Positions 1 through 64,000 of a stretch of DNA of 64,000 nt are shown in pieces. Source of the DNA: Maribacter spongiicola (GTDB lineage: Bacteria; Bacteroidota; Bacteroidia; Flavobacteriales; Flavobacteriaceae); the NCBI RefSeq assembly GCF_004364165.1, contig NZ_SOAY01000010.1:1763098-1827097 (forward strand). Direction: 5' to 3'. The notes under the pieces were generated by a model. It searched no databases and was not told the DNA's origin. It saw only the letters and a list, made by a program, of their open reading frames with translations. A program made the position numbers and the translations under genes. The first letter of the stretch is position 1; the number at the start of each line of letters is the position of its first letter.

Positions 1-1309
1 CTCTGAGTTTGCTAAAAAGATAAAATCTGGTCAGTGGATTGTTGAAGGAAATTGGGATCACACCCTTTGGGGAGGAGAGTTACCTAATAAAGACTGGATA
101 GATGAATTTACAGGTGATAACCCTGTTGCGATTTATAGAATGGACGGTCATATGATTTTAGCCAATTCAGCAGCACTCAAAATTGCGGGTATAGATGAGA
201 ATAGTCCTGATGTAGAAAATGGAGAAATTGTCAAAAATCCTGATGGTACTCCAAGCGGTATTCTTAAAAGTGAAGCAATGTATTTAGTTTTAAATAAAAT
301 ACCTAAACTTACCGATTCGGAAAAAGAAGAAGCCCTAAGTGCAGCCCAAGATTATTTAGTTTCTCAGGGCGTAACCACCGTACATGATGTAGATAGTTTA
401 GGTGGTTACGAGATTTTAGATAAGATGAATTCTAATAAACAACTGAAGGTGAGAGTGTATGCTGCCGATCCGTTGAAGTATTGGAAAACTGTTGCTAAGG
501 ATACAAAAGATTCAAAATGGTTGAAAAATGGTCTCATGAAGGGTTTTGTAGACGGGTCTTTAGGCTCGCACACGGCAGCTTTTGATGAACCCTATTCAGA
601 TAAGCAAGATGATAAGGGTCTGTTTATTGTCGATGTAGATAGTTTAGGTAGCTGGATTTCTAATGCCGATAAAAAGCAATTGCAAATTACCGTTCATGCT
701 ATTGGTGATCGAGCAAACAGTACTATTCTAAACTTATATGATGGTGTAGTTCAAAATAATGGTAAAAATGACCGACGATTAAGAATAGAACATGCGCAAC
801 ATTTGAATGTAGAAGATATCAATAGATTTTTTAAACTAGATGTTATTACCAGCATGCAGCCATATCATGCTATTGATGATGGTAGATGGGCAGAAGAGCT
901 TATCGGACATCAGCGAATTAAAACTACCTATGCTTTTAAGTCTCTATTAGATGCAAATACGACTTTAGTGTTTAGTAGTGATTGGCCCGTGGCACCTGCT
1001 TCTCCATTATATGGTATATACGCAGCGGTTACTAGAAGAACCTTAGATGATAACAATCCTGATGGTTGGGTTCCTGAGCAGAAAATTAATGTGGAACAAG
1101 CATTAGCTGCATATACAAAAGATGCTGCTTACAGCTCTTTTGATGAAGACATAAAAGGAACATTAGAACCAGGCAAGTTGGCTGATTTTGTTATTCTTAA
1201 TGAAAATATTTTTCAAATTGATGCTACAACTATTAAAGATGTAAAAGTTTTGGAGACTTATGTTGGTGGTAAAAAGATGTACAATAATGATTTAGATACT
1301 AATAGGTGA
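1..1309 (+). CDS. YtcJ-like amidohydrolase, 3' part (5' end outside window)
   Basis: The open frame runs into the window from its left edge (first complete codon at base 2), so the N-terminus and the first metal-binding motif lie outside. The visible part matches metal-dependent hydrolases of the Amidohydro_3/YtcJ family: a GNWDHTLWGG block, MDGHM, DGSLGSHTA, the metal/active-site segment HAIGDRAN, the RIEHAQH segment and FSSDWPV near the end, followed by the usual LEPGKLADFVIL closing strand. The substrate cannot be read from the sequence; family members hydrolyse amide or imide bonds. No gene follows closely on the same strand; the next gene faces it. Confidence 0.85.
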   Translation, partial: SEFAKKIKSGQWIVEGNWDHTLWGGELPNKDWIDEFTGDNPVAIYRMDGHMILANSAALKIAGIDENSPDVENGEIVKNPDGTPSGILKSEAMYLVLNKIPKLTDSEKEEALSAAQDYLVSQGVTTVHDVDSLGGYEILDKMNSNKQLKVRVYAADPLKYWKTVAKDTKDSKWLKNGLMKGFVDGSLGSHTAAFDEPYSDKQDDKGLFIVDVDSLGSWISNADKKQLQITVHAIGDRANSTILNLYDGVVQNNGKNDRRLRIEHAQHLNVEDINRFFKLDVITSMQPYHAIDDGRWAEELIGHQRIKTTYAFKSLLDANTTLVFSSDWPVAPASPLYGIYAAVTRRTLDDNNPDGWVPEQKINVEQALAAYTKDAAYSSFDEDIKGTLEPGKLADFVILNENIFQIDATTIKDVKVLETYVGGKKMYNNDLDTNR

Positions 1310-1366
1310 TATATAAAATGTACTGATAAGAAAAGAACAAAAGCTGATTGATTTAACACCTAATGT

Positions 1367-1954
1367 CTATTCGCTTTGAGTAGGTTTACCCATATAAATA
1401 TAGAGTCTGTCATTTGTATTCGGGTCAAGAAATCGAAACAATTTTGTTCGTATTGTTGGAAGTTGAAAGTCTTCTTCATTATATACTTCTAATAAAAGTG
1501 ATGCATAATTTGAACGAGAAAAACCTCCGTTTTTTGTAGTAATTTCAGATACCCGTTGATTAAATAGCATGCTTTTTGATTGCGCTATATTTCTATAGTG
1601 TATTAATGGCATCGTTTTCATAGTTTTTGCCAGTTCGTAATTATAGTGCTGAGAATTTAGTGTTAGCGAATCTCCCAAAGCAAAATCACTCACTATTTCA
1701 TAAGCACTATCCTTGCTTATTTCTTTTAAAAGGTTGACGTAGTTTTTATAGCTGCCATCTGAAACTACTTTTTTAATAATAAGTTCTTGCTCAAAATCAT
1801 CTAATACTTTTAGTAGTGCTGTGTGGTATTCTGGGTATTGTTTGGCAATGGCATCATTAAAAGCTTCATCATATGTCTTATTAATCATTTGGGCAGAAAT
1901 TTCATTTACAAATAAAAGGAATATCGATACGAATAGGATTGTATTTGATTTCAT
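1367..1954 (-). CDS. Secreted protein of unknown function
   Basis: I do not recognise the family. The frame is open upstream to 2020, but the Met at 1954 is the better start because it directly begins a signal peptide (basic MKSN, hydrophobic TILFVSIFLLFV, cleavage after ISAQ). The mature part, about 175 residues, is mostly helical in character with many Asp/Glu/Lys and Tyr; it contains no cysteine motif or membrane segment. It stands alone: the amidohydrolase converges on its 3' end and the helicase diverges from its 5' side. A periplasmic or surface location is inferred from the signal peptide only. Confidence 0.6.
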   Translation of the reverse strand: MKSNTILFVSIFLLFVNEISAQMINKTYDEAFNDAIAKQYPEYHTALLKVLDDFEQELIIKKVVSDGSYKNYVNLLKEISKDSAYEIVSDFALGDSLTLNSQHYNYELAKTMKTMPLIHYRNIAQSKSMLFNQRVSEITTKNGGFSRSNYASLLLEVYNEEDFQLPTIRTKLFRFLDPNTNDRLYIYMGKPTQSE

Positions 1955-2143
1955 TAGATAAGAGTAATATGTTCTATTTGAAATATAATAATTTATGTTG
2001 TATTCAATTAATAATTTCAAAGTAAACTATTTCAATATGTCTACTTAAATGAAAATGCGCTTTATCCTTTTATAATTAAAAGCCATTTTAGACTTAATTA
2101 TCGATAAATCTCTCACTTTATGTGATTTGTCAACTAATCGACA

Positions 2144-2151
2144 TAGCTTTG
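2144..2151 (+). promoter_or_regulatory. -7 box of the DEAD-box helicase gene
   Basis: TAGCTTTG matches the Bacteroidota -7 consensus TAnnTTTG and lies 25 nt before the ATG at 2177. A TTTG at 2126-2129 is only 14 nt upstream, shorter than the usual 17-23, so the -33 element is unclear. Confidence 0.4.
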
Positions 2152-2176
2152 CGCTTTAATTACAAAAGTGATTGTT

Positions 2177-3532
2177 ATGGCGTTGTTTACCGATTTAAAG
2201 ATTTCTAGAAATTTAGAGAAAGCTCTGGCTGATTTAGGTTTCGAAAATACAACCCCAATTCAAGAGAAAGCTTTCCCTATTGTAATGAGTGGTAGTGATG
2301 TTGTTGGTATTGCTCAAACAGGTACCGGTAAAACATTTGCTTACCTGCTTCCTATTTTAAATACCCTTAAGTTTTCTAAAGAAATTCATCCGAAGGTAAT
2401 TATTCTTGTGCCTACTCGTGAGTTGGTGGTACAAGTTGTAGAAGAGGCTGAGAAACTGGCTAAATATTCCGGAATTCGTGTGCTGGGTGTATTTGGTGGT
2501 AAAAGTATGTTGCGCCAAAAAGAAGCTTTGTCATTGGGTACAGATGTTCTAGTAGCAACACCGGCAAGATTGTATGATTTAATTCTTACTAAAGCGGTTC
2601 AATTAAAACAAGTGAAGAAGCTTGTTATCGATGAGGTCGATGTTATGTTAGATCTAGGTTTTAGATTTCAGCTGGTAAATATTTTTGAACTTTTACCACA
2701 GAAGAGACAGAATATTATGTTTTCGGCCACGATGACCGATGATATTGAATTGTTTATAACCGATTTCTTTACGGGCGTTCAGAAAATTGCGATTGCCGTT
2801 AGCGGAACTCCACTAGAAAATATTACCCAATACGGGTATGCTACACCTAACTTTTATACGAAAGTAAATCTGTTGGTCAATTTATTGCAAAATGAAGAGA
2901 CGTACCACAAGGTGTTAGTATTTGTTTCAAGTAAGCGAAGTGCCGATTTACTGTTTAAAGAATTGGCAGAGTTCTTTAGTGAAGAAATATGTATTATTCA
3001 CTCGAACAAAACGCAAAATTATAGACTACGATCTATTAATCAGTTTGACGAGGGTAAGAACCGTATTTTGGTAACTACCGATGTTATGGCTCGTGGATTG
3101 GATTTACAAGAGATATCTCACGTTATAAACTTTGACACGCCTAAATTTCCTGAAAACTATATGCACCGAATCGGTAGAACGGGTAGGGCTGAGAAAGAAG
3201 GGACTTCTATTCTTTTATTTACAGAGAAAGAAGAAGAGGCTAAAGATGCTATTGAAGATTTGATGTCGCATAAAGTCAATTTATTGCCATTGCCTAATGA
3301 TGTTCAAATTGCAACGCAACTTACTTTCGACGAGCAACCTAAACACAAAGAGCATGAGAATCCTTTAAATATTAATGAAGATGAACGTGGAGCTAGTTTT
3401 CACGAAAAGTCTGACAAGAATAAAAAGGAAAATCAAGGAGGTTCGTATAAGCGTATCATTAAAAAGAAATACACAAAATCGAAAACTCGTGGCGATAAGA
3501 ATTTCGGTAAACGCGGAAGACACAAAAAGTAA
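2177..3532 (+). CDS. DEAD/DEAH-box RNA helicase
   Basis: ATP-dependent RNA helicase of about 451 residues acting in RNA remodelling. All core motifs are present: AQTGTGKT (residues 46-53), PTREL (79-83), TPAR (128-131), DEVD in place of DEAD (152-155), SAT, and HRIGRTGRA in the second RecA domain. After about residue 385 the sequence becomes a charged tail rich in Lys/Arg (ending KRGRHKK), typical of an RNA-binding extension. The GTG at 2168 is in frame, but the ATG at 2177 gives the normal N-terminus (ALFTDLKIS). It appears monocistronic, with a -7 box upstream and a hairpin downstream. Homologs are named RhlE or CsdA; I cannot choose between them. Confidence 0.93.
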   Translation: MALFTDLKISRNLEKALADLGFENTTPIQEKAFPIVMSGSDVVGIAQTGTGKTFAYLLPILNTLKFSKEIHPKVIILVPTRELVVQVVEEAEKLAKYSGIRVLGVFGGKSMLRQKEALSLGTDVLVATPARLYDLILTKAVQLKQVKKLVIDEVDVMLDLGFRFQLVNIFELLPQKRQNIMFSATMTDDIELFITDFFTGVQKIAIAVSGTPLENITQYGYATPNFYTKVNLLVNLLQNEETYHKVLVFVSSKRSADLLFKELAEFFSEEICIIHSNKTQNYRLRSINQFDEGKNRILVTTDVMARGLDLQEISHVINFDTPKFPENYMHRIGRTGRAEKEGTSILLFTEKEEEAKDAIEDLMSHKVNLLPLPNDVQIATQLTFDEQPKHKEHENPLNINEDERGASFHEKSDKNKKENQGGSYKRIIKKKYTKSKTRGDKNFGKRGRHKK

Positions 3533-3642
3533 GCTTCATTTACTTCATTTTAATTCATTCTATTTCCTATATATAGTTAGTCTTTTGGACCCCAATTTCA
3601 GAGGTATTGTACATTTCACATATTTAAAATTTCGATGAAATA

Positions 3643-3668
3643 CACACCAAGTCGGTGTGGTGTTTTTT
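3643..3668 (+). terminator. Probable terminator after the helicase
   Basis: CACACC and GGTGTG form a 6-bp stem around the loop AAGTC, followed after GTGT by a run of T. It lies 110 bases after the helicase stop and directly before the operator-like repeats of the next gene. Confidence 0.5.
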
Positions 3669-3677
3669 GGTCAAAAA

Positions 3678-3707
3678 CCGTTCGTCGACACTTTTTGTCG
3701 ATTCGTC
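3678..3707 (+). promoter_or_regulatory. Direct repeat, 21-bp period (LytTR-like operator candidate)
   Basis: CCGTTCGTC (3678-3686) and CGATTCGTC (3699-3707) are direct repeats exactly 21 bp apart. Two nine-base half-sites with a 12-bp spacer is the geometry of LytTR response-regulator sites. A -7-like TACTTTTA follows at 3779-3786, with no -33 box, which fits an activated promoter. Similar elements occur before the paralogous genes near 13 kb and before the response regulator at 62.98 kb. Binding by a LytTR protein is inference. Confidence 0.4.
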
Positions 3708-3805
3708 TCAGATTTTTACCCTAGCCGAAAATTATAGCAGTTTAGCGAGGTCAAGATGCTTAATCGTAGACCTCAAAGTACTTTTACATTGTTCAACATT
3801 ACGAT

Positions 3806-4063
3806 ATGAAAGCACTTGTAACCTTACTAATAATAATTTTCGCTGGCGCATTAGCAATAGCACAAACTCCCCAAACAGATGATAAAATTAACACTACTGA
3901 AGTGGGTGTTGTTTTGGTTGATAGCTCTGACAATACTGGCGACGAAAAAAAGATTCAAATTATTGATGAAACGTCAGTAGCACGTCTGTACAGATACGCT
4001 AATGCTAGAGTTAACAAAGAATTAGCATTCGCTACCCAAAAGTCATATGGTAAGTTGGCATAA
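3806..4063 (+). CDS. Small secreted protein, family member 1 (85 aa)
   Basis: A signal peptide (MKALVTLLIIIFAGALAIAQ) is followed by about 65 mature residues, acidic at first and basic at the end. The C-terminal segment VARLYRYANARVNKELAF aligns with the two duplicated proteins encoded at 12.9 and 13.5 kb (VARLYKNKNNRVIKALEF), with shared VARLY, N-RV, K, L-F and a final KL. The mature N-terminal halves differ. There are no cysteines and no known domain. All three copies have a signal peptide of about 20 residues, the same length (85-86 aa), and CCATTCGTC-type elements upstream. The function is unknown; an exported peptide or cell-surface role is speculation. Confidence 0.7.
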   Translation: MKALVTLLIIIFAGALAIAQTPQTDDKINTTEVGVVLVDSSDNTGDEKKIQIIDETSVARLYRYANARVNKELAFATQKSYGKLA

Positions 4064-4077
4064 TCTTTGCCCTATAA

Positions 4078-4097
4078 AAAAGGTGTAATGAAGCACC
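4078..4097 (+). terminator. Short hairpin between two small genes
   Basis: AAGGTG and CACCTT form a 6-bp stem with an 8-base loop, followed by an A/T-rich stretch that contains TTTTT. It may end or attenuate transcription of the mini-protein gene before the 40-aa ORF. Confidence 0.35.
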
Positions 4098-4113
4098 TTA
4101 TAAATTTTTAATT

Positions 4114-4236
4114 ATGATGTTACTTTCAATTATAATACCAGCACTTATTGTTATTGCAACTATTGCATTCACTTCAGCTAAGAACGAGAAAAAAGTACGT
4201 CCAATTAAAGTGCCGGTAAATAAACGTAAGTTTTAA
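4114..4236 (+). CDS. Small membrane protein, 40 aa
   Basis: A short frame starts with two consecutive ATG codons (MMLLSIIIP). The first about 20 residues form one hydrophobic segment (LLSIIIPALIVIATIAF), followed by a strongly basic tail (KNEKKVRPIKVPVNKRKF). This is the layout of a single-pass membrane micro-protein with a cytoplasmic basic tail. It follows the 85-aa secreted gene by 50 bases and its stop overlaps the convergent amidohydrolase stop by 4 bases. No family is recognised. It is supported by composition and context only. Confidence 0.45.
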   Translation: MMLLSIIIPALIVIATIAFTSAKNEKKVRPIKVPVNKRKF

Positions 4237-5822
4237 TTCTTTATACCAGGCTGCTTAATGGTGTAGTTATTTTTAGCTTTAGCCTCATCTACTTGTCTTT
4301 TGACATCTGCCAATAATGCTTTAGAGTCATAAACGATTCCATCTTTAACGGTAAATTTTACGCCACCAACACGAACCACCTCATTATCATCGGTCAGTTT
4401 TATAGCTCCTGTGCCATACAGTACTTTGAAGTTTTGAAGCGGATTTTCCTCAACAATGACAAAGTCTGCCAATTTGCCTATGGTTACAGAACCTAGTTTG
4501 TCATCCATGCCTAATGCTTCAGCTCCGTTTAAGGTTGCCGATTGTATAATTTCTAACGGATGAAATCCTGCTTCTCGCATTAATTCCAATTCTCGTATAT
4601 AAGCAAAGCCGTATAGTTGGAATATGAATCCGGAATCTGATCCCGTTGTTACTCTTCCACCTCTATTTTTATATTCATTGATAAAGGTCATCCACAGTTT
4701 ATAATTCTTTCTCCAGGCAACTTCTTGCTCTGTACCCCAGTCATGCCAGTAAGAACCGTGAGAAACTTTACTAGGCTGATAAAACTCCCATAAAGAAGGT
4801 AATGTATAATCTTCATGCCATTCAGCCCTTCTAGCACGCTGTAAATCTCTACTAGCTTCATAAATATTGAAAGTAGGATCTAAGGTGAAATCCAGCGCTA
4901 ATAATTCATTCATAACATTATTCCAATGCTCAGAATATGGTTCTGCAGCTTGTTCCCATAATTTTCCTGCATTTTCAAAGCGATCTTGCTCGTTTTGGTA
5001 GTTATAGTCCAACGGAAAATCTTGTACCGTTCTATCATCGAATAATGCTTCAGGTAAACCATACCAATGCTCCATAGAGGTCAATCCCGCTCTAGCGGAA
5101 TGTAATACATTCCAACGGGCAACACTCATTTGTGCATGGTGGCATGCAGATCCTAATCCTAACTTTTTGTTTTCATCTAATGCTGCCGCCATAATCGCCG
5201 GTTCGGCACCAAAGAATTTAATTCCATCAGCTCCTTTTTTGGCATTGGCGCGTACCCATTCCCTCGCTTGCTCGGGTGTAGAAATCGGAATATCGTTCAA
5301 CGGATTAAAAGATTTACTCGTTTGCCCGAAAGCAGTATATGAAATAATTCGCGGGGCGATGATTTCGTTTTTCTCGCTTTTATGTTTTAGATCCATCGCA
5401 ATGTCAATACCTCTTCCTGCAACTTCACGTACGGTTGTAACTCCGTGAGCCATCCATAGTTTAAAAACATAATCTGGATCAGCGCCTTGGGCTTCACCCC
5501 CAATATGGGTATGCATATCTATAAAGCCTGGCATTAAGTACATACCGGTACAGTCTAATTCTTTTCCGCCTGCTTTTAATTGCGGTCTTTTAGTGTCATC
5601 GATAGCGACACCTGGGTAACCAACAACTTTTACTTCTTTTATAATGTTATTTTCAACTACTATATCTATTGGTCCTTGTGGTGGAGCTCCATTACCGTTA
5701 ATGAGCATAACGCCCCTAATTATTAATTGTGAATGTGGACCATCGCCTTGTAGTGATTGGGCGTTGACGGAAAGCAAGACAGCGAAAGTCATTGCTGTGG
5801 CGAGCAGTAATTTGCGGAACAT
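4233..5822 (-). CDS. Secreted imidazolonepropionase-like amidohydrolase
   Basis: Metal-dependent hydrolase of the amidohydrolase superfamily, 529 residues. The frame is open up to 5861, but the Met at 5822 starts a clear signal peptide (MFRKLLLATAMTFAVLLSVNAQ), so export to the periplasm is likely. After a short beta-sandwich start the HxH metal motif appears in FIDMHTHIGG; later there are CHHAQMS, a TSMEHW segment and GSDSGF with the conserved Asp, then LGSVTIGKLADFVIVEENP. Family members include prolidase-like peptidases and imidazolonepropionases; the substrate here is unknown. It is transcribed alone, converging on the 40-aa ORF. Confidence 0.85.
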   Translation of the reverse strand: MFRKLLLATAMTFAVLLSVNAQSLQGDGPHSQLIIRGVMLINGNGAPPQGPIDIVVENNIIKEVKVVGYPGVAIDDTKRPQLKAGGKELDCTGMYLMPGFIDMHTHIGGEAQGADPDYVFKLWMAHGVTTVREVAGRGIDIAMDLKHKSEKNEIIAPRIISYTAFGQTSKSFNPLNDIPISTPEQAREWVRANAKKGADGIKFFGAEPAIMAAALDENKKLGLGSACHHAQMSVARWNVLHSARAGLTSMEHWYGLPEALFDDRTVQDFPLDYNYQNEQDRFENAGKLWEQAAEPYSEHWNNVMNELLALDFTLDPTFNIYEASRDLQRARRAEWHEDYTLPSLWEFYQPSKVSHGSYWHDWGTEQEVAWRKNYKLWMTFINEYKNRGGRVTTGSDSGFIFQLYGFAYIRELELMREAGFHPLEIIQSATLNGAEALGMDDKLGSVTIGKLADFVIVEENPLQNFKVLYGTGAIKLTDDNEVVRVGGVKFTVKDGIVYDSKALLADVKRQVDEAKAKNNYTIKQPGIKN

Positions 5823-5936
5823 AAAGCGGTTGTTTGAGTTAGTTACTTTAAATATAGACAAAGCAACAGAAATAATAGTAACAGTTAACCAACTTTAAAT
5901 TGGAATAATGATTTTAGTATTTAAGAGAGGTATTCT

Positions 5937-7157
5937 TTAAGCTACAGGAGATAATTGCTGCTTAATTTCTTGAAATTTTATAATGTAATTAGTTCCTTTT
6001 TTAGAATTATCGCGTTCTATAGTACCACGTAATTGACGTGTAAGATTGTGAATCAGTTTTAAACCTAAAGACTTAGTGGTTTTATGATTGATAGTTTCAG
6101 GGAAACCTATACCATTATCACCAATTTCTAAAATATAACAGTTTTCTTTTTCGGTATCTTGTCTAAGCTTAATACTGATTTCTCCTTCATTATCACCTTT
6201 GATGCCATACTTTAAGGCATTGGTCAATGTTTCATTAATTAAAAGTCCTAATGGAATGGCGGTATCTATACCTAATTTTATGTTGGGAATATCAATTTTC
6301 AAATCAACATTATTAACATTTCCTTTTATGGAACGAATTAAATATTCACCTAATTCTAGCACGTAAGATTTGTACTCAATATGGCTAATATCGTTGCGCA
6401 TGTAAAGCATTTCGTGAACCATGGCCATCGCAATAACTCTATTTTGAGTACCTTTCAGAAGCCCTCTCATTGGTCCTGTTTCAATATTTCTAGATTGTAG
6501 GCTTAGCAAGCTAGAGACTGTTTGAAGGTTGTTTTTTACTCTGTGATGTACTTCTTTTAAAAGATTTTGTTTTTCGCTAACCTGTATCGCTAAATCTTTC
6601 TTGGATCTGTACATGTCGTTATATGTCTTCAACAGTGTTTTTACTAAAGTGTTACCTAAAATAAAGACTGAAAATAAAACGGAAACTAGACTAAATATCG
6701 CACTGGAGCTTTCTGGAACTACATTTTTTGTAAAACTAAACTCAGGAATTGATTGTGTAAAAACTAATAGTATGAGTACTACAATAATATTTAGATAGAC
6801 TCTACCATATCTCGTACTTGTAATAAAACCACCAACGGCAATAAGAGGTATCATAAATATGAAAGGACTATGAATGCCGCCACTATACAAGGTTACGATT
6901 ACTGCACATATTAACCCGAAGATCGATGAAATATTAAATGTCGGTAAAATATTCTTATGAACTTTGAAATATAGTAGATTGATAATATTCAATAAGGCAA
7001 AGCCAAATAGTAGAAATGGAATAACTTGAGTAATATTCAGAACAAAATAACACAATGCTCCAAATAGGATGGAGATAATGCTAGTGGTATAATTTACCCT
7101 TAAGAAAAGTTTGGTTTTATCCTGAAGACGTTCTTTGTCAATGGTAAATCCGGGCAT
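5937..7157 (-). CDS. Membrane sensor histidine kinase (HisKA_2 type)
   Basis: Sensor kinase of 406 residues. The first about 175 residues contain six hydrophobic segments with very short connecting loops, so the sensor is the membrane itself or a small ligand. A short coiled linker leads to the HisKA_2 dimerisation motif LLKEVHHRVKNNLQ, with the phosphorylated His near residue 204. The HATPase domain follows, with INETLTNALKYG (N box), EIGDNGIGFPE (G1) and SLGLKLI (G2). No response regulator lies next to it, so the partner is encoded elsewhere. It ends close to the start of the amidohydrolase gene (115 bp) but is likely a separate unit. Confidence 0.88.
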   Translation of the reverse strand: MPGFTIDKERLQDKTKLFLRVNYTTSIISILFGALCYFVLNITQVIPFLLFGFALLNIINLLYFKVHKNILPTFNISSIFGLICAVIVTLYSGGIHSPFIFMIPLIAVGGFITSTRYGRVYLNIIVVLILLVFTQSIPEFSFTKNVVPESSSAIFSLVSVLFSVFILGNTLVKTLLKTYNDMYRSKKDLAIQVSEKQNLLKEVHHRVKNNLQTVSSLLSLQSRNIETGPMRGLLKGTQNRVIAMAMVHEMLYMRNDISHIEYKSYVLELGEYLIRSIKGNVNNVDLKIDIPNIKLGIDTAIPLGLLINETLTNALKYGIKGDNEGEISIKLRQDTEKENCYILEIGDNGIGFPETINHKTTKSLGLKLIHNLTRQLRGTIERDNSKKGTNYIIKFQEIKQQLSPVA

Positions 7158-7418
7158 AGATATTATTTAGGTACTATAAAATATACGAATTACGTAATGT
7201 AAATCTAATTATGTTTTTATCATTATACTAGTATTTTTTGCTTTAGTATGATAAAAGCCATTATTATTTTTCTGAATTACATATTTTTTTTACCTAAATA
7301 TTGGTTAAAAATATTAAATCAATTGTTAATTAAGCAATTCAGTAAATAATCTTGAAAAAAGGATTCAATTAGTAATAGTTTCTATAAGGTTTATTTATAG
7401 CTGGTTAGCATCAGAAAA
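7158..7418. other. Gene-free AT-rich region upstream of the histidine kinase
   Basis: About 260 bases between the secA terminator and the kinase start. It should hold the kinase promoter, but I see no good TAnnTTTG box on the minus strand, no RNA fold and no coding frame. Confidence 0.5.
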
Positions 7419-7448
7419 CAAAAAAGGCACCCGATAGGGTGCCTTTTT
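7419..7448 (-). terminator. secA terminator
   Basis: A perfect 12-bp stem (AAAAAGGCACCC paired with GGGTGCCTTTTT, loop GATA) sits 23 bases after the secA stop. The T-run on the minus strand makes it a strong intrinsic terminator; by symmetry it can also work on the plus strand. Confidence 0.9.
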
Positions 7449-7471
7449 AAAACTTATAATTTCTATATAAT

Positions 7472-10400
7472 TTAATCTTGAGTCAACACCCACGAACCAT
7501 TTTGTAAAAGTGGCTCGGCTTGTTTGAACTTTACCGTTTTACTCTCTCCGCTCATTACATTTTTAATGGTAACACGTTCGTTACGACCAATTTTTGGCTG
7601 TTCTCTAGTAATGGTTTCTGTCACTGCAGGACGTTCAGCTTGATTTTGACTAACCGCTCTACTACGTGCCGCTAATTCATCGCTATTAGGAATTTCTTCT
7701 TTCGTCGTTTGTAAATTCTCTTTACGTTGAACTTTTCTTTCTTCTTGAATAGCATTTGGGTTCTCTGAAGGTAATTCTCCTTTGAACAAGAAAGAGACAA
7801 CATCTTTATTTACTTTCTCGATCATTGATTTAAATAGTTCAAATGCTTCGAACTTGTAAATTAATAAAGGGTCTTTTTGTTCGTGAACCGCTAATTGTAC
7901 AGATTGCTTCAACTCATCCATCTTACGTAAATGCGTTTTCCAAGAATCATCTATTATAGCCAATGAGATGTTCTTCTCAAAATCTGTAATCAGTTGCTTA
8001 CCGTTACTATCATATGCTTCTTGAAGGTTGGTGACAACATTCAAGCTTTTTATTCCGTCAGTAAAAGGCACTACAATACGCTCAAAGTTATTGGCATTAT
8101 CTTCATGTACCTTTTTAATTACAGGGAAAGCTGCTGCAGCATTACGCTCCATCTTGTCATTATAATATTCGTAAGCTGCCTTATAAATTTTACCGGTAAT
8201 TTCTTGAGCGGTCATTTTACCAAATTCAGCCTCATCTACAGGTGATGTAATAGAGAAGTATTTGATCAATTCAAATTCTAGATTCTTAAAATCACTTGCA
8301 GCTTTATTGCTTTCTACGATTACCTCACAGGTGTCATAAACCATATTGGCAATATCTAGCTTTAAACGCTCACCTTGTAATGCATGACGTCTTCTTTTGT
8401 ACACAACTTCACGTTGCGCGTTCATTACATCATCATACTCTAAAAGACGCTTACGTACACCGAAGTTGTTTTCTTCAACTTTCTTTTGGGCACGTTCAAT
8501 TGATTTAGTCATCATGCTATGCTGAATAACTTCACCATCTTCCAAGCCCATTTTATCCATCATCTTAGCAACTCTGTCAGAACCGAATAAACGCATTAGG
8601 TTATCTTCTAAAGAAACATAAAATTGAGAGCTACCTGGATCTCCTTGACGTCCAGAACGACCTCTTAACTGTCTATCTACACGACGAGAATCATGTCTTT
8701 CCGTACCTATAATTGCTAATCCGCCTGCTTTCTTAACCGCATCAGATAACTTAATATCTGTACCACGACCAGCCATGTTGGTTGCAATAGTTACAATACC
8801 TGCATTACCAGCTTCAGCAACTACATCTGCTTCTTTCTTGTGAAGTTTCGCGTTCAGTACATTATGTGGCACTTTACGAACACTCAATAATTTAGATAAC
8901 AATTCTGATATTTCTACAGAGGTAGTACCGATCAATACAGGTCTGCCTGATTGACTAATTTTGGTTACCTCTTCAATAATTGCATTGTATTTTTCTCTTT
9001 TTGTTTTGTAGATAAGATCATTTTTATCTTCTCTGGCGATAGGTCTGTTGGTAGGAATTTCCATTACATCTAACTTGTAGATTTCCCAGAATTCACCAGC
9101 TTCTGTAACAGCAGTACCTGTCATACCAGCAAGTTTGCTGTACATTCTAAAGTAGTTCTGTAAAGTAACCGTTGCAAAAGTTTGAGTTAATGCTTCGATC
9201 TTTACATTCTCTTTTGCTTCAATTGCTTGGTGTAAACCGTCAGAGTATCTACGACCGTCCATAATACGACCGGTCTGTTCATCTACGATCATCACCTTAT
9301 TATCCATTACCACATACTCCGTATCCTTTTCGAATAGGGTATAAGCCTTTAATAATTGGCTCATGGTATGTATACGTTCACTTTTAATAGTGAAATCTTT
9401 AAAAAGCTCTTCCTTAAGTTCAGCTTCTTTTTCAATTTCAAGATTTTGATTTTCAATCTTGGCAATTTCTCCACCAATATCTGGCATCACGAAGAAATCT
9501 TTATCCTGCTCACCCGAAATATAATTAACTCCTTTATCGGTCAATTCTATTTGGTTATTTTTTTCATCGATTACAAACAATAAATCTTCATCAACAACTG
9601 GCATTTCCCTGTTGTTGTCTTGCATGTAATAATTCTCTGTTTTTTGAAGTAATTGTTTTACTCCCTCTTCACTTAAGAATTTGATTAATGCTTTGTTTTT
9701 AGGTAGACCACGGTAGACTCTTAACAATAAGAATCCGCCTTCTTTAGTATCACCCTCTGCAATCAATTTTTTAGCTTCTGCTAATACACCCGTTAAATGC
9801 TGACGTTGCTTTCTAACAATCTCGTCAACCTTTGGTTTTAGTTCATTGAATTCATGACGATCACCCTCTGGTACCGGACCAGATATAATCAATGGAGTAC
9901 GGGCATCATCTACCAAAACTGAATCGACTTCATCGACCATGGCGTAATTATGCGGGCGTTGTACCAAATCTTTTGGCGTATGCGCCATATTATCCCTTAG
10001 GTAATCAAAACCGAATTCATTATTGGTGCCGTAAGTAATATCAGCATTGTAGGCTGCTCGTCTACCATCAGAATTTGGTCTGTGGTAATCGATACAATCT
10101 ACAGAAAGTCCGTGAAATTGAAATATAGGTGCCATCCAAGCACTATCCCTTTTTGCTAAGTAATCATTAACGGTTACTAAATGCGCACCGTTACCACTTA
10201 AGGCATTTAAATATAAGGGTAGGGTAGCAACAAGTGTTTTACCTTCACCAGTTTGCATCTCTGCAATTTTACCTTGGTGCATGGCTATACCACCAATAAG
10301 TTGTACATCATAATGTACCATGTCCCAAGTAACTTCTTTACCTGCGGCGTCCCAAGAGTTTTTCCAAATTGCTTTGGCGCCTTCAAGAGTGACATAATCT

Positions 10401-10831
10401 TTGGAACCTGACAACGTTCTGTCATATTCAGAAGCTGTCACTTCTAAAGTTTCATTATTTGCAAAACGCTTGGCAGTTTCCTTCACAACAGCAAAAGCTT
10501 CTGGAAGTATTTTATTTAAAGTCTCTTCAGAAATGGTATAAGATTCTTCTTTTAATCTATCTATTTCAGTGTAAATATCTTCATTTTTGTCAATGTCGGT
10601 AGAGTTTTTAACCTCTTCTTCTAAAGCACTTATTTGATCTGTTTTTTCTTTAATAGATTCTTGAATAGCCTTCTTGAAATCTATTGTTTTCTGCCTAAGT
10701 TCGTCGTGACTTAGGGATTCTAACTTCGATTCGAATGACTTTATTTGGTCTACTAAAGGCTGTAATTCCTTTACGTCTTTTTGTGACTTATCACCAACGA
10801 ATGCCTTTAGGATGGAATTAATGAAACTCAT
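7472..10831 (-). CDS. secA: Preprotein translocase ATPase SecA
   Basis: Motor ATPase that drives secretory proteins through SecYEG. At 1119 residues it is longer than the about 900 of E. coli SecA; the extra length is largely an insertion between the first nucleotide-binding domain and the later helicase region, common in Bacteroidota. Visible motifs are MQTGEGKTL (Walker A), [16 protein letters not shown], the preprotein-binding region, [12 protein letters not shown] and [12 protein letters not shown]. The C-terminus ends [16 protein letters not shown]...WVLTQD and lacks the cysteine-rich zinc/SecB-binding motif of many SecAs. A candidate -7 box lies 150 bases upstream and a strong terminator follows. 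Confidence 0.98.
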
Positions 10832-10985
10832 ATATTTTAAACTATTAGAATTGAAACTTTTCTGACTATTATTCTAGCAAGAATAACTTTCAAAATATTT
10901 TATATTCGACAATTATAATCGATGCTGTTTAAGAGCAAAAGGTATTCCAGTCTTGATAATTGGACAGTTTAACCTAATAACCTGC

Positions 10986-10993
10986 CAAAATTA
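10986..10993 (-). promoter_or_regulatory. Candidate -7 box of secA
   Basis: On the minus strand TAATTTTG matches TAnnTTTG, just after the terminator of the upstream DUF2795 gene. It implies a leader of about 150 nt before secA. No TTTG -33 box is seen at the right distance. Confidence 0.35.
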
Positions 10994-10996
10994 CAT

Positions 10997-11024
10997 AAAA
11001 AAAAAGCCTCCGAAGAGACTTTTT
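10997..11024 (-). terminator. Terminator of the DUF2795 gene
   Basis: Minus strand: AGTCTC-TTCG-GAGGCT followed by more than eight T. The UUCG tetraloop and the long U-run make this a convincing intrinsic terminator, 24 bases after the stop codon. Confidence 0.88.
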
Positions 11025-11047
11025 AGTAGTTATTATAATATCGAATA

Positions 11048-11272
11048 TTAATATTCGTCCTCGTTCCAGAGGTAGTCTTCTTCCGTTGGATAGTCAGGCC
11101 AGATCTCTTCGATAGATTCATATATTTCGCCACCTTCTTCTTCCATAGATTGTAAATTTTCTACGACTTCAAGAGGGGCTCCAGTTCTGATGGAGTAATC
11201 TATTAACTCATCTTTACTTGCCGGCCAAGGTGCATCACTTAAATAAGATGCTAATTCTAATGTCCAATACAT
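11048..11272 (-). CDS. DUF2795 family protein (74 aa)
   Basis: Small acidic cytoplasmic protein. Residues 8-44 (ASYLSDAPWPASKDELIDYSIRTGAPLEVVENLQSM, given here in part) form the DUF2795 helical domain; the tail is rich in Glu, Asp, Trp and Tyr (EEIWPDYPTEEDYLWNEDEY). In Flavobacteriaceae this gene commonly sits beside secA. It has its own well-formed promoter (11299-11328) and its own terminator, so it is a monocistronic, probably highly expressed gene. The molecular role is unknown. Confidence 0.88.
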   Translation of the reverse strand: MYWTLELASYLSDAPWPASKDELIDYSIRTGAPLEVVENLQSMEEEGGEIYESIEEIWPDYPTEEDYLWNEDEY

Positions 11273-11298
11273 AGTAATAGTTTAATTTTAATTTTTTG

Positions 11299-11328
11299 CA
11301 AAAGTAATTTTTAAATTGAGACAGCAAA
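11299..11328 (-). promoter_or_regulatory. Promoter of the DUF2795 gene
   Basis: Minus strand TTTG (11325-11328), 18-bp spacer, TACTTTTG (11299-11306). Both boxes match the Bacteroidota consensus exactly, 26 bases before the ATG. This is among the best promoters in the window. Confidence 0.75.
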
Positions 11329-11406
11329 GAAATTAATAATAAATTTCATATTTATCTCGTACTTTTTTTGCATTTGTTTATTGATAACGAATAAATTACA
11401 GAATTA

Positions 11407-11982
11407 TTAGTCCTTTTTTTTAGGAATCCATTTTATTTCATCCGCCTGTAAATCATAAGACAATTTTCGTGCAAATACAAAAAGATAATCTGAAAGCCTA
11501 TTAATAAAAGATAGCACATTTTTATCAAATGGCTCATCTTGAAATAATAAAGTTGAAATACGTTCTGCTCTTCTACAAACGGTACGCGCAATATGACAGT
11601 ATGACACTGTTGTATGACCGCCAGGAAGAATAAAATGGGTCATTGGCGGTAATTTACGATCCATTTCATCTATAGCTTGTTCTAAAAAATTGATTTCAAT
11701 AGTGCCTACTTTGATTATTTTTAATCGCTCTTCACCATTTTTTAGTATTTCTTTTTCTGGATCGGTGGCCAAAATAGCGCCTATAGCAAATAAATGCTCT
11801 TGAATGGCAGTAAGTTGTTGCTTGTAAGTAGGGGAGATGTCTTGATCTCTAATAAGACCTAGCCAAGAATTTAATTCATCGACCGTACCATAGCTATCGA
11901 TTCGAATGTGATGTTTAGGTACACGAGTGCCTCCAAAAAGTCCGGTAGTGCCGTCATCTCCTGTTTTGGTATATATTTTCAT
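11407..11982 (-). CDS. Cob(I)yrinic acid a,c-diamide adenosyltransferase (PduO type)
   Basis: Transfers the adenosyl group of ATP to cob(I)alamin to make adenosylcobalamin; 191 residues is the family length. The N-terminal ATP-binding loop KIYTKTGDDGTTGLFGGTRV is present, as are SYGTVDELNSWLG, FILPGG, CRRAER and NRLSDYLFVFAR. Adenosylcobalamin is also the ligand expected for the CarH-like regulator at 55.8-56.7 kb and may serve B12-dependent enzymes, so the gene links to other parts of the window only by cofactor. It is the last gene of a three-gene run with the 48-aa ORF and the methyltransferase relative. Confidence 0.93.
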   Translation of the reverse strand: MKIYTKTGDDGTTGLFGGTRVPKHHIRIDSYGTVDELNSWLGLIRDQDISPTYKQQLTAIQEHLFAIGAILATDPEKEILKNGEERLKIIKVGTIEINFLEQAIDEMDRKLPPMTHFILPGGHTTVSYCHIARTVCRRAERISTLLFQDEPFDKNVLSFINRLSDYLFVFARKLSYDLQADEIKWIPKKKD

Positions 11983-12061
11983 TTTATAAATTGTAGAAAG
12001 TAGGGGTGTAGATTATTTGATAATAGATAGTGAGAATTATTGTGGTAAAAAAATAGCACGG

Positions 12062-12208
12062 TTAATTCTCTTTCTTGTCCTTACGTTCGTAATCTCCCAT
12101 GAATTTTCTTGATTTTCGCTCGCTAGATTTACCTTTACTGGTAATACGTATAGCTAAGTAAATAGCAAAAACGACACCTAGGGTAATATAAATTGTATTA
12201 CTGCTCAT
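12062..12208 (-). CDS. Small membrane protein, 48 aa
   Basis: ATG at 12208, stop at 12062. The N-terminus SSNTIYITLGVVFAIYLAI is one membrane segment, followed by a hydrophilic basic tail (RKSRKFMGDYERKDKKEN). It lies 30 bases after the methyltransferase relative and 79 bases before the adenosyltransferase gene, same strand, so it is probably cotranscribed. No family is assigned; the composition and position make it likely real. Confidence 0.6.
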   Translation of the reverse strand: MSSNTIYITLGVVFAIYLAIRITSKGKSSERKSRKFMGDYERKDKKEN

Positions 12209-12238
12209 TAAAAATTGCTTTAGTCTAAAATTACTGGT

Positions 12239-12748
12239 TTATATCCGTATTTTAAAATCTTCGTTTACTTGTTCTTTTCTAAAAAATAGGGCTCCGCAAT
12301 AAAACATATCTATAGAAACACTAACGTGCTTTAATTCTTTAAGAAGTTTCCATGTTTTAAAGTTTTCACTACTGGTGTGTATGCCATCTAAAAGTAACAT
12401 ACAATCATTTGACAAAGTGTTGATATCTATATTAGTGTCACCAAAATCAGATATGCTACAAACGATAATATCGGCACTATGTTCTGTGATTGAAATGCTT
12501 GCGTAGTGTTGTTTTATAATTTCTTCGGATGTTTTAAAATCCCCTATTAGACGTATGGAATTGTATTTAAAATAGGCAATACTTTTAATTAGCACCTTTA
12601 GGGTTGCCGGAAGCTTTAATTCTTTTTTCTGATAAAGGCACTTGGTAATATAATCATACACGAAAGGGGAATGAATTCCGTGCTGATTGTTTGAAGTAAG
12701 AAGAAATTTAATATGAGATATAAAACGAAACACTAATTGCTTTTTCAA
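12239..12748 (-). CDS. Shortened relative of a flavobacterial SAM methyltransferase
   Basis: The two ends match a flavobacterial class I methyltransferase family: near the N-terminus SNNQHGIHSPFVYDYITKCLY, and at the C-terminus VSVSIDMFYCGALFFRKEQ followed by FKIRI. From memory, full members are about 240-270 residues and carry a GxGS/GTSxG SAM-binding loop in between; this protein has only 169 residues and the loop is missing. The frame is intact, and the remaining core keeps a Rossmann-like strand pattern (IIVCSISDFGD, CMLLLDGIH). It is therefore probably not a methyltransferase now, or it is decaying. It starts the run leading to pduO. Confidence 0.65.
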   Translation of the reverse strand: MKKQLVFRFISHIKFLLTSNNQHGIHSPFVYDYITKCLYQKKELKLPATLKVLIKSIAYFKYNSIRLIGDFKTSEEIIKQHYASISITEHSADIIVCSISDFGDTNIDINTLSNDCMLLLDGIHTSSENFKTWKLLKELKHVSVSIDMFYCGALFFRKEQVNEDFKIRI

Positions 12749-12755
12749 ATTTTAG

Positions 12756-12763
12756 CAAAAGTA
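12756..12763 (-). promoter_or_regulatory. -7 box of the methyltransferase-relative gene
   Basis: Minus strand TACTTTTG, an exact TAnnTTTG match, ends 8 bases before the ATG at 12748. No TTTG -33 box is seen. The short distance implies a nearly leaderless transcript or a different start. Confidence 0.35.
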
Positions 12764-12772
12764 AAGATTATC

Positions 12773-12849
12773 ATTGAACTTGAGTTTGATTTTTAAACTT
12801 GAACTTGCCTTTTGAATTTGAACTTGATTCTTGAACTTGAACTTAAAAT
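12773..12849. repeat. Degenerate GAACTT repeat tract
   Basis: The hexamer-based pattern TTGAACTTGA recurs at least five times in this stretch, interrupted by variants such as TTGAATTTG and GAGTTTGA. A shorter version (GAGTTTGATTCTTGAACTTG) reappears at 13441, at the downstream edge of the second copy of the duplicated block. Units are too irregular and too close to be CRISPR. Confidence 0.7.
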
Positions 12850-12912
12850 GTAGGTAATGGTAAGAAATGGGGTAGGTATAGATTCGGGGAGAAAAGAGTA
12901 TTTATAATTGTA

Positions 12913-13173
12913 TTAAGAAAGTTTAGCGCTATTCAATTTAGTTGTGAATTCTAAAGCCTTGATTACTCTGTTGTTTTTGTTCTTATATAATCTAGCAACC
13001 TCGATTGTGTTTTCAGTTTCAATTGTTGGAACAACGATATCATTACTTTCAATTGTTTGAACCATCTCTACCTTTATAGTTTCGATCTCTAAAGAAACAT
13101 TCTCATTATTAGCTTGCGCTTGTACTAAGAAAGTAGAGAAGAAAAGAGCGGTTAAAAGAATAATTGATTTCAT
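12913..13173 (-). CDS. Small secreted protein, family member 2 (86 aa)
   Basis: Signal peptide MKSIILLTALFFSTFLVQAQ, then a mature part of about 66 residues: an acidic region with Glu/Val/Ile alternation (ENVSLEIETIKVEMVQTIE), then VARLYKNKNNRVIKALEF and a basic end. It differs from member 3 (13535-13795) at about seven positions and is more distant from member 1 (3806-4063). There are no cysteines and no known domain. The upstream element on the minus strand contains CCATTCGTCTATAG, and a -7-like TACTTTAG lies 18 bases before the start. The duplication suggests dosage or variation matters; the function is unknown. Confidence 0.72.
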   Translation of the reverse strand: MKSIILLTALFFSTFLVQAQANNENVSLEIETIKVEMVQTIESNDIVVPTIETENTIEVARLYKNKNNRVIKALEFTTKLNSAKLS

Positions 13174-13252
13174 AATATTTGTTTTACACTGCTAAAGTAC
13201 AGGCAAGCCCAAACATATTTTGCCGCTCGTCGTTGGGCGTCATTTAACTATA

Positions 13253-13261
13253 GACGAATGG
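13253..13261 (-). promoter_or_regulatory. CCATTCGTC element upstream of member 2
   Basis: Minus strand ACCATTCGTC followed by TATAGTTAAATG. Position by position it resembles the element before the response regulator (ACCATTCACC then GATAGTAAACTG at 62887). Only one good half-site is visible here; no 21-bp repeat partner is found. Confidence 0.35.
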
Positions 13262-13444
13262 TAAATAGGCTTCGGTTATTAAATTCATAGAAGGTGAAAA
13301 ATGAAGCAGATATAACATGTGATAGCAAGCTCAATAACCGAGAGTATAGGGGATGACAGCATTAGTTTTGTGATAAGTAAGCTATTTATAGCATGTATGC
13401 TATAAGGTTGAATGGTTATTAGAATGTGATTTATAAGTTTGAGT

Positions 13445-13887
13445 TTGATTCTTGAACTTGAACTTAAAAAGTAGATAATGGTAAGAAAAGGTGTAGGTAT
13501 AAAATTTGGGACGAAAAGGGTATTTAAAACAGTATTAAGAAAGTTTAGCGCTATTCAATTTTGTTGTGAATTTTAAAGCCTTGATAACTCTGTTGTTTTT
13601 GTTCTTGTACAATGTAGCAACTTCGATTGTGTTTTCAGTTTTGATTGTTGGAACAACAATATCATTACTTTCAATTGTTTGAACCATCTCTATTTGTATA
13701 GTTTCGATCTCTAAAGAAACATTCTCGTTGTTAGCTTGCGCTTTTACTAAGAAAGTAGAGAAGAAAAGAGCGGTTAAAAGAATAATAGATTTCATAATAT
13801 TTGTTTTACACTGCTAAAGTACAGGCAAGACCAAACATATTTCGCCGCTCGTCGTTGGGCGCCATTTAACTATAGACGAATGGTAAA
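13445..13887 (-). repeat. Tandem duplication, copy B
   Basis: Second copy of the block at 12824-13265. At its upstream edge it gains a perfect inverted repeat, TAGACGAATG (13873-13882) and CATTCGTCTA (13891-13900), which copy A lacks. Confidence 0.88.
13535..13795 (-). CDS. Small secreted protein, family member 3 (86 aa)
   Basis: Nearly identical to member 2. The signal peptide is MKSIILLTALFFSTFLVKAQ, and the changes include IKVE to IQIE, VARLY to VATLY and ALEF to ALKF. The substitutions keep the frame open and are mostly conservative, which argues that both copies are still under selection. It is upstream of member 2 on the same strand, separated by 361 bp that hold copy B's downstream edge, a spacer and copy A's upstream element. 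Function unknown; export is the only supported property. Confidence 0.72.
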   Translation of the reverse strand: MKSIILLTALFFSTFLVKAQANNENVSLEIETIQIEMVQTIESNDIVVPTIKTENTIEVATLYKNKNNRVIKALKFTTKLNSAKLS

Positions 13888-13900
13888 AATCATTCGTCTA
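13873..13900 (-). promoter_or_regulatory. Inverted repeat upstream of member 3
   Basis: TAGACGAATG and CATTCGTCTA are perfect 10-bp arms with an 8-bp spacer. The minus-strand reading of the first arm is the CCATTCGTC element shared with the other family members, so the second arm may be an additional, opposed half-site. Confidence 0.45.
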
Positions 13901-13950
13901 CGGTTAATGTAGTTGTAAAATGTATTCGCAAATTAACGTGTTAATAGGGT

Positions 13951-15822
13951 CTAGCCTTCCATTAATGCTGAAAGCTCAAACCATCGTTCAGTCTTGCTTT
14001 CAATAGTGTCGGTTACTTCTTTAAGTTCTATACCTAGGTCTTTAATATCATCACCACTTAATGAGTCATCGGTAAACTTCTCTTGTAGCGTAACTTTCTT
14101 TTTTTCTAATTTTTGAATTTCGCGCTCCAATTTTTTAAACTCCTGTTGATCTGCGTAAGATATTTTCGGAGAAGCATCTGGTTCTTTCCAACTAGTTTTA
14201 GGGGCACTTTGAACTTCTTTCTGTTCGCGTTTCTCTAATACCTGACTGTCTTCGTATGCTCTGTAATCTGAATAGTTACCAGGAAAATCTTCTACAACCG
14301 CATCACCTCTAAATACAAATAGGTGATCTACAATCTTATCCATAAAGTAACGGTCGTGAGATACTACCATTAGACACCCTTGAAAATCCATTAAAAAGCT
14401 TTCCAACACATTTAGCGTTACAATATCTAAATCGTTGGTAGGCTCATCTAATATTAAGAAATTCGGATTCTGAATTAATATGGTACATAAGTATAGTCGC
14501 TTACGCTCACCACCACTTAGTTTATCAACGAAATCGTATTGTTTTTTTCTATCGAATAGAAAACGTTCTAATAGTTGCTGTGCAGAAATCTGCCTGCCTT
14601 TCATTAGCGGAATGTAATCACCAAACTCACGAATAACATCAATTACTTTCTGACCTTCTTTTATTTCAATTCCTTTTTGGGTGTAATAACCGAACTTGAT
14701 CGTTTCACCTACAATTACCTTACCGCTATCTGGTTGGTCACGACCGCTTAATATATTTAAGAAGGTAGATTTACCGGTACCGTTTTTACCAATGATACCA
14801 ATTCGCTCTCCTTTTTGAAAAACATATTCGAACTTGTCTAGAATAGGTTTGTTAGGAAAGGACTTAGAAATCTTATGAAGTTCAAGTATTTTACTTCCTA
14901 CGCGTTCCATATTCAACTCTAGCTGAACTTGGTGGTCTTTTCTACGTTGACTTGCTTTGTCTTTGATTACTGCAAAGTCATCTATTCTCGATTTAGATTT
15001 TGTGGTACGGGCTTTTGGTTGCCTACGCATCCAATCTAACTCCTTTTTAAATAGTAATTCTGTCTTATGCTGTTCTGTGGCTTCTTGCTCTATACGGGCT
15101 TCTTTCTTTTCTAAATAGTAAGAGTAGTTTCCTTTATATGGATAAAGCTTTCCGTTTTCTAACTCAATAATTTCATTACATACACGCTCTAAAAAGTAAC
15201 GGTCGTGCGTTACCATAAATAAGGTCATGTTTTCTTTAGCAAAAAATTCTTCTAACCATTCGATCATTTCTAAATCTAAATGGTTGGTCGGTTCATCTAA
15301 AACTAAAAGGTCTGGTTTGTTAATTAGCGCATTGGCAAGTGCCAAACGTTTCTTTTGTCCACCAGATAGTTTACCTACTTTGGCATCTAAGTCATCTAGT
15401 TTTAGCTTCGAAAGAATCTGTTTGTACTGGGTTTCAAAATCCCACGCTTCAAAACGATCCATGGCATCAAATGCTTTTTGGTAGGCATCTGCATCTTCGG
15501 GGTTTAGTAATGCCTTTTCGTAATTGGCTAATACGGTCAATACTTCATTGTCTGAAGCGAAAATAGTTTCTTCTACAGTTAAGTTTGGATCCATTACCGG
15601 CTCTTGAGCCAAAAAGGAAACACGTGTAGATTTACGGTAGTTGACCTGACCAGAATCGGGAGTGTCGGCTCCTGATAATATATTAAGTATAGAAGTTTTT
15701 CCTGTACCGTTTTTAGCGATTAAAGCAATTTTTTGGTCTTTATTGATACCAAAAGAAAGGTTATCAAAAAGAACATTTTCGCCATAGGATTTCGAAATAT
15801 TTTCAACGGTAAGTAGATTCAT
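13951..15822 (-). CDS. ABC-F family ATPase (Uup/YheS-like)
   Basis: Soluble tandem-ATPase protein of 623 residues without membrane segments; ABC-F proteins act on the ribosome. Two full nucleotide-binding domains are seen: AKNGTGKTS with LSGGQKKR and LDEPTNHLDL, then GKNGTGKST with LSGGERKR and LDEPTNDLDI. A basic linker (RRQPKARTTKSKSR) lies between them, and the C-terminal about 80 residues form a coiled coil (KLEREIQKLEKKK) as in Uup. It starts 16 bases after the DUF4105 gene on the same strand, so the two are probably cotranscribed. Confidence 0.93.
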   Translation of the reverse strand: MNLLTVENISKSYGENVLFDNLSFGINKDQKIALIAKNGTGKTSILNILSGADTPDSGQVNYRKSTRVSFLAQEPVMDPNLTVEETIFASDNEVLTVLANYEKALLNPEDADAYQKAFDAMDRFEAWDFETQYKQILSKLKLDDLDAKVGKLSGGQKKRLALANALINKPDLLVLDEPTNHLDLEMIEWLEEFFAKENMTLFMVTHDRYFLERVCNEIIELENGKLYPYKGNYSYYLEKKEARIEQEATEQHKTELLFKKELDWMRRQPKARTTKSKSRIDDFAVIKDKASQRRKDHQVQLELNMERVGSKILELHKISKSFPNKPILDKFEYVFQKGERIGIIGKNGTGKSTFLNILSGRDQPDSGKVIVGETIKFGYYTQKGIEIKEGQKVIDVIREFGDYIPLMKGRQISAQQLLERFLFDRKKQYDFVDKLSGGERKRLYLCTILIQNPNFLILDEPTNDLDIVTLNVLESFLMDFQGCLMVVSHDRYFMDKIVDHLFVFRGDAVVEDFPGNYSDYRAYEDSQVLEKREQKEVQSAPKTSWKEPDASPKISYADQQEFKKLEREIQKLEKKKVTLQEKFTDDSLSGDDIKDLGIELKEVTDTIESKTERWFELSALMEG

Positions 15823-15838
15823 GTAAAGTAACTTGATT

Positions 15839-17020
15839 TTATTTTTTCGTTAGATGCTTACTTTTAAAATAATAGATCAGATATAAATAACGAATAGCTA
15901 ATGCTAGTAATACAATGATTAATAATATGGAAAACACTTGAATTTTAAACATCCACAATATACAAGTGATGCCAAGTAATATGGTTAAAAATATGATGTA
16001 AGTGATCATCCATGCCGGAATCTGCTTTTTGATCATCATAAATGCGATTACTATATTCGGGGCAAATGCCCACAGCGAATTAAAGTTTGCTTTGGTAGCC
16101 AAATGATCTGTACCAAACCAAAGAAATAAAATTAGAATACCTGCTAACCCAGTAACCGCGAATAGTCCGAAATCCAACCATTTATTTCTTCGCAGGTTTT
16201 TATAATCGGTATAGGTGATATAGCATACTAAAACTAGCAGAATACTAAGCCAAAATAAAGGAGTCAAAAATATTAAAGAGCGATATTCTTGTTCTGCAAT
16301 ATCTAAAATAACAGATTCTTTTTTGACTATCGGCTTACCGTCTAGTGTAGTATGTTTCATTTGCTCATACACGTAAATTGGTAAGAACAAATGCTCGTAT
16401 GGCGTTGCTTCTCTATCAATTACGGAAGCTAACGCAAGGTCTATGCCGAAATTGGACCATGAATTCGGATTCAGTTTTAAACGAATCAACTCTCTAAATG
16501 TTAACTGCTCTTCTAAGTGGTTATAATCGAATTTAAAGGTATTGCCCAAAGTTTTTTCAAATACCATAGGTATTCTAGTGGCACAATTATCAAATAAGAA
16601 ATCGTATTTATATTTCTTGTTTTCGGGCAGTAAGTTGTGTTCTAGAAAAGTGATAATATTATTGCGCTGTTCTAAATTGACATCTAGCTCTTGTTCCCTT
16701 ATCCATCGTTTTTCTTGTTGGTAAGAGTATTCAAAATACTTGAACGGAATTCTAGAAATGGTGTATGATAGTTTACCTCTAGTGAAATTCAGATAAAAAT
16801 TCGGGTCGTCAAAATCATAGTTTCCGTAACCGTATACTTCATCAATACCTAAAGTAGGATCTTGCAAGCGAATGGCGCTATGTCCGAATTTGGCTGCTAA
16901 ATCTTCACCAGTACCTACGGTCAATAAGCTGATCTTTGATAATGGAGATAGTTGTACATTTTGAGAATGTCCCCAAAATGCAGTAAAAAGTAGAATTAAA
17001 AACGTGATTATTCTGAACAT
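15839..17020 (-). CDS. DUF4105 domain membrane protein (Lnb-like N-terminal domain)
   Basis: The Met at 17020 begins a signal peptide (MFRIITFLILLFTAFWGHSQ); the frame is open upstream to 17047 but that adds an unlikely leader. Residues 25 to about 240 form the periplasmic DUF4105 domain, with GEDLAAKFGHSAIRL, YGNYDFDDPNFYLNFTRGKL and FLFDNCATR; the His and Cys in these segments are the conserved candidates for catalysis. The domain is related to Lnb lipoprotein transacylase domains. The C-terminal part has four to five membrane helices. The function in Bacteroidota is not established. Confidence 0.85.
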   Translation of the reverse strand: MFRIITFLILLFTAFWGHSQNVQLSPLSKISLLTVGTGEDLAAKFGHSAIRLQDPTLGIDEVYGYGNYDFDDPNFYLNFTRGKLSYTISRIPFKYFEYSYQQEKRWIREQELDVNLEQRNNIITFLEHNLLPENKKYKYDFLFDNCATRIPMVFEKTLGNTFKFDYNHLEEQLTFRELIRLKLNPNSWSNFGIDLALASVIDREATPYEHLFLPIYVYEQMKHTTLDGKPIVKKESVILDIAEQEYRSLIFLTPLFWLSILLVLVCYITYTDYKNLRRNKWLDFGLFAVTGLAGILILFLWFGTDHLATKANFNSLWAFAPNIVIAFMMIKKQIPAWMITYIIFLTILLGITCILWMFKIQVFSILLIIVLLALAIRYLYLIYYFKSKHLTKK

Positions 17021-17139
17021 ACTTTTACTAGCGCATAGCAGCTGCAAAGATGCGAATAATAACAGACTTCACAGATATTGGTTTTTTATAATTTTATGGA
17101 GATTAACTATTTATTTAATATGCTCTTTTCCAGAAATAT

Positions 17140-17166
17140 AAAAGCCACCTCTAAAGATGGCTTTTT
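17140..17166 (-). terminator. Terminator of pyruvate carboxylase
   Basis: Minus strand AAAGCCATC-TTTAGA-GGTGGCTTTT, a 9-bp stem with one G-T pair, followed by a short T-run; 26 bases after the stop. Confidence 0.75.
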
Positions 17167-17191
17167 AAATACATTAAATTGATTTCAATTG

Positions 17192-20100
17192 CTACTCAAC
17201 AGTAACAATCAAATCGTCTTGTTTTACCATGCTGCCTTCTTTTAGACTCACAGAAGTAACTGTACCGGCTTTAAAAGAAGTAACCGTTGTTTCCATTTTC
17301 ATTGCTTCAATTACAAATAATGGATCGTTCTCTTTTATGGTTTGACCTTTTTTGACCAATACCTTGTATAAAGATCCTTGTAACGGCGCTCCTATCTGAT
17401 CATCGTTTGCCGGATCTATCTTTTCATTTTCTTCAATTTTAAGGTTTAAAGAGGTGTCTAAAACATCAACAAATCTATTTTCACCGTTTACTTGAAAGAA
17501 TACGGTTCTCATACCTAATTCATTTGGTATCCCTACAGAAAGTAGCCTTACGATGACTGTTTTACCCGGTTCTAATTCTATCAAGGTTTCTTCACGAAGT
17601 TTCATTCCGTAGAAGAAATGCTTTGTTTGTACCAACGCTAAATTGCCATACAACTTATAGTTCTCATGTGCTTTTTCAAACACTTTTGGGTATAAGGTGT
17701 ATGAAAGAAAATCTTCCATTTCAATAGCACGAGTAAAGCCTTTTTGAAATTTCTTTTTAAAGGCTTTAAATTCTTTGTCAAAATCTGTTGGTGCTAAATG
17801 TGCATTTGGTCTGTTCGTGTATGGTTTTTTGTTCTTAAGAATGATTTTCTGAAGCTTCTTAGGGAATCCGCCAACGGGCTGACCTAAATCTCCCATAAAG
17901 AAACTAATTACAGAATCTGGGAAAGATATTTCTTCGCCACGTGTCATTACATCTTCTGTGGTTAAATCATTAGTTACCATGAAAATTGCCATGTCACCAA
18001 CCACTTTTGAACTCGGTGTTACCTTAATTAGGTTACCAAAGAGTTTATTTACCTCTGCATACATCGTTTTTACTTCTTCAAATCGGTCTCCTAAACCTAA
18101 AGCAGTTGCTTGTGGGCGCAAATTCGAATACTGTCCGCCAGGTATTTCATGTGAATACACTTCTGCTGTACCCGCTTTTAATCCCGATTCAAAAGGGTAG
18201 TACAATTCTCTTGTATCTTCCCAGTAGTTAGAAAATTGATTCAGCTTCGGCATGTCGAACTCATGTGCTCGTGGCTGACCTTTCATCATCTCTACAACCG
18301 AATTGAAGTTCGGCTGAGAAGTTAATCCTGATAATCCGCCTAGAGCGACATCAACCACATCAACACCGGCTTCAATTGCTTTCATGTATGTTGTCGTCTG
18401 TAACGAAGAGGTGTCATGCGTATGTAAATGTATTGGCAACTTTACTGTGTCTTTTAATGCTAAAACCAATTCAGTAGCGGCATATGGTTTCAATAGACCT
18501 GCCATATCTTTAATGGCAATCATATGTGCACCTGCGTTTTCTAAATCTTTTGCAAGTTGCGTGTAGTATTTTAGAGTGTATTTTGTTTCGTTTACATTTA
18601 GTATATCACCCGTGTAACTTACAGCTGCTTCTGCAATACCACCCGTTTTATTACGTACATAATTAATACTTGGTTCCATCGCTTTCACCCAGTTCAACGA
18701 ATCGAAAATTCTAAAAATATCGACGCCGTTTTCCCAAGATTTCTCAACGAATTTTTCAATTAAATTATCAGGGTATGCTTTGTACCCGACTCCGTTAGAT
18801 CCACGAAGTAGCATTTGAAATAATATGTTCGGTACTGCTTTACGTAATTCACGTAAACGTGTCCACGGACTCTCATGTAAGAAACGCATACTAACATCGA
18901 AGGTTGCGCCACCCCAAACCTCCATACTAAAGGTGTTTGGGTGATTCTTCGCATAACTTTCTGCAACACGCAACATATCATAGGTACGCATTCTTGTTGC
19001 CAATAATGATTGGTGCGCATCACGCATGGTAGTATCTGTAAAATGAATTTTCTTTTCATCCATTAACCATGCACAGAATTTCTCGGGACCCATTTCGGTC
19101 AGCATATCTTTTGTTCCCTTCGGATGTGCTTCTAACGGATTAAATTTTGGAACTTTCGGATTTCTGAAAACTTTATTCTGATCAATATACTTAACATCAG
19201 AATTTCCGTTTACAATTACTTCTGCCAAAAAGTTCACCACTTTCGATGTTCTATCTTGTGGTAATTTGATTTTGAATAGGGCAGGGGTGTTCTGTATGAA
19301 ATTGACAGTTGCCTTACCATCTTTAAAAATAGGATGCTGAATTACATTCTGTAGAAAATGGATATTGGTTTCAACTCCTCTAATTCTAAATTCTTTTAAT
19401 GCACGTACCATTTTACGGGTAGCACCATCTAAGGTTCTACCATGAGACGATACTTTTACTAGCATCGAGTCAAAAAACGGACTCACTTGATACCCTTGGT
19501 AAATACTACCGGCATCTAACCGAATGCCCATACCAGAGGCACTTCTATACGTAGTTACCGTACCATAATCGGGAGTAAAATTATTGCCCGGATCTTCTGT
19601 GGTTAAACGACATTGTAATGCAAAACCATAGGTAGCAATCGTATCTTGACCAAATATTTTAATCTGCTGACTGTCTAGCTTATAATTTCCTGCAACGAAA
19701 ATTTGAGTTTTTACCAAGTCAATACCAGTAACCATTTCGGTAACGGTATGCTCTACCTGTATTCTTGGGTTTACTTCAATAAAGTAAATATTATCATTTG
19801 GGTCAACCAAAAATTCTACCGTACCTATATTGTTATAGTTTACCTCTTTGGCAATGTCAACGGCATATTTGTAAAGATTCTGTTTTACATCTTCACTAAC
19901 GTTGTGTGACGGTGCTATCTCAACCACTTTCTGGTGGCGACGCTGCACAGAGCAATCGCGCTCATGTAAATGGCGAATATTACCGTGGTTATCGGCTACG
20001 ATTTGAACTTCTATATGTTTAGGGTCTTCTACATACTTTTCTAGAAACATGGTGTCATCGCCAAAAGCGTTTAATGCTTCGTTTCTGGCAGAATCAAAAT

Positions 20101-20644
20101 TCATTTCTAGATCTTCGTCTTTTCTTATGATACGCATACCACGACCACCACCACCAGAGGCAGCTTTTAGCATTATTGGGTACCCAATTATTGCCGCTTC
20201 GGATAGCGCAACTTTAAGCGAGGTTAATTTTTTCTTATTGCTTTCAATGATAGGAACATTACATTTTACAGCAACTTTTTTGGCGGTAATTTTATCACCT
20301 AGGGCATCCATTACTTTTGGATCCGGACCAATGAAAATAATGTCGTTTGCAGCGCATTGTCTTGCAAATTCTGAGTTTTCAGAAAGAAATCCGTAACCTG
20401 GGTGTATGGCATCTACATTTTTAGCCTTTGCCAAAGCTATAATTTGCGGAATGTCTAAATAAGGTTTTAAAGGCTGATTGTCTTCACCGATTTGGTAAGA
20501 TTCATCGGCTTTATTTCGATGTTGCGAATAACGATCTTCATAAGTGTAAATGGCAACTGTTTTAATGTTCAGCTCAGAACAGGCGCGCAATACACGAATT
20601 GCAATTTCACTTCTATTGGCTACTAAAACCTTTTTAATCTTCAT
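17192..20644 (-). CDS. pyc: Pyruvate carboxylase (single chain)
   Basis: Biotin enzyme that carboxylates pyruvate to oxaloacetate, refilling the citrate cycle. The 1150 residues contain all domains in order: biotin carboxylase with the ATP-grasp loop ASGGGGRGMR and the KHIEVQI and RDCSVQRRHQK segments, the carboxyltransferase domain with FTDTTMRDAHQSLLATRMR and metal-binding HLHTHDT, and the C-terminal biotinyl domain with VIEAMKMETTV (Lys of MKM carries biotin). The aconitase genes at 44-49 kb act in the same cycle. It is monocistronic, with a terminator downstream. Confidence 0.97.
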   Translation of the reverse strand: MKIKKVLVANRSEIAIRVLRACSELNIKTVAIYTYEDRYSQHRNKADESYQIGEDNQPLKPYLDIPQIIALAKAKNVDAIHPGYGFLSENSEFARQCAANDIIFIGPDPKVMDALGDKITAKKVAVKCNVPIIESNKKKLTSLKVALSEAAIIGYPIMLKAASGGGGRGMRIIRKDEDLEMNFDSARNEALNAFGDDTMFLEKYVEDPKHIEVQIVADNHGNIRHLHERDCSVQRRHQKVVEIAPSHNVSEDVKQNLYKYAVDIAKEVNYNNIGTVEFLVDPNDNIYFIEVNPRIQVEHTVTEMVTGIDLVKTQIFVAGNYKLDSQQIKIFGQDTIATYGFALQCRLTTEDPGNNFTPDYGTVTTYRSASGMGIRLDAGSIYQGYQVSPFFDSMLVKVSSHGRTLDGATRKMVRALKEFRIRGVETNIHFLQNVIQHPIFKDGKATVNFIQNTPALFKIKLPQDRTSKVVNFLAEVIVNGNSDVKYIDQNKVFRNPKVPKFNPLEAHPKGTKDMLTEMGPEKFCAWLMDEKKIHFTDTTMRDAHQSLLATRMRTYDMLRVAESYAKNHPNTFSMEVWGGATFDVSMRFLHESPWTRLRELRKAVPNILFQMLLRGSNGVGYKAYPDNLIEKFVEKSWENGVDIFRIFDSLNWVKAMEPSINYVRNKTGGIAEAAVSYTGDILNVNETKYTLKYYTQLAKDLENAGAHMIAIKDMAGLLKPYAATELVLALKDTVKLPIHLHTHDTSSLQTTTYMKAIEAGVDVVDVALGGLSGLTSQPNFNSVVEMMKGQPRAHEFDMPKLNQFSNYWEDTRELYYPFESGLKAGTAEVYSHEIPGGQYSNLRPQATALGLGDRFEEVKTMYAEVNKLFGNLIKVTPSSKVVGDMAIFMVTNDLTTEDVMTRGEEISFPDSVISFFMGDLGQPVGGFPKKLQKIILKNKKPYTNRPNAHLAPTDFDKEFKAFKKKFQKGFTRAIEMEDFLSYTLYPKVFEKAHENYKLYGNLALVQTKHFFYGMKLREETLIELEPGKTVIVRLLSVGIPNELGMRTVFFQVNGENRFVDVLDTSLNLKIEENEKIDPANDDQIGAPLQGSLYKVLVKKGQTIKENDPLFVIEAMKMETTVTSFKAGTVTSVSLKEGSMVKQDDLIVTVE

Positions 20645-21037
20645 TTTTGGGCAATGTATTTAATGGTTAGTGTTTAATTGTATTTGTTATAAAACTTCAT
20701 TTTTCATCTGAAATTGTTACAAAGGCTATAATTTAATTCTAAAATATCAACTAAACAATGCTATGCATGCATAATATTTTTCATTTGAGAACTAATTTGT
20801 GATATGATCTCAGAGAAGGTAGTTTATATTTCAATATGATATGTCTAAGTGGTTGCAAATTTGATGGTTGTCGTCCCTTTAATTTGCAAAATAGTTTTCG
20901 AGGTCTCGCAAAATATTGGTGAGCTTAGTGCTTTTTAGAGCGGAATACCTCTACCACCACATAATTATATTAATTTAGAGCCATAATTGTGCTGGGGTAG
21001 TGTGCCTTTCTGCATTTATGATATTAGACCGACTATT
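20645..21037. other. Divergent intergenic region, pyc / pssA
   Basis: About 390 bases without a credible gene. It must contain both promoters. A perfect 9-bp inverted repeat, TTGCAAATT (20853-20861) and AATTTGCAA (20881-20889), separated by 19 bp, is the only clear structure. TAATTGTG at about 20981 is one base from the -7 consensus and could serve pssA. Confidence 0.4.
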
Positions 21038-21775
21038 ATGAAAAAGCATATTCCTAATTTTATTACTCTTTTGAACGTCTTTTGTGGCTGTGTGGCTACC
21101 ATGTTCGCTGTTATGAATAGATTAGAACTTGCTGCAATATTCGTTGCACTTGGTATTTTCTTTGATTTTTTTGACGGATTAGCTGCGCGTGTTTTAGATG
21201 TAAAAAGCGAATTAGGTCTACAGTTAGATTCTTTGGCAGATATGATTACTAGCGGATTAGTACCTGGTATTGTAATGTTTCAATTATTGGCAATGTCGCA
21301 AACTAGCGGATGGGGAGATGGCTCTCACTTTTTTATGGAAGCTGGTAAATTCCAATTCATACATTTAATACCCTTTTTAGGGTTTATAGTGACTATGGCT
21401 TCTGGGTATCGTTTGGCGAAATTCAATATTGATGAAAACCAGACATCTTCGTTTATTGGTTTGCCAACACCAGCAAATGCACTTTTAATACTTTCATTAC
21501 CACTTATCCTTTTATACCAAAACAATGATTTTTTAAATAGAATCATTCTTAATCAATGGTTCTTGATCATCTTAACATTAGTGAGTGCATATTTACTAAA
21601 TGCTAATTTGCCGCTATTTGCTTTAAAATTCAAGAATACAAGCTTCAAGGATAATGCTATGCGTTATATCTTTCTTATCATTAGTCTTGTGCTAATCGTT
21701 ACCATGAAATTCATGGCTATTCCCTTAATTATTCTATTTTATGTAGTAAGTTCTGTCATACAAGAGAGACTTTAA
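21038..21775 (+). CDS. pssA: CDP-diacylglycerol--serine O-phosphatidyltransferase
   Basis: Integral membrane enzyme making phosphatidylserine, the precursor of phosphatidylethanolamine. The Met at 21038 (MKKHIPNFITLLNVFCGC) is the family start; the frame is open from 20987. The CDP-alcohol phosphatidyltransferase signature is complete: D46-G47-x2-A50-R51-x8-G60-x3-D64-x3-D68. Several membrane helices follow. It starts a plus-strand run with the broken dinB, amine oxidase and dus genes (27, 30 and 7 bp gaps). Confidence 0.93.
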   Translation: MKKHIPNFITLLNVFCGCVATMFAVMNRLELAAIFVALGIFFDFFDGLAARVLDVKSELGLQLDSLADMITSGLVPGIVMFQLLAMSQTSGWGDGSHFFMEAGKFQFIHLIPFLGFIVTMASGYRLAKFNIDENQTSSFIGLPTPANALLILSLPLILLYQNNDFLNRIILNQWFLIILTLVSAYLLNANLPLFALKFKNTSFKDNAMRYIFLIISLVLIVTMKFMAIPLIILFYVVSSVIQERL

Positions 21776-21802
21776 ACGTAGATTTATTTAGGAAAAACGA
21801 TT

Positions 21803-22318
21803 ATGGAAAATGAAGAATATGAGTTTTGGTTAAGCGGACCTATTCAAGGTGTGCCAGATTTGCTGCAACCAGCAGCTCATGCATTGTTGCAATCTGAGCG
21901 TGAACTGAAAAAATATACTGCGGATTTCCCTAAATAATTATTATGGGCAAAAACGGCAGGTAGAGCTTCTGTGGGTTTTCATATGAATCATATTACAGGA
22001 GTTTTAGATAGAATGTTGACCTACGCAAAGGGGGAATCACTATCCGAAGCACAATTTCAATTTCTTAAACAAGAAGCCGCCTTTAATTTAACTACTGAAG
22101 TTGCTGATTTACAAGAGCAATTTTCGGTTAAAGTGTTAGAAGCGCTAGCATATTTCAAAACGATGCCAGAACAGACACTTTCAGAGAAAAGAACGGTTGG
22201 CAGAAAGAAGTTACCATCAACGGTAATCGGACTCCTTTTTCACGCTGCAGAGCACAGCCAAAGGCATATCGGGCAATTATTAGTAACTGCCAGTGTATTG
22301 CAATCAAAAATATCTTAG
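21803..22318 (+). pseudogene. DinB family protein gene interrupted by one in-frame stop
   Basis: Reading from the ATG at 21803 gives a DinB-like four-helix protein start (ENEEYEFWLSGPIQGVPDLLQPAAHALLQ) for 44 codons, then TAA at 21935-21937, then the same frame continues as LLWAKTAGRASVGFHMNHITGVLDRML to the natural stop at 22318. Together the 172 codons match one DinB family protein (metal-binding His near HMNHI and HAAEHSQRH). The change needed is one base (CAA or GAA to TAA). It could be a real recent nonsense mutation or a sequencing error. A restart at the Met at 21971 would give a protein lacking helix 1. Confidence 0.82.
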
Positions 22319-22348
22319 TCCGTCATTTAATCAGAATAACTTTATAGC

Positions 22349-23413
22349 ATGAATACATCGGTAGTAATAATCGGCGCAGGATTAACGGGTTTGCTAACTG
22401 CATATCGTTTGCAAGATCTAGGTTTTGATGTGAAGGTTTTAGAAGCACGAGAAAGAATTGGTGGTAGAATTAACACTATAGAATCTGGGAAGGCCAAAGT
22501 TGAAATGGGTGCTACTTGGTTTAATGAAAGTCACTACCATTTATTAGATGTTATTGAAGAATTCAAGGTTCCGTACTTCGAACAATTTATGACCGGTATC
22601 TCATATTTTCAAACTTTCTCTAATGTTCCGCCACAAGAAATTGCTGTACCTAACGACAGCCCTAGTTACCGATTTAAAAACGGAACTATTGATTTACTGA
22701 ATTCGATAGCTGGTAAATTGAAACCAAATACTATTTTTTTAAATGAAGTGGTTAACGAGGTAAATGTGCTTGATAACAATAATGAGATAAAAACCAATTC
22801 CCGCACATTATATGCAGATATTGTAATTACTACATTACCACCTGCGGCATTAATAGATCAAATAGAATTTTCTCCTGCGCTGCCAAATGATATAGTTTCT
22901 TTAGCAGAACAAACCCACACTTGGATGCAAGATTCCATTAAAGTTGCCTTAACCTATAAAAAGCCATTTTGGAGAGATCAAGGCAAATCGGGCACTATAT
23001 TTAGTAATGTTGGTCCGCTTACCGAGTTTTACGATCAGTCGAATCTAGAGATGGAGTCGTACGCACTTGTTGGATTTGCTTCTGGAAGTTGTGCTCGTTT
23101 CACTAAAGAACAACGAATAGAAAAAATTGAAGCGCAATTGAAAATGGTGTTCGGTGAAGAGGCTTTACAATACGAATCGTATCTAGAAACGGCTTGGTAC
23201 AATGAAGAATTTACCAAATCGAACAGGCAAGAACGTAACTTATTTTCCCATCAAAATGGCGGTCATGCACTGTATCAGGCACCCTTATTCGAGAATAAAT
23301 TATTTATTTCTGGTGCAGAAACATCAAAATATCACTCTGGTTACATGGAAGGCGCTATTTTTGCAGCTAAATCTGTTGTTGCAAAACTTAAAAGTTTGCA
23401 CCTAACGCAGTAA
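22349..23413 (+). CDS. FAD-dependent amine oxidase family protein
   Basis: Flavoprotein of 354 residues. The N-terminal dinucleotide-binding motif VVIIGAGLTGLLTAYRL is followed by EARERIGGRI, the flavin monoamine oxidase pattern; the C-terminus has LFISGAETSKYHSGYMEGAI, where FAD is bound again. It is shorter than typical monoamine oxidases (about 450), so the substrate domain is reduced. The substrate is unknown. It is the third frame of the pssA run and is followed after 7 bases by dus. Confidence 0.85.
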   Translation: MNTSVVIIGAGLTGLLTAYRLQDLGFDVKVLEARERIGGRINTIESGKAKVEMGATWFNESHYHLLDVIEEFKVPYFEQFMTGISYFQTFSNVPPQEIAVPNDSPSYRFKNGTIDLLNSIAGKLKPNTIFLNEVVNEVNVLDNNNEIKTNSRTLYADIVITTLPPAALIDQIEFSPALPNDIVSLAEQTHTWMQDSIKVALTYKKPFWRDQGKSGTIFSNVGPLTEFYDQSNLEMESYALVGFASGSCARFTKEQRIEKIEAQLKMVFGEEALQYESYLETAWYNEEFTKSNRQERNLFSHQNGGHALYQAPLFENKLFISGAETSKYHSGYMEGAIFAAKSVVAKLKSLHLTQ

Positions 23414-23420
23414 TACATAC

Positions 23421-24365
23421 ATGTCAGTTACCTTATTATCATCCCCATTACAGGGTTTTACCGATTTTAGATTTCGCAATGCGTTCCATAAATATTTTGG
23501 TGGTATTGATACGTTTTACGCGCCATACATTCGTTTGAATGGTAAAATGGTGATAAAGAATTCGTATCAAAAAGATCTACAACTAGAGAATAATACTACC
23601 CTAGAAGTTATTCCGCAGGTAATGACGGGCGATGCTGATGAGTTTCTGTTCGTTGTAAAATACATTCAAAGTTTAGGGTACAAAGAACTCAACTGGAATT
23701 TAGGTTGCCCTTACCCAATGGTTACGAAGCAAGGTATGGGTAGCGGACTTATTTGTAATCCTGAAAAAATTGACCATATTTTAAAACGAACACACGAAGA
23801 AACCGATGTGGTGGTTTCTATGAAAATGCGAATGGGGTACGAGAATGCAGAAGAAATATTAGACGTATTTCCTATTCTAGACAAGTATCCATTAAAGAAT
23901 ATTGCCATTCACGCCCGCATCGGTAAGCAATTGTATAAAGGCGGAGTAGATCTTGATGCCTTTCAGAAATGTGTTGAAAATACTAAGCATAAACTATACT
24001 ATAATGGCGATATAACTACAGTATCAAAGTTTAAAGAAATGCAAGAGCGCTTCCCTTCAATTGACCATTTTATGATGGGAAGAGGATTAATTGCCGACCC
24101 ATTTCTACCTAATATGATTAAGAATAATACTACCGAATACCCAAAAGACCGCTGGAAGATTTTCTCAGAATTTCATGATACTATTTATCAGCAATATGCT
24201 GAGGCATTATCAGGGCCGACACCTATAAAAATGAAAATGCGTGGCTTTTGGGAATATTTTTCATTGTCAACTTCCAATCCGCAAAAGGCATTCAAGAAAA
24301 TAAAAAAAGCAAATAATCCAAAGGCGTATCAACAAGCGGTACGTGAGATATTGAATAATGAATAA
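23421..24365 (+). CDS. tRNA-dihydrouridine synthase family protein
   Basis: Flavin enzyme that reduces specific uridines of tRNA to dihydrouridine. The TIM-barrel start SPLQGFTDFRFRNAF, the APYIRLN segment, and NWNLGCPYPMVTKQGMGSGL with the catalytic Cys96 are diagnostic, as are MKMRMGYE and HARIGKQLYKGGVD (FMN/tRNA binding). Phosphate-binding GDITT and MMGRGLIADPFL follow. Length (314) and motifs fit the DusA/DusC-like group; which uridine is modified cannot be read. Its 3' end contains the promoter of the next gene. Confidence 0.9.
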   Translation: MSVTLLSSPLQGFTDFRFRNAFHKYFGGIDTFYAPYIRLNGKMVIKNSYQKDLQLENNTTLEVIPQVMTGDADEFLFVVKYIQSLGYKELNWNLGCPYPMVTKQGMGSGLICNPEKIDHILKRTHEETDVVVSMKMRMGYENAEEILDVFPILDKYPLKNIAIHARIGKQLYKGGVDLDAFQKCVENTKHKLYYNGDITTVSKFKEMQERFPSIDHFMMGRGLIADPFLPNMIKNNTTEYPKDRWKIFSEFHDTIYQQYAEALSGPTPIKMKMRGFWEYFSLSTSNPQKAFKKIKKANNPKAYQQAVREILNNE

Positions 24366-24382
24366 GCGAACAGTTATCTTTG
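24351..24382 (+). promoter_or_regulatory. Promoter of the radical SAM gene
   Basis: TTG (24351-24353), 21-bp spacer, TATCTTTG (24375-24382), a full consensus -7 box, 23 bases before the GTG start. It lies across the end of the dus gene. Confidence 0.6.
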
Positions 24383-24405
24383 CGGCATTGTTCTAAAATA
24401 ACTTT

Positions 24406-26586
24406 GTGAAAGACCTTCTTTTAATAACACCACCTTTTACCCAATTAAACACTCCGTATCCGGCAACGGCATACATTAAAGGGTTTTTGAATACAAAGGA
24501 TATTTCTTCTTTTCAGTCCGACTTAGGGATTGAGGTTATTTTATCACTTTTCAATAAAAATACCTTTCAGCAGCTATTTGACATGGCTTTTTCATCGGAT
24601 GCTATAGTGTCTGAAAATTGCCAAAGAATATATGCGCTTCGCAATGATTATTTGAAAACGCTAGATGCTGTTATTCTTTTTCTACAAGGAAAAAATGATA
24701 CATTAGCGAGGCAATTATGTACCGAAAATTTTTTACCGCAAGCTTCTCGTTTTGAACAGTTAGATGATTTAGAATGGGCTTTTGGTAATATGGGTATGCA
24801 AGATAAAGCCAAACATCTGGCAACCTTATATCTTGAAGATTTATCAGATTTTATAGTAGAATGTATAGACCCTAATTTCGGATTCAGTCGATATGCAGAG
24901 CGACTTGGACGTAGCGCCAATTCGTTTGATGAATTGTATAATCACTTGAATGAACAACCTACGTTTATTGATGAATTAACACTGAAGATACTAGCAAAGC
25001 AAATAGAAGCCGTACAACCTAAATTGGTGTGTTTTTCGGTTCCTTTTCCTGGTAATTTATATAGTGCTTTTCGTTGTGCGCAATTTATAAAAGCAAATTA
25101 TCCTGATTTGAAAATTGCCATGGGTGGCGGATTCCCAAATACCGAACTCCGTAGCCTTACCGATGTTCGCGTGTTTGAATTCTTTGATTTTATTACCCTT
25201 GATAATGGTGAGCTTCCGTTGGAGTTGGTGCATCAATATGTGGTCAAAGGGGAAGGGGAGTTAAAACGTGCTTTCATTTTAGAGGATAGTAAAGTCGTTT
25301 ATAAAAATGATAGTACACGACCAGATTATAAACAACAAGATGTTGGTACTCCAGATTATTCTGACCTGCAATTAACAAATTACATTTCGGTCATTGAAAT
25401 CGCCAATCCAATGCATAGTCTTTGGAGTGATGGTCGTTGGAATAAACTTACGATGGCACATGGTTGCTATTGGGGTAAATGTACTTTTTGTGATATCTCT
25501 TTAGATTATATAAAAATATACGAACCTGTAGCTGCTAGTTTGTTGGTAGACCGCGTAGAAACGTTGATGGAACAAACAGGGGAATCTGGTTTCCATTTTG
25601 TGGATGAAGCTGCTCCGCCATCATTGATGAAAGCTTTTGCGCTAGAAGTCTTAAAAAGAAACTTGACCATCACTTGGTGGACGAATATTCGTTTCGAAAA
25701 GAACTTTACACAAGACTTATGCTTTTTGCTGAAAGCATCTGGCTGTATCGCTGTTTCTGGCGGATTGGAAGTGGCATCAGATAGACTTCTGAAACTCATA
25801 GATAAAGGCGTAACGGTAGAACAGGTAGCACAGGTAACGAGAAATTTCACCGAAGCGAACATTATGGTGCATTCGTATTTAATGTACGGCTACCCAACGC
25901 AGACAATTCAAGAAACGGTAGACAGTTTAGAAATGGTTCGCCAGTTGTTTGAATTGGGAATCATACAATCGGGATTTTGGCATCAGTTTGCATTGACAGC
26001 TCACAGTCCGGTCGGGCTGCATCCCGAAGAATACGGAGTAATGCCAGATTTGAAATCCATCACCTTTGCAAATAACGATATTGATTTTAAAGATAAAACG
26101 GGAGTTGATCATAGTAAGTTCAGCTTCGGATTAAAGAAATCACTCTTTAATTTTATGCACGGTATCGGTTTTGATATGAGCTTGCAAGAATGGTTCGATT
26201 TTAAAATTCCGCTAACAAACATTTCCGCAGATTATATTTATAATTGTCTACAACAAGAGCAGGTATTAAGTACAAAATCGTCAGCAAAAATAGCTTGGAT
26301 AGGTCCGATGCCAACTACTGCCGAACGGGTTAAAAAGAAAAAAGGCATGACTTGGCAACAGTTAGCATTGGGTTTTCATACCAAAACGGGTATCTATGAA
26401 ATTACTGTAGATAAAGATAAAGGCGAATGGTTACTTTCTACGCTAGAACAATTAAAACCTGAAAATAAACCTGTAAGTTACGGTCAGTTAAAAAAGGATT
26501 ACGAATCTCAGTTAGAAGATTTTGAGCTGTTTTGGTACTCTAAGCAAGTAACAGGTCTACGTGACCACGGACTATTGGTGCTATAA
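24406..26586 (+). CDS. B12-binding-domain radical SAM protein
   Basis: Starts with GTG (KDLLLITPPFTQLNTPYPATAYIKG). The N-terminal half contains the cobalamin-binding fold (VCFSVPFPGNLYSAFRCAQFIK, then IAMGGGFPNTE), lacking the DxHxxG base-off His. The radical SAM domain has its iron-sulfur cysteines at 354, 359 and 362 in GCYWGKCTFCD, that is Cx4Cx2C instead of the usual Cx3Cx2C; next come FVDEAAPPSLM and VSGGLEVASDRLLKLIDKGV. At 726 residues it is long, with an extra C-terminal region. B12-radical SAM enzymes methylate or rearrange unreactive carbons. The substrate is unknown and no peptide precursor is seen nearby. Confidence 0.88.
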   Translation: MKDLLLITPPFTQLNTPYPATAYIKGFLNTKDISSFQSDLGIEVILSLFNKNTFQQLFDMAFSSDAIVSENCQRIYALRNDYLKTLDAVILFLQGKNDTLARQLCTENFLPQASRFEQLDDLEWAFGNMGMQDKAKHLATLYLEDLSDFIVECIDPNFGFSRYAERLGRSANSFDELYNHLNEQPTFIDELTLKILAKQIEAVQPKLVCFSVPFPGNLYSAFRCAQFIKANYPDLKIAMGGGFPNTELRSLTDVRVFEFFDFITLDNGELPLELVHQYVVKGEGELKRAFILEDSKVVYKNDSTRPDYKQQDVGTPDYSDLQLTNYISVIEIANPMHSLWSDGRWNKLTMAHGCYWGKCTFCDISLDYIKIYEPVAASLLVDRVETLMEQTGESGFHFVDEAAPPSLMKAFALEVLKRNLTITWWTNIRFEKNFTQDLCFLLKASGCIAVSGGLEVASDRLLKLIDKGVTVEQVAQVTRNFTEANIMVHSYLMYGYPTQTIQETVDSLEMVRQLFELGIIQSGFWHQFALTAHSPVGLHPEEYGVMPDLKSITFANNDIDFKDKTGVDHSKFSFGLKKSLFNFMHGIGFDMSLQEWFDFKIPLTNISADYIYNCLQQEQVLSTKSSAKIAWIGPMPTTAERVKKKKGMTWQQLALGFHTKTGIYEITVDKDKGEWLLSTLEQLKPENKPVSYGQLKKDYESQLEDFELFWYSKQVTGLRDHGLLVL

Positions 26587-26622
26587 AAAAAAGCTCACAT
26601 TGAATATTCAACGCAAGCTTTT
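26585..26622. terminator. Bidirectional terminator
   Basis: AAAAGCT pairs with AGCTTTT around an inner palindrome TTGAATATTCAA; A-runs and T-runs flank both sides. It lies between the convergent radical SAM and phosphatase genes and can serve both. Confidence 0.72.
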
Positions 26623-26641
26623 AGTTTTACTATAGCATTAG

Positions 26642-28339
26642 TTAAGAGTAACTTAAGGAATAACCTATTTCAGTTGAATAGCTTTCTGATAATAAGGTGT
26701 CTACAAAAATCCATTCCGAAGTAACTTCTGTAGTTGTAAATGTTGTCATCATATATCCTCTTCTAGAGGCATCAAAATAATTTAATCCATCAATTAATGC
26801 CACCATCGCTTCTTGAAATCCGGCAATTAATTCTGGTGAAGAATTTGCTCCAAGATATGTTTCAAAACCGGGTGAGCTAATAGAGGATGTTGCTAATTCT
26901 ATTCCTACTTCTGTTCCATTTTCTGAAGTCAAGGTATTTTGCCAGGCATTATGGGTGTCGCCGGCAAAGGTCACTATTTTTTTGCCGTTCAATGCATTGT
27001 ACATAATCTCCCTGTCAATTGGGTAACCGTCCCAAGCATCTAAATTATAAGGAATAACCGTGGTTACTCTCGCAATTTCGGCTGCACTTAAGCTTGGGTC
27101 ATTATTTAATAATCTTAACTTAATAGTTACAAGTTCTGTTAGAATGGTACCAAAACCTTCAGAACCAAATACCGTTAATAATTCTACAGGTATGTTCATT
27201 TTACCCATGAGTACTTGTTGCCCTAAAACTTGCCATTTGGCTGAACTACTATTTAGTTCAGATATGATCCAATCTCTCTGGGTCACTCCAACAATAGAGC
27301 GGTTGGGGTCGGTCAATGCGGTTTGAAATGCTTGCGCATCAAAGCCTGTTGCAGTAAAGTAATCACCAATGTTTAATTGCTTATCTCTACCAATAAGGCG
27401 AGTGTCCATTAAAATAAGGTTAACAAGGTTGCCAATATTTACAGAACGGTATATAATGCTATTATCGTCTGCGGCTATTCTAGAAAATGGTAAAAATTCG
27501 CTATATGCTTGTAGTGCATTTTGTTTTCTAACTTCAAAACTACCTTCTGTTGCTTCATCATGATTTTCAGCACCTTCTTTGTAGGTGTCGTTGGCAATTT
27601 CATGATCGTCCCATACGCAAATGAACGGTTTCTTTTGGTGGGCTAATTGTAAAGAAGCATCAGATCTATATTGCTTGTATCTTGTTCTATAATCATCTAA
27701 AGAAATGATTTCTCCCGCAGGTTCGTGAAAGCGATTTAAGAAAGCATTTTCTTCTGTAGATCCATATCCTCCAGCGCCATATTCATAAAAATAATCACCT
27801 AAATGTACAATGATATCAGCATCAGAATTTGCCATGGCGTCGTAAACATTGAATAAACCAGCTTGGTAATTGGAACAAGAACAAACTGCTAATTTTGCTT
27901 GTGTGGCAACTGTTGGTAAAGTAATAGTTTCACCAATTACTGAAACGGAATTATCGGTTGTGCTTATAAATCGATAATACAACTTTTGGTCAGCTTCTAA
28001 TTCTGTCAATTCTATGGCTAAAGTGTTGTCTCTTGAGCTTTCAGTTATTATTTTTCCTGTACGTAATATACTGTTGAAGTTATTTTCTGTAGAAACTTCC
28101 CAGATAATTTCAATGTCAGTATTAATAAATCGTGTCCAAATTATTACGCCTGTGCTACTAGGGTCAAAACTAGCTACACCGTAGTTAAAATTTTGAACGT
28201 TAAGTAAAGATTCATTGTAATCTACTTTTAAGTCGTCATCATCACTACAGCTAATAAAGTTCGGAGCTAGAATAAGTCCGCCCGAAGCCATTAATGCTTT
28301 TTGAATAAAATTTCTTCTTGTGTTTTTCTTAGTTTTCAT
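26642..28339 (-). CDS. PhoD-like alkaline phosphatase, Tat-exported lipoprotein
   Basis: Phosphodiesterase/phosphomonoesterase of the PhoD family. The start at 28339 gives MKTKKNTRRNFIQKALMASG, a twin-arginine signal (TRRNFIQ), ending in a lipobox-like FISC before SDDDD, so a Tat-exported lipoprotein is likely. A beta-sandwich PhoD_N domain follows (GVASFDPSSTGVIIWTR), then the metallophosphatase core with SCSNYQAGLFNVYDAM, HLGDYFYEYG, CVWDDHEIANDTY and TFAGDTHNAWQ. Metal ligands (Asp, His, Cys) are in place. Such enzymes release phosphate outside the cytoplasm in phosphate-poor seawater. It is a single-gene unit. Confidence 0.9.
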   Translation of the reverse strand: MKTKKNTRRNFIQKALMASGGLILAPNFISCSDDDDLKVDYNESLLNVQNFNYGVASFDPSSTGVIIWTRFINTDIEIIWEVSTENNFNSILRTGKIITESSRDNTLAIELTELEADQKLYYRFISTTDNSVSVIGETITLPTVATQAKLAVCSCSNYQAGLFNVYDAMANSDADIIVHLGDYFYEYGAGGYGSTEENAFLNRFHEPAGEIISLDDYRTRYKQYRSDASLQLAHQKKPFICVWDDHEIANDTYKEGAENHDEATEGSFEVRKQNALQAYSEFLPFSRIAADDNSIIYRSVNIGNLVNLILMDTRLIGRDKQLNIGDYFTATGFDAQAFQTALTDPNRSIVGVTQRDWIISELNSSSAKWQVLGQQVLMGKMNIPVELLTVFGSEGFGTILTELVTIKLRLLNNDPSLSAAEIARVTTVIPYNLDAWDGYPIDREIMYNALNGKKIVTFAGDTHNAWQNTLTSENGTEVGIELATSSISSPGFETYLGANSSPELIAGFQEAMVALIDGLNYFDASRRGYMMTTFTTTEVTSEWIFVDTLLSESYSTEIGYSLSYS

Positions 28340-28480
28340 CTGGTAATTTAGTTTCCTCAAAATTGTTTTAATTCTTACAAAAGCATGTTAGTTCAACTTT
28401 ATGTTTAGGTTATTGAAACTATTGATGATAATAATTAGAATTTGGTGTTAGTCAGTTTTCTAGGTTCTGAATGAATTTCT

Positions 28481-28488
28481 TAAGTTTG
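28481..28488 (+). promoter_or_regulatory. -7 box upstream of the GyrI-like gene
   Basis: TAAGTTTG is an exact TAnnTTTG match 19 bases before the ATG at 28508. No -33 box is obvious. Confidence 0.45.
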
Positions 28489-28507
28489 ACAATCAGCAAA
28501 TCCATAT

Positions 28508-28987
28508 ATGACCCCAAAAATTGTTACACTAGAAGAGAAAAATTTAGTTGGATTTTCTACCGAAATGAGTTTAATGGATAATAAAACGCCAGAACTTTGG
28601 AAAAGCTTTAGGCAGCGTAGTAAGGAAGTTTTATATAGGTCGTCTGATGATTTTATCTCGTTGCAAGAATACCCTGAAGACTATTTTCAGGAGTTTTCTC
28701 CCGTTAAAAAGTATGTAAAGTGGGCTTGCGTTGAGGTTAAGGATTTTGACTCTGTTCCTGAAGGAATGAACAATCTTGTTTTAAAGGGCGGACTATATGC
28801 CGTTTTTAATTACAAGGGGACTGCTAAAGATGTACAGGTATTTTTTCAATATATTTATGGGAAATGGATTTCTAATTCAGATTATAATTTAGATGACCGT
28901 CCGCATTTTGAAGTACTGGGCGATAAGTATAAAAACAACGATCCTAACTCAGAAGAAGAAGTTTGGATTCCGATAAAAGCGAAATGA
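28508..28987 (+). CDS. GyrI-like effector-binding domain protein
   Basis: 159-residue stand-alone GyrI-like/AraC effector-binding domain: KIVTLEEKNLVGFSTEMSL at the start, and LKGGLYAVFNYKG, FFQYIYGKWISNSDYNLDDRPHFEVLG in the second half, ending EEEVWIPI. Such proteins bind small hydrophobic ligands; in E. coli SbmC/GyrI also binds gyrase. Its stop overlaps the start of the MFS gene by 4 bases (ATGA), so it is translated together with that transporter and may act as a ligand-binding partner. Confidence 0.85.
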   Translation: MTPKIVTLEEKNLVGFSTEMSLMDNKTPELWKSFRQRSKEVLYRSSDDFISLQEYPEDYFQEFSPVKKYVKWACVEVKDFDSVPEGMNNLVLKGGLYAVFNYKGTAKDVQVFFQYIYGKWISNSDYNLDDRPHFEVLGDKYKNNDPNSEEEVWIPIKAK

Positions 28988-30267
28988 AAAACCCCGAAAA
29001 AGCACCCTGGTATTATTTGTTATTGCTGATTCTAGCAGGGGAGAGTGTCTTTATTTTACCTTTTGTTCTGCAACGTGTTTTTAGACCTACCGTTTTAAAA
29101 GTGTTTGAACTTGATAATGTTTCATTAGGATTATGCTTCTCTGTATACGGCTTTGTAGCCTTGGTTTCATATTTGCTGGGCGGACCATTAGCAGATAAGT
29201 TTCAGCCTAGAAAATTAATAGCCATAGCGCTCTGGATGACTGCTTTGGGCGGTTTGGTTTTTGCCACATTCCCAGATTATTTAACCTTGCAGGTACTTTA
29301 CGGCTTTTGGGGATTTACTACTATTTTTTTATTCTGGTCACCTATGATAAAAGCTACCCGAGTATGGGGTGGTAGTGGTTCTCAAGGTAAAGCTTTTGGT
29401 TTTTTAGATGGTGGTAGAGGTTTGGTAGGTGCGTTATTTGGTACTTTGGGCGTTCTTGTTTTTTCTTACTTTATGTCGGCAGATTTAGAGGTCGCCACTT
29501 TAGAGGAAAGTAGGTTTGCTTTTCGCTATGTGATATTGACATCTTCGGCTATAGTATCGATTGTAGGTGTTTTAGTTTGGTTTTTTATGCGATTGCCTGC
29601 AAGTCTTGAAAATGATATTGTCGTTGAAAGAATCACTGTTTCGCAAATTAAAGAAGTGCTGCGCTTGCCTTCGGTTTTACTATTGATGATTATTATTTTA
29701 TGTGCTTACGTTGGTTATAAAATCACCGATATATTTTCGCTTTATGCTCAAGATGTTATGTTGTACGATGAGGTGGAATCTGCAGAAGTAGGTACATTTT
29801 TATTATTTGCAAGACCAGTAGTAGGTGTTTTTATTGGAGTGATAGCAGACCGTTCTAGGCCTAGTCTATTTTTATTATTAGGTTTTGTAGTTGCGTTAAT
29901 CGGATCTTTAATATTTGCATCTGGCATGGTTGCCGATGTTTCTTACTTCATGTTCCTATTCTCTATCATGATTGTGACACTAGGGGTGTATGCCATTCGT
30001 TCTTTATACTTTGCGGTAATGCAGAGTGGTAAAATTCCGTTAGTATTAACAGGTACAGCAGTAGGATTGATTTCTTTGATAGGCTACACGCCAGATATTT
30101 TTGCTGGTCCGGCAATGGGGTATTTGTTAGACGCATCGCCAGGTTTAACAGGGCATCAACATGTATTTTGGATGCTAGCTGTATTTTCATTGATTGGAGG
30201 AATAGCGGCATTTAGATATTTTCAACTTTATGGCAAACCAATCAATGACGAATCCAAAAAATCTTAA
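28984..30267 (+). CDS. MFS transporter
   Basis: Major facilitator superfamily protein with about 12 membrane helices in 427 residues. The Met at 28984, in an ATGA overlap with the upstream stop, is preferred over the earlier frame start at 28963. Between helices 2 and 3 there is GGPLADKFQPRKLIAI, the MFS loop signature; the second half repeats it as IGVIADRSRPSLFLL. The substrate is unknown. It sits between a ligand-binding GyrI-like protein and a DUF4345 protein in one operon. Confidence 0.88.
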   Translation: MKNPEKAPWYYLLLLILAGESVFILPFVLQRVFRPTVLKVFELDNVSLGLCFSVYGFVALVSYLLGGPLADKFQPRKLIAIALWMTALGGLVFATFPDYLTLQVLYGFWGFTTIFLFWSPMIKATRVWGGSGSQGKAFGFLDGGRGLVGALFGTLGVLVFSYFMSADLEVATLEESRFAFRYVILTSSAIVSIVGVLVWFFMRLPASLENDIVVERITVSQIKEVLRLPSVLLLMIIILCAYVGYKITDIFSLYAQDVMLYDEVESAEVGTFLLFARPVVGVFIGVIADRSRPSLFLLLGFVVALIGSLIFASGMVADVSYFMFLFSIMIVTLGVYAIRSLYFAVMQSGKIPLVLTGTAVGLISLIGYTPDIFAGPAMGYLLDASPGLTGHQHVFWMLAVFSLIGGIAAFRYFQLYGKPINDESKKS

Positions 30268-30622
30268 TTTATTATTATCAGGAGTTATTGTAATTATAGC
30301 TGGTATCGTCTATGGCGGTCACCCAACGTATATTATGCCCGAACTTTTAGGTTTTGAAGTGGTTGATTTAGAGCTAAAGAATATGCTACGAGCGGTAATG
30401 GGAATTTATATGGGAGTAGGATCATTTTGGATTTTAGGCTCTATTAAAGCGAATCTTTGGTACGGAGCAACCTTATGTAATGTGCTATTTATGGGCGGAA
30501 TTTCTTTTGGTAGAATAGTAAGTACTCTGTTTGATGGAGTTTCACCATTATTTACTCCCGCATTAATTCTGGAACTATTGTTCTTTGGTTGGGGATTGTA
30601 TAATCTTAAAAAGTACTCTTGA
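30245..30622 (+). CDS. DUF4345 membrane protein
   Basis: About 125 residues with four hydrophobic segments (NLLLSGVIVIIAGIVYG, then AVMGIYMGVGSFWILG, then CNVLFMGGISFGRIV and LILELLFFGWGLY), the DUF4345 pattern. It overlaps the MFS gene end by 23 bases if ATG 30245 is used; ATG 30230 is also in frame. Last gene of the three-gene operon. No function is established. Confidence 0.8.
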   Translation: MTNPKNLNLLLSGVIVIIAGIVYGGHPTYIMPELLGFEVVDLELKNMLRAVMGIYMGVGSFWILGSIKANLWYGATLCNVLFMGGISFGRIVSTLFDGVSPLFTPALILELLFFGWGLYNLKKYS

Positions 30623-30643
30623 ATAGAGTAGGTGTAGTACTTA

Positions 30644-31384
30644 TTAAAAATCTAACTTCTTCTTACGAAGTTCAAAGTTTTGACCTAAATATACTTTACG
30701 TACCATTTCATCGGCAGCCAATTCTTCTGGTTCGCCTGACTTTAAAATACCACCTTCGAACATTAGGTAAGAACGCTCTGTAATGGCAAGCGTTTCCTGC
30801 ACGTTGTGATCCGTAATAAGTATACCAATGTTTTTGTCTTTTAACTGCGCTACAATACGCTGTATGTCCTCTACAGCTACGGGGTCAACCCCTGCAAAAG
30901 GTTCATCAAGCAAAATAAATTTTGGATCGGTAGCCAAAGCACGAGCAATCTCAGTTCTTCTTCGTTCACCACCAGATAATAAATCACCACGACTTTTACG
31001 AATATGACCTAAGCCGAACTCTTCTATAAGCGACTCCATTTTCATGTGTTGCTCTTTCTTGCTCAGTTTTGTCAATTGAAGTACACTTAAAATATTCTTT
31101 TCAATACTTAATTTTCTAAAGACAGATGCTTCTTGTGCCAAGTACCCAATACCGTTCTGGGCTCTTTTGTACATGGGGAATTTTGTAATTTCCATGTCAT
31201 CTAAATAGATGCTACCACCATTTGGTTTTATAAGCCCAACAATCATGTAAAAGGAAGTTGTTTTACCAGCACCGTTTGGTCCTAGTAATCCTACAATTTC
31301 TCCTTGGTTAACCTCAAGAGAAATTCCTTTAACCACCCTACGGCCTCTGTAGGACTTCATTATATTGTCGGCACGTAACTTCAT
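30644..31384 (-). CDS. lptB: LPS export ABC transporter ATP-binding protein LptB
   Basis: Cytoplasmic ATPase that drives lipopolysaccharide extraction by LptFGC. 246 residues with GPNGAGKTT (Walker A), the LptB-typical [36 protein letters not shown] (signature), [19 protein letters not shown] (Walker B) and [10 protein letters not shown] (switch His). It is the last gene of the kpsF-tatC-AhpD-lptB run; kpsF supplies arabinose-5-phosphate for LPS core synthesis, so the ends of the operon share an outer-membrane theme. Confidence 0.95.
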
Positions 31385-31435
31385 GTTTTCAAATCTATTG
31401 GTTATTGGTCTGTTAGAAAAGTTATTAGGGATTAT

Positions 31436-31786
31436 TTAACCTTGTTGGTTTTCTAATTCTTCCCAATACTCATATGCTCTTCTTAAATGTGGTACCACAA
31501 TTGTACCGCCAACAAGAGTAGCAATACTTAAAGTTTCCATTACTTCTTCTTTAGAGGCACCTTCTTTATGTGAGCTTTCTAAATGGTATTTTACGCAATC
31601 GTCACAACGCAAAACTGCTGAAGCAACAAGACCTAACAATTCTTTGGTCTTAACATCTAAAGCACCTGCAGCATAGGCATTGGTGTCTAAATTAAAAATA
31701 CGCTTAATTATTTTATTGTTATCGGCCAAAAGCTTCTCGTTCATCTTAGAACGATAAGCATTAAATTCTTCAATTTGGTTTGACAT
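31436..31786 (-). CDS. Carboxymuconolactone decarboxylase / AhpD-like protein
   Basis: 116-residue all-helical protein. The AhpD-type redox centre is visible as C61-DD-C64 with His68 (VLRCDDCVKYHLESSH), followed by the family GASKEEVMETLSIATLVGG. It may act in peroxide reduction as a disulfide partner; the actual substrate is not known. Its start overlaps the end of tatC by 17 bases and lptB follows after 51 bases. Confidence 0.88.
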   Translation of the reverse strand: MSNQIEEFNAYRSKMNEKLLADNNKIIKRIFNLDTNAYAAGALDVKTKELLGLVASAVLRCDDCVKYHLESSHKEGASKEEVMETLSIATLVGGTIVVPHLRRAYEYWEELENQQG

Positions 31787-32651
31787 TTCTATTTGCTTTT
31801 TTTTCTTTTTCAGCTTTTCTTCTTTCTTTTCTAAGTACCATGGCAGATATATAAATACTTATTTGGTATAAAATTATTACCGGTATGGCAACTATAATCT
31901 GACTTGTAACGTCTGGTGGGGTAATTACCGCAGAAAGTATTAGAACAATTACCAGTGCAATTTTTCGATACTTTTTCATTAATTCCGGTGTCACCAAGCC
32001 TACCTTGGTCAAGAAGAAAATAATTATCGGTAGCTCGAATAAAATACCACAGGCAAGTACAGATATTTTTAAGGTGCCAATGTAAGAATCTAAATCGAAC
32101 TCATTTAAAACGGAGTCACTAACAACGTAAGACCCTAAGAAATTGATAGAAAGTGGTGCTACGATATAGTAACCGAATAACACACCAATAAAAAATAATA
32201 GAGAAGCAATTAGTATAAAGCCACGAGAATTCTTGCGCTCATTTGCATGTAGCCCCGGACTAATGAATTTCCACATTTCATATAAAATATAAGGAAACCC
32301 GATAATTACACCTGCCCAAATAGAGGTCCAGATATGAGCAGAAAATTGTCCGCCCATTTCTCGGCTCTGAATGGTAAACGGAAATTCATCACCACAGAAA
32401 GAGGAATCTATTACTGTAAATGATTGAATTTCATTTAACCATGTTGCTATTTTGCAAAAGAAACGATAGGTAGGGAAATCCATGTTTTTAGGACCGAATA
32501 TAATCGTGTCAAAAATGAAACCCTTCATTAAAAAGGCAACACTTGCAATTATGACGACAGCCAAAGTCGATCTAATTAAATGCCATCTTAATTCTTCTAA
32601 ATGGTCTAGAAAAGACATCTCGTTTGGTGGCGTGGTAGCTTTGGAACTCAT
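31770..32651 (-). CDS. tatC: Sec-independent translocase TatC
   Basis: Membrane core of the twin-arginine translocase, which recognises the RR signal peptides such as that on the PhoD protein at 26.6-28.3 kb. SFLDHLEELRWHLIRS is the TatC N-terminal signature; six membrane helices, FPYILYEMWKFISPGL, and ELPIIIFFLTKVGLV are present. There is an insertion of about 40 residues in the first periplasmic loop relative to E. coli TatC (293 vs 258 aa). The ATG shares one base with the kpsF stop (TAATG). No tatA/tatB gene is in this window. Confidence 0.95.
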   Translation of the reverse strand: MSSKATTPPNEMSFLDHLEELRWHLIRSTLAVVIIASVAFLMKGFIFDTIIFGPKNMDFPTYRFFCKIATWLNEIQSFTVIDSSFCGDEFPFTIQSREMGGQFSAHIWTSIWAGVIIGFPYILYEMWKFISPGLHANERKNSRGFILIASLLFFIGVLFGYYIVAPLSINFLGSYVVSDSVLNEFDLDSYIGTLKISVLACGILFELPIIIFFLTKVGLVTPELMKKYRKIALVIVLILSAVITPPDVTSQIIVAIPVIILYQISIYISAMVLRKERRKAEKEKKANRNVKPN

Positions 32652-33685
32652 TATAAAATACCTTCGTTTATTAAATTATGTAAATGGATAACCCCAACGT
32701 ACGTGTCTTTGTCCATGGCTAATAATTGAGAAATGCCCTTTTTCTGCATGTGTTCTAATGCTTTGATAGCTAGTGTATTTGCAGGTATGGTTTTAGGGTT
32801 GCTAGTCATAATATCTTCAGCGGTTAGGCCTTTAATATTGTCATGCTTATTTAGCATACGCCTAATATCGCCATCTGTTACGATACCGACTACTTTTTCG
32901 CCATCAAGAACAGCAGTAACACCTAGCATCTTTTTAGAAATTTCTATAATCACTTTTTTGACCTCTTCGCCTTTTTGAACTTGAGGTACTTGGTTTTTAC
33001 TTACTAAGTCTGCAACTCTTAAATATAATCTCTTGCCTAAAGAGCCACCTGGGTGATATTTTGCAAAATCTGAACTACTGAAACCTTTTATTTCTAAAAG
33101 CACAATAGCCAAGGCATCTCCCATAACTAATTGTGCCGTTGTACTTGTTGTCGGTGCCAACCCGTTAGGGCAAGCTTCCTTCTCAACATGGGTATTTAAA
33201 ATAAAATCCGCTTGTTTTGCTAAAAAAGATTCGGTGTTACCGGTCATGGCAATTAGCTTGTTCGTACCTCTTTTTATGAGCGGAACCAACATTTTTATTT
33301 CGGGGGTATTTCCGCTGTTAGAAATGCAGATGACAACATCGTTTTCTTGTACCGTGCCTAAGTCTCCGTGAATAGCGTCACCAGCATGCATAAAAATTGC
33401 GGGAGTACCAGTAGAATTGAGTGTAGCGACAATTTTTGTTGCAATAATGGCGCTCTTGCCAATACCAGAAATGATAACGCGACCTTTAGCCTCAATAATG
33501 CAGTTTACTATTTTCGCAAAATCATCGGTTAAATGAGTGGTAAGTTGTGCTATAGCATCACGCTCAGTTTCAATGGTTTTTTTCGCTAAGTCAATAATGG
33601 TGTCCGTTGCAATCAATCTATTATTCAAATTATGGATTGTATTCCTAAAAGAATGTATTATCTTTAAGATGACAAAATTAAACAA
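32651..33685 (-). CDS. kpsF: Arabinose-5-phosphate isomerase (KpsF/GutQ)
   Basis: Converts ribulose-5-phosphate to arabinose-5-phosphate, the first step to Kdo of LPS. The SIS sugar-isomerase domain shows GRVIISGIGKSAIIATKI, HAGDAIHGDLG, and CISNSGNTPEIKMLVPLIK; LKYHPGGSLGKRL-type sequence (AKYHPGGSLGKRL) links to two CBS domains (VVGIVTDGDIRRML, YVGVIHLHNL). At 344 residues it is longer than usual (about 320): the first 20-odd residues after the ATG at 33685 look unlike the family, and a TTG at 33616 would give a standard N-terminus. The start is therefore uncertain. Confidence 0.9.
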   Translation of the reverse strand: MFNFVILKIIHSFRNTIHNLNNRLIATDTIIDLAKKTIETERDAIAQLTTHLTDDFAKIVNCIIEAKGRVIISGIGKSAIIATKIVATLNSTGTPAIFMHAGDAIHGDLGTVQENDVVICISNSGNTPEIKMLVPLIKRGTNKLIAMTGNTESFLAKQADFILNTHVEKEACPNGLAPTTSTTAQLVMGDALAIVLLEIKGFSSSDFAKYHPGGSLGKRLYLRVADLVSKNQVPQVQKGEEVKKVIIEISKKMLGVTAVLDGEKVVGIVTDGDIRRMLNKHDNIKGLTAEDIMTSNPKTIPANTLAIKALEHMQKKGISQLLAMDKDTYVGVIHLHNLINEGIL

Positions 33686-33745
33686 ACTTAATTTTATATG
33701 CCGATTATCGCATAATAATTTAGAAACGCAAAGTCTATTATTTTA

Positions 33746-33753
33746 TAATTTTG
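33746..33753 (+). promoter_or_regulatory. -7 box upstream of recQ
   Basis: TAATTTTG, an exact TAnnTTTG match, 47 bases before the GTG start of recQ; no clear TTTG -33 box. Confidence 0.4.
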
Positions 33754-33800
33754 TTCGCTTATAAATTTAAAAGCAAATAGTGGTCCCTTAAATGTAAAAT

Positions 33801-36011
33801 GTGACAGACAGTAAAGAATTTGACAATATCGATTTACATTCCTCTTTAAAAAAGTTTTTTGGTTTTTCTCAATTTAAAGGACTTCAAGAAGAAGTAATCA
33901 AAAATGTTTTACGACAGAATAATACGTTTGTAATCATGCCCACTGGTGGTGGTAAATCTCTATGCTATCAATTGCCGGCGCTTATGCAAGATGGTACGGC
34001 AATTATTGTTTCTCCGTTAATCGCTTTAATGAAGAATCAGGTAGATGCCATTCGTGGAGTTTCTTCTGAAATAGGAATTGCCCATGTGCTAAACTCCTCT
34101 TTAAATAAAGGAGAGATCAAGCAGGTAAAGCAAGATATAACCAATGGTATTACTAAACTATTGTATGTAGCGCCAGAGTCATTGACCAAAGAGGAGAATG
34201 TAGAATTCTTACGCTCGGTCAAAGTATCTTTTGTTGCAGTAGATGAAGCACATTGTATTTCTGAATGGGGTCATGATTTTAGACCCGAGTATAGAAATCT
34301 TAAATCAATAGTGGAGCGTCTGGGAGAGAATATTCCTATTATTGGTCTTACTGCTACGGCGACACCTAAAGTACAAGAAGATATCATTAAGAATTTAGGT
34401 ATAGGTGGTGCTAAGCTTTTTAAAGCTTCGTTTAACCGACCTAACCTATTTTACGAAGTACGTACCAAAACAGAGAATATTGAAGCTGATATTATTCGTT
34501 TTGTAAAGCAAAATTCAGGTAAATCAGGAATTATATATTGCCTTAGCCGTAAAAAGGTAGAGGAGTTAGCACAAGTTTTGCAGGTGAACGGAGTAAGTGC
34601 TGTGCCTTATCACGCAGGATTTGATGCGAAAACAAGATCAAAATATCAAGATATGTTCTTGATGGAAGATGTTGATGTGGTCGTTGCTACCATTGCCTTT
34701 GGTATGGGGATCGACAAACCAGACGTACGTTTTGTAATTCACCATGATATTCCGAAAAGTATAGAAAGTTACTATCAAGAAACGGGTAGGGCAGGCCGTG
34801 ATGGTGGCGAAGGGCATTGTTTGGCGTATTACTCATATAAAGATATTGAGAAGCTAGAGAAATTTATGTCGGGTAAACCGGTCGCTGAACAAGAAATTGG
34901 GAATGCATTATTGCAAGAAGTGGTGGCGTATGCAGAAACTTCGATGTCTAGACGTAAGTTTATGCTTCATTATTTTGGTGAAGAGTTTGATGATGTTAAT
35001 GGCGATGGTGCCGAAATGGATGATAATACCAGAAACCCAAAAGAGAAAGAAGAAGCTAAAGATAATGTTGAAAAGCTGCTGAAGGTAGTTACGGGCACCA
35101 GTGAAAAGTTTAAGTCGAAAGAGATCGTAAATGCTTTGCGTGGTAAAACCAATGCGATAATCTCATCACATAAAACGAATGAAAAGGAATTTTTTGGAAT
35201 CGGGTCAGATAAAGATAAAAGCTATTGGATGGCATTGATACGCCAAACATTGGTTGCCGGGCTTCTTAGGAAAGAGATAGAGCAATACGGCGTATTACAC
35301 GTAACGGATAATGGTAAGGAATTTTTATGTAAACCTTCATCTTTTATGATGACCAAAGATCATGTGTATAATGCAGAAAATGATAACGCAATTGTAGGTG
35401 CCGCCAAATCTGGAGGTATTGCAGATGAAAAATTATTAAAGCAATTAAAAGATTTGCGAAAAGCGCAGGCAAAGAAATTAGGTGTGCCACCTTTTGTAGT
35501 ATTCCAGGATCCATCCTTAGAAGATATGGCGCTGAAATACCCAATTTCGCATGAAGAGTTATTAAATGTTCATGGTGTAGGTGAAGGTAAGGCGAAGAAG
35601 TATGGTAAACCTTTTCTAGCTTTTATAAATACGTATGTTGAGGAGAATGAAATTATAAGACCAGATGATCTTGTAGTAAAAAGTACAGGTGCAAATTCTG
35701 CGTTGAAACTATATGTCATACAGAATGTGGATAGAAAACTGCCATTATCTGATATTGCTTCATCAAAAGGATTAGAAATTCCGGATCTTATTAAAGAGAT
35801 GGAACAAATCGTATACAGTGGTACCAAGTTGAACATCAATTATTGGATCGATGAGATTTTAGACGAGGATCAACAAGAAGAAATTCATGAATATTTTTTA
35901 GAGGCCGATACTGACGATTTAGAAGAAGCTATGGCTGAATTTGATGGTGATTATGAGGAAGAAGAATTAAGACTCTACCGTTTAAAATTTATTAGTGAAG
36001 TGGCCAATTAA
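33801..36011 (+). CDS. recQ: RecQ-type DNA helicase lacking the zinc cysteines
   Basis: 3'-5' DNA helicase for recombination and repair, 736 residues, starting with GTG. Motifs: PTGGGKS (47-53), DEAH (148-151), LTATATP, and YYQETGRAGRDG (324-335). After the helicase core, the zinc-binding subdomain is recognisable (SMSRRKFMLHYFGEEF, 381-396), but all four zinc-ligand cysteines of E. coli RecQ are absent: the first is Ser383, and the cluster following it is replaced by an acidic stretch (NGDGAEMDDNTRNP). A winged-helix region and an HRDC domain (around 540-610) follow, then a long acidic C-terminus. Confidence 0.93.
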   Translation: MTDSKEFDNIDLHSSLKKFFGFSQFKGLQEEVIKNVLRQNNTFVIMPTGGGKSLCYQLPALMQDGTAIIVSPLIALMKNQVDAIRGVSSEIGIAHVLNSSLNKGEIKQVKQDITNGITKLLYVAPESLTKEENVEFLRSVKVSFVAVDEAHCISEWGHDFRPEYRNLKSIVERLGENIPIIGLTATATPKVQEDIIKNLGIGGAKLFKASFNRPNLFYEVRTKTENIEADIIRFVKQNSGKSGIIYCLSRKKVEELAQVLQVNGVSAVPYHAGFDAKTRSKYQDMFLMEDVDVVVATIAFGMGIDKPDVRFVIHHDIPKSIESYYQETGRAGRDGGEGHCLAYYSYKDIEKLEKFMSGKPVAEQEIGNALLQEVVAYAETSMSRRKFMLHYFGEEFDDVNGDGAEMDDNTRNPKEKEEAKDNVEKLLKVVTGTSEKFKSKEIVNALRGKTNAIISSHKTNEKEFFGIGSDKDKSYWMALIRQTLVAGLLRKEIEQYGVLHVTDNGKEFLCKPSSFMMTKDHVYNAENDNAIVGAAKSGGIADEKLLKQLKDLRKAQAKKLGVPPFVVFQDPSLEDMALKYPISHEELLNVHGVGEGKAKKYGKPFLAFINTYVEENEIIRPDDLVVKSTGANSALKLYVIQNVDRKLPLSDIASSKGLEIPDLIKEMEQIVYSGTKLNINYWIDEILDEDQQEEIHEYFLEADTDDLEEAMAEFDGDYEEEELRLYRLKFISEVAN

Positions 36012-36034
36012 TCTAGCATAAATAATTTATTTAC

Positions 36035-36074
36035 AAAATCCATCAAACCCTTTTTGTTAGTTTGATGGATTTTT
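36035..36074 (+). terminator. recQ terminator, first hairpin
   Basis: AAAATCCATCAAAC pairs with GTTTGATGGATTTT (14 bp, no mismatch), loop of 11 bases, T-run after. 24 bases after the recQ stop. Confidence 0.85.
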
Positions 36075-36080
36075 ATTTTG

Positions 36081-36128
36081 AGTCTAGTATATATAGCATT
36101 TGAAATGCTATTTATACTAGACTTTTTT
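36081..36128 (+). terminator. Second, very long hairpin terminator
   Basis: Positions 36081-36123 form a 43-nt near-perfect palindrome: 20 of 21 base pairs match, with one T-T mismatch and a single-base centre, followed by six T. It directly follows the first terminator. Confidence 0.8.
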
Positions 36129-36316
36129 GTTTAAAAGGTGCTATTTGTCATGTAAAAATTTTGTTTTCAGGTTTTATATCTTAAATACAACTAGTTAAGT
36201 ATTTGATTATTAGTTATTTAAAAATTGTTTAAGCTTTTTATTAAAATTTTAAACAAAATTTAAGACTATTAGTTGTAGTTCCGTCATACTTTTACAGAAA
36301 TCTAAAAAAAAGAACT

Positions 36317-36829
36317 ATGAAAATTTTAAAAATTACATTATTGAGTGCAATTACATTATTTGCAACCAACATTTACGCTCAATCAGAAACCATTGTAGAT
36401 GTAGCGGTATCAAATGACAATTTTACAACTCTAGTCGCGGCTGTTAAAGCTGCTGATTTGGTTGAAACATTAAGTAGTGAAGGACCGTTTACCGTTTTTG
36501 CTCCTGTAAATACTGCATTTGAAGCTTTACCAGCCGGTACAGTTGAATCTTTGTTAGAGCCAAGCAGTAAAGATGCCCTAAGTGGTTTGTTAACGTATCA
36601 TGTAGTATCTGGAAAGTTTATGGCTGCCGATGTTATCAAAGCTATAAAAGATAATAGTGGTTCTTTTGCAGTAAAGACTGTACAAGGTGGGACTATTACT
36701 TTATCATTGAACGGAGATAAAGTAATGCTAAAAGATGAAAAAGGAAATATGGCAACTGTGGTAATGGCTGATGTAGCTGCTAGCAACGGAGTAATCCATG
36801 CTATAGATGCAGTAGTAATGCCAAAATAA
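36317..36829 (+). CDS. Secreted fasciclin-domain protein
   Basis: Signal peptide (MKILKITLLSAITLFATNIYAQ) and one fasciclin (FAS1) domain of about 140 residues: FTTLVAAVKAADLVETL, GPFTVFAPVNTAFEALP, LSGLLTYHVVSGKF, and a C-terminal NGVIHAIDAVVMPK. FAS1 domains mediate adhesion or matrix interaction. It is a single gene with a weak -7 (TACTTTTA, 36287-36294) and a strong terminator. Confidence 0.93.
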   Translation: MKILKITLLSAITLFATNIYAQSETIVDVAVSNDNFTTLVAAVKAADLVETLSSEGPFTVFAPVNTAFEALPAGTVESLLEPSSKDALSGLLTYHVVSGKFMAADVIKAIKDNSGSFAVKTVQGGTITLSLNGDKVMLKDEKGNMATVVMADVAASNGVIHAIDAVVMPK

Positions 36830-36850
36830 GTTTAGCATACTACAAGTAAT

Positions 36851-36897
36851 AAAAATCCCTTTGTTATTCTTTCAACAGAATAGTAAAGGGATTTTTT
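36851..36897. terminator. Terminator between the fasciclin gene and its convergent neighbour
   Basis: ATCCCTTT pairs with AAAGGGAT and TATTCT with AGAATA in one extended stem with small bulges; flanking A5 and T6 runs allow use on both strands. Confidence 0.8.
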
Positions 36898-36926
36898 CTA
36901 AACACTACTTAAAATCTTTGTCTTAT

Positions 36927-38237
36927 CTAGCGTGCCGCTGTTCCACTACTAGATCTGTCTTTTTTTAATTGTCTCTGTATTTTTTTGATGGCAGATTCAA
37001 TTGATTTTTCAGGCTCTATGATATTGTATTCTCCCCAAAAGTCTGGATCAGCAAAACCGATTGCCTCGTCACTTAATATTATAGAGGACTTCATTCTGTC
37101 TTTAGACTTGGGTATATTGTTATCCATATTCTTTTCCCAGTCTGTAATTGCCATCTCACAGCTCATGCTGTAAACAGAATTGAATAAACGCTTGTCCCAA
37201 TTAATTTTAAATTCTAAAAGTACATTGCTATATCCATAGTACCATTTACCATTTTTCTCACGGTAGTCTACTCGGTACGAAACCTCTGTTGGCCAAACCT
37301 CGGCATTCTTCGGTTTTCTGCGTACGAACATTTGAGATGCTAATCTCTTGTCGGTAATGTTTAAAGAATATATTGCACTGGTTAAAATTTTGTTCTTTGC
37401 ATCTATATATAATTTACCATTATATAAAGGGTCAATAATTTCAGGCTTTTGTTTAAAATCTATGACATATATTAATTGATCATTTACACGGGTAGAAGTA
37501 TCGAAGGAGAAATCGTAATATTTCAATGTTTCTTCGGTGAATATATAATTTGGATACTTTACCATATCAACAAATAAGGTGTTGAAAGGACCACCTTGTA
37601 ATTTTAATGCAACCGTATCTAATTTAGAATAGTCGGTACTTTTACGTGCTTTATAAAGTTCAAGAGCATCGGTCTTTTTAGAGGAATATGGAGTTTTGTA
37701 TATATTTACAACAGCCTCAGAAAGACTGACATTGGTTTTTCTTTTCTTAATCGTCTCCCTGTAAAAAGCAGTCATTACCGTATTTTCATCAAGGTAATTG
37801 TCTCCTTTTCTGTCGAGTGTTTCTTTGACTAGGGCTTCAGCATTGTTTGGAGCATCGATACTAGCTTCAGCAAGAGCAACGACAAACTCATCCATAACTA
37901 TTTTATTCTTCTCCAGTTCTAATTGAGAAATCGCGATCTGTTTGGTCTTATAGCCTAAAAAGCTAATTGTTAAGTTGTTGCTAAGGTAATCATTGGGTAC
38001 TTTAAGCGAAAATTGTCCTTCAGAGTTCGTAATGGTAGTAACGTTGGTATTGTTGATTGTTAAGGTTGCAAAAACCAAAGGTTTTTTACTTTCTGCATCT
38101 ACAACTTCCCCAGAATATTCTGTAAAGTTGTTCGTTTGTGCAGAAATGGTCGTAAACATAGATCCTGTTAAAAAGAACAGAACCAATACATGCTTTAAAT
38201 TAAGACGTTTGATAGCATTAATATTTTCTTTTAACAT
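36927..38237 (-). CDS. Secreted protein with CarboxypepD_reg-like domain
   Basis: After an N-terminal region with a signal peptide (HVLVLFFLTGSMFTTISAQ) comes a carboxypeptidase-regulatory-like beta-sandwich (YSGEVVDAESKKPLVFATLTINNTNV, then TNSEGQFSLKVP and LTISFLGYKTKQIAI), typical of outer-membrane and surface proteins in Bacteroidota. The remaining about 300 residues are beta-rich and of unknown function; they lack the beta-barrel that larger relatives (DUF5686 proteins) have. It ends in a basic segment (KKIQRQLKKDRSSSG). Likely periplasmic or cell-surface; monocistronic. Confidence 0.78.
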   Translation of the reverse strand: MLKENINAIKRLNLKHVLVLFFLTGSMFTTISAQTNNFTEYSGEVVDAESKKPLVFATLTINNTNVTTITNSEGQFSLKVPNDYLSNNLTISFLGYKTKQIAISQLELEKNKIVMDEFVVALAEASIDAPNNAEALVKETLDRKGDNYLDENTVMTAFYRETIKKRKTNVSLSEAVVNIYKTPYSSKKTDALELYKARKSTDYSKLDTVALKLQGGPFNTLFVDMVKYPNYIFTEETLKYYDFSFDTSTRVNDQLIYVIDFKQKPEIIDPLYNGKLYIDAKNKILTSAIYSLNITDKRLASQMFVRRKPKNAEVWPTEVSYRVDYREKNGKWYYGYSNVLLEFKINWDKRLFNSVYSMSCEMAITDWEKNMDNNIPKSKDRMKSSIILSDEAIGFADPDFWGEYNIIEPEKSIESAIKKIQRQLKKDRSSSGTAAR

Positions 38238-38340
38238 AGCTTTTTTTGTTTTAAGATAATGATTTTTAGTTAATTAAGGTGCTATTTTTTAGTTAAATTA
38301 ACTGTGCTGTCCCTTAGAAAAAACAGATAGCAAGTAATGA

Positions 38341-39090
38341 TTATTTGTTGCTGTCAAATGTTTTTAATGACGTACTAACTAATCTATTTATCTCTTTTAG
38401 TTCTTCTTCGGTAAGATCGCGCCATTTACCTACAGGTATATCTAGTTGAACATTCATAATCCTAATTCGTTTCAATTTCTTGACCCTATAGTCCAAATAC
38501 TCGCACATTCTACGAATTTGACGGTTAAGGCCTTGGGTAAGAATTATTCTGAATTGATATGTGCTTACTTCAAAGACTTCACACTCTCTAGTTACTTGGT
38601 CTAGAATAGGAATGCCTCTTCGCATCCGATTTAAAAAATCTATAGTAATAGGTTTATCTACAGTTACCAAATATTCTTTTTCGTGGTTATTACGGGCACG
38701 CAAAATTTTATTTACAATATCACCATCATCGGTTAAAAAAATGAGTCCTTCGCTGGGTTTATCTAATCGCCCAATCGGGAAAATACGCTTTGGGTAATTG
38801 ATATAATCTATGATGTTATCTTTTTCAACTCCTGTATCTGTGGTGCAAACAATGCCTACAGGTTTGTTGAATGCCAAATAGGTCGATTTTCCTTTTGGTT
38901 CTTTTATTAGTTCGCCGTCAACTTTAACAACGTCACCAGTAGAAATTTTAGTACCCATTTCTGGTACCTCTCCATTAATGGTAACTCTGCCTTGGTCAAT
39001 AAGTTTGTCCGCAGCCCTACGCGAGCAATAACCGGCTTCGCTTAGGTATTTGTTAATTCTTGTTTTATTAGTGTCGTCTTGCATAGTCAA
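38341..39090 (-). CDS. rluF: 23S rRNA pseudouridine synthase, RluF-like
   Basis: Converts a uridine of 23S rRNA (U2604 in E. coli RluF) to pseudouridine. An N-terminal S4 RNA-binding domain ([21 protein letters not shown]) is followed by the RsuA-type catalytic core with [19 protein letters not shown], where the Asp of GRLD is catalytic. [18 protein letters not shown] is the RluF/RluB closing segment. A Met at 39084 is an alternative start. Last gene of a probable operon with the serine hydrolase and the 79-aa gene (12 and 9 bp gaps). Confidence 0.92.
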
Positions 39091-39102
39091 CTTACTGTTC
39101 TA

Positions 39103-40233
39103 TTATTGTTTTCTGTTTGCTTCTTGGGTATAAATCTCTCGCCCTAATTGCGCTAAAAACGGAATACCGATATCATCATATTCATAGACGTCGTCATTAA
39201 AAATGCCATCTTTGTTGACCAAAATAGTAGCTGTTAAAAGAAAGTCTATATTCTTTTCTGTGTCTTTTATATATGCGCAATCGGTTAGCGTGCCATAAGC
39301 AAATCCTACTTTATTATAAATTTCGATATGTTCGGGTATGTCATCCTTCTTATCGCCATATATGAAAAATTTACAATAGCCATCATAATATGTTGTTGGA
39401 TCATAACCAACTTTTTGAGGTACGGTATGCATGGCTTTTAAGAGAAGATTTCGTTGTTCGGGATTAATATCAAAACGTTCTGATGCATCGAAATTCTCTG
39501 GGAATACTACTCGCTTTAATAAGTTGTGTTGTGATGATACAGGATAGAAGTTTTTTTGACTAAAATCGAATGGTTGTTCAATTAGCTCATCGTCTTCATA
39601 ATAACCTATTCCTTTTTCAATTTCTAATAGTTCTAGTTTGTCAGGGGTTTTATTTAGTATAGACTTCGTGATGCCGGTTGTTGAGTCGTTTAAATAAATA
39701 ATTAAAGGCTTAGTTCTTAAGTCATCTGAATGATACCCGAATCGATGACTTATTCTAACTGGTGAAATACCTTTATTGGTTAAATTCTGATTAATTTCTT
39801 CAAAGCCTAAAAATTCGACCAGTCTATTATTTGCTAGATTATCGCTAACTGCAAAAATTTGAGATACATCTTTGGCTACCGTACTTTCAATTGTATCACC
39901 TTCTAAGTAATATCTGGTGTTTAAGGTTAAGCTGTCTATTTGGTTAAGCTTTTCTAAAGCTAATACCGCTATAGGAAATTTAACCGAGCTCGCTGGGTAA
40001 AAATACGTGCTGTCGTTTACCTGAAAATCGTAGTCGGTAAAAAGAACACTGTCGTTTCTTCGATCTATTTGTGTGTATCTTATTTGAACTTGATAATTAT
40101 CTAAGCTATCCATTACCCTTTTAATTCTTGAATCATTTGATGATAGTGCAACTTCAAGAAAATTTAAATTCTGCTTTTCTTGGGCGCAAGAGAATAAAAG
40201 TATAAGGCATATAAAAAGAAGAAAATGCTTCAT
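39103..40233 (-). CDS. Class A beta-lactamase-like serine hydrolase, lipoprotein
   Basis: MKHFLLFICLILLFSC is a lipoprotein signal with Cys16 as the lipid site. The serine-hydrolase fold of class A beta-lactamases is seen: SSVK (Ser82-xx-Lys85) and SDN (130-132), then a Lys-Val-Gly near the C-terminal end (NKVGFAYGT) in place of KTG. It is longer than beta-lactamases (376 aa), with extra segments between the motifs, and has no clear omega-loop Glu, so resistance activity is not indicated. A role in cell-wall or peptide hydrolysis is possible. Confidence 0.82.
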   Translation of the reverse strand: MKHFLLFICLILLFSCAQEKQNLNFLEVALSSNDSRIKRVMDSLDNYQVQIRYTQIDRRNDSVLFTDYDFQVNDSTYFYPASSVKFPIAVLALEKLNQIDSLTLNTRYYLEGDTIESTVAKDVSQIFAVSDNLANNRLVEFLGFEEINQNLTNKGISPVRISHRFGYHSDDLRTKPLIIYLNDSTTGITKSILNKTPDKLELLEIEKGIGYYEDDELIEQPFDFSQKNFYPVSSQHNLLKRVVFPENFDASERFDINPEQRNLLLKAMHTVPQKVGYDPTTYYDGYCKFFIYGDKKDDIPEHIEIYNKVGFAYGTLTDCAYIKDTEKNIDFLLTATILVNKDGIFNDDVYEYDDIGIPFLAQLGREIYTQEANRKQ

Positions 40234-40242
40234 AATAATCTT

Positions 40243-40482
40243 TTAGGGGGTGTAAACTTCACCTCTGTGTGGTTTCAATATATCTCTTATTGATATCATT
40301 TCTTTCTCCTCTACCACCATAAATGCAATGCTATACATATCATTAAGTGCTTTAAAACCCGTAATGTTCAATGCGGTTTTTTCAATAGCTATAAATTCAT
40401 TAAGGTGCTTAACATGGTGTTCTGCAGTTTTTAATGCTGCCGGACCTCGAAAATCCCAAATTAATTTTATTTGTCTGTTCAA
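40243..40482 (-). CDS. Small conserved-looking protein of unknown function (79 aa)
   Basis: No signal peptide, no membrane segment and no motif I recognise; begins NRQIKLIWDFRGPAALKTAEHHVKHL and ends DILKPHRGEV. The codon pattern is normal, and a consensus -7 box (TAAATTTG, 40517-40524 on the minus strand) lies 35 bases upstream. It leads the operon with the serine hydrolase (9 bp gap) and rluF. Confidence 0.7.
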   Translation of the reverse strand: MNRQIKLIWDFRGPAALKTAEHHVKHLNEFIAIEKTALNITGFKALNDMYSIAFMVVEEKEMISIRDILKPHRGEVYTP

Positions 40483-40516
40483 AAATATGTGGTATTAGAT
40501 TAAAAATATTAGCACA

Positions 40517-40524
40517 CAAATTTA
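40517..40524 (-). promoter_or_regulatory. -7 box of the 79-aa gene operon
   Basis: Minus strand TAAATTTG, exact TAnnTTTG match; no TTTG at the -33 position. Confidence 0.45.
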
Positions 40525-40655
40525 CCTAAAAAAAGACAGTTTATAGTCAGTTAGCGGTTAGATTACAATTTTGACATTTGCTAATTTTTAATTGATTATT
40601 AGGTATTTGTTATATCTTGTAATGCCTAAAAACGTGTTAAGTAAATCATGAAGCA

Positions 40656-40686
40656 TTTGCACACGATTTGGTAATTACTATTTTTG
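40656..40686 (+). promoter_or_regulatory. Promoter of the periplasmic chaperone operon
   Basis: TTTG (40656-40659), 19-bp spacer, TATTTTTG (40679-40686). Both boxes match exactly. Transcription would begin a few bases after 40686, so translation from the ATG at 40691 is unlikely and the ATG at 40709 is favoured. Confidence 0.7.
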
Positions 40687-40708
40687 CTCGATGTTTTTTA
40701 AGAAATCA

Positions 40709-41590
40709 ATGTTTTTATTCCGTAAATATTATCCTATAATCGCCTTAGGGTTAATTACAATTGTCTTTATTTCATGCGACGGTCTTTTTAAGAAAGAAGA
40801 AGAAAGAAAGGTTGTCGCTAGGGTAGGCGAGCGTTTTTTATATCAAGAAGACTTAGAACCGTTGTTAACAGAAAATATGACAAAAGGGGACAGTGCTTCT
40901 TTTGCTACAAATTATATAAATAATTGGGCTTCTAAACAGTTACTGCTTTCTAAAGCCAAGATTAATTTATCTGAAGAAAAACTTGCAGAGTATAACGCCT
41001 TGGTCGATGATTATAGAACCGATCTTTACACACGTGTTTATAAAGAAGCTTTAGTTGCACAGGCTACAGATTCTGTAATTACCGATGAGCAATTGAAGGA
41101 TTTTTACGAAAAAGGCAAAGAGAATTTTAAGCTTAAAGAGCGCATTGCAAGAATTCGCTTTGTGGCGCTACCTAAAGGTTTTTTAAATCAAGATGAGGTA
41201 GGTAAAAGATTAAAGAGATTTAAAAAAGATGATGTTCGATACTTAGATTCTATTGGTGTTCAGTTCAATAAACTGAATTTTAATGATTCCATTTGGGTAC
41301 GTTACACTAGAATATTCGAAGAAATACCGCCAATAAACGTCGACAACGCCAATAAGTACTTAAAAAATTCACAATTTTTTGAATTGGAGGATTCAATCGG
41401 GGTATATTTGGGACAAATAGAGGAAATTAAAGATGTTAATGATATTGCACCTTTGTCCTTTATAAAGCCTACCATAGAACAAGTTTTATTAAGTCGTAGA
41501 AAAATGGACTACCTACGCAAATTAGAAACTGAATTATTAGATGAAGCAATCAAGGACAATGAATTTGAACTTTTCGAAAACAAAAAATAG
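40709..41590 (+). CDS. SurA-N-like periplasmic chaperone lipoprotein
   Basis: The start at 40709 gives FLFRKYYPIIALGLITIVFISC, a lipoprotein signal with a Cys followed by DGLFKKEEE. The mature part has a SurA-N-like helical region (VARVGERFLYQEDLEPLL, then INNWASKQLLLSKAKI) and lacks a recognisable parvulin catalytic domain. It probably acts as a chaperone for outer-membrane proteins together with the next gene, which it overlaps by 32 bases. Annotators often call it peptidylprolyl isomerase; the catalytic claim is not supported by what I see. Confidence 0.8.
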   Translation: MFLFRKYYPIIALGLITIVFISCDGLFKKEEERKVVARVGERFLYQEDLEPLLTENMTKGDSASFATNYINNWASKQLLLSKAKINLSEEKLAEYNALVDDYRTDLYTRVYKEALVAQATDSVITDEQLKDFYEKGKENFKLKERIARIRFVALPKGFLNQDEVGKRLKRFKKDDVRYLDSIGVQFNKLNFNDSIWVRYTRIFEEIPPINVDNANKYLKNSQFFELEDSIGVYLGQIEEIKDVNDIAPLSFIKPTIEQVLLSRRKMDYLRKLETELLDEAIKDNEFELFENKK

Positions 41591-43022
41591 TATTTACATC
41601 GGTGCAGTGTTGCTGTTCTCAGGTATTGTAACGGCACAAGATTCCATACCAAATGTTCAAGAAGAACAGATTGAGACAATGGAAGCTATTGCAGAAGCTG
41701 CTCCCGTTAAAAGAGACTCGGCAAATAATTTCAAGAGAATTAAACTAGATGGTATCGCTGCTGTGGTTGGTGATTACGTAATCTTAGATTCTGATATTGA
41801 AAAAACCCTGATAGATCTTAAAAGTCAAGGTGCATCTACAGAAGATATTACCCACTGCGGGCTATTAGGTAAGTTGATGGAAGATCGTTTGTACGCTAAC
41901 CAAGCAGTTCAAGATAGTATCTTGGTGTCAGATGATGAGGTAAATGCTACCGGAGACCGTCAACTACAATCACTAGTACAGCAGATCGGTTCTATGGACA
42001 AGGTGTTGAAGTACTACAAAAAAGAAGATGAATCTAGCTTTAGAGAAGAGCTTTATAAAATTAATAAGTTACGTATGCTGTCTGAGCGTATGCAACAAGA
42101 TATTATTAAAGAGATTGAAATTACACCTGAAGAGGTTCGTCAGTTCTTTAATAGAATTCCTGAAGATGAGCGTCCGGTATTTGGTGCTGAGTTAGAAATT
42201 GCACAGATTACAAAAGAGCCAGAACCATCTGATGAAGAAAAGCAGAAGGTAATTGATAAGTTGAATCAAATTAAGGCAGATGTTGATGATAACGATGCTA
42301 GTTTTAGTGTAAAAGCAATCTTATACTCTCAGGATCCAGGTTCGAAATCGAAAGGTGGTTTCTACAGTATTACTAAAGAAACCGGTTTTGATAAGAAATT
42401 TAAAGATGTTGCTTTTAGTTTAAGAGAAGGTGAAGTTTCTGAACCTTTTGAAACTGCTTTTGGTTACCATATTATTTATATCGAAAAAATTAGAGGTCAA
42501 GAGTTAGATTTAAGACACATTTTGGTAATTCCTGAAATTTCGCAAAATGTTATGGAAGAAGCGAAAGCGGAGTTGGATAGTATTCGCAAGAAAATTATTG
42601 ATGGTGAATTTACTTTTGCAGAGGCTGCTTTAAATTTCTCTGATGAAAAAGAAACGAAGTTCGATGGCGGATTGTTACGTAACCCTGTAAACTTCGATTC
42701 TAAGTTTGAGTTGACTAAAATGGATCCTACACTTTATAATCAAGTTCAGAACTTGAAGGATAATGAAATTACATATCCTGTATTAGAAGAAGATCCAAGA
42801 GGTGGTGCACCGAAATATAAAATTTTGAAGATTACTAACAGGTACGATGAGCATGTTGCCGATTTCTCGAAAGATTATACTAAAATTCAAGAATTAGCAC
42901 TTACTGAGAAAAAATACAACGCCATTAAAAAATGGATGGACAAATATATTAAGGATACCTATATAAGCGTTAATGAAGACAATCAAGATTGTGAATTCGC
43001 TAATAATTGGGTAAAAGAATAA
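41559..43022 (+). CDS. SurA-like peptidyl-prolyl isomerase
   Basis: Periplasmic folding factor for outer-membrane proteins. After a signal peptide (IYIGAVLLFSGIVTAQ) an N-terminal chaperone domain contains LDGIAAVVGDYVILDSDIEKTL. Two parvulin-type domains follow, one around GAELEIAQITKEP to FGYHIIYIEKI, the second from LDLRHILVIPEIS to GGLLRNPVNFD. The ATG at 41559 overlaps the upstream gene; 41541 is an alternative. It is separated from moxR by four bases. Confidence 0.92.
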   Translation: MNLNFSKTKNSIYIGAVLLFSGIVTAQDSIPNVQEEQIETMEAIAEAAPVKRDSANNFKRIKLDGIAAVVGDYVILDSDIEKTLIDLKSQGASTEDITHCGLLGKLMEDRLYANQAVQDSILVSDDEVNATGDRQLQSLVQQIGSMDKVLKYYKKEDESSFREELYKINKLRMLSERMQQDIIKEIEITPEEVRQFFNRIPEDERPVFGAELEIAQITKEPEPSDEEKQKVIDKLNQIKADVDDNDASFSVKAILYSQDPGSKSKGGFYSITKETGFDKKFKDVAFSLREGEVSEPFETAFGYHIIYIEKIRGQELDLRHILVIPEISQNVMEEAKAELDSIRKKIIDGEFTFAEAALNFSDEKETKFDGGLLRNPVNFDSKFELTKMDPTLYNQVQNLKDNEITYPVLEEDPRGGAPKYKILKITNRYDEHVADFSKDYTKIQELALTEKKYNAIKKWMDKYIKDTYISVNEDNQDCEFANNWVKE

Positions 43023-43026
43023 ATAT

Positions 43027-43980
43027 ATGTCAGACGTTGCAGCAATAGAACGCCTAGTAATAAAACATGCGGAGCTCAAAAAAGAAATAGCCAAAATTAT
43101 TGTAGGTCAAGATGAGGTTATTGAGCAGATACTGCTTTCTATTTACACAGGTGGTCACTCATTGTTGATCGGCGTACCAGGCTTGGCAAAAACTTTAATG
43201 GTCAATACCATCGCTCAGGCAATAGGTCTCGATTTTAAAAGAATACAATTTACGCCAGATTTAATGCCAAGTGATATTCTTGGTAGCGAAGTATTAGATC
43301 AGAACAGAAACTTTAAGTTTATAAAAGGACCTATATTTTCAAATATTATTTTGGCAGATGAGATCAATAGAACTCCGCCAAAAACGCAAGCAGCACTGTT
43401 AGAAGCGATGCAAGAACGAGCGGTAACCATTGCCGGTCATCAGCATAAATTAGATTTACCATATTTTGTATTGGCAACACAAAACCCCATTGAGCAAGAG
43501 GGTACTTACCCATTGCCTGAAGCGCAGTTAGACCGTTTTATGTTTGCTATTGAATTAAAATACCCATCTATAGCAGAAGAAATTCTAGTAGTTAAAAATA
43601 CGACTGCAGATAGAAATCAAGCGATTAATCCGCTATTTAGCGCACAAGATATTATTGATATTCAAGATTTGGTGCGTAGAATACCCGTTGCCGATAATGT
43701 TGTAGAGTATGCAGTTAAATTAGTAAATAGTACAAGACCTAACCTAGACTCGGCTTCAGATTACGTAAAGCAATATTTAGATTGGGGAGCAGGGCCAAGA
43801 GCTTCTCAGAACCTCATTTTGGGAGCAAAGGCAAATGCAGCTATTCAAGGTAAATTTTCACCTGATATCGAAGACGTGCATGCCGTAGTCAAAGGTATTC
43901 TGCGTCATCGTATCATAAAGAACTATAAAGCAGAGGCCGAAGGTATCAGTGAAGAAGATATTATTAATAAATTGCTTTAA
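43027..43980 (+). CDS. MoxR family AAA+ ATPase
   Basis: 317-residue AAA+ protein acting as a metal-insertion or complex-assembly chaperone. GVPGLAKT (Walker A), LADEINRTPPKTQAALLEAMQE (Walker B and sensor region), ATQNPIEQEGTYPLPEAQLDRF (sensor 1 and arginine finger) and the C-terminal lid WGAGPRASQNL are present. MoxR genes usually precede DUF58/VWA genes; here it closes an operon of outer-membrane chaperones and no VWA partner follows, so the client is unknown. Confidence 0.92.
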   Translation: MSDVAAIERLVIKHAELKKEIAKIIVGQDEVIEQILLSIYTGGHSLLIGVPGLAKTLMVNTIAQAIGLDFKRIQFTPDLMPSDILGSEVLDQNRNFKFIKGPIFSNIILADEINRTPPKTQAALLEAMQERAVTIAGHQHKLDLPYFVLATQNPIEQEGTYPLPEAQLDRFMFAIELKYPSIAEEILVVKNTTADRNQAINPLFSAQDIIDIQDLVRRIPVADNVVEYAVKLVNSTRPNLDSASDYVKQYLDWGAGPRASQNLILGAKANAAIQGKFSPDIEDVHAVVKGILRHRIIKNYKAEAEGISEEDIINKLL

Positions 43981-44342
43981 CCGAAGTGCCACTTTTTTAG
44001 AGCCTTTCTTTTGGTTATTAATATATCAGGAATTTGATTTAGAACACTTGACTTTTTACTTCATTTGATAAAAAGCTCCTTATCATACTTATTTAGTTTT
44101 AAATGCGTTCTATAATGCGTAATTTTACTGAATTGCGTTAACCTAAAATTATATAACGGATGACTTTTAATATGATTACTGGCGACTATTCTGCTCTTAT
44201 TCAATATAGTAGTGTTCAAAAATTAAGGTTATCATTCAAATTGAAACAATTGTGATAGTACATTTATCTTCAGTTCTACTGTTACGATGATAAAAATCGG
44301 CCCTCAATTTTATTCCAAAATTAATATTCAAATTACTTTTTA
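43981..44342. other. Intergenic region before acnB
   Basis: 362 bases with no credible frame. A short inverted repeat TGATAA-AAAGCTCC-TTATCA lies near 44068-44087 and might end the moxR transcript, though no T-run follows. TATCTTCA at about 44267-44274, with TTG upstream, is a poor promoter candidate for acnB. Confidence 0.35.
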
Positions 44343-47117
44343 ATGAGCATTTATAAAGATTACCTAAAGGAGATCGAAGATCGTAAAGGTCAGGGTCTTC
44401 AACCTAAGCCAATTGATGGAGCTGAATTACTTAGCAAAATTATTGAGCAGATTAAAGATGTAGAAAATGAGTATAGAGAAGATTCTCTTCAGTTTTTTAT
44501 CTATAACGTTTTACCTGGTACCACTAGTGCTGCCAGTGTAAAGGCTAAATTTTTAAAAGAAATTATTCTCGGTGAGTCGGTTGTAACAGAAATTACGCCA
44601 GCATTTGCTTTTGAACAATTATCTCACATGAAGGGTGGACCTTCGGTAGCCGTTTTATTAGATGTTGCTTTAGGTTCTGATGTTGCCTTGGCAAAACAAG
44701 CAGCTGAGGTTTTGAAAACTCAGGTTTTCCTTTATGAAGCAGATACCACTCGTTTAGAAGAAGCTTTAAATAACGGAAGTGTAATTGCAAAAGATATCAT
44801 AGAAAGCTATGCAAAGGCAGAATTTTTTACAAAGCTTCCTGAAATTGAAGAAGAAATAGAAGTAGTTACTTATATCGCTGGTGTTGGTGATATTTCTACA
44901 GATTTATTATCGCCAGGTGGTGATGCACACTCAAGATCAGATCGTGAGTTGCATGGTCAATGTATGTTCGAGCATAACAAAGAAATGCAAAAGGAATTAT
45001 TGGCATTAAAAGAGCAACATCCTGATAAGCGTGTTATGCTTATTGCAGAAAAAGGAACAATGGGTGTTGGTTCTTCTAGAATGTCTGGCGTGAACAACGT
45101 AGCATTATGGACAGGGGTACCTTTTAGCAAATATGTGCCATTTATCAATTTTGCTCCAGTTATCGCTGGTACCAATGGTATCGCTCCAATTTTCTTGACA
45201 ACTGTCGGTGTAACCGGTGGTATTGGTTTAGATCTTAAGAACTGGGTAAAGCAAAAAGATGAAGCTGGTAATACTATTGTCGATGCAGATGGTGAACCAA
45301 TTTTAAAGCAAATGTATTCTGTTGCAACAGGTACAGTGCTAACGATTAATACTAAAGAGAAAAAACTCTATCACGGTAAAGTAGAATTGAAAGATATTTC
45401 TGCAGCATTTACTCCGCAAAAAATGGAGTTTATGAAAGCAGGTGGGTCTTACGCTGTTGTTTTTGGTAAAAAACTACAAACTTTTGCGTCTAAAGTTTTA
45501 GGTGTACCAGTACTGCCTGTATATGCTCCTTCAAAAGAAATCACAATTGAAGGTCAAGGCTTAACAGCTGTAGAAAAAATATTCAATAGAAATGCAGTAG
45601 GTACGTCAGGTGCAACGTTGCACGCTGGTTCTTATGTACGTGCAGAAGTAAATATTGTAGGATCTCAAGATACTACAGGTTTAATGACTTCTCAAGAATT
45701 AGAGATGATGGCAGCAACGGTTATTTCTCCAATTGTTGATGGTGCATATCAATCTGGTTGTCATACGGCATCCGTTTGGGATGATAAGTCTAAAGCTAAC
45801 ATTCCAAGATTAATGAGCTTTATGAACGACTTTGGTTTAATTACCGGTCGGGATCCAAAAGGGAAGTACTTTCCAATGACAGACGTTATTCACAAAGTAT
45901 TGAACGATATTACCGTAGGTGATTGGGACATCATTATTGGTGGTGATTCGCATACACGTATGTCTAAAGGTGTTGCTTTCGGTGCAGATTCTGGTACGGT
46001 AGCTTTAGCTTTGGCTACAGGTGAGGCTTCAATGCCAATACCTGAGTCAGTTAAAGTAACTTTTAAAGGACAAATGAAATCTTATATGGATTTCCGTGAT
46101 GTGGTACATGCAACGCAGTCTCAAATGTTAAAGCAGTTTGGCGGCGAAAACGTATTTCAAGGTCGTGTAATAGAAGTACACATCGGAACATTAACCGCAG
46201 ATGAAGCTTTTACATTTACTGATTGGACCGCGGAAATGAAAGCTAAAGCATCTATTTGTATTTCTGAAGATGATACCTTAATTGAGTCTTTAGAAATAGC
46301 AAAAGGTCGTATCCAAATCATGATCGAGAAAGGAATGGACAATGCTAAGGGAGTACTTCAAGGTTTAGTTAACAAGGCAGAAACTAGAATTACAGAACTT
46401 AAAACGGGAATCAAACCTTCTTTAAGACCAGATGCAAACGCTAAATATCATGCAGAAGTTGTTATTGATTTAGATGAAATAGCTGAACCAATGATTGCTG
46501 ATCCAGATGTAAATAATGATGATGTGTCAAAACGTTATACGCATGACAACATCAGACCATTATCTTACTATGGGGGCACCAAGAAAGTAGATTTAGGTTT
46601 TGTAGGTTCTTGTATGGTGCATAAGGGCGATATGAAAATATTAGCTCAAATGTTGAAAAATGTAGAGGCTCAATATGGTAAAGTTGAATTTAAAGCACCA
46701 TTAGTTGTTGCACCACCAACATACAACATTGTTGATGAGTTGAAAGCAGAAGGCGATTGGGATGTTTTAGTAAAATATTCAGGTTTCGAATTTGACGATA
46801 ACGCACCAAAAGGTTTGGCACGTACCAAGTACGAAAACATGCTATACCTAGAAAGACCAGGTTGTAACCTATGTATGGGTAACCAAGAAAAAGCAGAACC
46901 CGGTGATACGGTAATGGCAACTTCAACACGTTTATTTCAAGGTAGGGTGGTAAAAGATTCTGGCGATAAAAAAGGCGAGTCGTTGTTATCTTCTACTCCA
47001 GTAGTGGTATTATCTACCATTTTAGGTAGAACTCCTACCATGGCAGAATATGAAGCTGCAGTAGACGGTATTGTTTTAACGAAGTTTAAACCTTCTGAAA
47101 AACAATTGGTTAGATAA
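44343..47117 (+). CDS. acnB: Aconitate hydratase B
   Basis: Iron-sulfur enzyme interconverting citrate and isocitrate. 924 residues with the AcnB order: an N-terminal HEAT-like domain (about 1-160), the swivel domain (GDISTDLLSPGGDAHSRSDREL), then the catalytic domains. Cluster cysteines are seen in LGFVGSCMVHKGDMK and ERPGCNLCMGNQEKAEPGD; other active-site segments are SGCHTASVWDD and IIGGDSHTRMSKGVA. It is transcribed alone, with a strong terminator, and lies just before a second, unrelated aconitase. Confidence 0.97.
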   Translation: MSIYKDYLKEIEDRKGQGLQPKPIDGAELLSKIIEQIKDVENEYREDSLQFFIYNVLPGTTSAASVKAKFLKEIILGESVVTEITPAFAFEQLSHMKGGPSVAVLLDVALGSDVALAKQAAEVLKTQVFLYEADTTRLEEALNNGSVIAKDIIESYAKAEFFTKLPEIEEEIEVVTYIAGVGDISTDLLSPGGDAHSRSDRELHGQCMFEHNKEMQKELLALKEQHPDKRVMLIAEKGTMGVGSSRMSGVNNVALWTGVPFSKYVPFINFAPVIAGTNGIAPIFLTTVGVTGGIGLDLKNWVKQKDEAGNTIVDADGEPILKQMYSVATGTVLTINTKEKKLYHGKVELKDISAAFTPQKMEFMKAGGSYAVVFGKKLQTFASKVLGVPVLPVYAPSKEITIEGQGLTAVEKIFNRNAVGTSGATLHAGSYVRAEVNIVGSQDTTGLMTSQELEMMAATVISPIVDGAYQSGCHTASVWDDKSKANIPRLMSFMNDFGLITGRDPKGKYFPMTDVIHKVLNDITVGDWDIIIGGDSHTRMSKGVAFGADSGTVALALATGEASMPIPESVKVTFKGQMKSYMDFRDVVHATQSQMLKQFGGENVFQGRVIEVHIGTLTADEAFTFTDWTAEMKAKASICISEDDTLIESLEIAKGRIQIMIEKGMDNAKGVLQGLVNKAETRITELKTGIKPSLRPDANAKYHAEVVIDLDEIAEPMIADPDVNNDDVSKRYTHDNIRPLSYYGGTKKVDLGFVGSCMVHKGDMKILAQMLKNVEAQYGKVEFKAPLVVAPPTYNIVDELKAEGDWDVLVKYSGFEFDDNAPKGLARTKYENMLYLERPGCNLCMGNQEKAEPGDTVMATSTRLFQGRVVKDSGDKKGESLLSSTPVVVLSTILGRTPTMAEYEAAVDGIVLTKFKPSEKQLVR

Positions 47118-47140
47118 CTAGTTGCAAATTATATAGTAGT

Positions 47141-47177
47141 AAAAGAGCCTGAGTAGAAAACTCAGGCTCTTTTTTTT
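47141..47177 (+). terminator. acnB terminator
   Basis: AGAGCCTGAGT pairs with ACTCAGGCTCT (loop AGAAA), followed by eight T; 24 bases after the stop. Confidence 0.92.
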
Positions 47178-47227
47178 GCGGTATTTTTTCTAGTTATTCT
47201 TTATTTCAAATGCGGTTTTAAAATCAT

Positions 47228-47249
47228 TGTACATTTCGTATATTGTACA
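47228..47249 (+). promoter_or_regulatory. TGTACA repeat upstream of the second aconitase
   Basis: Two palindromic TGTACA boxes (47228-47233 and 47244-47249) with a 10-bp spacer, each preceded by T to give TTGTACA at 16-bp spacing. They lie 37 bases before the ATG and could be an operator. Confidence 0.35.
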
Positions 47250-47285
47250 GATAAGATAGAATAACAATTTATATAAATAGATTTT

Positions 47286-49559
47286 ATGGCATTTGACATA
47301 GATATGATTAAAAAGGTATACGCTTCCATGTCGGATCGTGTAGACAAAGCAAGAGAGATTGTGGGTAAGCCGCTTACTCTTTCAGAAAAGATTTTATATT
47401 CTCACTTGTGGGAAGGCACGCCAACTAAAGCATTCGCGAGAGGAAAAGATTATGTTGATTTTGCTCCTGATCGTATTGCTTGTCAAGATGCAACCGCTCA
47501 AATGGCGTTATTGCAATTTATGCAGGCGGGCAAGCCAAAGGTTGCAGTGCCAACAACTGTACACTGTGATCACTTGATCCAAGCAAAAAATGGTGCCACT
47601 GCCGATTTAAAATCAGCGAACACTACTAGTGCAGAAGTTTTTGATTTCTTAGAGTCGGTTTCAAATAAATACGGAATCGGTTTTTGGAAACCGGGTGCAG
47701 GTATTATTCACCAAGTAGTATTGGAAAATTACGCTTTCCCTGGTGGTATGATGATTGGTACCGATTCACACACTGTAAATGCAGGTGGTCTAGGTATGGT
47801 TGCTATTGGTGTTGGTGGTGCAGATGCTGTTGATGTAATGGCTGGTATGGCTTGGGAACTTAAATTCCCGAAACTAATAGGTGTAAAGTTAACCGGAACT
47901 ATTTCTGGATGGACAGCACCAAAAGATGTCATATTAAAAGTTGCCGAAATTCTTACCGTTAAAGGTGGAACAGGGGCAATCGTTGAATATTTTGGTTCTG
48001 GTGCCAAGTCGTTATCTTGTACTGGTAAGGGTACAATTTGTAACATGGGTGCAGAAATAGGGGCTACTACTTCTACTTTTGGATATGATGAATCTATGGA
48101 GCGCTATTTAAGAGCTACAGACAGAGCGGATATAGCTGATGCTGCAAACCAAGTAAAAGAATATTTAACTGCCGATGCAGAAGTGTATGAAAATCCTGAG
48201 CAATATTTTGATGAGGTAATTGAAATCAATTTATCAGAATTAACACCATTATTAAACGGACCTTTTACTCCGGATTTATCTACAAAAGTAGGTGAAGATA
48301 TGACAGAAAAAGCGACCTCTCACGAATGGCCTTTAGCTGTGGAATGGGGATTGATTGGTTCTTGTACCAACTCTTCGTATGAAGATTTGTCTAGAGCTTC
48401 TTCTATTGCACAACAAGCTATTGATAAAGGAATAAAAATGAAGGCCGAATTAGGGATTAACCCTGGTTCTGAACAAGTAAGATATACAGCAGACAGAGAC
48501 GGTATTCTTGGAATATTTGAGAAGTTGGATGCTAAGATTTTTACAAATGCATGTGGACCATGTATTGGTCAATGGGCACGTTACAGTGATCCAAAAAATG
48601 CACCTAAGAACAGTATTGTTCACTCTTTCAACAGAAACTTTGCTAAACGTGCGGATGGTAACCCTAATACGCACGCATTTGTAGCTTCACCAGAAATTAC
48701 AGCTGCAATTGCAATTGCCGGTAGATTAGATTTTAACCCGATGACGGATAAATTGATCAACGAAAAAGGAGAAGAAGTAATGTTCGACGAACCAACAGGA
48801 TGGGAATTGCCTCCTAAAGGTTTTGCAGTAGAAGATGCTGGTTTTCTTGCCCCAGATGAAGATGGATCGGGTGTTGAGGTTAAAGTTTCGGCAGATTCTG
48901 AAAGATTACAATTGTTAGAACCTTTTACGCCTATAAAGGACGAAAGTTTAATGGGTGCGAAATTGTTGATTAAGGCATTTGGTAAGTGTACTACAGATCA
49001 TATTTCTATGGCAGGACCATGGTTGCGTTTTCGTGGACACTTAGATAATATTTCTAATAACTGCTTAATTGGTGCAGTTAACGCATTTGGTCATAAGACA
49101 AATTTGGTTAAAAATCAATTGAATGGTGAATTCGGTGGTGTACCAGATACCGCACGTGCATATAAAGCGGCGGGTATTAGAAGTATTGTAGTTGGTGATC
49201 ATAATTACGGTGAAGGTTCTTCTCGTGAGCATGCTGCAATGGAGCCTCGTCACTTAGGTGTTGCCGCTGTAATCGTTAAGTCTTTTGCACGTATACACGA
49301 AACAAACCTTAAAAAGCAAGGTATGTTAGGGTTAACCTTTGCAAATGAAAGCGATTATGATCTTATAAAAGAAGACGATACTTTTAACTTTATAGATATA
49401 GCAGAATTTGCTCCCGATAAACAATTAACTATAGAAGTTGTTCACGCAGATGGTAGTAAAGATGTAATAAAAGTAAACCATACTTATAACGAAGCTCAAA
49501 TTGGGTGGTATAGAGAGGGGTCTGCTTTAAATGTGATTAAGAGAGAAAATGCCTCTTAA
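47286..49559 (+). CDS. acnA: Aconitate hydratase (AcnA/mitochondrial-type)
   Basis: 757 residues, the length of mitochondrial-type aconitase. [32 protein letters not shown] and [16 protein letters not shown] carry the three cluster cysteines; the swivel domain has ILLIK-type sequence ([19 protein letters not shown]) and [19 protein letters not shown], which binds the substrate carboxylates. It follows acnB after 168 bp with its own terminator, so the two isoenzymes can be regulated separately. Confidence 0.95.
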
Positions 49560-49583
49560 TTCAATACTTTAAAATTTATAAGG

Positions 49584-49613
49584 AAAACTCCTGATATTGT
49601 TCAGGAGTTTTTT
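49584..49613 (+). terminator. acnA terminator
   Basis: AAAACTCCTGA pairs with TCAGGAGTTTT (loop TATTGT), followed by T; 24 bases after the stop. Confidence 0.9.
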
Positions 49614-49620
49614 AGTTTTG
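49613..49620 (+). promoter_or_regulatory. -7 box upstream of the thioredoxin-like gene
   Basis: TAGTTTTG, exact match to TAnnTTTG, directly after the acnA terminator and 17 bases before the ATG at 49638. No -33 box at a normal distance. Confidence 0.4.
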
Positions 49621-49637
49621 ACCCCTATTAAACTTTT

Positions 49638-50192
49638 ATGAAGAGACAAACGTTTTTTACCTTATTGATCATGGCTTTTGTGCTTTCTTTTTTTGTCACT
49701 CCTTTAGGTGATTATAGTAAGATTATGCTCAACAGGGTTTTTGCTACTTCACCAACAATTATAAAACTGGATAAAAGAGGTAAGATAGCTAACTACGATT
49801 GGAAGTTAAAAGACGGAAATTGGAAATTTATAAATTTCAACGAAGCAAAAGGTAAAGTTGCTTTTGTTACTTTTTGGACTTCTTGGCACATGCCATCACA
49901 GGCACAATTAAAAGACATTCAATATCTTTTTGATACGTATGGTGATAAGATGAAGTTTTATGTTATTACTAATGAGGAAAGAGCTCCTGTAGAACTTTTT
50001 ATGAGTGAGCAAGGATATAGTTTTCCTGTAACCTATCAAATTATAGGCGAACCGAGTCCTATTTCATTATTAAAGCCACCAGGGTCTTACGTAATAGATA
50101 AAACTGGTACTATCGTTATACATCAGAATGCCATTGCAGACTGGAGTAACGATAAGGTAAATAAGCTTTTAAATGAATTGATATCAGAGTGA
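49638..50192 (+). CDS. Thioredoxin-fold (TlpA-like) protein without active-site cysteines
   Basis: 184 residues with an N-terminal membrane anchor or signal (FFTLLIMAFVLSFFVTP). The thioredoxin-fold strand and helix are clear: KGKVAFVTFWTSWHMPSQAQLKD, where the redox CxxC after Trp83 is replaced by H84-M-P-S87; later LKPPGSYVIDKTGTIVIH with the cis-Pro region. It therefore cannot act as a disulfide reductase in the normal way. It is 4 bases upstream of the CrtA-like gene and probably cotranscribed, so a role in carotenoid modification or membrane biology is possible but unproven. Confidence 0.8.
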   Translation: MKRQTFFTLLIMAFVLSFFVTPLGDYSKIMLNRVFATSPTIIKLDKRGKIANYDWKLKDGNWKFINFNEAKGKVAFVTFWTSWHMPSQAQLKDIQYLFDTYGDKMKFYVITNEERAPVELFMSEQGYSFPVTYQIIGEPSPISLLKPPGSYVIDKTGTIVIHQNAIADWSNDKVNKLLNELISE

Positions 50193-50196
50193 TCGG

Positions 50197-50895
50197 ATGT
50201 CTCAGATTACAACAATAACATTCTTTAGATATACTACTTTTTTCAATAAGGTTTGGGCTTTTGGAATGATGCAATTTGCGCACAGCCCATTAAAAAAAGT
50301 TAATGGATTGCAAGACTACAAACTCATGGGAAGCGGAAAGGACGGTTTTGATCCTTTTGCCGATTGGTCGGTTTATGCATTACTTCAAATATGGGAGAAT
50401 GAAGAAGCGGCAAACAATTTTTTTGCAACCTCTAATTTAATGAAGCGATATTTAGAAAGAACTGAACAACGGTATACCTTATTTTTAAAAAACACTAAAT
50501 CAAGAGGATTTTGGTCTGGTAAAAATCCCTTTGTAGAAAGTGATACTTTTAGTCAGAATAATCCATTTATTGCTGTAATTACTAGGGCTACGATAAAAAT
50601 TGGGTCATTAAATAAATTTTGGAAATATGTTCCAACTTCTCAAAGACCATTAGCGGGTAATAACGGATTGATTTATACGAAAGGAATAGGAGAAGTTCCC
50701 TTTTTGCAAATGGCTACATTTAGTATTTGGAAGGATGAAGAATCTTTAAAGCAATTTGCGTATAAAAGTAAAGAACATGCAAGGGCAATAGTAAAAACAA
50801 AAGAGCTAGATTGGTATAGTGAGGAATTATTTTCTCGCTTTCAACCTTTTAAATCTATAGGAAAGTGGAAGGGTATTGATAATCTTCCCTTTTAA
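50197..50895 (+). CDS. CrtA-like carotenoid (spheroidene) monooxygenase family
   Basis: 232 residues resembling the spheroidene monooxygenase family CrtA: MGSGKDGFDPFADWSVYALLQIW (family GxGxDGFxP... pattern) and EHARAIVKTKELDWYSEELFSRF near the end. CrtA adds keto groups at carotenoid C-2. Its position, tail to tail with the carotenoid operon (2 bp between stops), supports a carotenoid role, such as C-2' oxidation of a myxol-type end group; the product is inference. Likely cotranscribed with the cysteine-less thioredoxin-like gene. Confidence 0.75.
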   Translation: MSQITTITFFRYTTFFNKVWAFGMMQFAHSPLKKVNGLQDYKLMGSGKDGFDPFADWSVYALLQIWENEEAANNFFATSNLMKRYLERTEQRYTLFLKNTKSRGFWSGKNPFVESDTFSQNNPFIAVITRATIKIGSLNKFWKYVPTSQRPLAGNNGLIYTKGIGEVPFLQMATFSIWKDEESLKQFAYKSKEHARAIVKTKELDWYSEELFSRFQPFKSIGKWKGIDNLPF

Positions 50896-50897
50896 AC

Positions 50898-53452
<2,555 letters not shown>

Positions 53453-53453
<1 letters not shown>

Positions 53454-54292
53454 TATACCAAGTTCATTTTAAATTTAACATAAGAACGCGCAAGTAATCC
53501 GAATTTCTGATAATTCGGTACTCTAATTCGTGCATTTTTAATTTCTAACGATGGTGTAGATTGTAATTTATATAACAACTTATAATAATACTTATAAGCT
53601 GTGTAAACCCCAAATTTTGCTTCTGTAGGTAAGCCTACAATTCCTTCATATCCCTTTTTAAAGTCTGCCTTTATTTCATCGACAATGCGTTTTTTAGAGG
53701 TTTCGTCTAATTCTTTCAAATTCGTATTGGGAAAATAAGATCTGTTTAATTCTTCAAAATCGGCTTTTACATCTCTCAAGAAATTCACTTTTTGAAAAGC
53801 AGATCCCAGAGCCATAGCCGATTCTTTTAATTTGTTGTATTCTTCAACATTACCTTTTACAAAAACCTGAAGACACATTAAGCCAACTACATCAGCAGAG
53901 CCATAGATGTATTCTTTATATTCAGCATCGGTACGGTATATGTTCTTTACCAAATCCATTCGCATACTTTTCATAAACGAGTCTACCAAATGCTTGGGTA
54001 TATTAAAAGCATGATAGGTATGTTGAAAAGAGTTCAAAATAGGGTTAAGACTTATTTTATCTCGTAATGAAGCTTCAAGTTCCTCTTCAAATTTATTAAA
54101 GAGAATTTCTTTGTCATAGTCATGAAAGGTATCTACGATTTCATCGGCAAAGCGAACAAAACCATAAATATTATAAATATGCCCACGTATAGATGAGTGT
54201 AGCATCTTAGTGGCTAATGCAAAAGAAGTACTGTATCGTTTAGTAACAATTTTACTGCATTGGTATGAAACTTGGTCAAAAGTATCTTTCAT
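53453..54292 (-). CDS. crtB: Phytoene synthase
   Basis: Condenses two geranylgeranyl diphosphates to phytoene. 279 residues; both Asp-rich motifs are present: RFADEIVDTFHD and NFLRDVKADFEELNRSYFP (DxxxD each), with the substrate segment YGSADVVGLMCLQVF. It follows crtI after 7 bases. Confidence 0.95.
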
Positions 54293-54299
54293 AAACTAA

Positions 54300-55772
54300 C
54301 TAATTATCCTTTATAATTAATTCTGACACTAACTTACCGGATATCAATGCGGGTGGCACACCGGGACCAGGAACAGTCAGTTGTCCTGTAAAATATAAAT
54401 CAACTACTTTTTTACTTCTTAAATTAGGTCTTAAAAATGCCGTCTGTGTTAAAGTATTCGCCATACCATATGCATTGCCCTTGTATGAATTGTATCTCTC
54501 TACAAAATCATTTACACAGAATGTTTCTTTGAATATAATATTATTTCTAATGTTTTGCCCTGTTCTTTTCTCAAAACGATCCATTATTATATCAAAATAT
54601 TGATCTCTTAATGCTTCAGTATCTTCTAGAGCGGTAGCTATAGGTACTAGAAAAAAACCAGCCTCATAGCCATCTGGTGCCATACTCGCATCGGTAATCG
54701 ACGGAAAATTGGCATAGAACAGTGGGTTCGATGGCCACTTGGGTGTATCGTAAATTTCTTTTGCATGTAGCTCAAAATCGGTATCAAAAAACAGATTGTG
54801 ATGCTCAACATTTTTCAATTTAGAATCAAACCCAATATAAAATAACAGTGAAGATGGCGCAAAAATCTTTTTATCCCAATAGGTTTTAGAATATTGTTGG
54901 TGCTTTTCGTCTAATAAGCTTTCTGAATGCTGATAATCGGCTCCACTCAAAACAACATCTGCAGTAATCGTTTTTCCATTGTTGATTACTCCCGTTGCTT
55001 TACCATTGGTTACTTCAATTTTTTCTATCGCTGAATTGGTATGTACTTTTACACCAAGCTCTTTTGCAAGACTCTCCATCGCTTTTATTACTTCATACAT
55101 GCCACCTTTTGGATGCCATGTGCCTAAGCCAAAATCTGCAAAGTTCATGAAATTATAGAAAGAAGGTGTGTTGCTTGGTTTAGCACCTAGAAACAACACC
55201 GGAAACTCTAATGTAGATACCAATTTGGGATTTTTAAAAGACTTTCGTACTTGCGAACTAATTGTTTTAAAAAATTGGTCAACTTTTAAAATGGTTTCTT
55301 TAGTTACCAATTCTAAAGGTGAAAGACCTGGTCTTAAAACTACTTTGTTGATGGCAATATCATAATTTTCTTGCGCTTTGCCAATAAACTTTTTTAAAGC
55401 TTGTGAGCTGCCCGGTTCTATTCTTTCAAACTCAAGGCAAATTTTATCCATGCTATCACCTATGGTGATAATATCGTCACTAAAGAAAATTTTATATGCA
55501 GGACTAAGTTTTTCCAACTTATAGTAGTCTGAAGTTTTTTTATTAAAATCGGCAAAAAACTTATCAAAGATATCTGGCATCCAATACCAACTTGGACCCA
55601 TATCGAAGGTAAAGCCATCTTTTATAAATTGAGAAGCTCTACCACCAACAGTACCATTTTTCTCATAAATAGACACATCCCAACCCTCTTTTGCCAAGTA
55701 ACATGCCGCCGATAGTGATGAAAAACCAGAACCAATTACGATGCAACTTTTATTCATTTCCATCAATGGCAT
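54300..55772 (-). CDS. crtI: Phytoene desaturase
   Basis: Desaturates phytoene to lycopene. SCIVIGSGFSSLSAACYLA is the FAD motif, followed by EKNGTVGGRASQFIKDGFTFDMGPSWYWMP and the C-terminal TGQLTVPGPGVPPALISGKL, which fit CrtI closely. The first ATG (55772) overlaps the carH stop by one base (TAATG); the Met at 55757 (NKSCIVIG) is closer to typical starts. Its position right after the regulator and before crtB marks it as the first enzyme of the operon. Confidence 0.93.
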   Translation of the reverse strand: MPLMEMNKSCIVIGSGFSSLSAACYLAKEGWDVSIYEKNGTVGGRASQFIKDGFTFDMGPSWYWMPDIFDKFFADFNKKTSDYYKLEKLSPAYKIFFSDDIITIGDSMDKICLEFERIEPGSSQALKKFIGKAQENYDIAINKVVLRPGLSPLELVTKETILKVDQFFKTISSQVRKSFKNPKLVSTLEFPVLFLGAKPSNTPSFYNFMNFADFGLGTWHPKGGMYEVIKAMESLAKELGVKVHTNSAIEKIEVTNGKATGVINNGKTITADVVLSGADYQHSESLLDEKHQQYSKTYWDKKIFAPSSLLFYIGFDSKLKNVEHHNLFFDTDFELHAKEIYDTPKWPSNPLFYANFPSITDASMAPDGYEAGFFLVPIATALEDTEALRDQYFDIIMDRFEKRTGQNIRNNIIFKETFCVNDFVERYNSYKGNAYGMANTLTQTAFLRPNLRSKKVVDLYFTGQLTVPGPGVPPALISGKLVSELIIKDN

Positions 55773-56671
55773 TATAAATTATTAACTAAATTCTCTATAG
55801 AAGTGAATGTCCTACAGAATTTGGGTTTTGTAGATGCTTCTATAAAATTAGTTTGTCTTCCTAAAATCCAGAAATTTGGGTTGTTATATGATGAAACTAA
55901 CTTAGAGAAATCTTCTAAATATTTATCTATTTTGTCTTTTTCGGGAAATACGGTAAAATATGATACGAAATAGATGTCATCGAAATACTTCAATACATCT
56001 TCTAGATTTTCCATAGGTATAGTAGGACCTAAATAAATACACTTATAACCTTTTAAAATAATCTCGTAATTTAAATACAATAATCCTATATCATGTATTT
56101 CATTTTCAGGTAAAAATGCAACAAACACCTTATCTTTTCTGGTAGGCTCTAAATGTTGAAGCTTTTCGGTATTAAGAAGAATTTTCTGTTTTATTAAACT
56201 GCTCATAAAATGTTCGTGAGCCGGACTAATAGTGTCTGTTTGCCATAAAAGACCTAATTCATTCAAAAGAGGAATAAAAGTATCTTTAAATATTTCTCGG
56301 AATGTGTTTTCACTTAATAACGCATTATAAGTATTAAAGAACATAGTCTGGTCAAAATTCATCATTGCCAATTTGAATGCATTGATCGCTTGACTCTTAT
56401 GACTGTGTTTTGCTACTATTTCGCGAACTACATAAGGTATATCTTTATCAGATATCTTGGCAATTTTAGATATTTTATGTCCAGTATTATACAGCAATGT
56501 AACATTTAGTAACTTCTGTAGGCTCGAAAGACTATAGGTTCTAATGTTAGTGTCGGTACGCTCAGGAGATAAAAGATTGTATCTTTTTTCCCAAATTCTG
56601 ATAGTATGTGCTTTTATGCCAGAGAGATTTTCGAGATCTCTAATACTAAATTGTTTTTTTACATTGTTCAT
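55772..56671 (-). CDS. MerR-type B12-binding regulator, CarH/LitR-like
   Basis: 299-residue regulator. Residues 7-75 form a MerR helix-turn-helix (FSIRDLENLSGIKAHTIRIWEKRYNLLSPERTD). A helical module with W143-x9-E153-H154 (the B12 signature WxxxxxxxxxEH) follows, then a Rossmann B12 domain with EIHDIG (the ExHxxG His193 that ligates cobalt). Such proteins repress carotenoid genes in the dark with adenosylcobalamin and lose DNA binding on light. A -7 box at 56693-56700 overlaps the upstream in-frame ATG (56695), so 56671 is the start. It heads the crt operon. Confidence 0.9.
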   Translation of the reverse strand: MNNVKKQFSIRDLENLSGIKAHTIRIWEKRYNLLSPERTDTNIRTYSLSSLQKLLNVTLLYNTGHKISKIAKISDKDIPYVVREIVAKHSHKSQAINAFKLAMMNFDQTMFFNTYNALLSENTFREIFKDTFIPLLNELGLLWQTDTISPAHEHFMSSLIKQKILLNTEKLQHLEPTRKDKVFVAFLPENEIHDIGLLYLNYEIILKGYKCIYLGPTIPMENLEDVLKYFDDIYFVSYFTVFPEKDKIDKYLEDFSKLVSSYNNPNFWILGRQTNFIEASTKPKFCRTFTSIENLVNNL

Positions 56672-56692
56672 GTTTTCTGAAAAAGGATTAAA

Positions 56693-56700
56693 CAAATCTA
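56693..56700 (-). promoter_or_regulatory. -7 box of the carH-crt operon
   Basis: Minus strand TAGATTTG, exact TAnnTTTG match, 21 bases before the ATG. No TTTG -33 box, and an inverted repeat lies at that position. Confidence 0.6.
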
Positions 56701-56726
56701 CAATTTATTAAAATGTATTAGGGTAC

Positions 56727-56746
56727 TTGATAGTTAAAATTATCAA
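56727..56746 (-). promoter_or_regulatory. Inverted repeat, candidate CarH operator
   Basis: TTGATA and TATCAA arms with an 8-bp spacer, 26-46 bases upstream of the carH -7 box. The position covers the -33 region, suited to repression. Binding is inferred. Confidence 0.4.
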
Positions 56747-56748
56747 AA

Positions 56749-56780
56749 TAAAAAAGGTTAGACCTAAATCTAACCTTTTT
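56749..56780 (-). terminator. tRNA-Leu terminator
   Basis: AAAAAGGTTAGA pairs with TCTAACCTTTTT (12 bp), loop of 6, T-run on the minus strand, directly after the tRNA 3' end. Confidence 0.88.
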
Positions 56781-56781
56781 G

Positions 56782-56866
56782 TGCCCACGACTGGATTCGA
56801 ACCAGCACGTCCTTACGAACACTACCCCCTCAAGGTAGCATGTCTACCAATTTCACCACGTGGGCA
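56782..56866 (-). tRNA. tRNA-Leu (anticodon GAG)
   Basis: 85 nt. Acceptor stem TGCCCAC/GTGGGCA, D-arm with TGGTGAAATTGGTAGACA, anticodon stem CTACC/GGTAG with loop TTGAGGG (anticodon GAG), a long class II variable arm (TGTTCGTAAGGACGT), and TGGTTCGAATCCA in the T-arm. CCA is not encoded. It reads CUC and CUU codons. Confidence 0.96.
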
Positions 56867-56949
56867 TACTTGAAGTATATTGGAGCGCAAATATAGAAAC
56901 CTCTCATTCAATTTAAAATATATTGATGATAATAAATAAGGTAACTTTT

Positions 56950-57795
56950 TTAGAATACCAACGATTTTTGATATTGAGTTGGCGTTAAGCCTTTTATCTT
57001 CTTGAATTTCTTATTAAAATTAGAAATGGAGTTGAAGCCAGATAGGTCAGATATCATATTAATATTCAGTTCTTTTTTAGAATTTAATAACTGGCATGCA
57101 TGTTCTACACGAAGCTCTATTAAAAATTGAAAGAATGTTTTATTGGTACGTTGTTTAAAAAAACGACAAAAGGCATTTGGGGTCATATAAGCCATTTTAG
57201 AAATATCATCTAATACTATAGGATGTTGAAAATTCTTGAAAACGAAATCAAAGATTTCTTGCAAACGTTCCCCTTCATTAGAACTTAAAGTTTTGGCATA
57301 TATAAATCTGCTTAAAGGCTCTGTAGCTGACTTGCTCAATTGTTCTAATAACTCTAAAAATGATGTAAAACGTTTTAGTTTATGTTGAGATTGTAGCGCT
57401 ACAAGTTGATGAGTTAGCTGATTTTTATTCGACTTAACTATAAAACCAGAAGCGGCATTTATAAAGAAATTTTGTAAATCTTTGAAATAAGGTAGGTCAA
57501 AAAAGTGTTCGCCAAAGGTACTGTCTGTAAAGAAAACTGTAAGCATATGGGCATCTTCATCACCAGCTATACTTTTAAAAACATGGGGTAGATTACTGCC
57601 GATTACATAGATATCGCCGGCTGAAAATTGCTGTACACTATCACCGACCAACAATTTACCGTTACCATTTATAATGTAACTTATTTGAATTTCTTCATGT
57701 TGATGTAAACGATTATAAAATATTGGTTCCTTATCGATTTGAACAATTAAATGCTCATCGATTGGTTTCGGTATTTTAAACGGAAAGACCTTCAT
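56950..57795 (-). CDS. AraC family regulator
   Basis: 281 residues: an N-terminal cupin domain (about 15-120, with HQHEEIQI-type ligand strand HQHEEIQISYIINGNG and VIGSNLPHVFKS), and a C-terminal AraC double helix-turn-helix (IVLDDISKMAYMTPNAFCRFFKQRTNKTFFQFL, INMISDLSGFNSISNFNKKFKKIKGLTPTQYQKS). It is transcribed away from the hydroxyproline operon, with 132 bp between, and is the likely controller of that operon. The ligand is probably a pathway compound, not shown by the sequence. Confidence 0.9.
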   Translation of the reverse strand: MKVFPFKIPKPIDEHLIVQIDKEPIFYNRLHQHEEIQISYIINGNGKLLVGDSVQQFSAGDIYVIGSNLPHVFKSIAGDEDAHMLTVFFTDSTFGEHFFDLPYFKDLQNFFINAASGFIVKSNKNQLTHQLVALQSQHKLKRFTSFLELLEQLSKSATEPLSRFIYAKTLSSNEGERLQEIFDFVFKNFQHPIVLDDISKMAYMTPNAFCRFFKQRTNKTFFQFLIELRVEHACQLLNSKKELNINMISDLSGFNSISNFNKKFKKIKGLTPTQYQKSLVF

Positions 57796-57897
57796 ATGCG
57801 TCTAATTTAGCGCTATATATTGTAATTGTATGCTTAAGATGGTAAAATAGTACTATGTGTGGATAAAATGTAAACAGTATTATTCTAATACTACCTA

Positions 57898-57905
57898 TAG
57901 ATTTG
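57898..57905 (+). promoter_or_regulatory. -7 box of the hydroxyproline operon
   Basis: TAGATTTG, exact consensus, 22 bases before the ATG. The -33 position has no TTG, consistent with an activator-dependent promoter served by the neighbouring AraC protein. Confidence 0.55.
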
Positions 57906-57927
57906 GGTATCATCAAAACAATATAGA

Positions 57928-58845
57928 ATGAGTATTTCATGGACGGGCGTTATGCCAGCAGTTACTACAAAATTTACCGATAAAGATGAACTTGATTTAG
58001 ATATGTTCTCTGTCAATATTAAAGCTCAATTAGATGCGGGAGTAAGCGGAATTATACTTGGGGGAACATTAGGGGAGGCAAGTACGCTAACCTATGACGA
58101 GAAAAAGGTTTTAATGAAAGAGACCGTAAAGCTGGTAGAAGGTAAAGTGCCAGTAATAATTAATATTGCCGAACAAACCACGAGAGGTGCTATTCATGCT
58201 GCTGAAGTTGCCAAAGAATGTGGTGCAACAGGCTTAATGATGCTACCACCAATGCGCTATAAAGCAAATGATCATGAAACGGTTACCTACTTTAAAGAAA
58301 CAGCAAATAGCACCGATTTGCCCATCATGATTTATAATAACCCTATCGATTATGGTATTATGGTGACTCTTGATATGTTAGATGAGTTAATGGTTTGCGA
58401 TAATATACAGGCGGTAAAAGAATCGACCAGAGATATATCTAATATTACCCGTATAAAAACAAGATTCGGAAATCGATTAAATGTTTTAACGGGAGTTGAC
58501 ACCTTAGGCTTAGAAAGTGCGTTAATGGGTGCCGATGGATGGGTTGCTGGTTTGGTATGTGCTTTTCCTGCTGAAACCTGTGCGGTTTTTGAATTGGCAA
58601 AGGCGGGTAGAATTAAAGAAGCATTAGAAATATATAGATGGTTCTTGCCATTGTTGGAGCTTGATATTAGTCCGCAATTGGTACAAAATATTAAAATGGC
58701 AGAGGTTGCTACGGGTATTGGTACCGAGAATGTTCGTGCGCCAAGGTTACCGTTAATTGGTGCTGAGCGCGAAAGAGTAGCAGCCATTATAAAACAAGGT
58801 ATGGCAACCAGACCAACATTGCCAAATTATAAAGGAATTAACTAA
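57928..58845 (+). CDS. DapA-like pyrroline-4-hydroxy-2-carboxylate deaminase
   Basis: Class I aldolase-fold enzyme of the dihydrodipicolinate synthase family. GGTLGE (45-50), Tyr136 in YNNPIDYG, and the Schiff-base Lys164 in QAVKESTRD are the family catalytic residues. The context with hydroxyproline epimerase, D-hydroxyproline oxidase and semialdehyde dehydrogenase identifies the reaction as deamination of 1-pyrroline-4-hydroxy-2-carboxylate to 2-oxoglutarate semialdehyde, not lysine biosynthesis. First gene of the operon. Confidence 0.85.
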   Translation: MSISWTGVMPAVTTKFTDKDELDLDMFSVNIKAQLDAGVSGIILGGTLGEASTLTYDEKKVLMKETVKLVEGKVPVIINIAEQTTRGAIHAAEVAKECGATGLMMLPPMRYKANDHETVTYFKETANSTDLPIMIYNNPIDYGIMVTLDMLDELMVCDNIQAVKESTRDISNITRIKTRFGNRLNVLTGVDTLGLESALMGADGWVAGLVCAFPAETCAVFELAKAGRIKEALEIYRWFLPLLELDISPQLVQNIKMAEVATGIGTENVRAPRLPLIGAERERVAAIIKQGMATRPTLPNYKGIN

Positions 58846-58893
58846 TACAACTATTACTATAGCCTCACATGTTTATTGGGCATATATAGAAAT

Positions 58894-58939
58894 GTAAAGA
58901 AAGAATCAAAATTTGTTTCGGCTTCTTTCTTTACTTTTG
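58894..58939 (+). promoter_or_regulatory. Intra-operon hairpin overlapping a second promoter
   Basis: GTAAAGAAAGAA (58894-58905) and TTCTTTCTTTAC (58923-58934) form a perfect 12-bp stem with a 17-base loop. TACTTTTG (58932-58939), an exact -7 box, overlaps its right arm, with TTTG 16 bp upstream (58912-58915). The hairpin lies between the deaminase and dehydrogenase genes. Confidence 0.5.
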
Positions 58940-58961
58940 AGTAACATCAGAAAAATAGAAA

Positions 58962-60536
58962 ATGATAAGCGGTACAAATGCAATCGGAAGTACATCTTCT
59001 AAGCAAGGAAATAAAACTTTTAAGACTTTTAATCCTAAAGAAAATAAAGAAACAGAATGGACTTTTTACGAAGCATCTTCAAATGAAATTGATGGCGCGG
59101 TCGCCTTAGCTACTGATGCTTTTAAAGTTTATAAAGATTTTTCAGGAGCTACAAAGGCTGAATTTTTAGAAGCGATTGCTGATGAAATAGAAGCTCTTGG
59201 AGATGAACTTATTGAGACCTATTGTAAAGAATCGGGTTTACCAGATGGTAGGGCAAGAGGTGAACGTGGTCGTACTATGGGTCAATTACGTGCTTTTGCT
59301 AATTTATTGAAAGAGGGTTCTTGGGTAGAAGCGGTAATTGAAAAAGCCCAGCCTAAAAGAGAACCAATGCCTAAGTCAGATATTCGTAAAATGTTATTTC
59401 CGTTAGGTCCGGTAGTGGTATTTGGTGCTAGTAATTTTCCGTTGGCATTTTCTACTGCCGGTGGTGATACTGCTAGCGCACTGGCAGCGGGTTGCCCAGT
59501 AATCGTTAAAAGTCACCCAATGCATGCAGCTACAGGTGAACTAGTTTCATCGGCAATTATAAAAGCAGCAGAAAAAACAGGAATGCCTAATGGGGTCTTT
59601 TCAAATTTGAATAGTAGCGGTATAGAAGTTGGGCAGCAGTTGTTAAAACATCCAAAAGTAAAAGCTGTTGGGTTTACGGGTAGTATAAATGGTGGTACGG
59701 CACTTTATAAATTAGCGAACGAAAGAGATGAGCCAATTCCTGTATTTGCAGAAATGGGGAGCATCAACCCTGTTGTAGTACTTCCATCTGCACTAAAGAA
59801 CGATGGTGATGCTTGGGCAACTAAATATGCTTCTTCAATAACCATGGGTGCAGGGCAATTTTGTACCAACCCGGGGTTGGTGTTAGGGTTGAAGGGAGCT
59901 AAATTAGATAGTTTCATCAACACCTTATCCGAAGAAATTCTAAAATTAGAACCAGCATGTATGTTGCATCCGAATATTTATGCAAAATACAATGAGGGTA
60001 AAAAGGAACTTTCTGCCCAAAAAGGAATTACCATTATAACAGATTATAAAAAAGCTACAAATCCGAATACAGCACAACCTTCTATTTTAAAAGTTAGTGG
60101 TGTCGATTTTTTAGCAAATACAAAATTGCATAAAGAGGTTTTTGGTCCTTTCTCAGTAATGGTAGAATGTGAAAATACTGATGAAATGGAAACTATTTTA
60201 AATCATTTAGAAGGTCAGTTGACAGGTACCGTTTTAGGTTCTGAAGAAGATTTGATGGCACATGCCGGTATTACAGATGCCTTGCAAAGTAGAGTAGGTA
60301 GAATATTGTTCAATGGCGTGCCAACTGGTGTAGAAGTAAATTCTTCTATGGTTCATGGTGGTCCATTTCCTGCTTCTACAGATGCTCGTTTTACGTCTGT
60401 TGGTACATCGGCAATAAAGAGATGGGTGCGCCCTGTTTCTTTTCAAGACTGGCCTAATAAATTATTACCAACAGCTTTGCAAAATGAGAATCCGTTAGGC
60501 ATTACTCGTTTGGTAGAGGGTATTTATACAAAATAG
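58962..60536 (+). CDS. 2-oxoglutarate semialdehyde dehydrogenase (ALDH family)
   Basis: Oxidises 2-oxoglutarate semialdehyde to 2-oxoglutarate, the last pathway step. 524 residues, the length of NADP-type alpha-ketoglutaric semialdehyde dehydrogenases. FGASNFPLAFSTAGGDT (cofactor binding), Glu264 in AEMGSINP and the nucleophile Cys301 in GAGQFCTNPG are present. Assignment of the substrate rests on the operon. Confidence 0.88.
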   Translation: MISGTNAIGSTSSKQGNKTFKTFNPKENKETEWTFYEASSNEIDGAVALATDAFKVYKDFSGATKAEFLEAIADEIEALGDELIETYCKESGLPDGRARGERGRTMGQLRAFANLLKEGSWVEAVIEKAQPKREPMPKSDIRKMLFPLGPVVVFGASNFPLAFSTAGGDTASALAAGCPVIVKSHPMHAATGELVSSAIIKAAEKTGMPNGVFSNLNSSGIEVGQQLLKHPKVKAVGFTGSINGGTALYKLANERDEPIPVFAEMGSINPVVVLPSALKNDGDAWATKYASSITMGAGQFCTNPGLVLGLKGAKLDSFINTLSEEILKLEPACMLHPNIYAKYNEGKKELSAQKGITIITDYKKATNPNTAQPSILKVSGVDFLANTKLHKEVFGPFSVMVECENTDEMETILNHLEGQLTGTVLGSEEDLMAHAGITDALQSRVGRILFNGVPTGVEVNSSMVHGGPFPASTDARFTSVGTSAIKRWVRPVSFQDWPNKLLPTALQNENPLGITRLVEGIYTK

Positions 60537-60581
60537 AATTTTTAAATAAACCAGGTTATCAATAGCAACTAAATTTCGAAT

Positions 60582-61589
60582 ATGGCCAGCAGCACTTTTG
60601 TTTGTATCGATGCACATACTTGTGGTAATCCTGTTCGGGTTGTAAAACATGGCGGTCCAGATTTAGTTGGTGCTACAATGAGCGAAAAACGCCAACATTT
60701 TTTAAGGGAATATGATTGGATCCGTAAAGGACTTATGTTCGAGCCTCGTGGTCATGATATGATGAGCGGTAGCATTTTTTATGCGCCCAGCGACCCTAAT
60801 AATGATTTCGGAATATTGTTTATTGAAACCAGCGGATGCTTGCCCATGTGTGGTCATGGTACCATAGGTGCTATTACTATTGGTATTGAAGAAGGATTGA
60901 TTATACCTAAAACCCCGGGTAAAGTTCGAATGGAAACTCCCGCTGGCTTAGTACATATATCGTATCAACAAACGGGCAATAAAGTAGACTTGGTAAAATT
61001 GACCAATGTAAAGTCGTATTTGGCTGCGACAGATTTAACTATAGCATCATCTTATTTAGGTGAGGTTGTTTTTGATGTATCCTACGGAGGTAATTTTTAT
61101 GCTATTGTAGATCCACAAAAGAATTTTAGCGGCATTCAAGATTACTCCGCAAGTCAGTTAATTCAATTCAGTCAAGAACTACGGGAGAGAATCAATTTGA
61201 AATATCCCGATTTATTTATCCACCCAGAAGATTCAACCATTAGAAATGTGAGTCATATATTATGGGCCGGAAATACAATTTCTGAGACTGCTAGCGCAAG
61301 AAATGCCGTGTTCTATGGCGATAAGGCAATTGACCGTTCGCCTTGTGGTACGGGTACGTCTGCACGAATGGCGCAATGGTATGCAAAAGGTAAGTTAGGT
61401 GTTGGAGAAGATTTTATTCATGAGAGTTATATAGGGTCTCAGTTTGTGGGTAGAGTAGAAGAGGAAACGACTATAGCTGATATACCTGCCATAATACCAA
61501 GTATTAAAGGTTGGGCAAAAATATATGGTCAGAACACCATAACCATAGATGACGATGATCCATATGCAAACGGATTTCAAGTAATTTAA
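60582..61589 (+). CDS. 4-hydroxyproline 2-epimerase
   Basis: Converts trans-4-hydroxy-L-proline to cis-4-hydroxy-D-proline. 335 residues of the proline racemase family; both catalytic cysteines are present: Cys90 in SGCLPMCGHGTIG and Cys255 in DRSPCGTGTSARMA. The second Cys excludes the trans-3-hydroxyproline dehydratase subgroup, which has Thr in place of the first Cys. Third gene of the catabolic operon. Confidence 0.92.
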   Translation: MASSTFVCIDAHTCGNPVRVVKHGGPDLVGATMSEKRQHFLREYDWIRKGLMFEPRGHDMMSGSIFYAPSDPNNDFGILFIETSGCLPMCGHGTIGAITIGIEEGLIIPKTPGKVRMETPAGLVHISYQQTGNKVDLVKLTNVKSYLAATDLTIASSYLGEVVFDVSYGGNFYAIVDPQKNFSGIQDYSASQLIQFSQELRERINLKYPDLFIHPEDSTIRNVSHILWAGNTISETASARNAVFYGDKAIDRSPCGTGTSARMAQWYAKGKLGVGEDFIHESYIGSQFVGRVEEETTIADIPAIIPSIKGWAKIYGQNTITIDDDDPYANGFQVI

Positions 61590-61605
61590 ATTCTAGTACT
61601 AAAAA

Positions 61606-62853
61606 ATGAAGAATGTACTTATAATTGGCGGTGGCATTGTAGGATTAAGCACTGCCTATTTTTTAAATAAAGAAGGTTTTGAGGTTACCGTAATTGATAA
61701 AGGTGATATAACTTCTGGTGCATCATTCGTAAATGCAGGGTACATTACCCCAAGTCATATTATTCCGTTAGCATCGCCAGGTATGATTGCGAAGGGAATC
61801 AAGATGATGTTTAATTCTGCTAGTCCGTTTTACATGAAACCAAGACTAGATGCCGATTTTTTGAAATGGTCATGGTATTTTCATAAGTCATCAACTCCGT
61901 CTAAGGTCGAGAAGGCGATTCCTTTAATTAAGGACATAAACCTTATTAGCAGAGAGTTATTTACCGATATAAAAAATTCGGGCGATTTAGGTGATTTTCA
62001 ACTAGAGCGAAAAGGTTTATTGATGCTATATAAAACCGAAGCGAGCTATTTACATGAAAAACAAGTTTCCGAAAGAGTTGCTTTTGAAGGGCTAGAGGTA
62101 TCTGATTTAAACAAGGCAGCATTACATCAACTAGAACCTAACGTGAATATAGATGCTGAAGGTGCCATACATTATGAATGTGATGGGCACACGACTCCGA
62201 CAGAAATAATGCCCAAGTTAGTAGCATATTTAAAGCAACAAGGTGTTATTATTAGAACAAATGAAGAAGTTCTAGATATGAAGAGTACTGGTAACACTAT
62301 TAAAGAGGTAGTTACAAATAAGGGAGCTTACAAACCAGAAGAAGTTGTTTTAGCTGCGGGCTCATGGAGTGGAGATCTGGCTAAAAAATTACAGTTGAAG
62401 TTACCACTACAAGGTGGTAAGGGGTATAGAATAAATATAGAACGTGATACGGGTATTACGATACCTGCTATATTAATGGAATCTAAAATAGCGGCTACAC
62501 CTATGAAAGGGTTTACAAGATTCGCTGGTACCATGGAGTTTTCTGGTAATAATGACATCATAAGAAATGAAAGAGTGGCGGCAATTGCTAATGGTGCAAA
62601 AGCCTTTTATCCAGATATTGATATTAACGATACTGAAATAAAAAATGTGAAAACAGGGCTGCGACCAGTTTCACCAGATGGATTGCCATATATCGGTAAA
62701 TCTACAAGAATTAAAAACCTGACTATTGCCACTGGTCATGCCATGATGGGTTGGAGTTTAGGGCCCGCTACAGGCAAGCTGGTCTCAGAGTTATTGTCTG
62801 GTACTAAGACGTCTATGAACATTGCGGCATTTAGCCCAGATCGCACATTTTAA
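61606..62853 (+). CDS. FAD-dependent D-hydroxyproline oxidase/dehydrogenase
   Basis: DAO-fold flavoenzyme of 415 residues: KNVLIIGGGIVGLSTAYFL, FVNAGYITPSHIIPLASPG (DadA-like), and LRPVSPDGLPYIGKSTRIKNL with ATGHAMMGWSLGPATGKL. In this context it oxidises cis-4-hydroxy-D-proline to 1-pyrroline-4-hydroxy-2-carboxylate, the substrate of the deaminase. It is a single chain rather than the multisubunit type in some Proteobacteria. Last gene of the operon; no transporter for hydroxyproline follows. Confidence 0.88.
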   Translation: MKNVLIIGGGIVGLSTAYFLNKEGFEVTVIDKGDITSGASFVNAGYITPSHIIPLASPGMIAKGIKMMFNSASPFYMKPRLDADFLKWSWYFHKSSTPSKVEKAIPLIKDINLISRELFTDIKNSGDLGDFQLERKGLLMLYKTEASYLHEKQVSERVAFEGLEVSDLNKAALHQLEPNVNIDAEGAIHYECDGHTTPTEIMPKLVAYLKQQGVIIRTNEEVLDMKSTGNTIKEVVTNKGAYKPEEVVLAAGSWSGDLAKKLQLKLPLQGGKGYRINIERDTGITIPAILMESKIAATPMKGFTRFAGTMEFSGNNDIIRNERVAAIANGAKAFYPDIDINDTEIKNVKTGLRPVSPDGLPYIGKSTRIKNLTIATGHAMMGWSLGPATGKLVSELLSGTKTSMNIAAFSPDRTF

Positions 62854-62866
62854 AGATTGTTGAAAA

Positions 62867-62917
62867 ATACTCGTCGGCAGAGAATTACCATTCACCGATA
62901 GTAAACTGCCATTCACC
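62867..62917 (+). promoter_or_regulatory. Triple 21-bp-period repeat (LytTR-like operator candidate)
   Basis: CCATTCACC at 62888-62896 and again at 62909-62917, exactly 21 bp apart; a weaker third copy, ATACTCGTC, lies one further period upstream (62867-62875). The last copy ends 32 bases before a -7-like GACTTTTG (62950-62957). The geometry fits a LytTR-type activator; the element resembles those before the secreted mini-protein genes. Confidence 0.5.
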
Positions 62918-62976
62918 TACAGCAGTTAATTTTTATCGTAAGATTGTCAGACTTTTGAATCTCAAATATTTATGTT

Positions 62977-63378
62977 ATGGATATATTACTTATCGAAGAC
63001 GATTTAATAGAAGTTATGAAACTGAAACGTACCGTTTCTAAACTTAACTTGAAGCATACAATTATAGAAGCAAAAAACGGTGAAGAAGCTTTGAACTTTT
63101 TAAGATCTGGCGAGAAATTACCTGATATTATTCTTTTAGATTTGAATATGCCAAGAATGAACGGTATTGAATTTCTAGCTATTTTAAAGGCAGATGAATT
63201 ACTTCAATATTTACCTACGGTTATTTTAACAACCTCAGAAAATAGGGCAGATTTGTTGAAATGTTATCAAGCGGGTATCGCTGGTTACGTTATCAAACCA
63301 TTGAAATATGAAGATTACGAGTACAAATTAAACGCAGTTTTAGAGTACTGGAATGTTAATCAACTAGTGAAAGGCTAA
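62977..63378 (+). CDS. REC-only response regulator
   Basis: 133-residue receiver domain without an output domain. Acidic pocket Glu7-Asp8-Asp9, phosphorylation site Asp55 (ILLDLNMPRMNG), Thr85/Thr86, and Lys107 (YVIKPL) are all in place. It may act as a phospho-relay or bind a partner protein. It stands next to an H-NOX gene, so a gas-signalling role is possible. It has its own weak, probably activated promoter. Confidence 0.9.
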   Translation: MDILLIEDDLIEVMKLKRTVSKLNLKHTIIEAKNGEEALNFLRSGEKLPDIILLDLNMPRMNGIEFLAILKADELLQYLPTVILTTSENRADLLKCYQAGIAGYVIKPLKYEDYEYKLNAVLEYWNVNQLVKG

Positions 63379-63403
63379 CAAAAAAGCTCATTTCACAACA
63401 TTT

Positions 63404-63436
63404 TTTGCTATTTACGTATTAATTTTCCTACGTTTG
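63404..63436 (+). promoter_or_regulatory. Promoter of the H-NOX gene
   Basis: TTTG (63404-63407), 21-bp spacer, TACGTTTG (63429-63436), 20 bases before the ATG. The gene thus has its own promoter, separate from the response regulator. Confidence 0.65.
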
Positions 63437-63456
63437 AGTGTAATTAAAAAATTCAA

Positions 63457-63999
63457 ATGAAAGGAATCGTATTTACCGAGTTTTTAGAAATGGTCGAATC
63501 TGAGTTCGGTTTAGAAACAGTCGACAATATCATTGAGAAATCAAACTTACCTTCAGAGGGTATTTACACCTCAGTCGCTACCTATGAATTTAATGAAATG
63601 GTAGCGCTGATCACCCAACTAAGTAAAGAAGTAGATTTACCTGCCGGAGATTTAATCTATGCATTCGGACTTTACTTGTTTTCAAGTTTAAAGAATGCAC
63701 ACCCAGAGGTTATACAAAGCTACAAATCGCCAATAGGGTTATTATATTCTATTGAAGATCATATACATGTTCATGTAAAAAAGCTTTATCCAGAAGCTGA
63801 ACTGCCTACCTTTAAAATTCTTGAAAAGACCGATAGCTCTATATCTATGATATATTCTTCATCTAGGGGGCTATACAGATTGGCACACGGTTTAATTGAA
63901 AAAGCATTTGAACACTTTAATGGCAAAGCCGATATTACTTATGAACTTCTTAAAGAAGACGGTACTGAAGTGAAATTTGATGTTGTACAACATGGATAA
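63457..63999 (+). CDS. H-NOX heme-binding gas sensor
   Basis: Heme-nitric oxide/oxygen-binding domain protein of 180 residues, the standard stand-alone size. The YxSxR motif that holds the heme propionates is Y133-S-S135-S-R137; the proximal heme His is probably His104 in the helix segment EDHIHVHVKKLYP (102-110), with His102 and His106 as neighbours. It has no distal Tyr motif that I can identify, so it would be an NO rather than O2 sensor by family rule. In bacteria H-NOX partners are histidine kinases, diguanylate cyclases or phosphodiesterases; the partner is probably just beyond the window. Confidence 0.93.
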   Translation: MKGIVFTEFLEMVESEFGLETVDNIIEKSNLPSEGIYTSVATYEFNEMVALITQLSKEVDLPAGDLIYAFGLYLFSSLKNAHPEVIQSYKSPIGLLYSIEDHIHVHVKKLYPEAELPTFKILEKTDSSISMIYSSSRGLYRLAHGLIEKAFEHFNGKADITYELLKEDGTEVKFDVVQHG

Positions 64000-64000
64000 T

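Follow-up and report, generated by a model that had tools for sequence, protein, structure and literature searches.

A pair of direct repeats with a 21-bp step stands in front of a gene run of Maribacter spongiicola that begins with a single-domain response regulator (REC) and an H-NOX haem sensor, and we consider it very probable that these repeats form a LytTR operator bound by the operon's own LytTR regulator, which would be autoactivating and would control a regulon of matrix-polysaccharide and secreted-protein genes. What we observed is the element and its conservation, where it stands in genomes, an often constant distance to a TTTG, the order of the genes, and that element and LytTR gene tend to occur together; from these we infer binding by the LytTR protein of the operon. 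The operator would consist of two strong 16-bp half-sites and one degenerate half-site, direct repeats placed two helical turns apart, and would adjoin the core promoter of the REC/H-NOX operon on its upstream side. The regulator encoded by the last gene would bind there and switch on the operon it belongs to; copies of the element elsewhere would let it activate polysaccharide-export and glycosyltransferase genes and the gene of a secreted DUF6923 protein. Further targets would be STAS proteins in other genera and small secreted proteins in the source genus.

Exact copies of CCATTCACC lie at 62888-62896 and 62909-62917 of the 64-kb stretch of DNA analysed (the window), a step of 21 bp, and a search of both strands of the window found no further exact copy. 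The direct repeat is longer than this core, with 79% identity over 19 nt (62883-62901 and 62904-62922). An earlier note on this DNA had described the motif as occurring twice at an exact 21-bp step, which is confirmed at 62888 and 62909, and had placed a third, degenerate copy upstream, which is present at 62867 and is weak. A strong third half-site in the window is rejected at a score of 2.0 bits, compared with 16.0 and 15.2 bits for the other two, and the copy is retained as degenerate. Its register is weakly supported: the mean score over 65 upstream sequences has a z of 3.1 at offset -21, near the next-best offsets, and a z of about 12 at offsets 0 and +21. The note had also remarked that the spacer between the copies resembles an element near the genes at 13 kb. 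The likeness holds up: the "spacer" forms part of the half-site consensus, which in aligned orthologues reads CCATTCGTCGACACTT followed by about 5 variable bases. When nine Maribacter relatives were compared with the window, footprint identity was 80% over the 21-bp step of half-site 1, 67% over that of half-site 2 and 68% over that of the third half-site (62867); the three steps thus span 67-80%, compared with 46-51% in the non-coding flanks and 85% at the start of the receiver gene.

Table 1. Coordinates of the features discussed; positions are those of the window unless another sequence is named.
Feature	Position	Strand	Evidence or remark
Degenerate third half-site (ATACTCGTC)	62867-62882	+	2.0 bits; one 21-bp step upstream
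Half-site 1 (CCATTCACCGATAGTA)	62888-62903	+	16.0 bits
Half-site 2 (CCATTCACCTACAGCA)	62909-62924	+	15.2 bits; exactly 21 bp from half-site 1
Putative promoter -7 element (GACTTTTG), TA missing	62950-62957	+	inferred; TTTG at 62954, 45 bp past the start of half-site 2
Single-domain response regulator (REC only, 133 aa)	62977-63378	+	PF00072, E 1.3e-20; first gene
H-NOX haem sensor (HNOB, 180 aa)	63457-63999	+	PF07700, E 7.2e-39, 133.7 bits; second gene
PAS kinase, FIST, kinase, Hpt-like, LytTR	L048:4977-10588, past the window end	same	domain searches
LytTR response regulator, 236 aa	L048:9878-10588		last gene of the run
Element, second-best genomic match	3678-3708	+	22.1 bits, E 8.9e-4; 128 bp ahead of mini-protein
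Putative secreted mini-protein, 85 aa (MKALVTLL...)	3806-4063	+	without Pfam or NCBIfam match
Element before first 13-kb mini-protein	13241-13262	-	13.7 bits; one strong half-site
Putative secreted mini-protein, 86 aa	12913-13173	-	near-duplicate of 13535-13795, 93% identity
Element before second 13-kb mini-protein	13851-13884	-	18.1 bits; one strong, one weak half-site
Putative secreted mini-protein, 86 aa	13535-13795	-	

Models that never saw the window's site recover it with high scores. A sequence-only model trained on 22 orthologous sites (R1), built without the window's own locus L018, which was held out, L024, which has no site, and the weak L039, gives the site 27.7 bits, corresponding to an expect value of 2.1e-7 in the window and 1.5e-5 genome-wide, and ranks it top among the best 150 scored of 1,884 first-look candidates in the genome. 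A close receiver orthologue (E below 1e-47) is present in 25 of the 60 family genomes, and the 21-bp tandem was found in 24 of these 25 upstream sequences, two of them weak at 16-18 bits (L039 and L042). When a matrix was trained on all tandem-bearing family upstreams except L018, the copy held out scored 36.5 bits, compared with at most 6.2 in 100 shuffles that preserve single-base composition only. Among 66 named Flavobacteriaceae loci (L183-L248), some of which come from species also used in training the matrix, 64 are usable, L218 and L231 being without upstream sequence, and 62 of the 64 score 17 or more; the two low scores belong to L242 and to L236, which has only 151 nt upstream. The nearest named relatives are Maribacter (the receiver is 100% identical in one Maribacter MAG), and the ten Maribacter loci among the named set, none used in training, score from 30 to 46. 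Upstream scores of more distant receivers (n = 14) are -7.1 or less.

The -7 element of Bacteroidota is TAnnTTTG, and the repeats keep a frequent distance to its TTTG. The distance from the first base of half-site 2 to the first base of a TTTG is exactly 45 bp in 23 of 64 operon upstreams, which are related sequences whose counts are not independent, and also in 17 of 42 non-operon sites; none of 500 rotations of the downstream sequence reaches either count at any single offset. The next peak, at 66 (45 + 21), would arise wherever the best-scoring pair is followed by one more half-site. As for the complete word TAnnTTTG, its position is fixed among the non-operon sites (7 of 20 at one offset, a count that 0 of 500 rotations reach) but not among the operon upstreams, where 2 of 5 share an offset and 79 of 500 rotations do as well. 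The register test left out two coding matches (G051 C154 and G026 C3), the unfetched G057 C352, the three matches of G003, G023 and G029, and, in the source genome, L069 (the operon site), L074, L079, L081, L084 and L085. A position just upstream of the core promoter would fit an activator, and control is accordingly read here as probable activation, not repression.

The genes behind the element are closely packed on one strand and are probably co-transcribed as one operon, judging from the sequence. Their order is REC, H-NOX, a PAS histidine kinase (792 aa), FIST, a second kinase, an Hpt-like protein (106 aa) and LytTR, and the REC orthologue precedes the same genes in other genera. Among 20 fetched family loci LytTR is last in 18, H-NOX is present in 19 and a full FIST gene in 8. 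In the named set LytTR follows REC in 63 of 66 loci, the remaining three being cut by contig ends, and eight of the 66 are without an H-NOX match and retain both LytTR and the element. The LytTR regulator scores above the curated cut-offs for PF04397 and PF00072 (67.1 and 61.4 bits versus 22.6 and 30.2), and no DNA-binding domain other than its LytTR domain was found in the seven proteins encoded there. The obvious candidate reader of a LytTR-type repeat is thus encoded in the operon that the repeat precedes.

The other products of the run suggest how such a regulator might be addressed. The signature of H-NOX proteins is a haem-ligand histidine with YxSxR, and HIH and YxSSR are retained in at least 90% of 20 aligned sequences. 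The FIST protein has both the N and the C domain of that family; its identification as NosP (NF041558) is rejected at 60 bits versus a curated cut-off of 450. The Hpt-like protein falls below the Pfam Hpt cut-off (14.8 versus 24.6 bits). AlphaFold2 predicts it to be a helical bundle (pLDDT 92.5), its best PDB matches in Foldseek are Hpt domains (TM 0.77, E 0.039, none at E 0.001), and His56 is invariant in 37 of 37 aligned sequences, out of 56 found.

Presence of the element tracks presence of the operon's LytTR gene. In 24 genomes of the same genus, none used for training, matches were found in 19 of 19 genomes with LytTR versus 1 of 5 without (Fisher p 4.7e-4). With the best 150 candidates scored per genome, so that counts are lower bounds, the LytTR-bearing genomes hold at least 75 matches and the LytTR-less ones a single weak match (E 0.037). 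Completeness is low in two of the five LytTR-less genomes (64% and 81%); when the comparison is restricted to genomes at least 90% complete the counts are 16 of 16 versus 1 of 3 (p 0.018). Across the family, with a LytTR orthologue called at E 1e-50 and only non-training matches considered, the element occurs in 20 of 25 LytTR-bearing and 4 of 35 LytTR-less genomes (p 9e-8), five of the 25 having no non-training match among the best 112 candidates scored per genome. One genome (G011) separates the two arrangements: its long operon copy without LytTR is also without the element (L024 and L054), and a second receiver gene, adjoining LytTR, has it. The exceptions are G009 and G018, which bear LytTR and have no match at E 0.05, and G049, where a search at E 1e-50 gave no LytTR orthologue and the gene run is broken, yet the element is kept and there is a second intergenic match. 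A generic promoter feature is rejected on the small number of matches per genome and their dependence on the LytTR gene.

A LytTR operator, as set out in the available sections of PMC4847170, consists of two repeats of 9-11 nt lying 11-13 nt apart in the target promoter. Here CCATTCACC occurs twice at a 21-bp step with 12 nt between the cores, a LytTR regulator is present and co-occurs with the element (19 of 19 versus 1 of 5 in the genus, with G009, G018 and G049 as exceptions in the family), and the site holds a fixed place upstream of target promoters (TTTG at offset 45).

The earlier note had named random scatter of the motif through the genome as an outcome that would speak against it, and the placement of the matches does not bear that outcome out. 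The R1 search, which scored the best 150 of 1,884 first-look candidates and so gives lower bounds, returned at least 17 matches at E up to 10; of the 17, only one falls inside an ORF of at least 100 aa, and at 12 of the 17 a convincing same-strand ORF begins shortly downstream. After the window's operon site and the match ahead of the 85-aa mini-protein, the third-ranked match (19.0 bits) stands ahead of a PAS kinase gene, the site of the second 13-kb mini-protein follows (18.1 bits), another (17.5 bits) is upstream of the secreted DUF6923 protein, and match C10 (17.1 bits) has no evident gene. Weaker matches, at E 0.18 and above, include a polysaccharide flippase, a glycosyltransferase, a DoxX-like protein, a sugar transferase, a REC-glycosyltransferase fusion and the first 13-kb mini-protein; the weakest are single half-sites and may be of chance origin.

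Three of these target regions merit description in their own right. The polysaccharide cluster holds flippase and glycosyltransferase genes twice, as diverged copies (L048:15313-18076 and L182:635-3185). The fusion protein (388 aa, L182:9438-10604, about 23 kb beyond the window end) joins a receiver to a family-2 glycosyltransferase according to Pfam and has a weak element upstream (E 1.4); it has a relative in G045 (Pfam) and probably one in G036, and a glycosyltransferase controlled by phosphorylation would be unusual. The secreted DUF6923 protein (L179:2-2467, minus strand) has the element ahead of it in five genera, with a Pfam check in two, its relative in G014 carries a C-terminal secretion sorting domain, and it is a candidate matrix or surface protein.

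The same kinds of gene recur in other genera. A search of the 60 family genomes, with the best 112 candidates scored per genome under stricter filters and counts again to be read as lower bounds, gave at least 63 matches at E up to 0.05, comprising 20 training sites and 43 non-training matches, 39 of the latter in LytTR-bearing and 4 in LytTR-less genomes. We fetched 36 of the 37 non-training matches outside the source genome, including 32 from LytTR-bearing genomes; no ORF of 100 aa or more covers 29 of these 32, and at 28 of the 32 a same-strand ORF starts within 350 bp. The four in LytTR-less genomes comprise two inside ORFs, one without a gene ahead and one (in G049) 199 bp before a gene. 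Recurrent targets are a flippase (G014, G032 and, as second gene after a STAS gene, G045), glycosyltransferases (G032, G044, G059), the REC-glycosyltransferase (G045 by Pfam, G036 by length and start, with a lone 123-aa receiver in G044), the DUF6923 protein (G014 by Pfam; G026, G044 and G048 by likeness of their starts) and STAS proteins (G008, G019, G045 and G051, all by Pfam); further ones are a DoxX-like protein (G001) and a UDP-sugar dehydrogenase (G034). Pfam was run on ten of the proteins downstream of family matches. Some recurring matches precede genes without an evident link to the matrix, for example phosphoribosyltransferases (G034, Pfam). A hand count from contig coordinates places 22 of the 33 non-training matches of the remaining LytTR-bearing genomes no more than about 26 kb away from the LytTR gene.

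Within the source genus the element also precedes genes for small, putatively secreted proteins. Among 76 genus matches, 30 were examined for their genes: 14 precede the receiver gene, 7 the 3806-4063 type of mini-protein (as a tandem) and 2 a PAS-type protein. At the 17 close relatives of the 13-kb proteins, out of 30 loci examined, a strong half-site starts 88 bp before the ATG in every case, with a weaker partner half-site 21 bp on from it. Behind the promoter of the second mini-protein, two half-sites run in opposite orientation with a gap of a few bases (13884-13851 minus, 13890-13908 plus). Every same-genus genome searched (25 of 25) contains relatives of the 13-kb type, 1-6 matches in each, and a search of 15 genomes belonging to other families of the order gave none. 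The 13-kb query missed the 3806-4063 protein in the source genome and did recover a relative of that type in G073 (E 4.2e-5). Assignment of the mini-proteins to a known family is rejected, since none has a Pfam match and the one NCBIfam match is far below its cut-off (T9SS_sortase_N, 16.8 versus 40 bits).

The proposal in the earlier note that a LytTR regulator is shared by the REC gene and the mini-proteins gains support from the fact that the same model finds both promoters in the source genome and in others of its genus and that its matches track LytTR; on the other side, the 13-kb sites have one strong half-site each, and some paralogues carry a variant element in genomes without LytTR. 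Distant paralogues mostly lack the element, with 2 of 11 usable upstreams scoring above 15 (L274 and L278, near contig ends, were unusable), and we do not claim that the operon's LytTR is the sole control of all mini-proteins. By eye and with no control, a variant 21-bp pair, TTTATCGA and CACTTTATCC, was seen before several paralogues (L276, L277, L280, L284, L286, L287 and L331), also in LytTR-less genomes. It may be the recognition code of a different LytTR protein.

There may be a second reader, given that the variant pair occurs in genomes without the operon's LytTR, and the source genome has 17 LytTR matches from which to choose. The operator might accordingly be read mainly by another of these 17, with the operon's LytTR controlling something else; the variant pairs and the weak match (E 0.037) ahead of a 3806-4063-type mini-protein in LytTR-less G070 would agree with this. 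We nevertheless think it unlikely, because matches track the operon's LytTR in genus and family, because the element accompanies the adjoining REC and LytTR genes in G011, and because the surroundings of the other 16 LytTR domains are without a strong element: in segments of 3.2-3.3 kb around each of the 17 domains, outside which some promoters may lie, there was one weak match only (8.4 bits, E 0.27). A reader of another class is less probable still. Direct repeats in register with a promoter are not unique to LytTR proteins, as OmpR/PhoB-type winged-helix proteins bind such repeats too, and the element has a weak internal periodicity of 10-11 bp (z about 3) that might suit them, but LytTR supplies the only DNA-binding domain found in the run, the element's presence tracks that of the LytTR gene, and a step of 21 bp agrees with LytTR sites as the consulted portion of PMC4847170 describes them. 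That the repeat is a chance or neutral feature of an AT-rich intergenic region is refuted by the held-out model (E 1.5e-5 genome-wide), conservation across many genera, the footprint and the TTTG register, even though single 9-mers with one mismatch are common and in themselves unremarkable in the window (15 matches versus 8.5 expected; 2 of 100 shuffles reach 15).

If the operon's own LytTR protein is the reader, the remaining proteins suggest a route by which a signal may arrive. The kinases are without receivers, a single-domain receiver and an Hpt-like protein stand apart, and LytTR carries a receiver of its own; a four-step relay is therefore the natural reading, its order being suggested by the order of domains. 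The haem sensors (H-NOX, and FIST in many species) would set the two kinases, and phosphate would pass from the kinases to the single-domain REC, on to the Hpt-like protein and finally to the LytTR regulator. The signal may be nitric oxide, to judge from the H-NOX domain only. We give an even chance to the wider proposal that a haem-gas phosphorelay of Flavobacteriaceae drives its own operon, the nearby polysaccharide cluster, the DUF6923 protein and the mini-proteins, nitric oxide acting by direct transcription and not by c-di-GMP. Such a system would have two sensor cassettes (H-NOX/kinase and FIST/kinase), each absent in some species, and one 21-bp tandem code for all targets, with a matrix-polysaccharide cluster often encoded nearby.

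LytTR sites share no common sequence, according to the sections of PMC4847170 available to us, and the targets of a LytTR regulator can therefore rarely be read from a genome. The operator described here is clear enough for regulon prediction across several genera. If the circuit is as proposed, haem-based gas sensors of marine flavobacteria would be linked to matrix polysaccharide and secreted proteins, and nitric oxide would control surface life in these bacteria. The DUF6923 secreted protein and the genus-specific mini-proteins would gain a first lead to their function, and a single reporter would suffice for a direct test of how marine flavobacteria respond to nitric oxide. Literature searches found nothing on the operon, the element or the regulon, which is no proof of absence; mentions of flavobacterial LytTR in the accessible parts of PMC7440613 and PMC10197871 are confined to a domain count and a mutated regulator.

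The closest parallels differ in their parts. The operators of E. coli YpdB and BtsR (YehT) have, as far as the extracts consulted describe them, the same layout of paired repeats. The BtsR site is ACC[G/A]CT[C/T]A, and it resembles ACCATTCA. The YpdB site, as an oligonucleotide printed in the portion of PMC4847170 we used, is GGCATTTCAT twice at a 21-bp step. In contrast to both, the half-site of the element is different, the predicted regulon is larger, with polysaccharide genes, the regulator's own operon would be targeted, and a receiver, an Hpt-like protein and LytTR are associated with soluble haem sensors, not a LytS-type kinase. A separation into single-domain receiver, phosphotransfer protein and DNA-binding regulator is also familiar from the Spo0 phosphorelay (Spo0F-Spo0B-Spo0A). 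The division into separate proteins is the same here, but the output is LytTR, the phosphotransfer protein is Hpt-like, all are encoded in one gene run, and transfer is predicted.

LytTR domains are tied to gas sensing in CoxC and RcoM, regulators of CO-oxidation genes, as they appear to be here, and CoxC reads three direct repeats 18-21 bp apart, in the excerpted text of PMC11347149. CoxC is a repressor that combines CO sensing and DNA binding in one protein, whereas here sensor and regulator are separate proteins, there are two strong repeats, and a position ahead of the core promoter points to activation. Proteobacterial H-NOX proteins pair with kinases and response regulators, as here, and are tied to biofilm, with transcriptional outputs mentioned in general terms in the consulted part of PMC8738867; the outputs named there and in the corresponding part of PMC6769237 for H-NOX and NosP differ from ours, being c-di-GMP enzymes and quorum sensing. 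In the available text of these two papers LytTR appears as an S-nitrosylation target only, and the word stem Bacteroid is absent. Direct-repeat LytTR operators are already known, and we rate the code and the proposed circuit as new and the architecture of the operator as ordinary.
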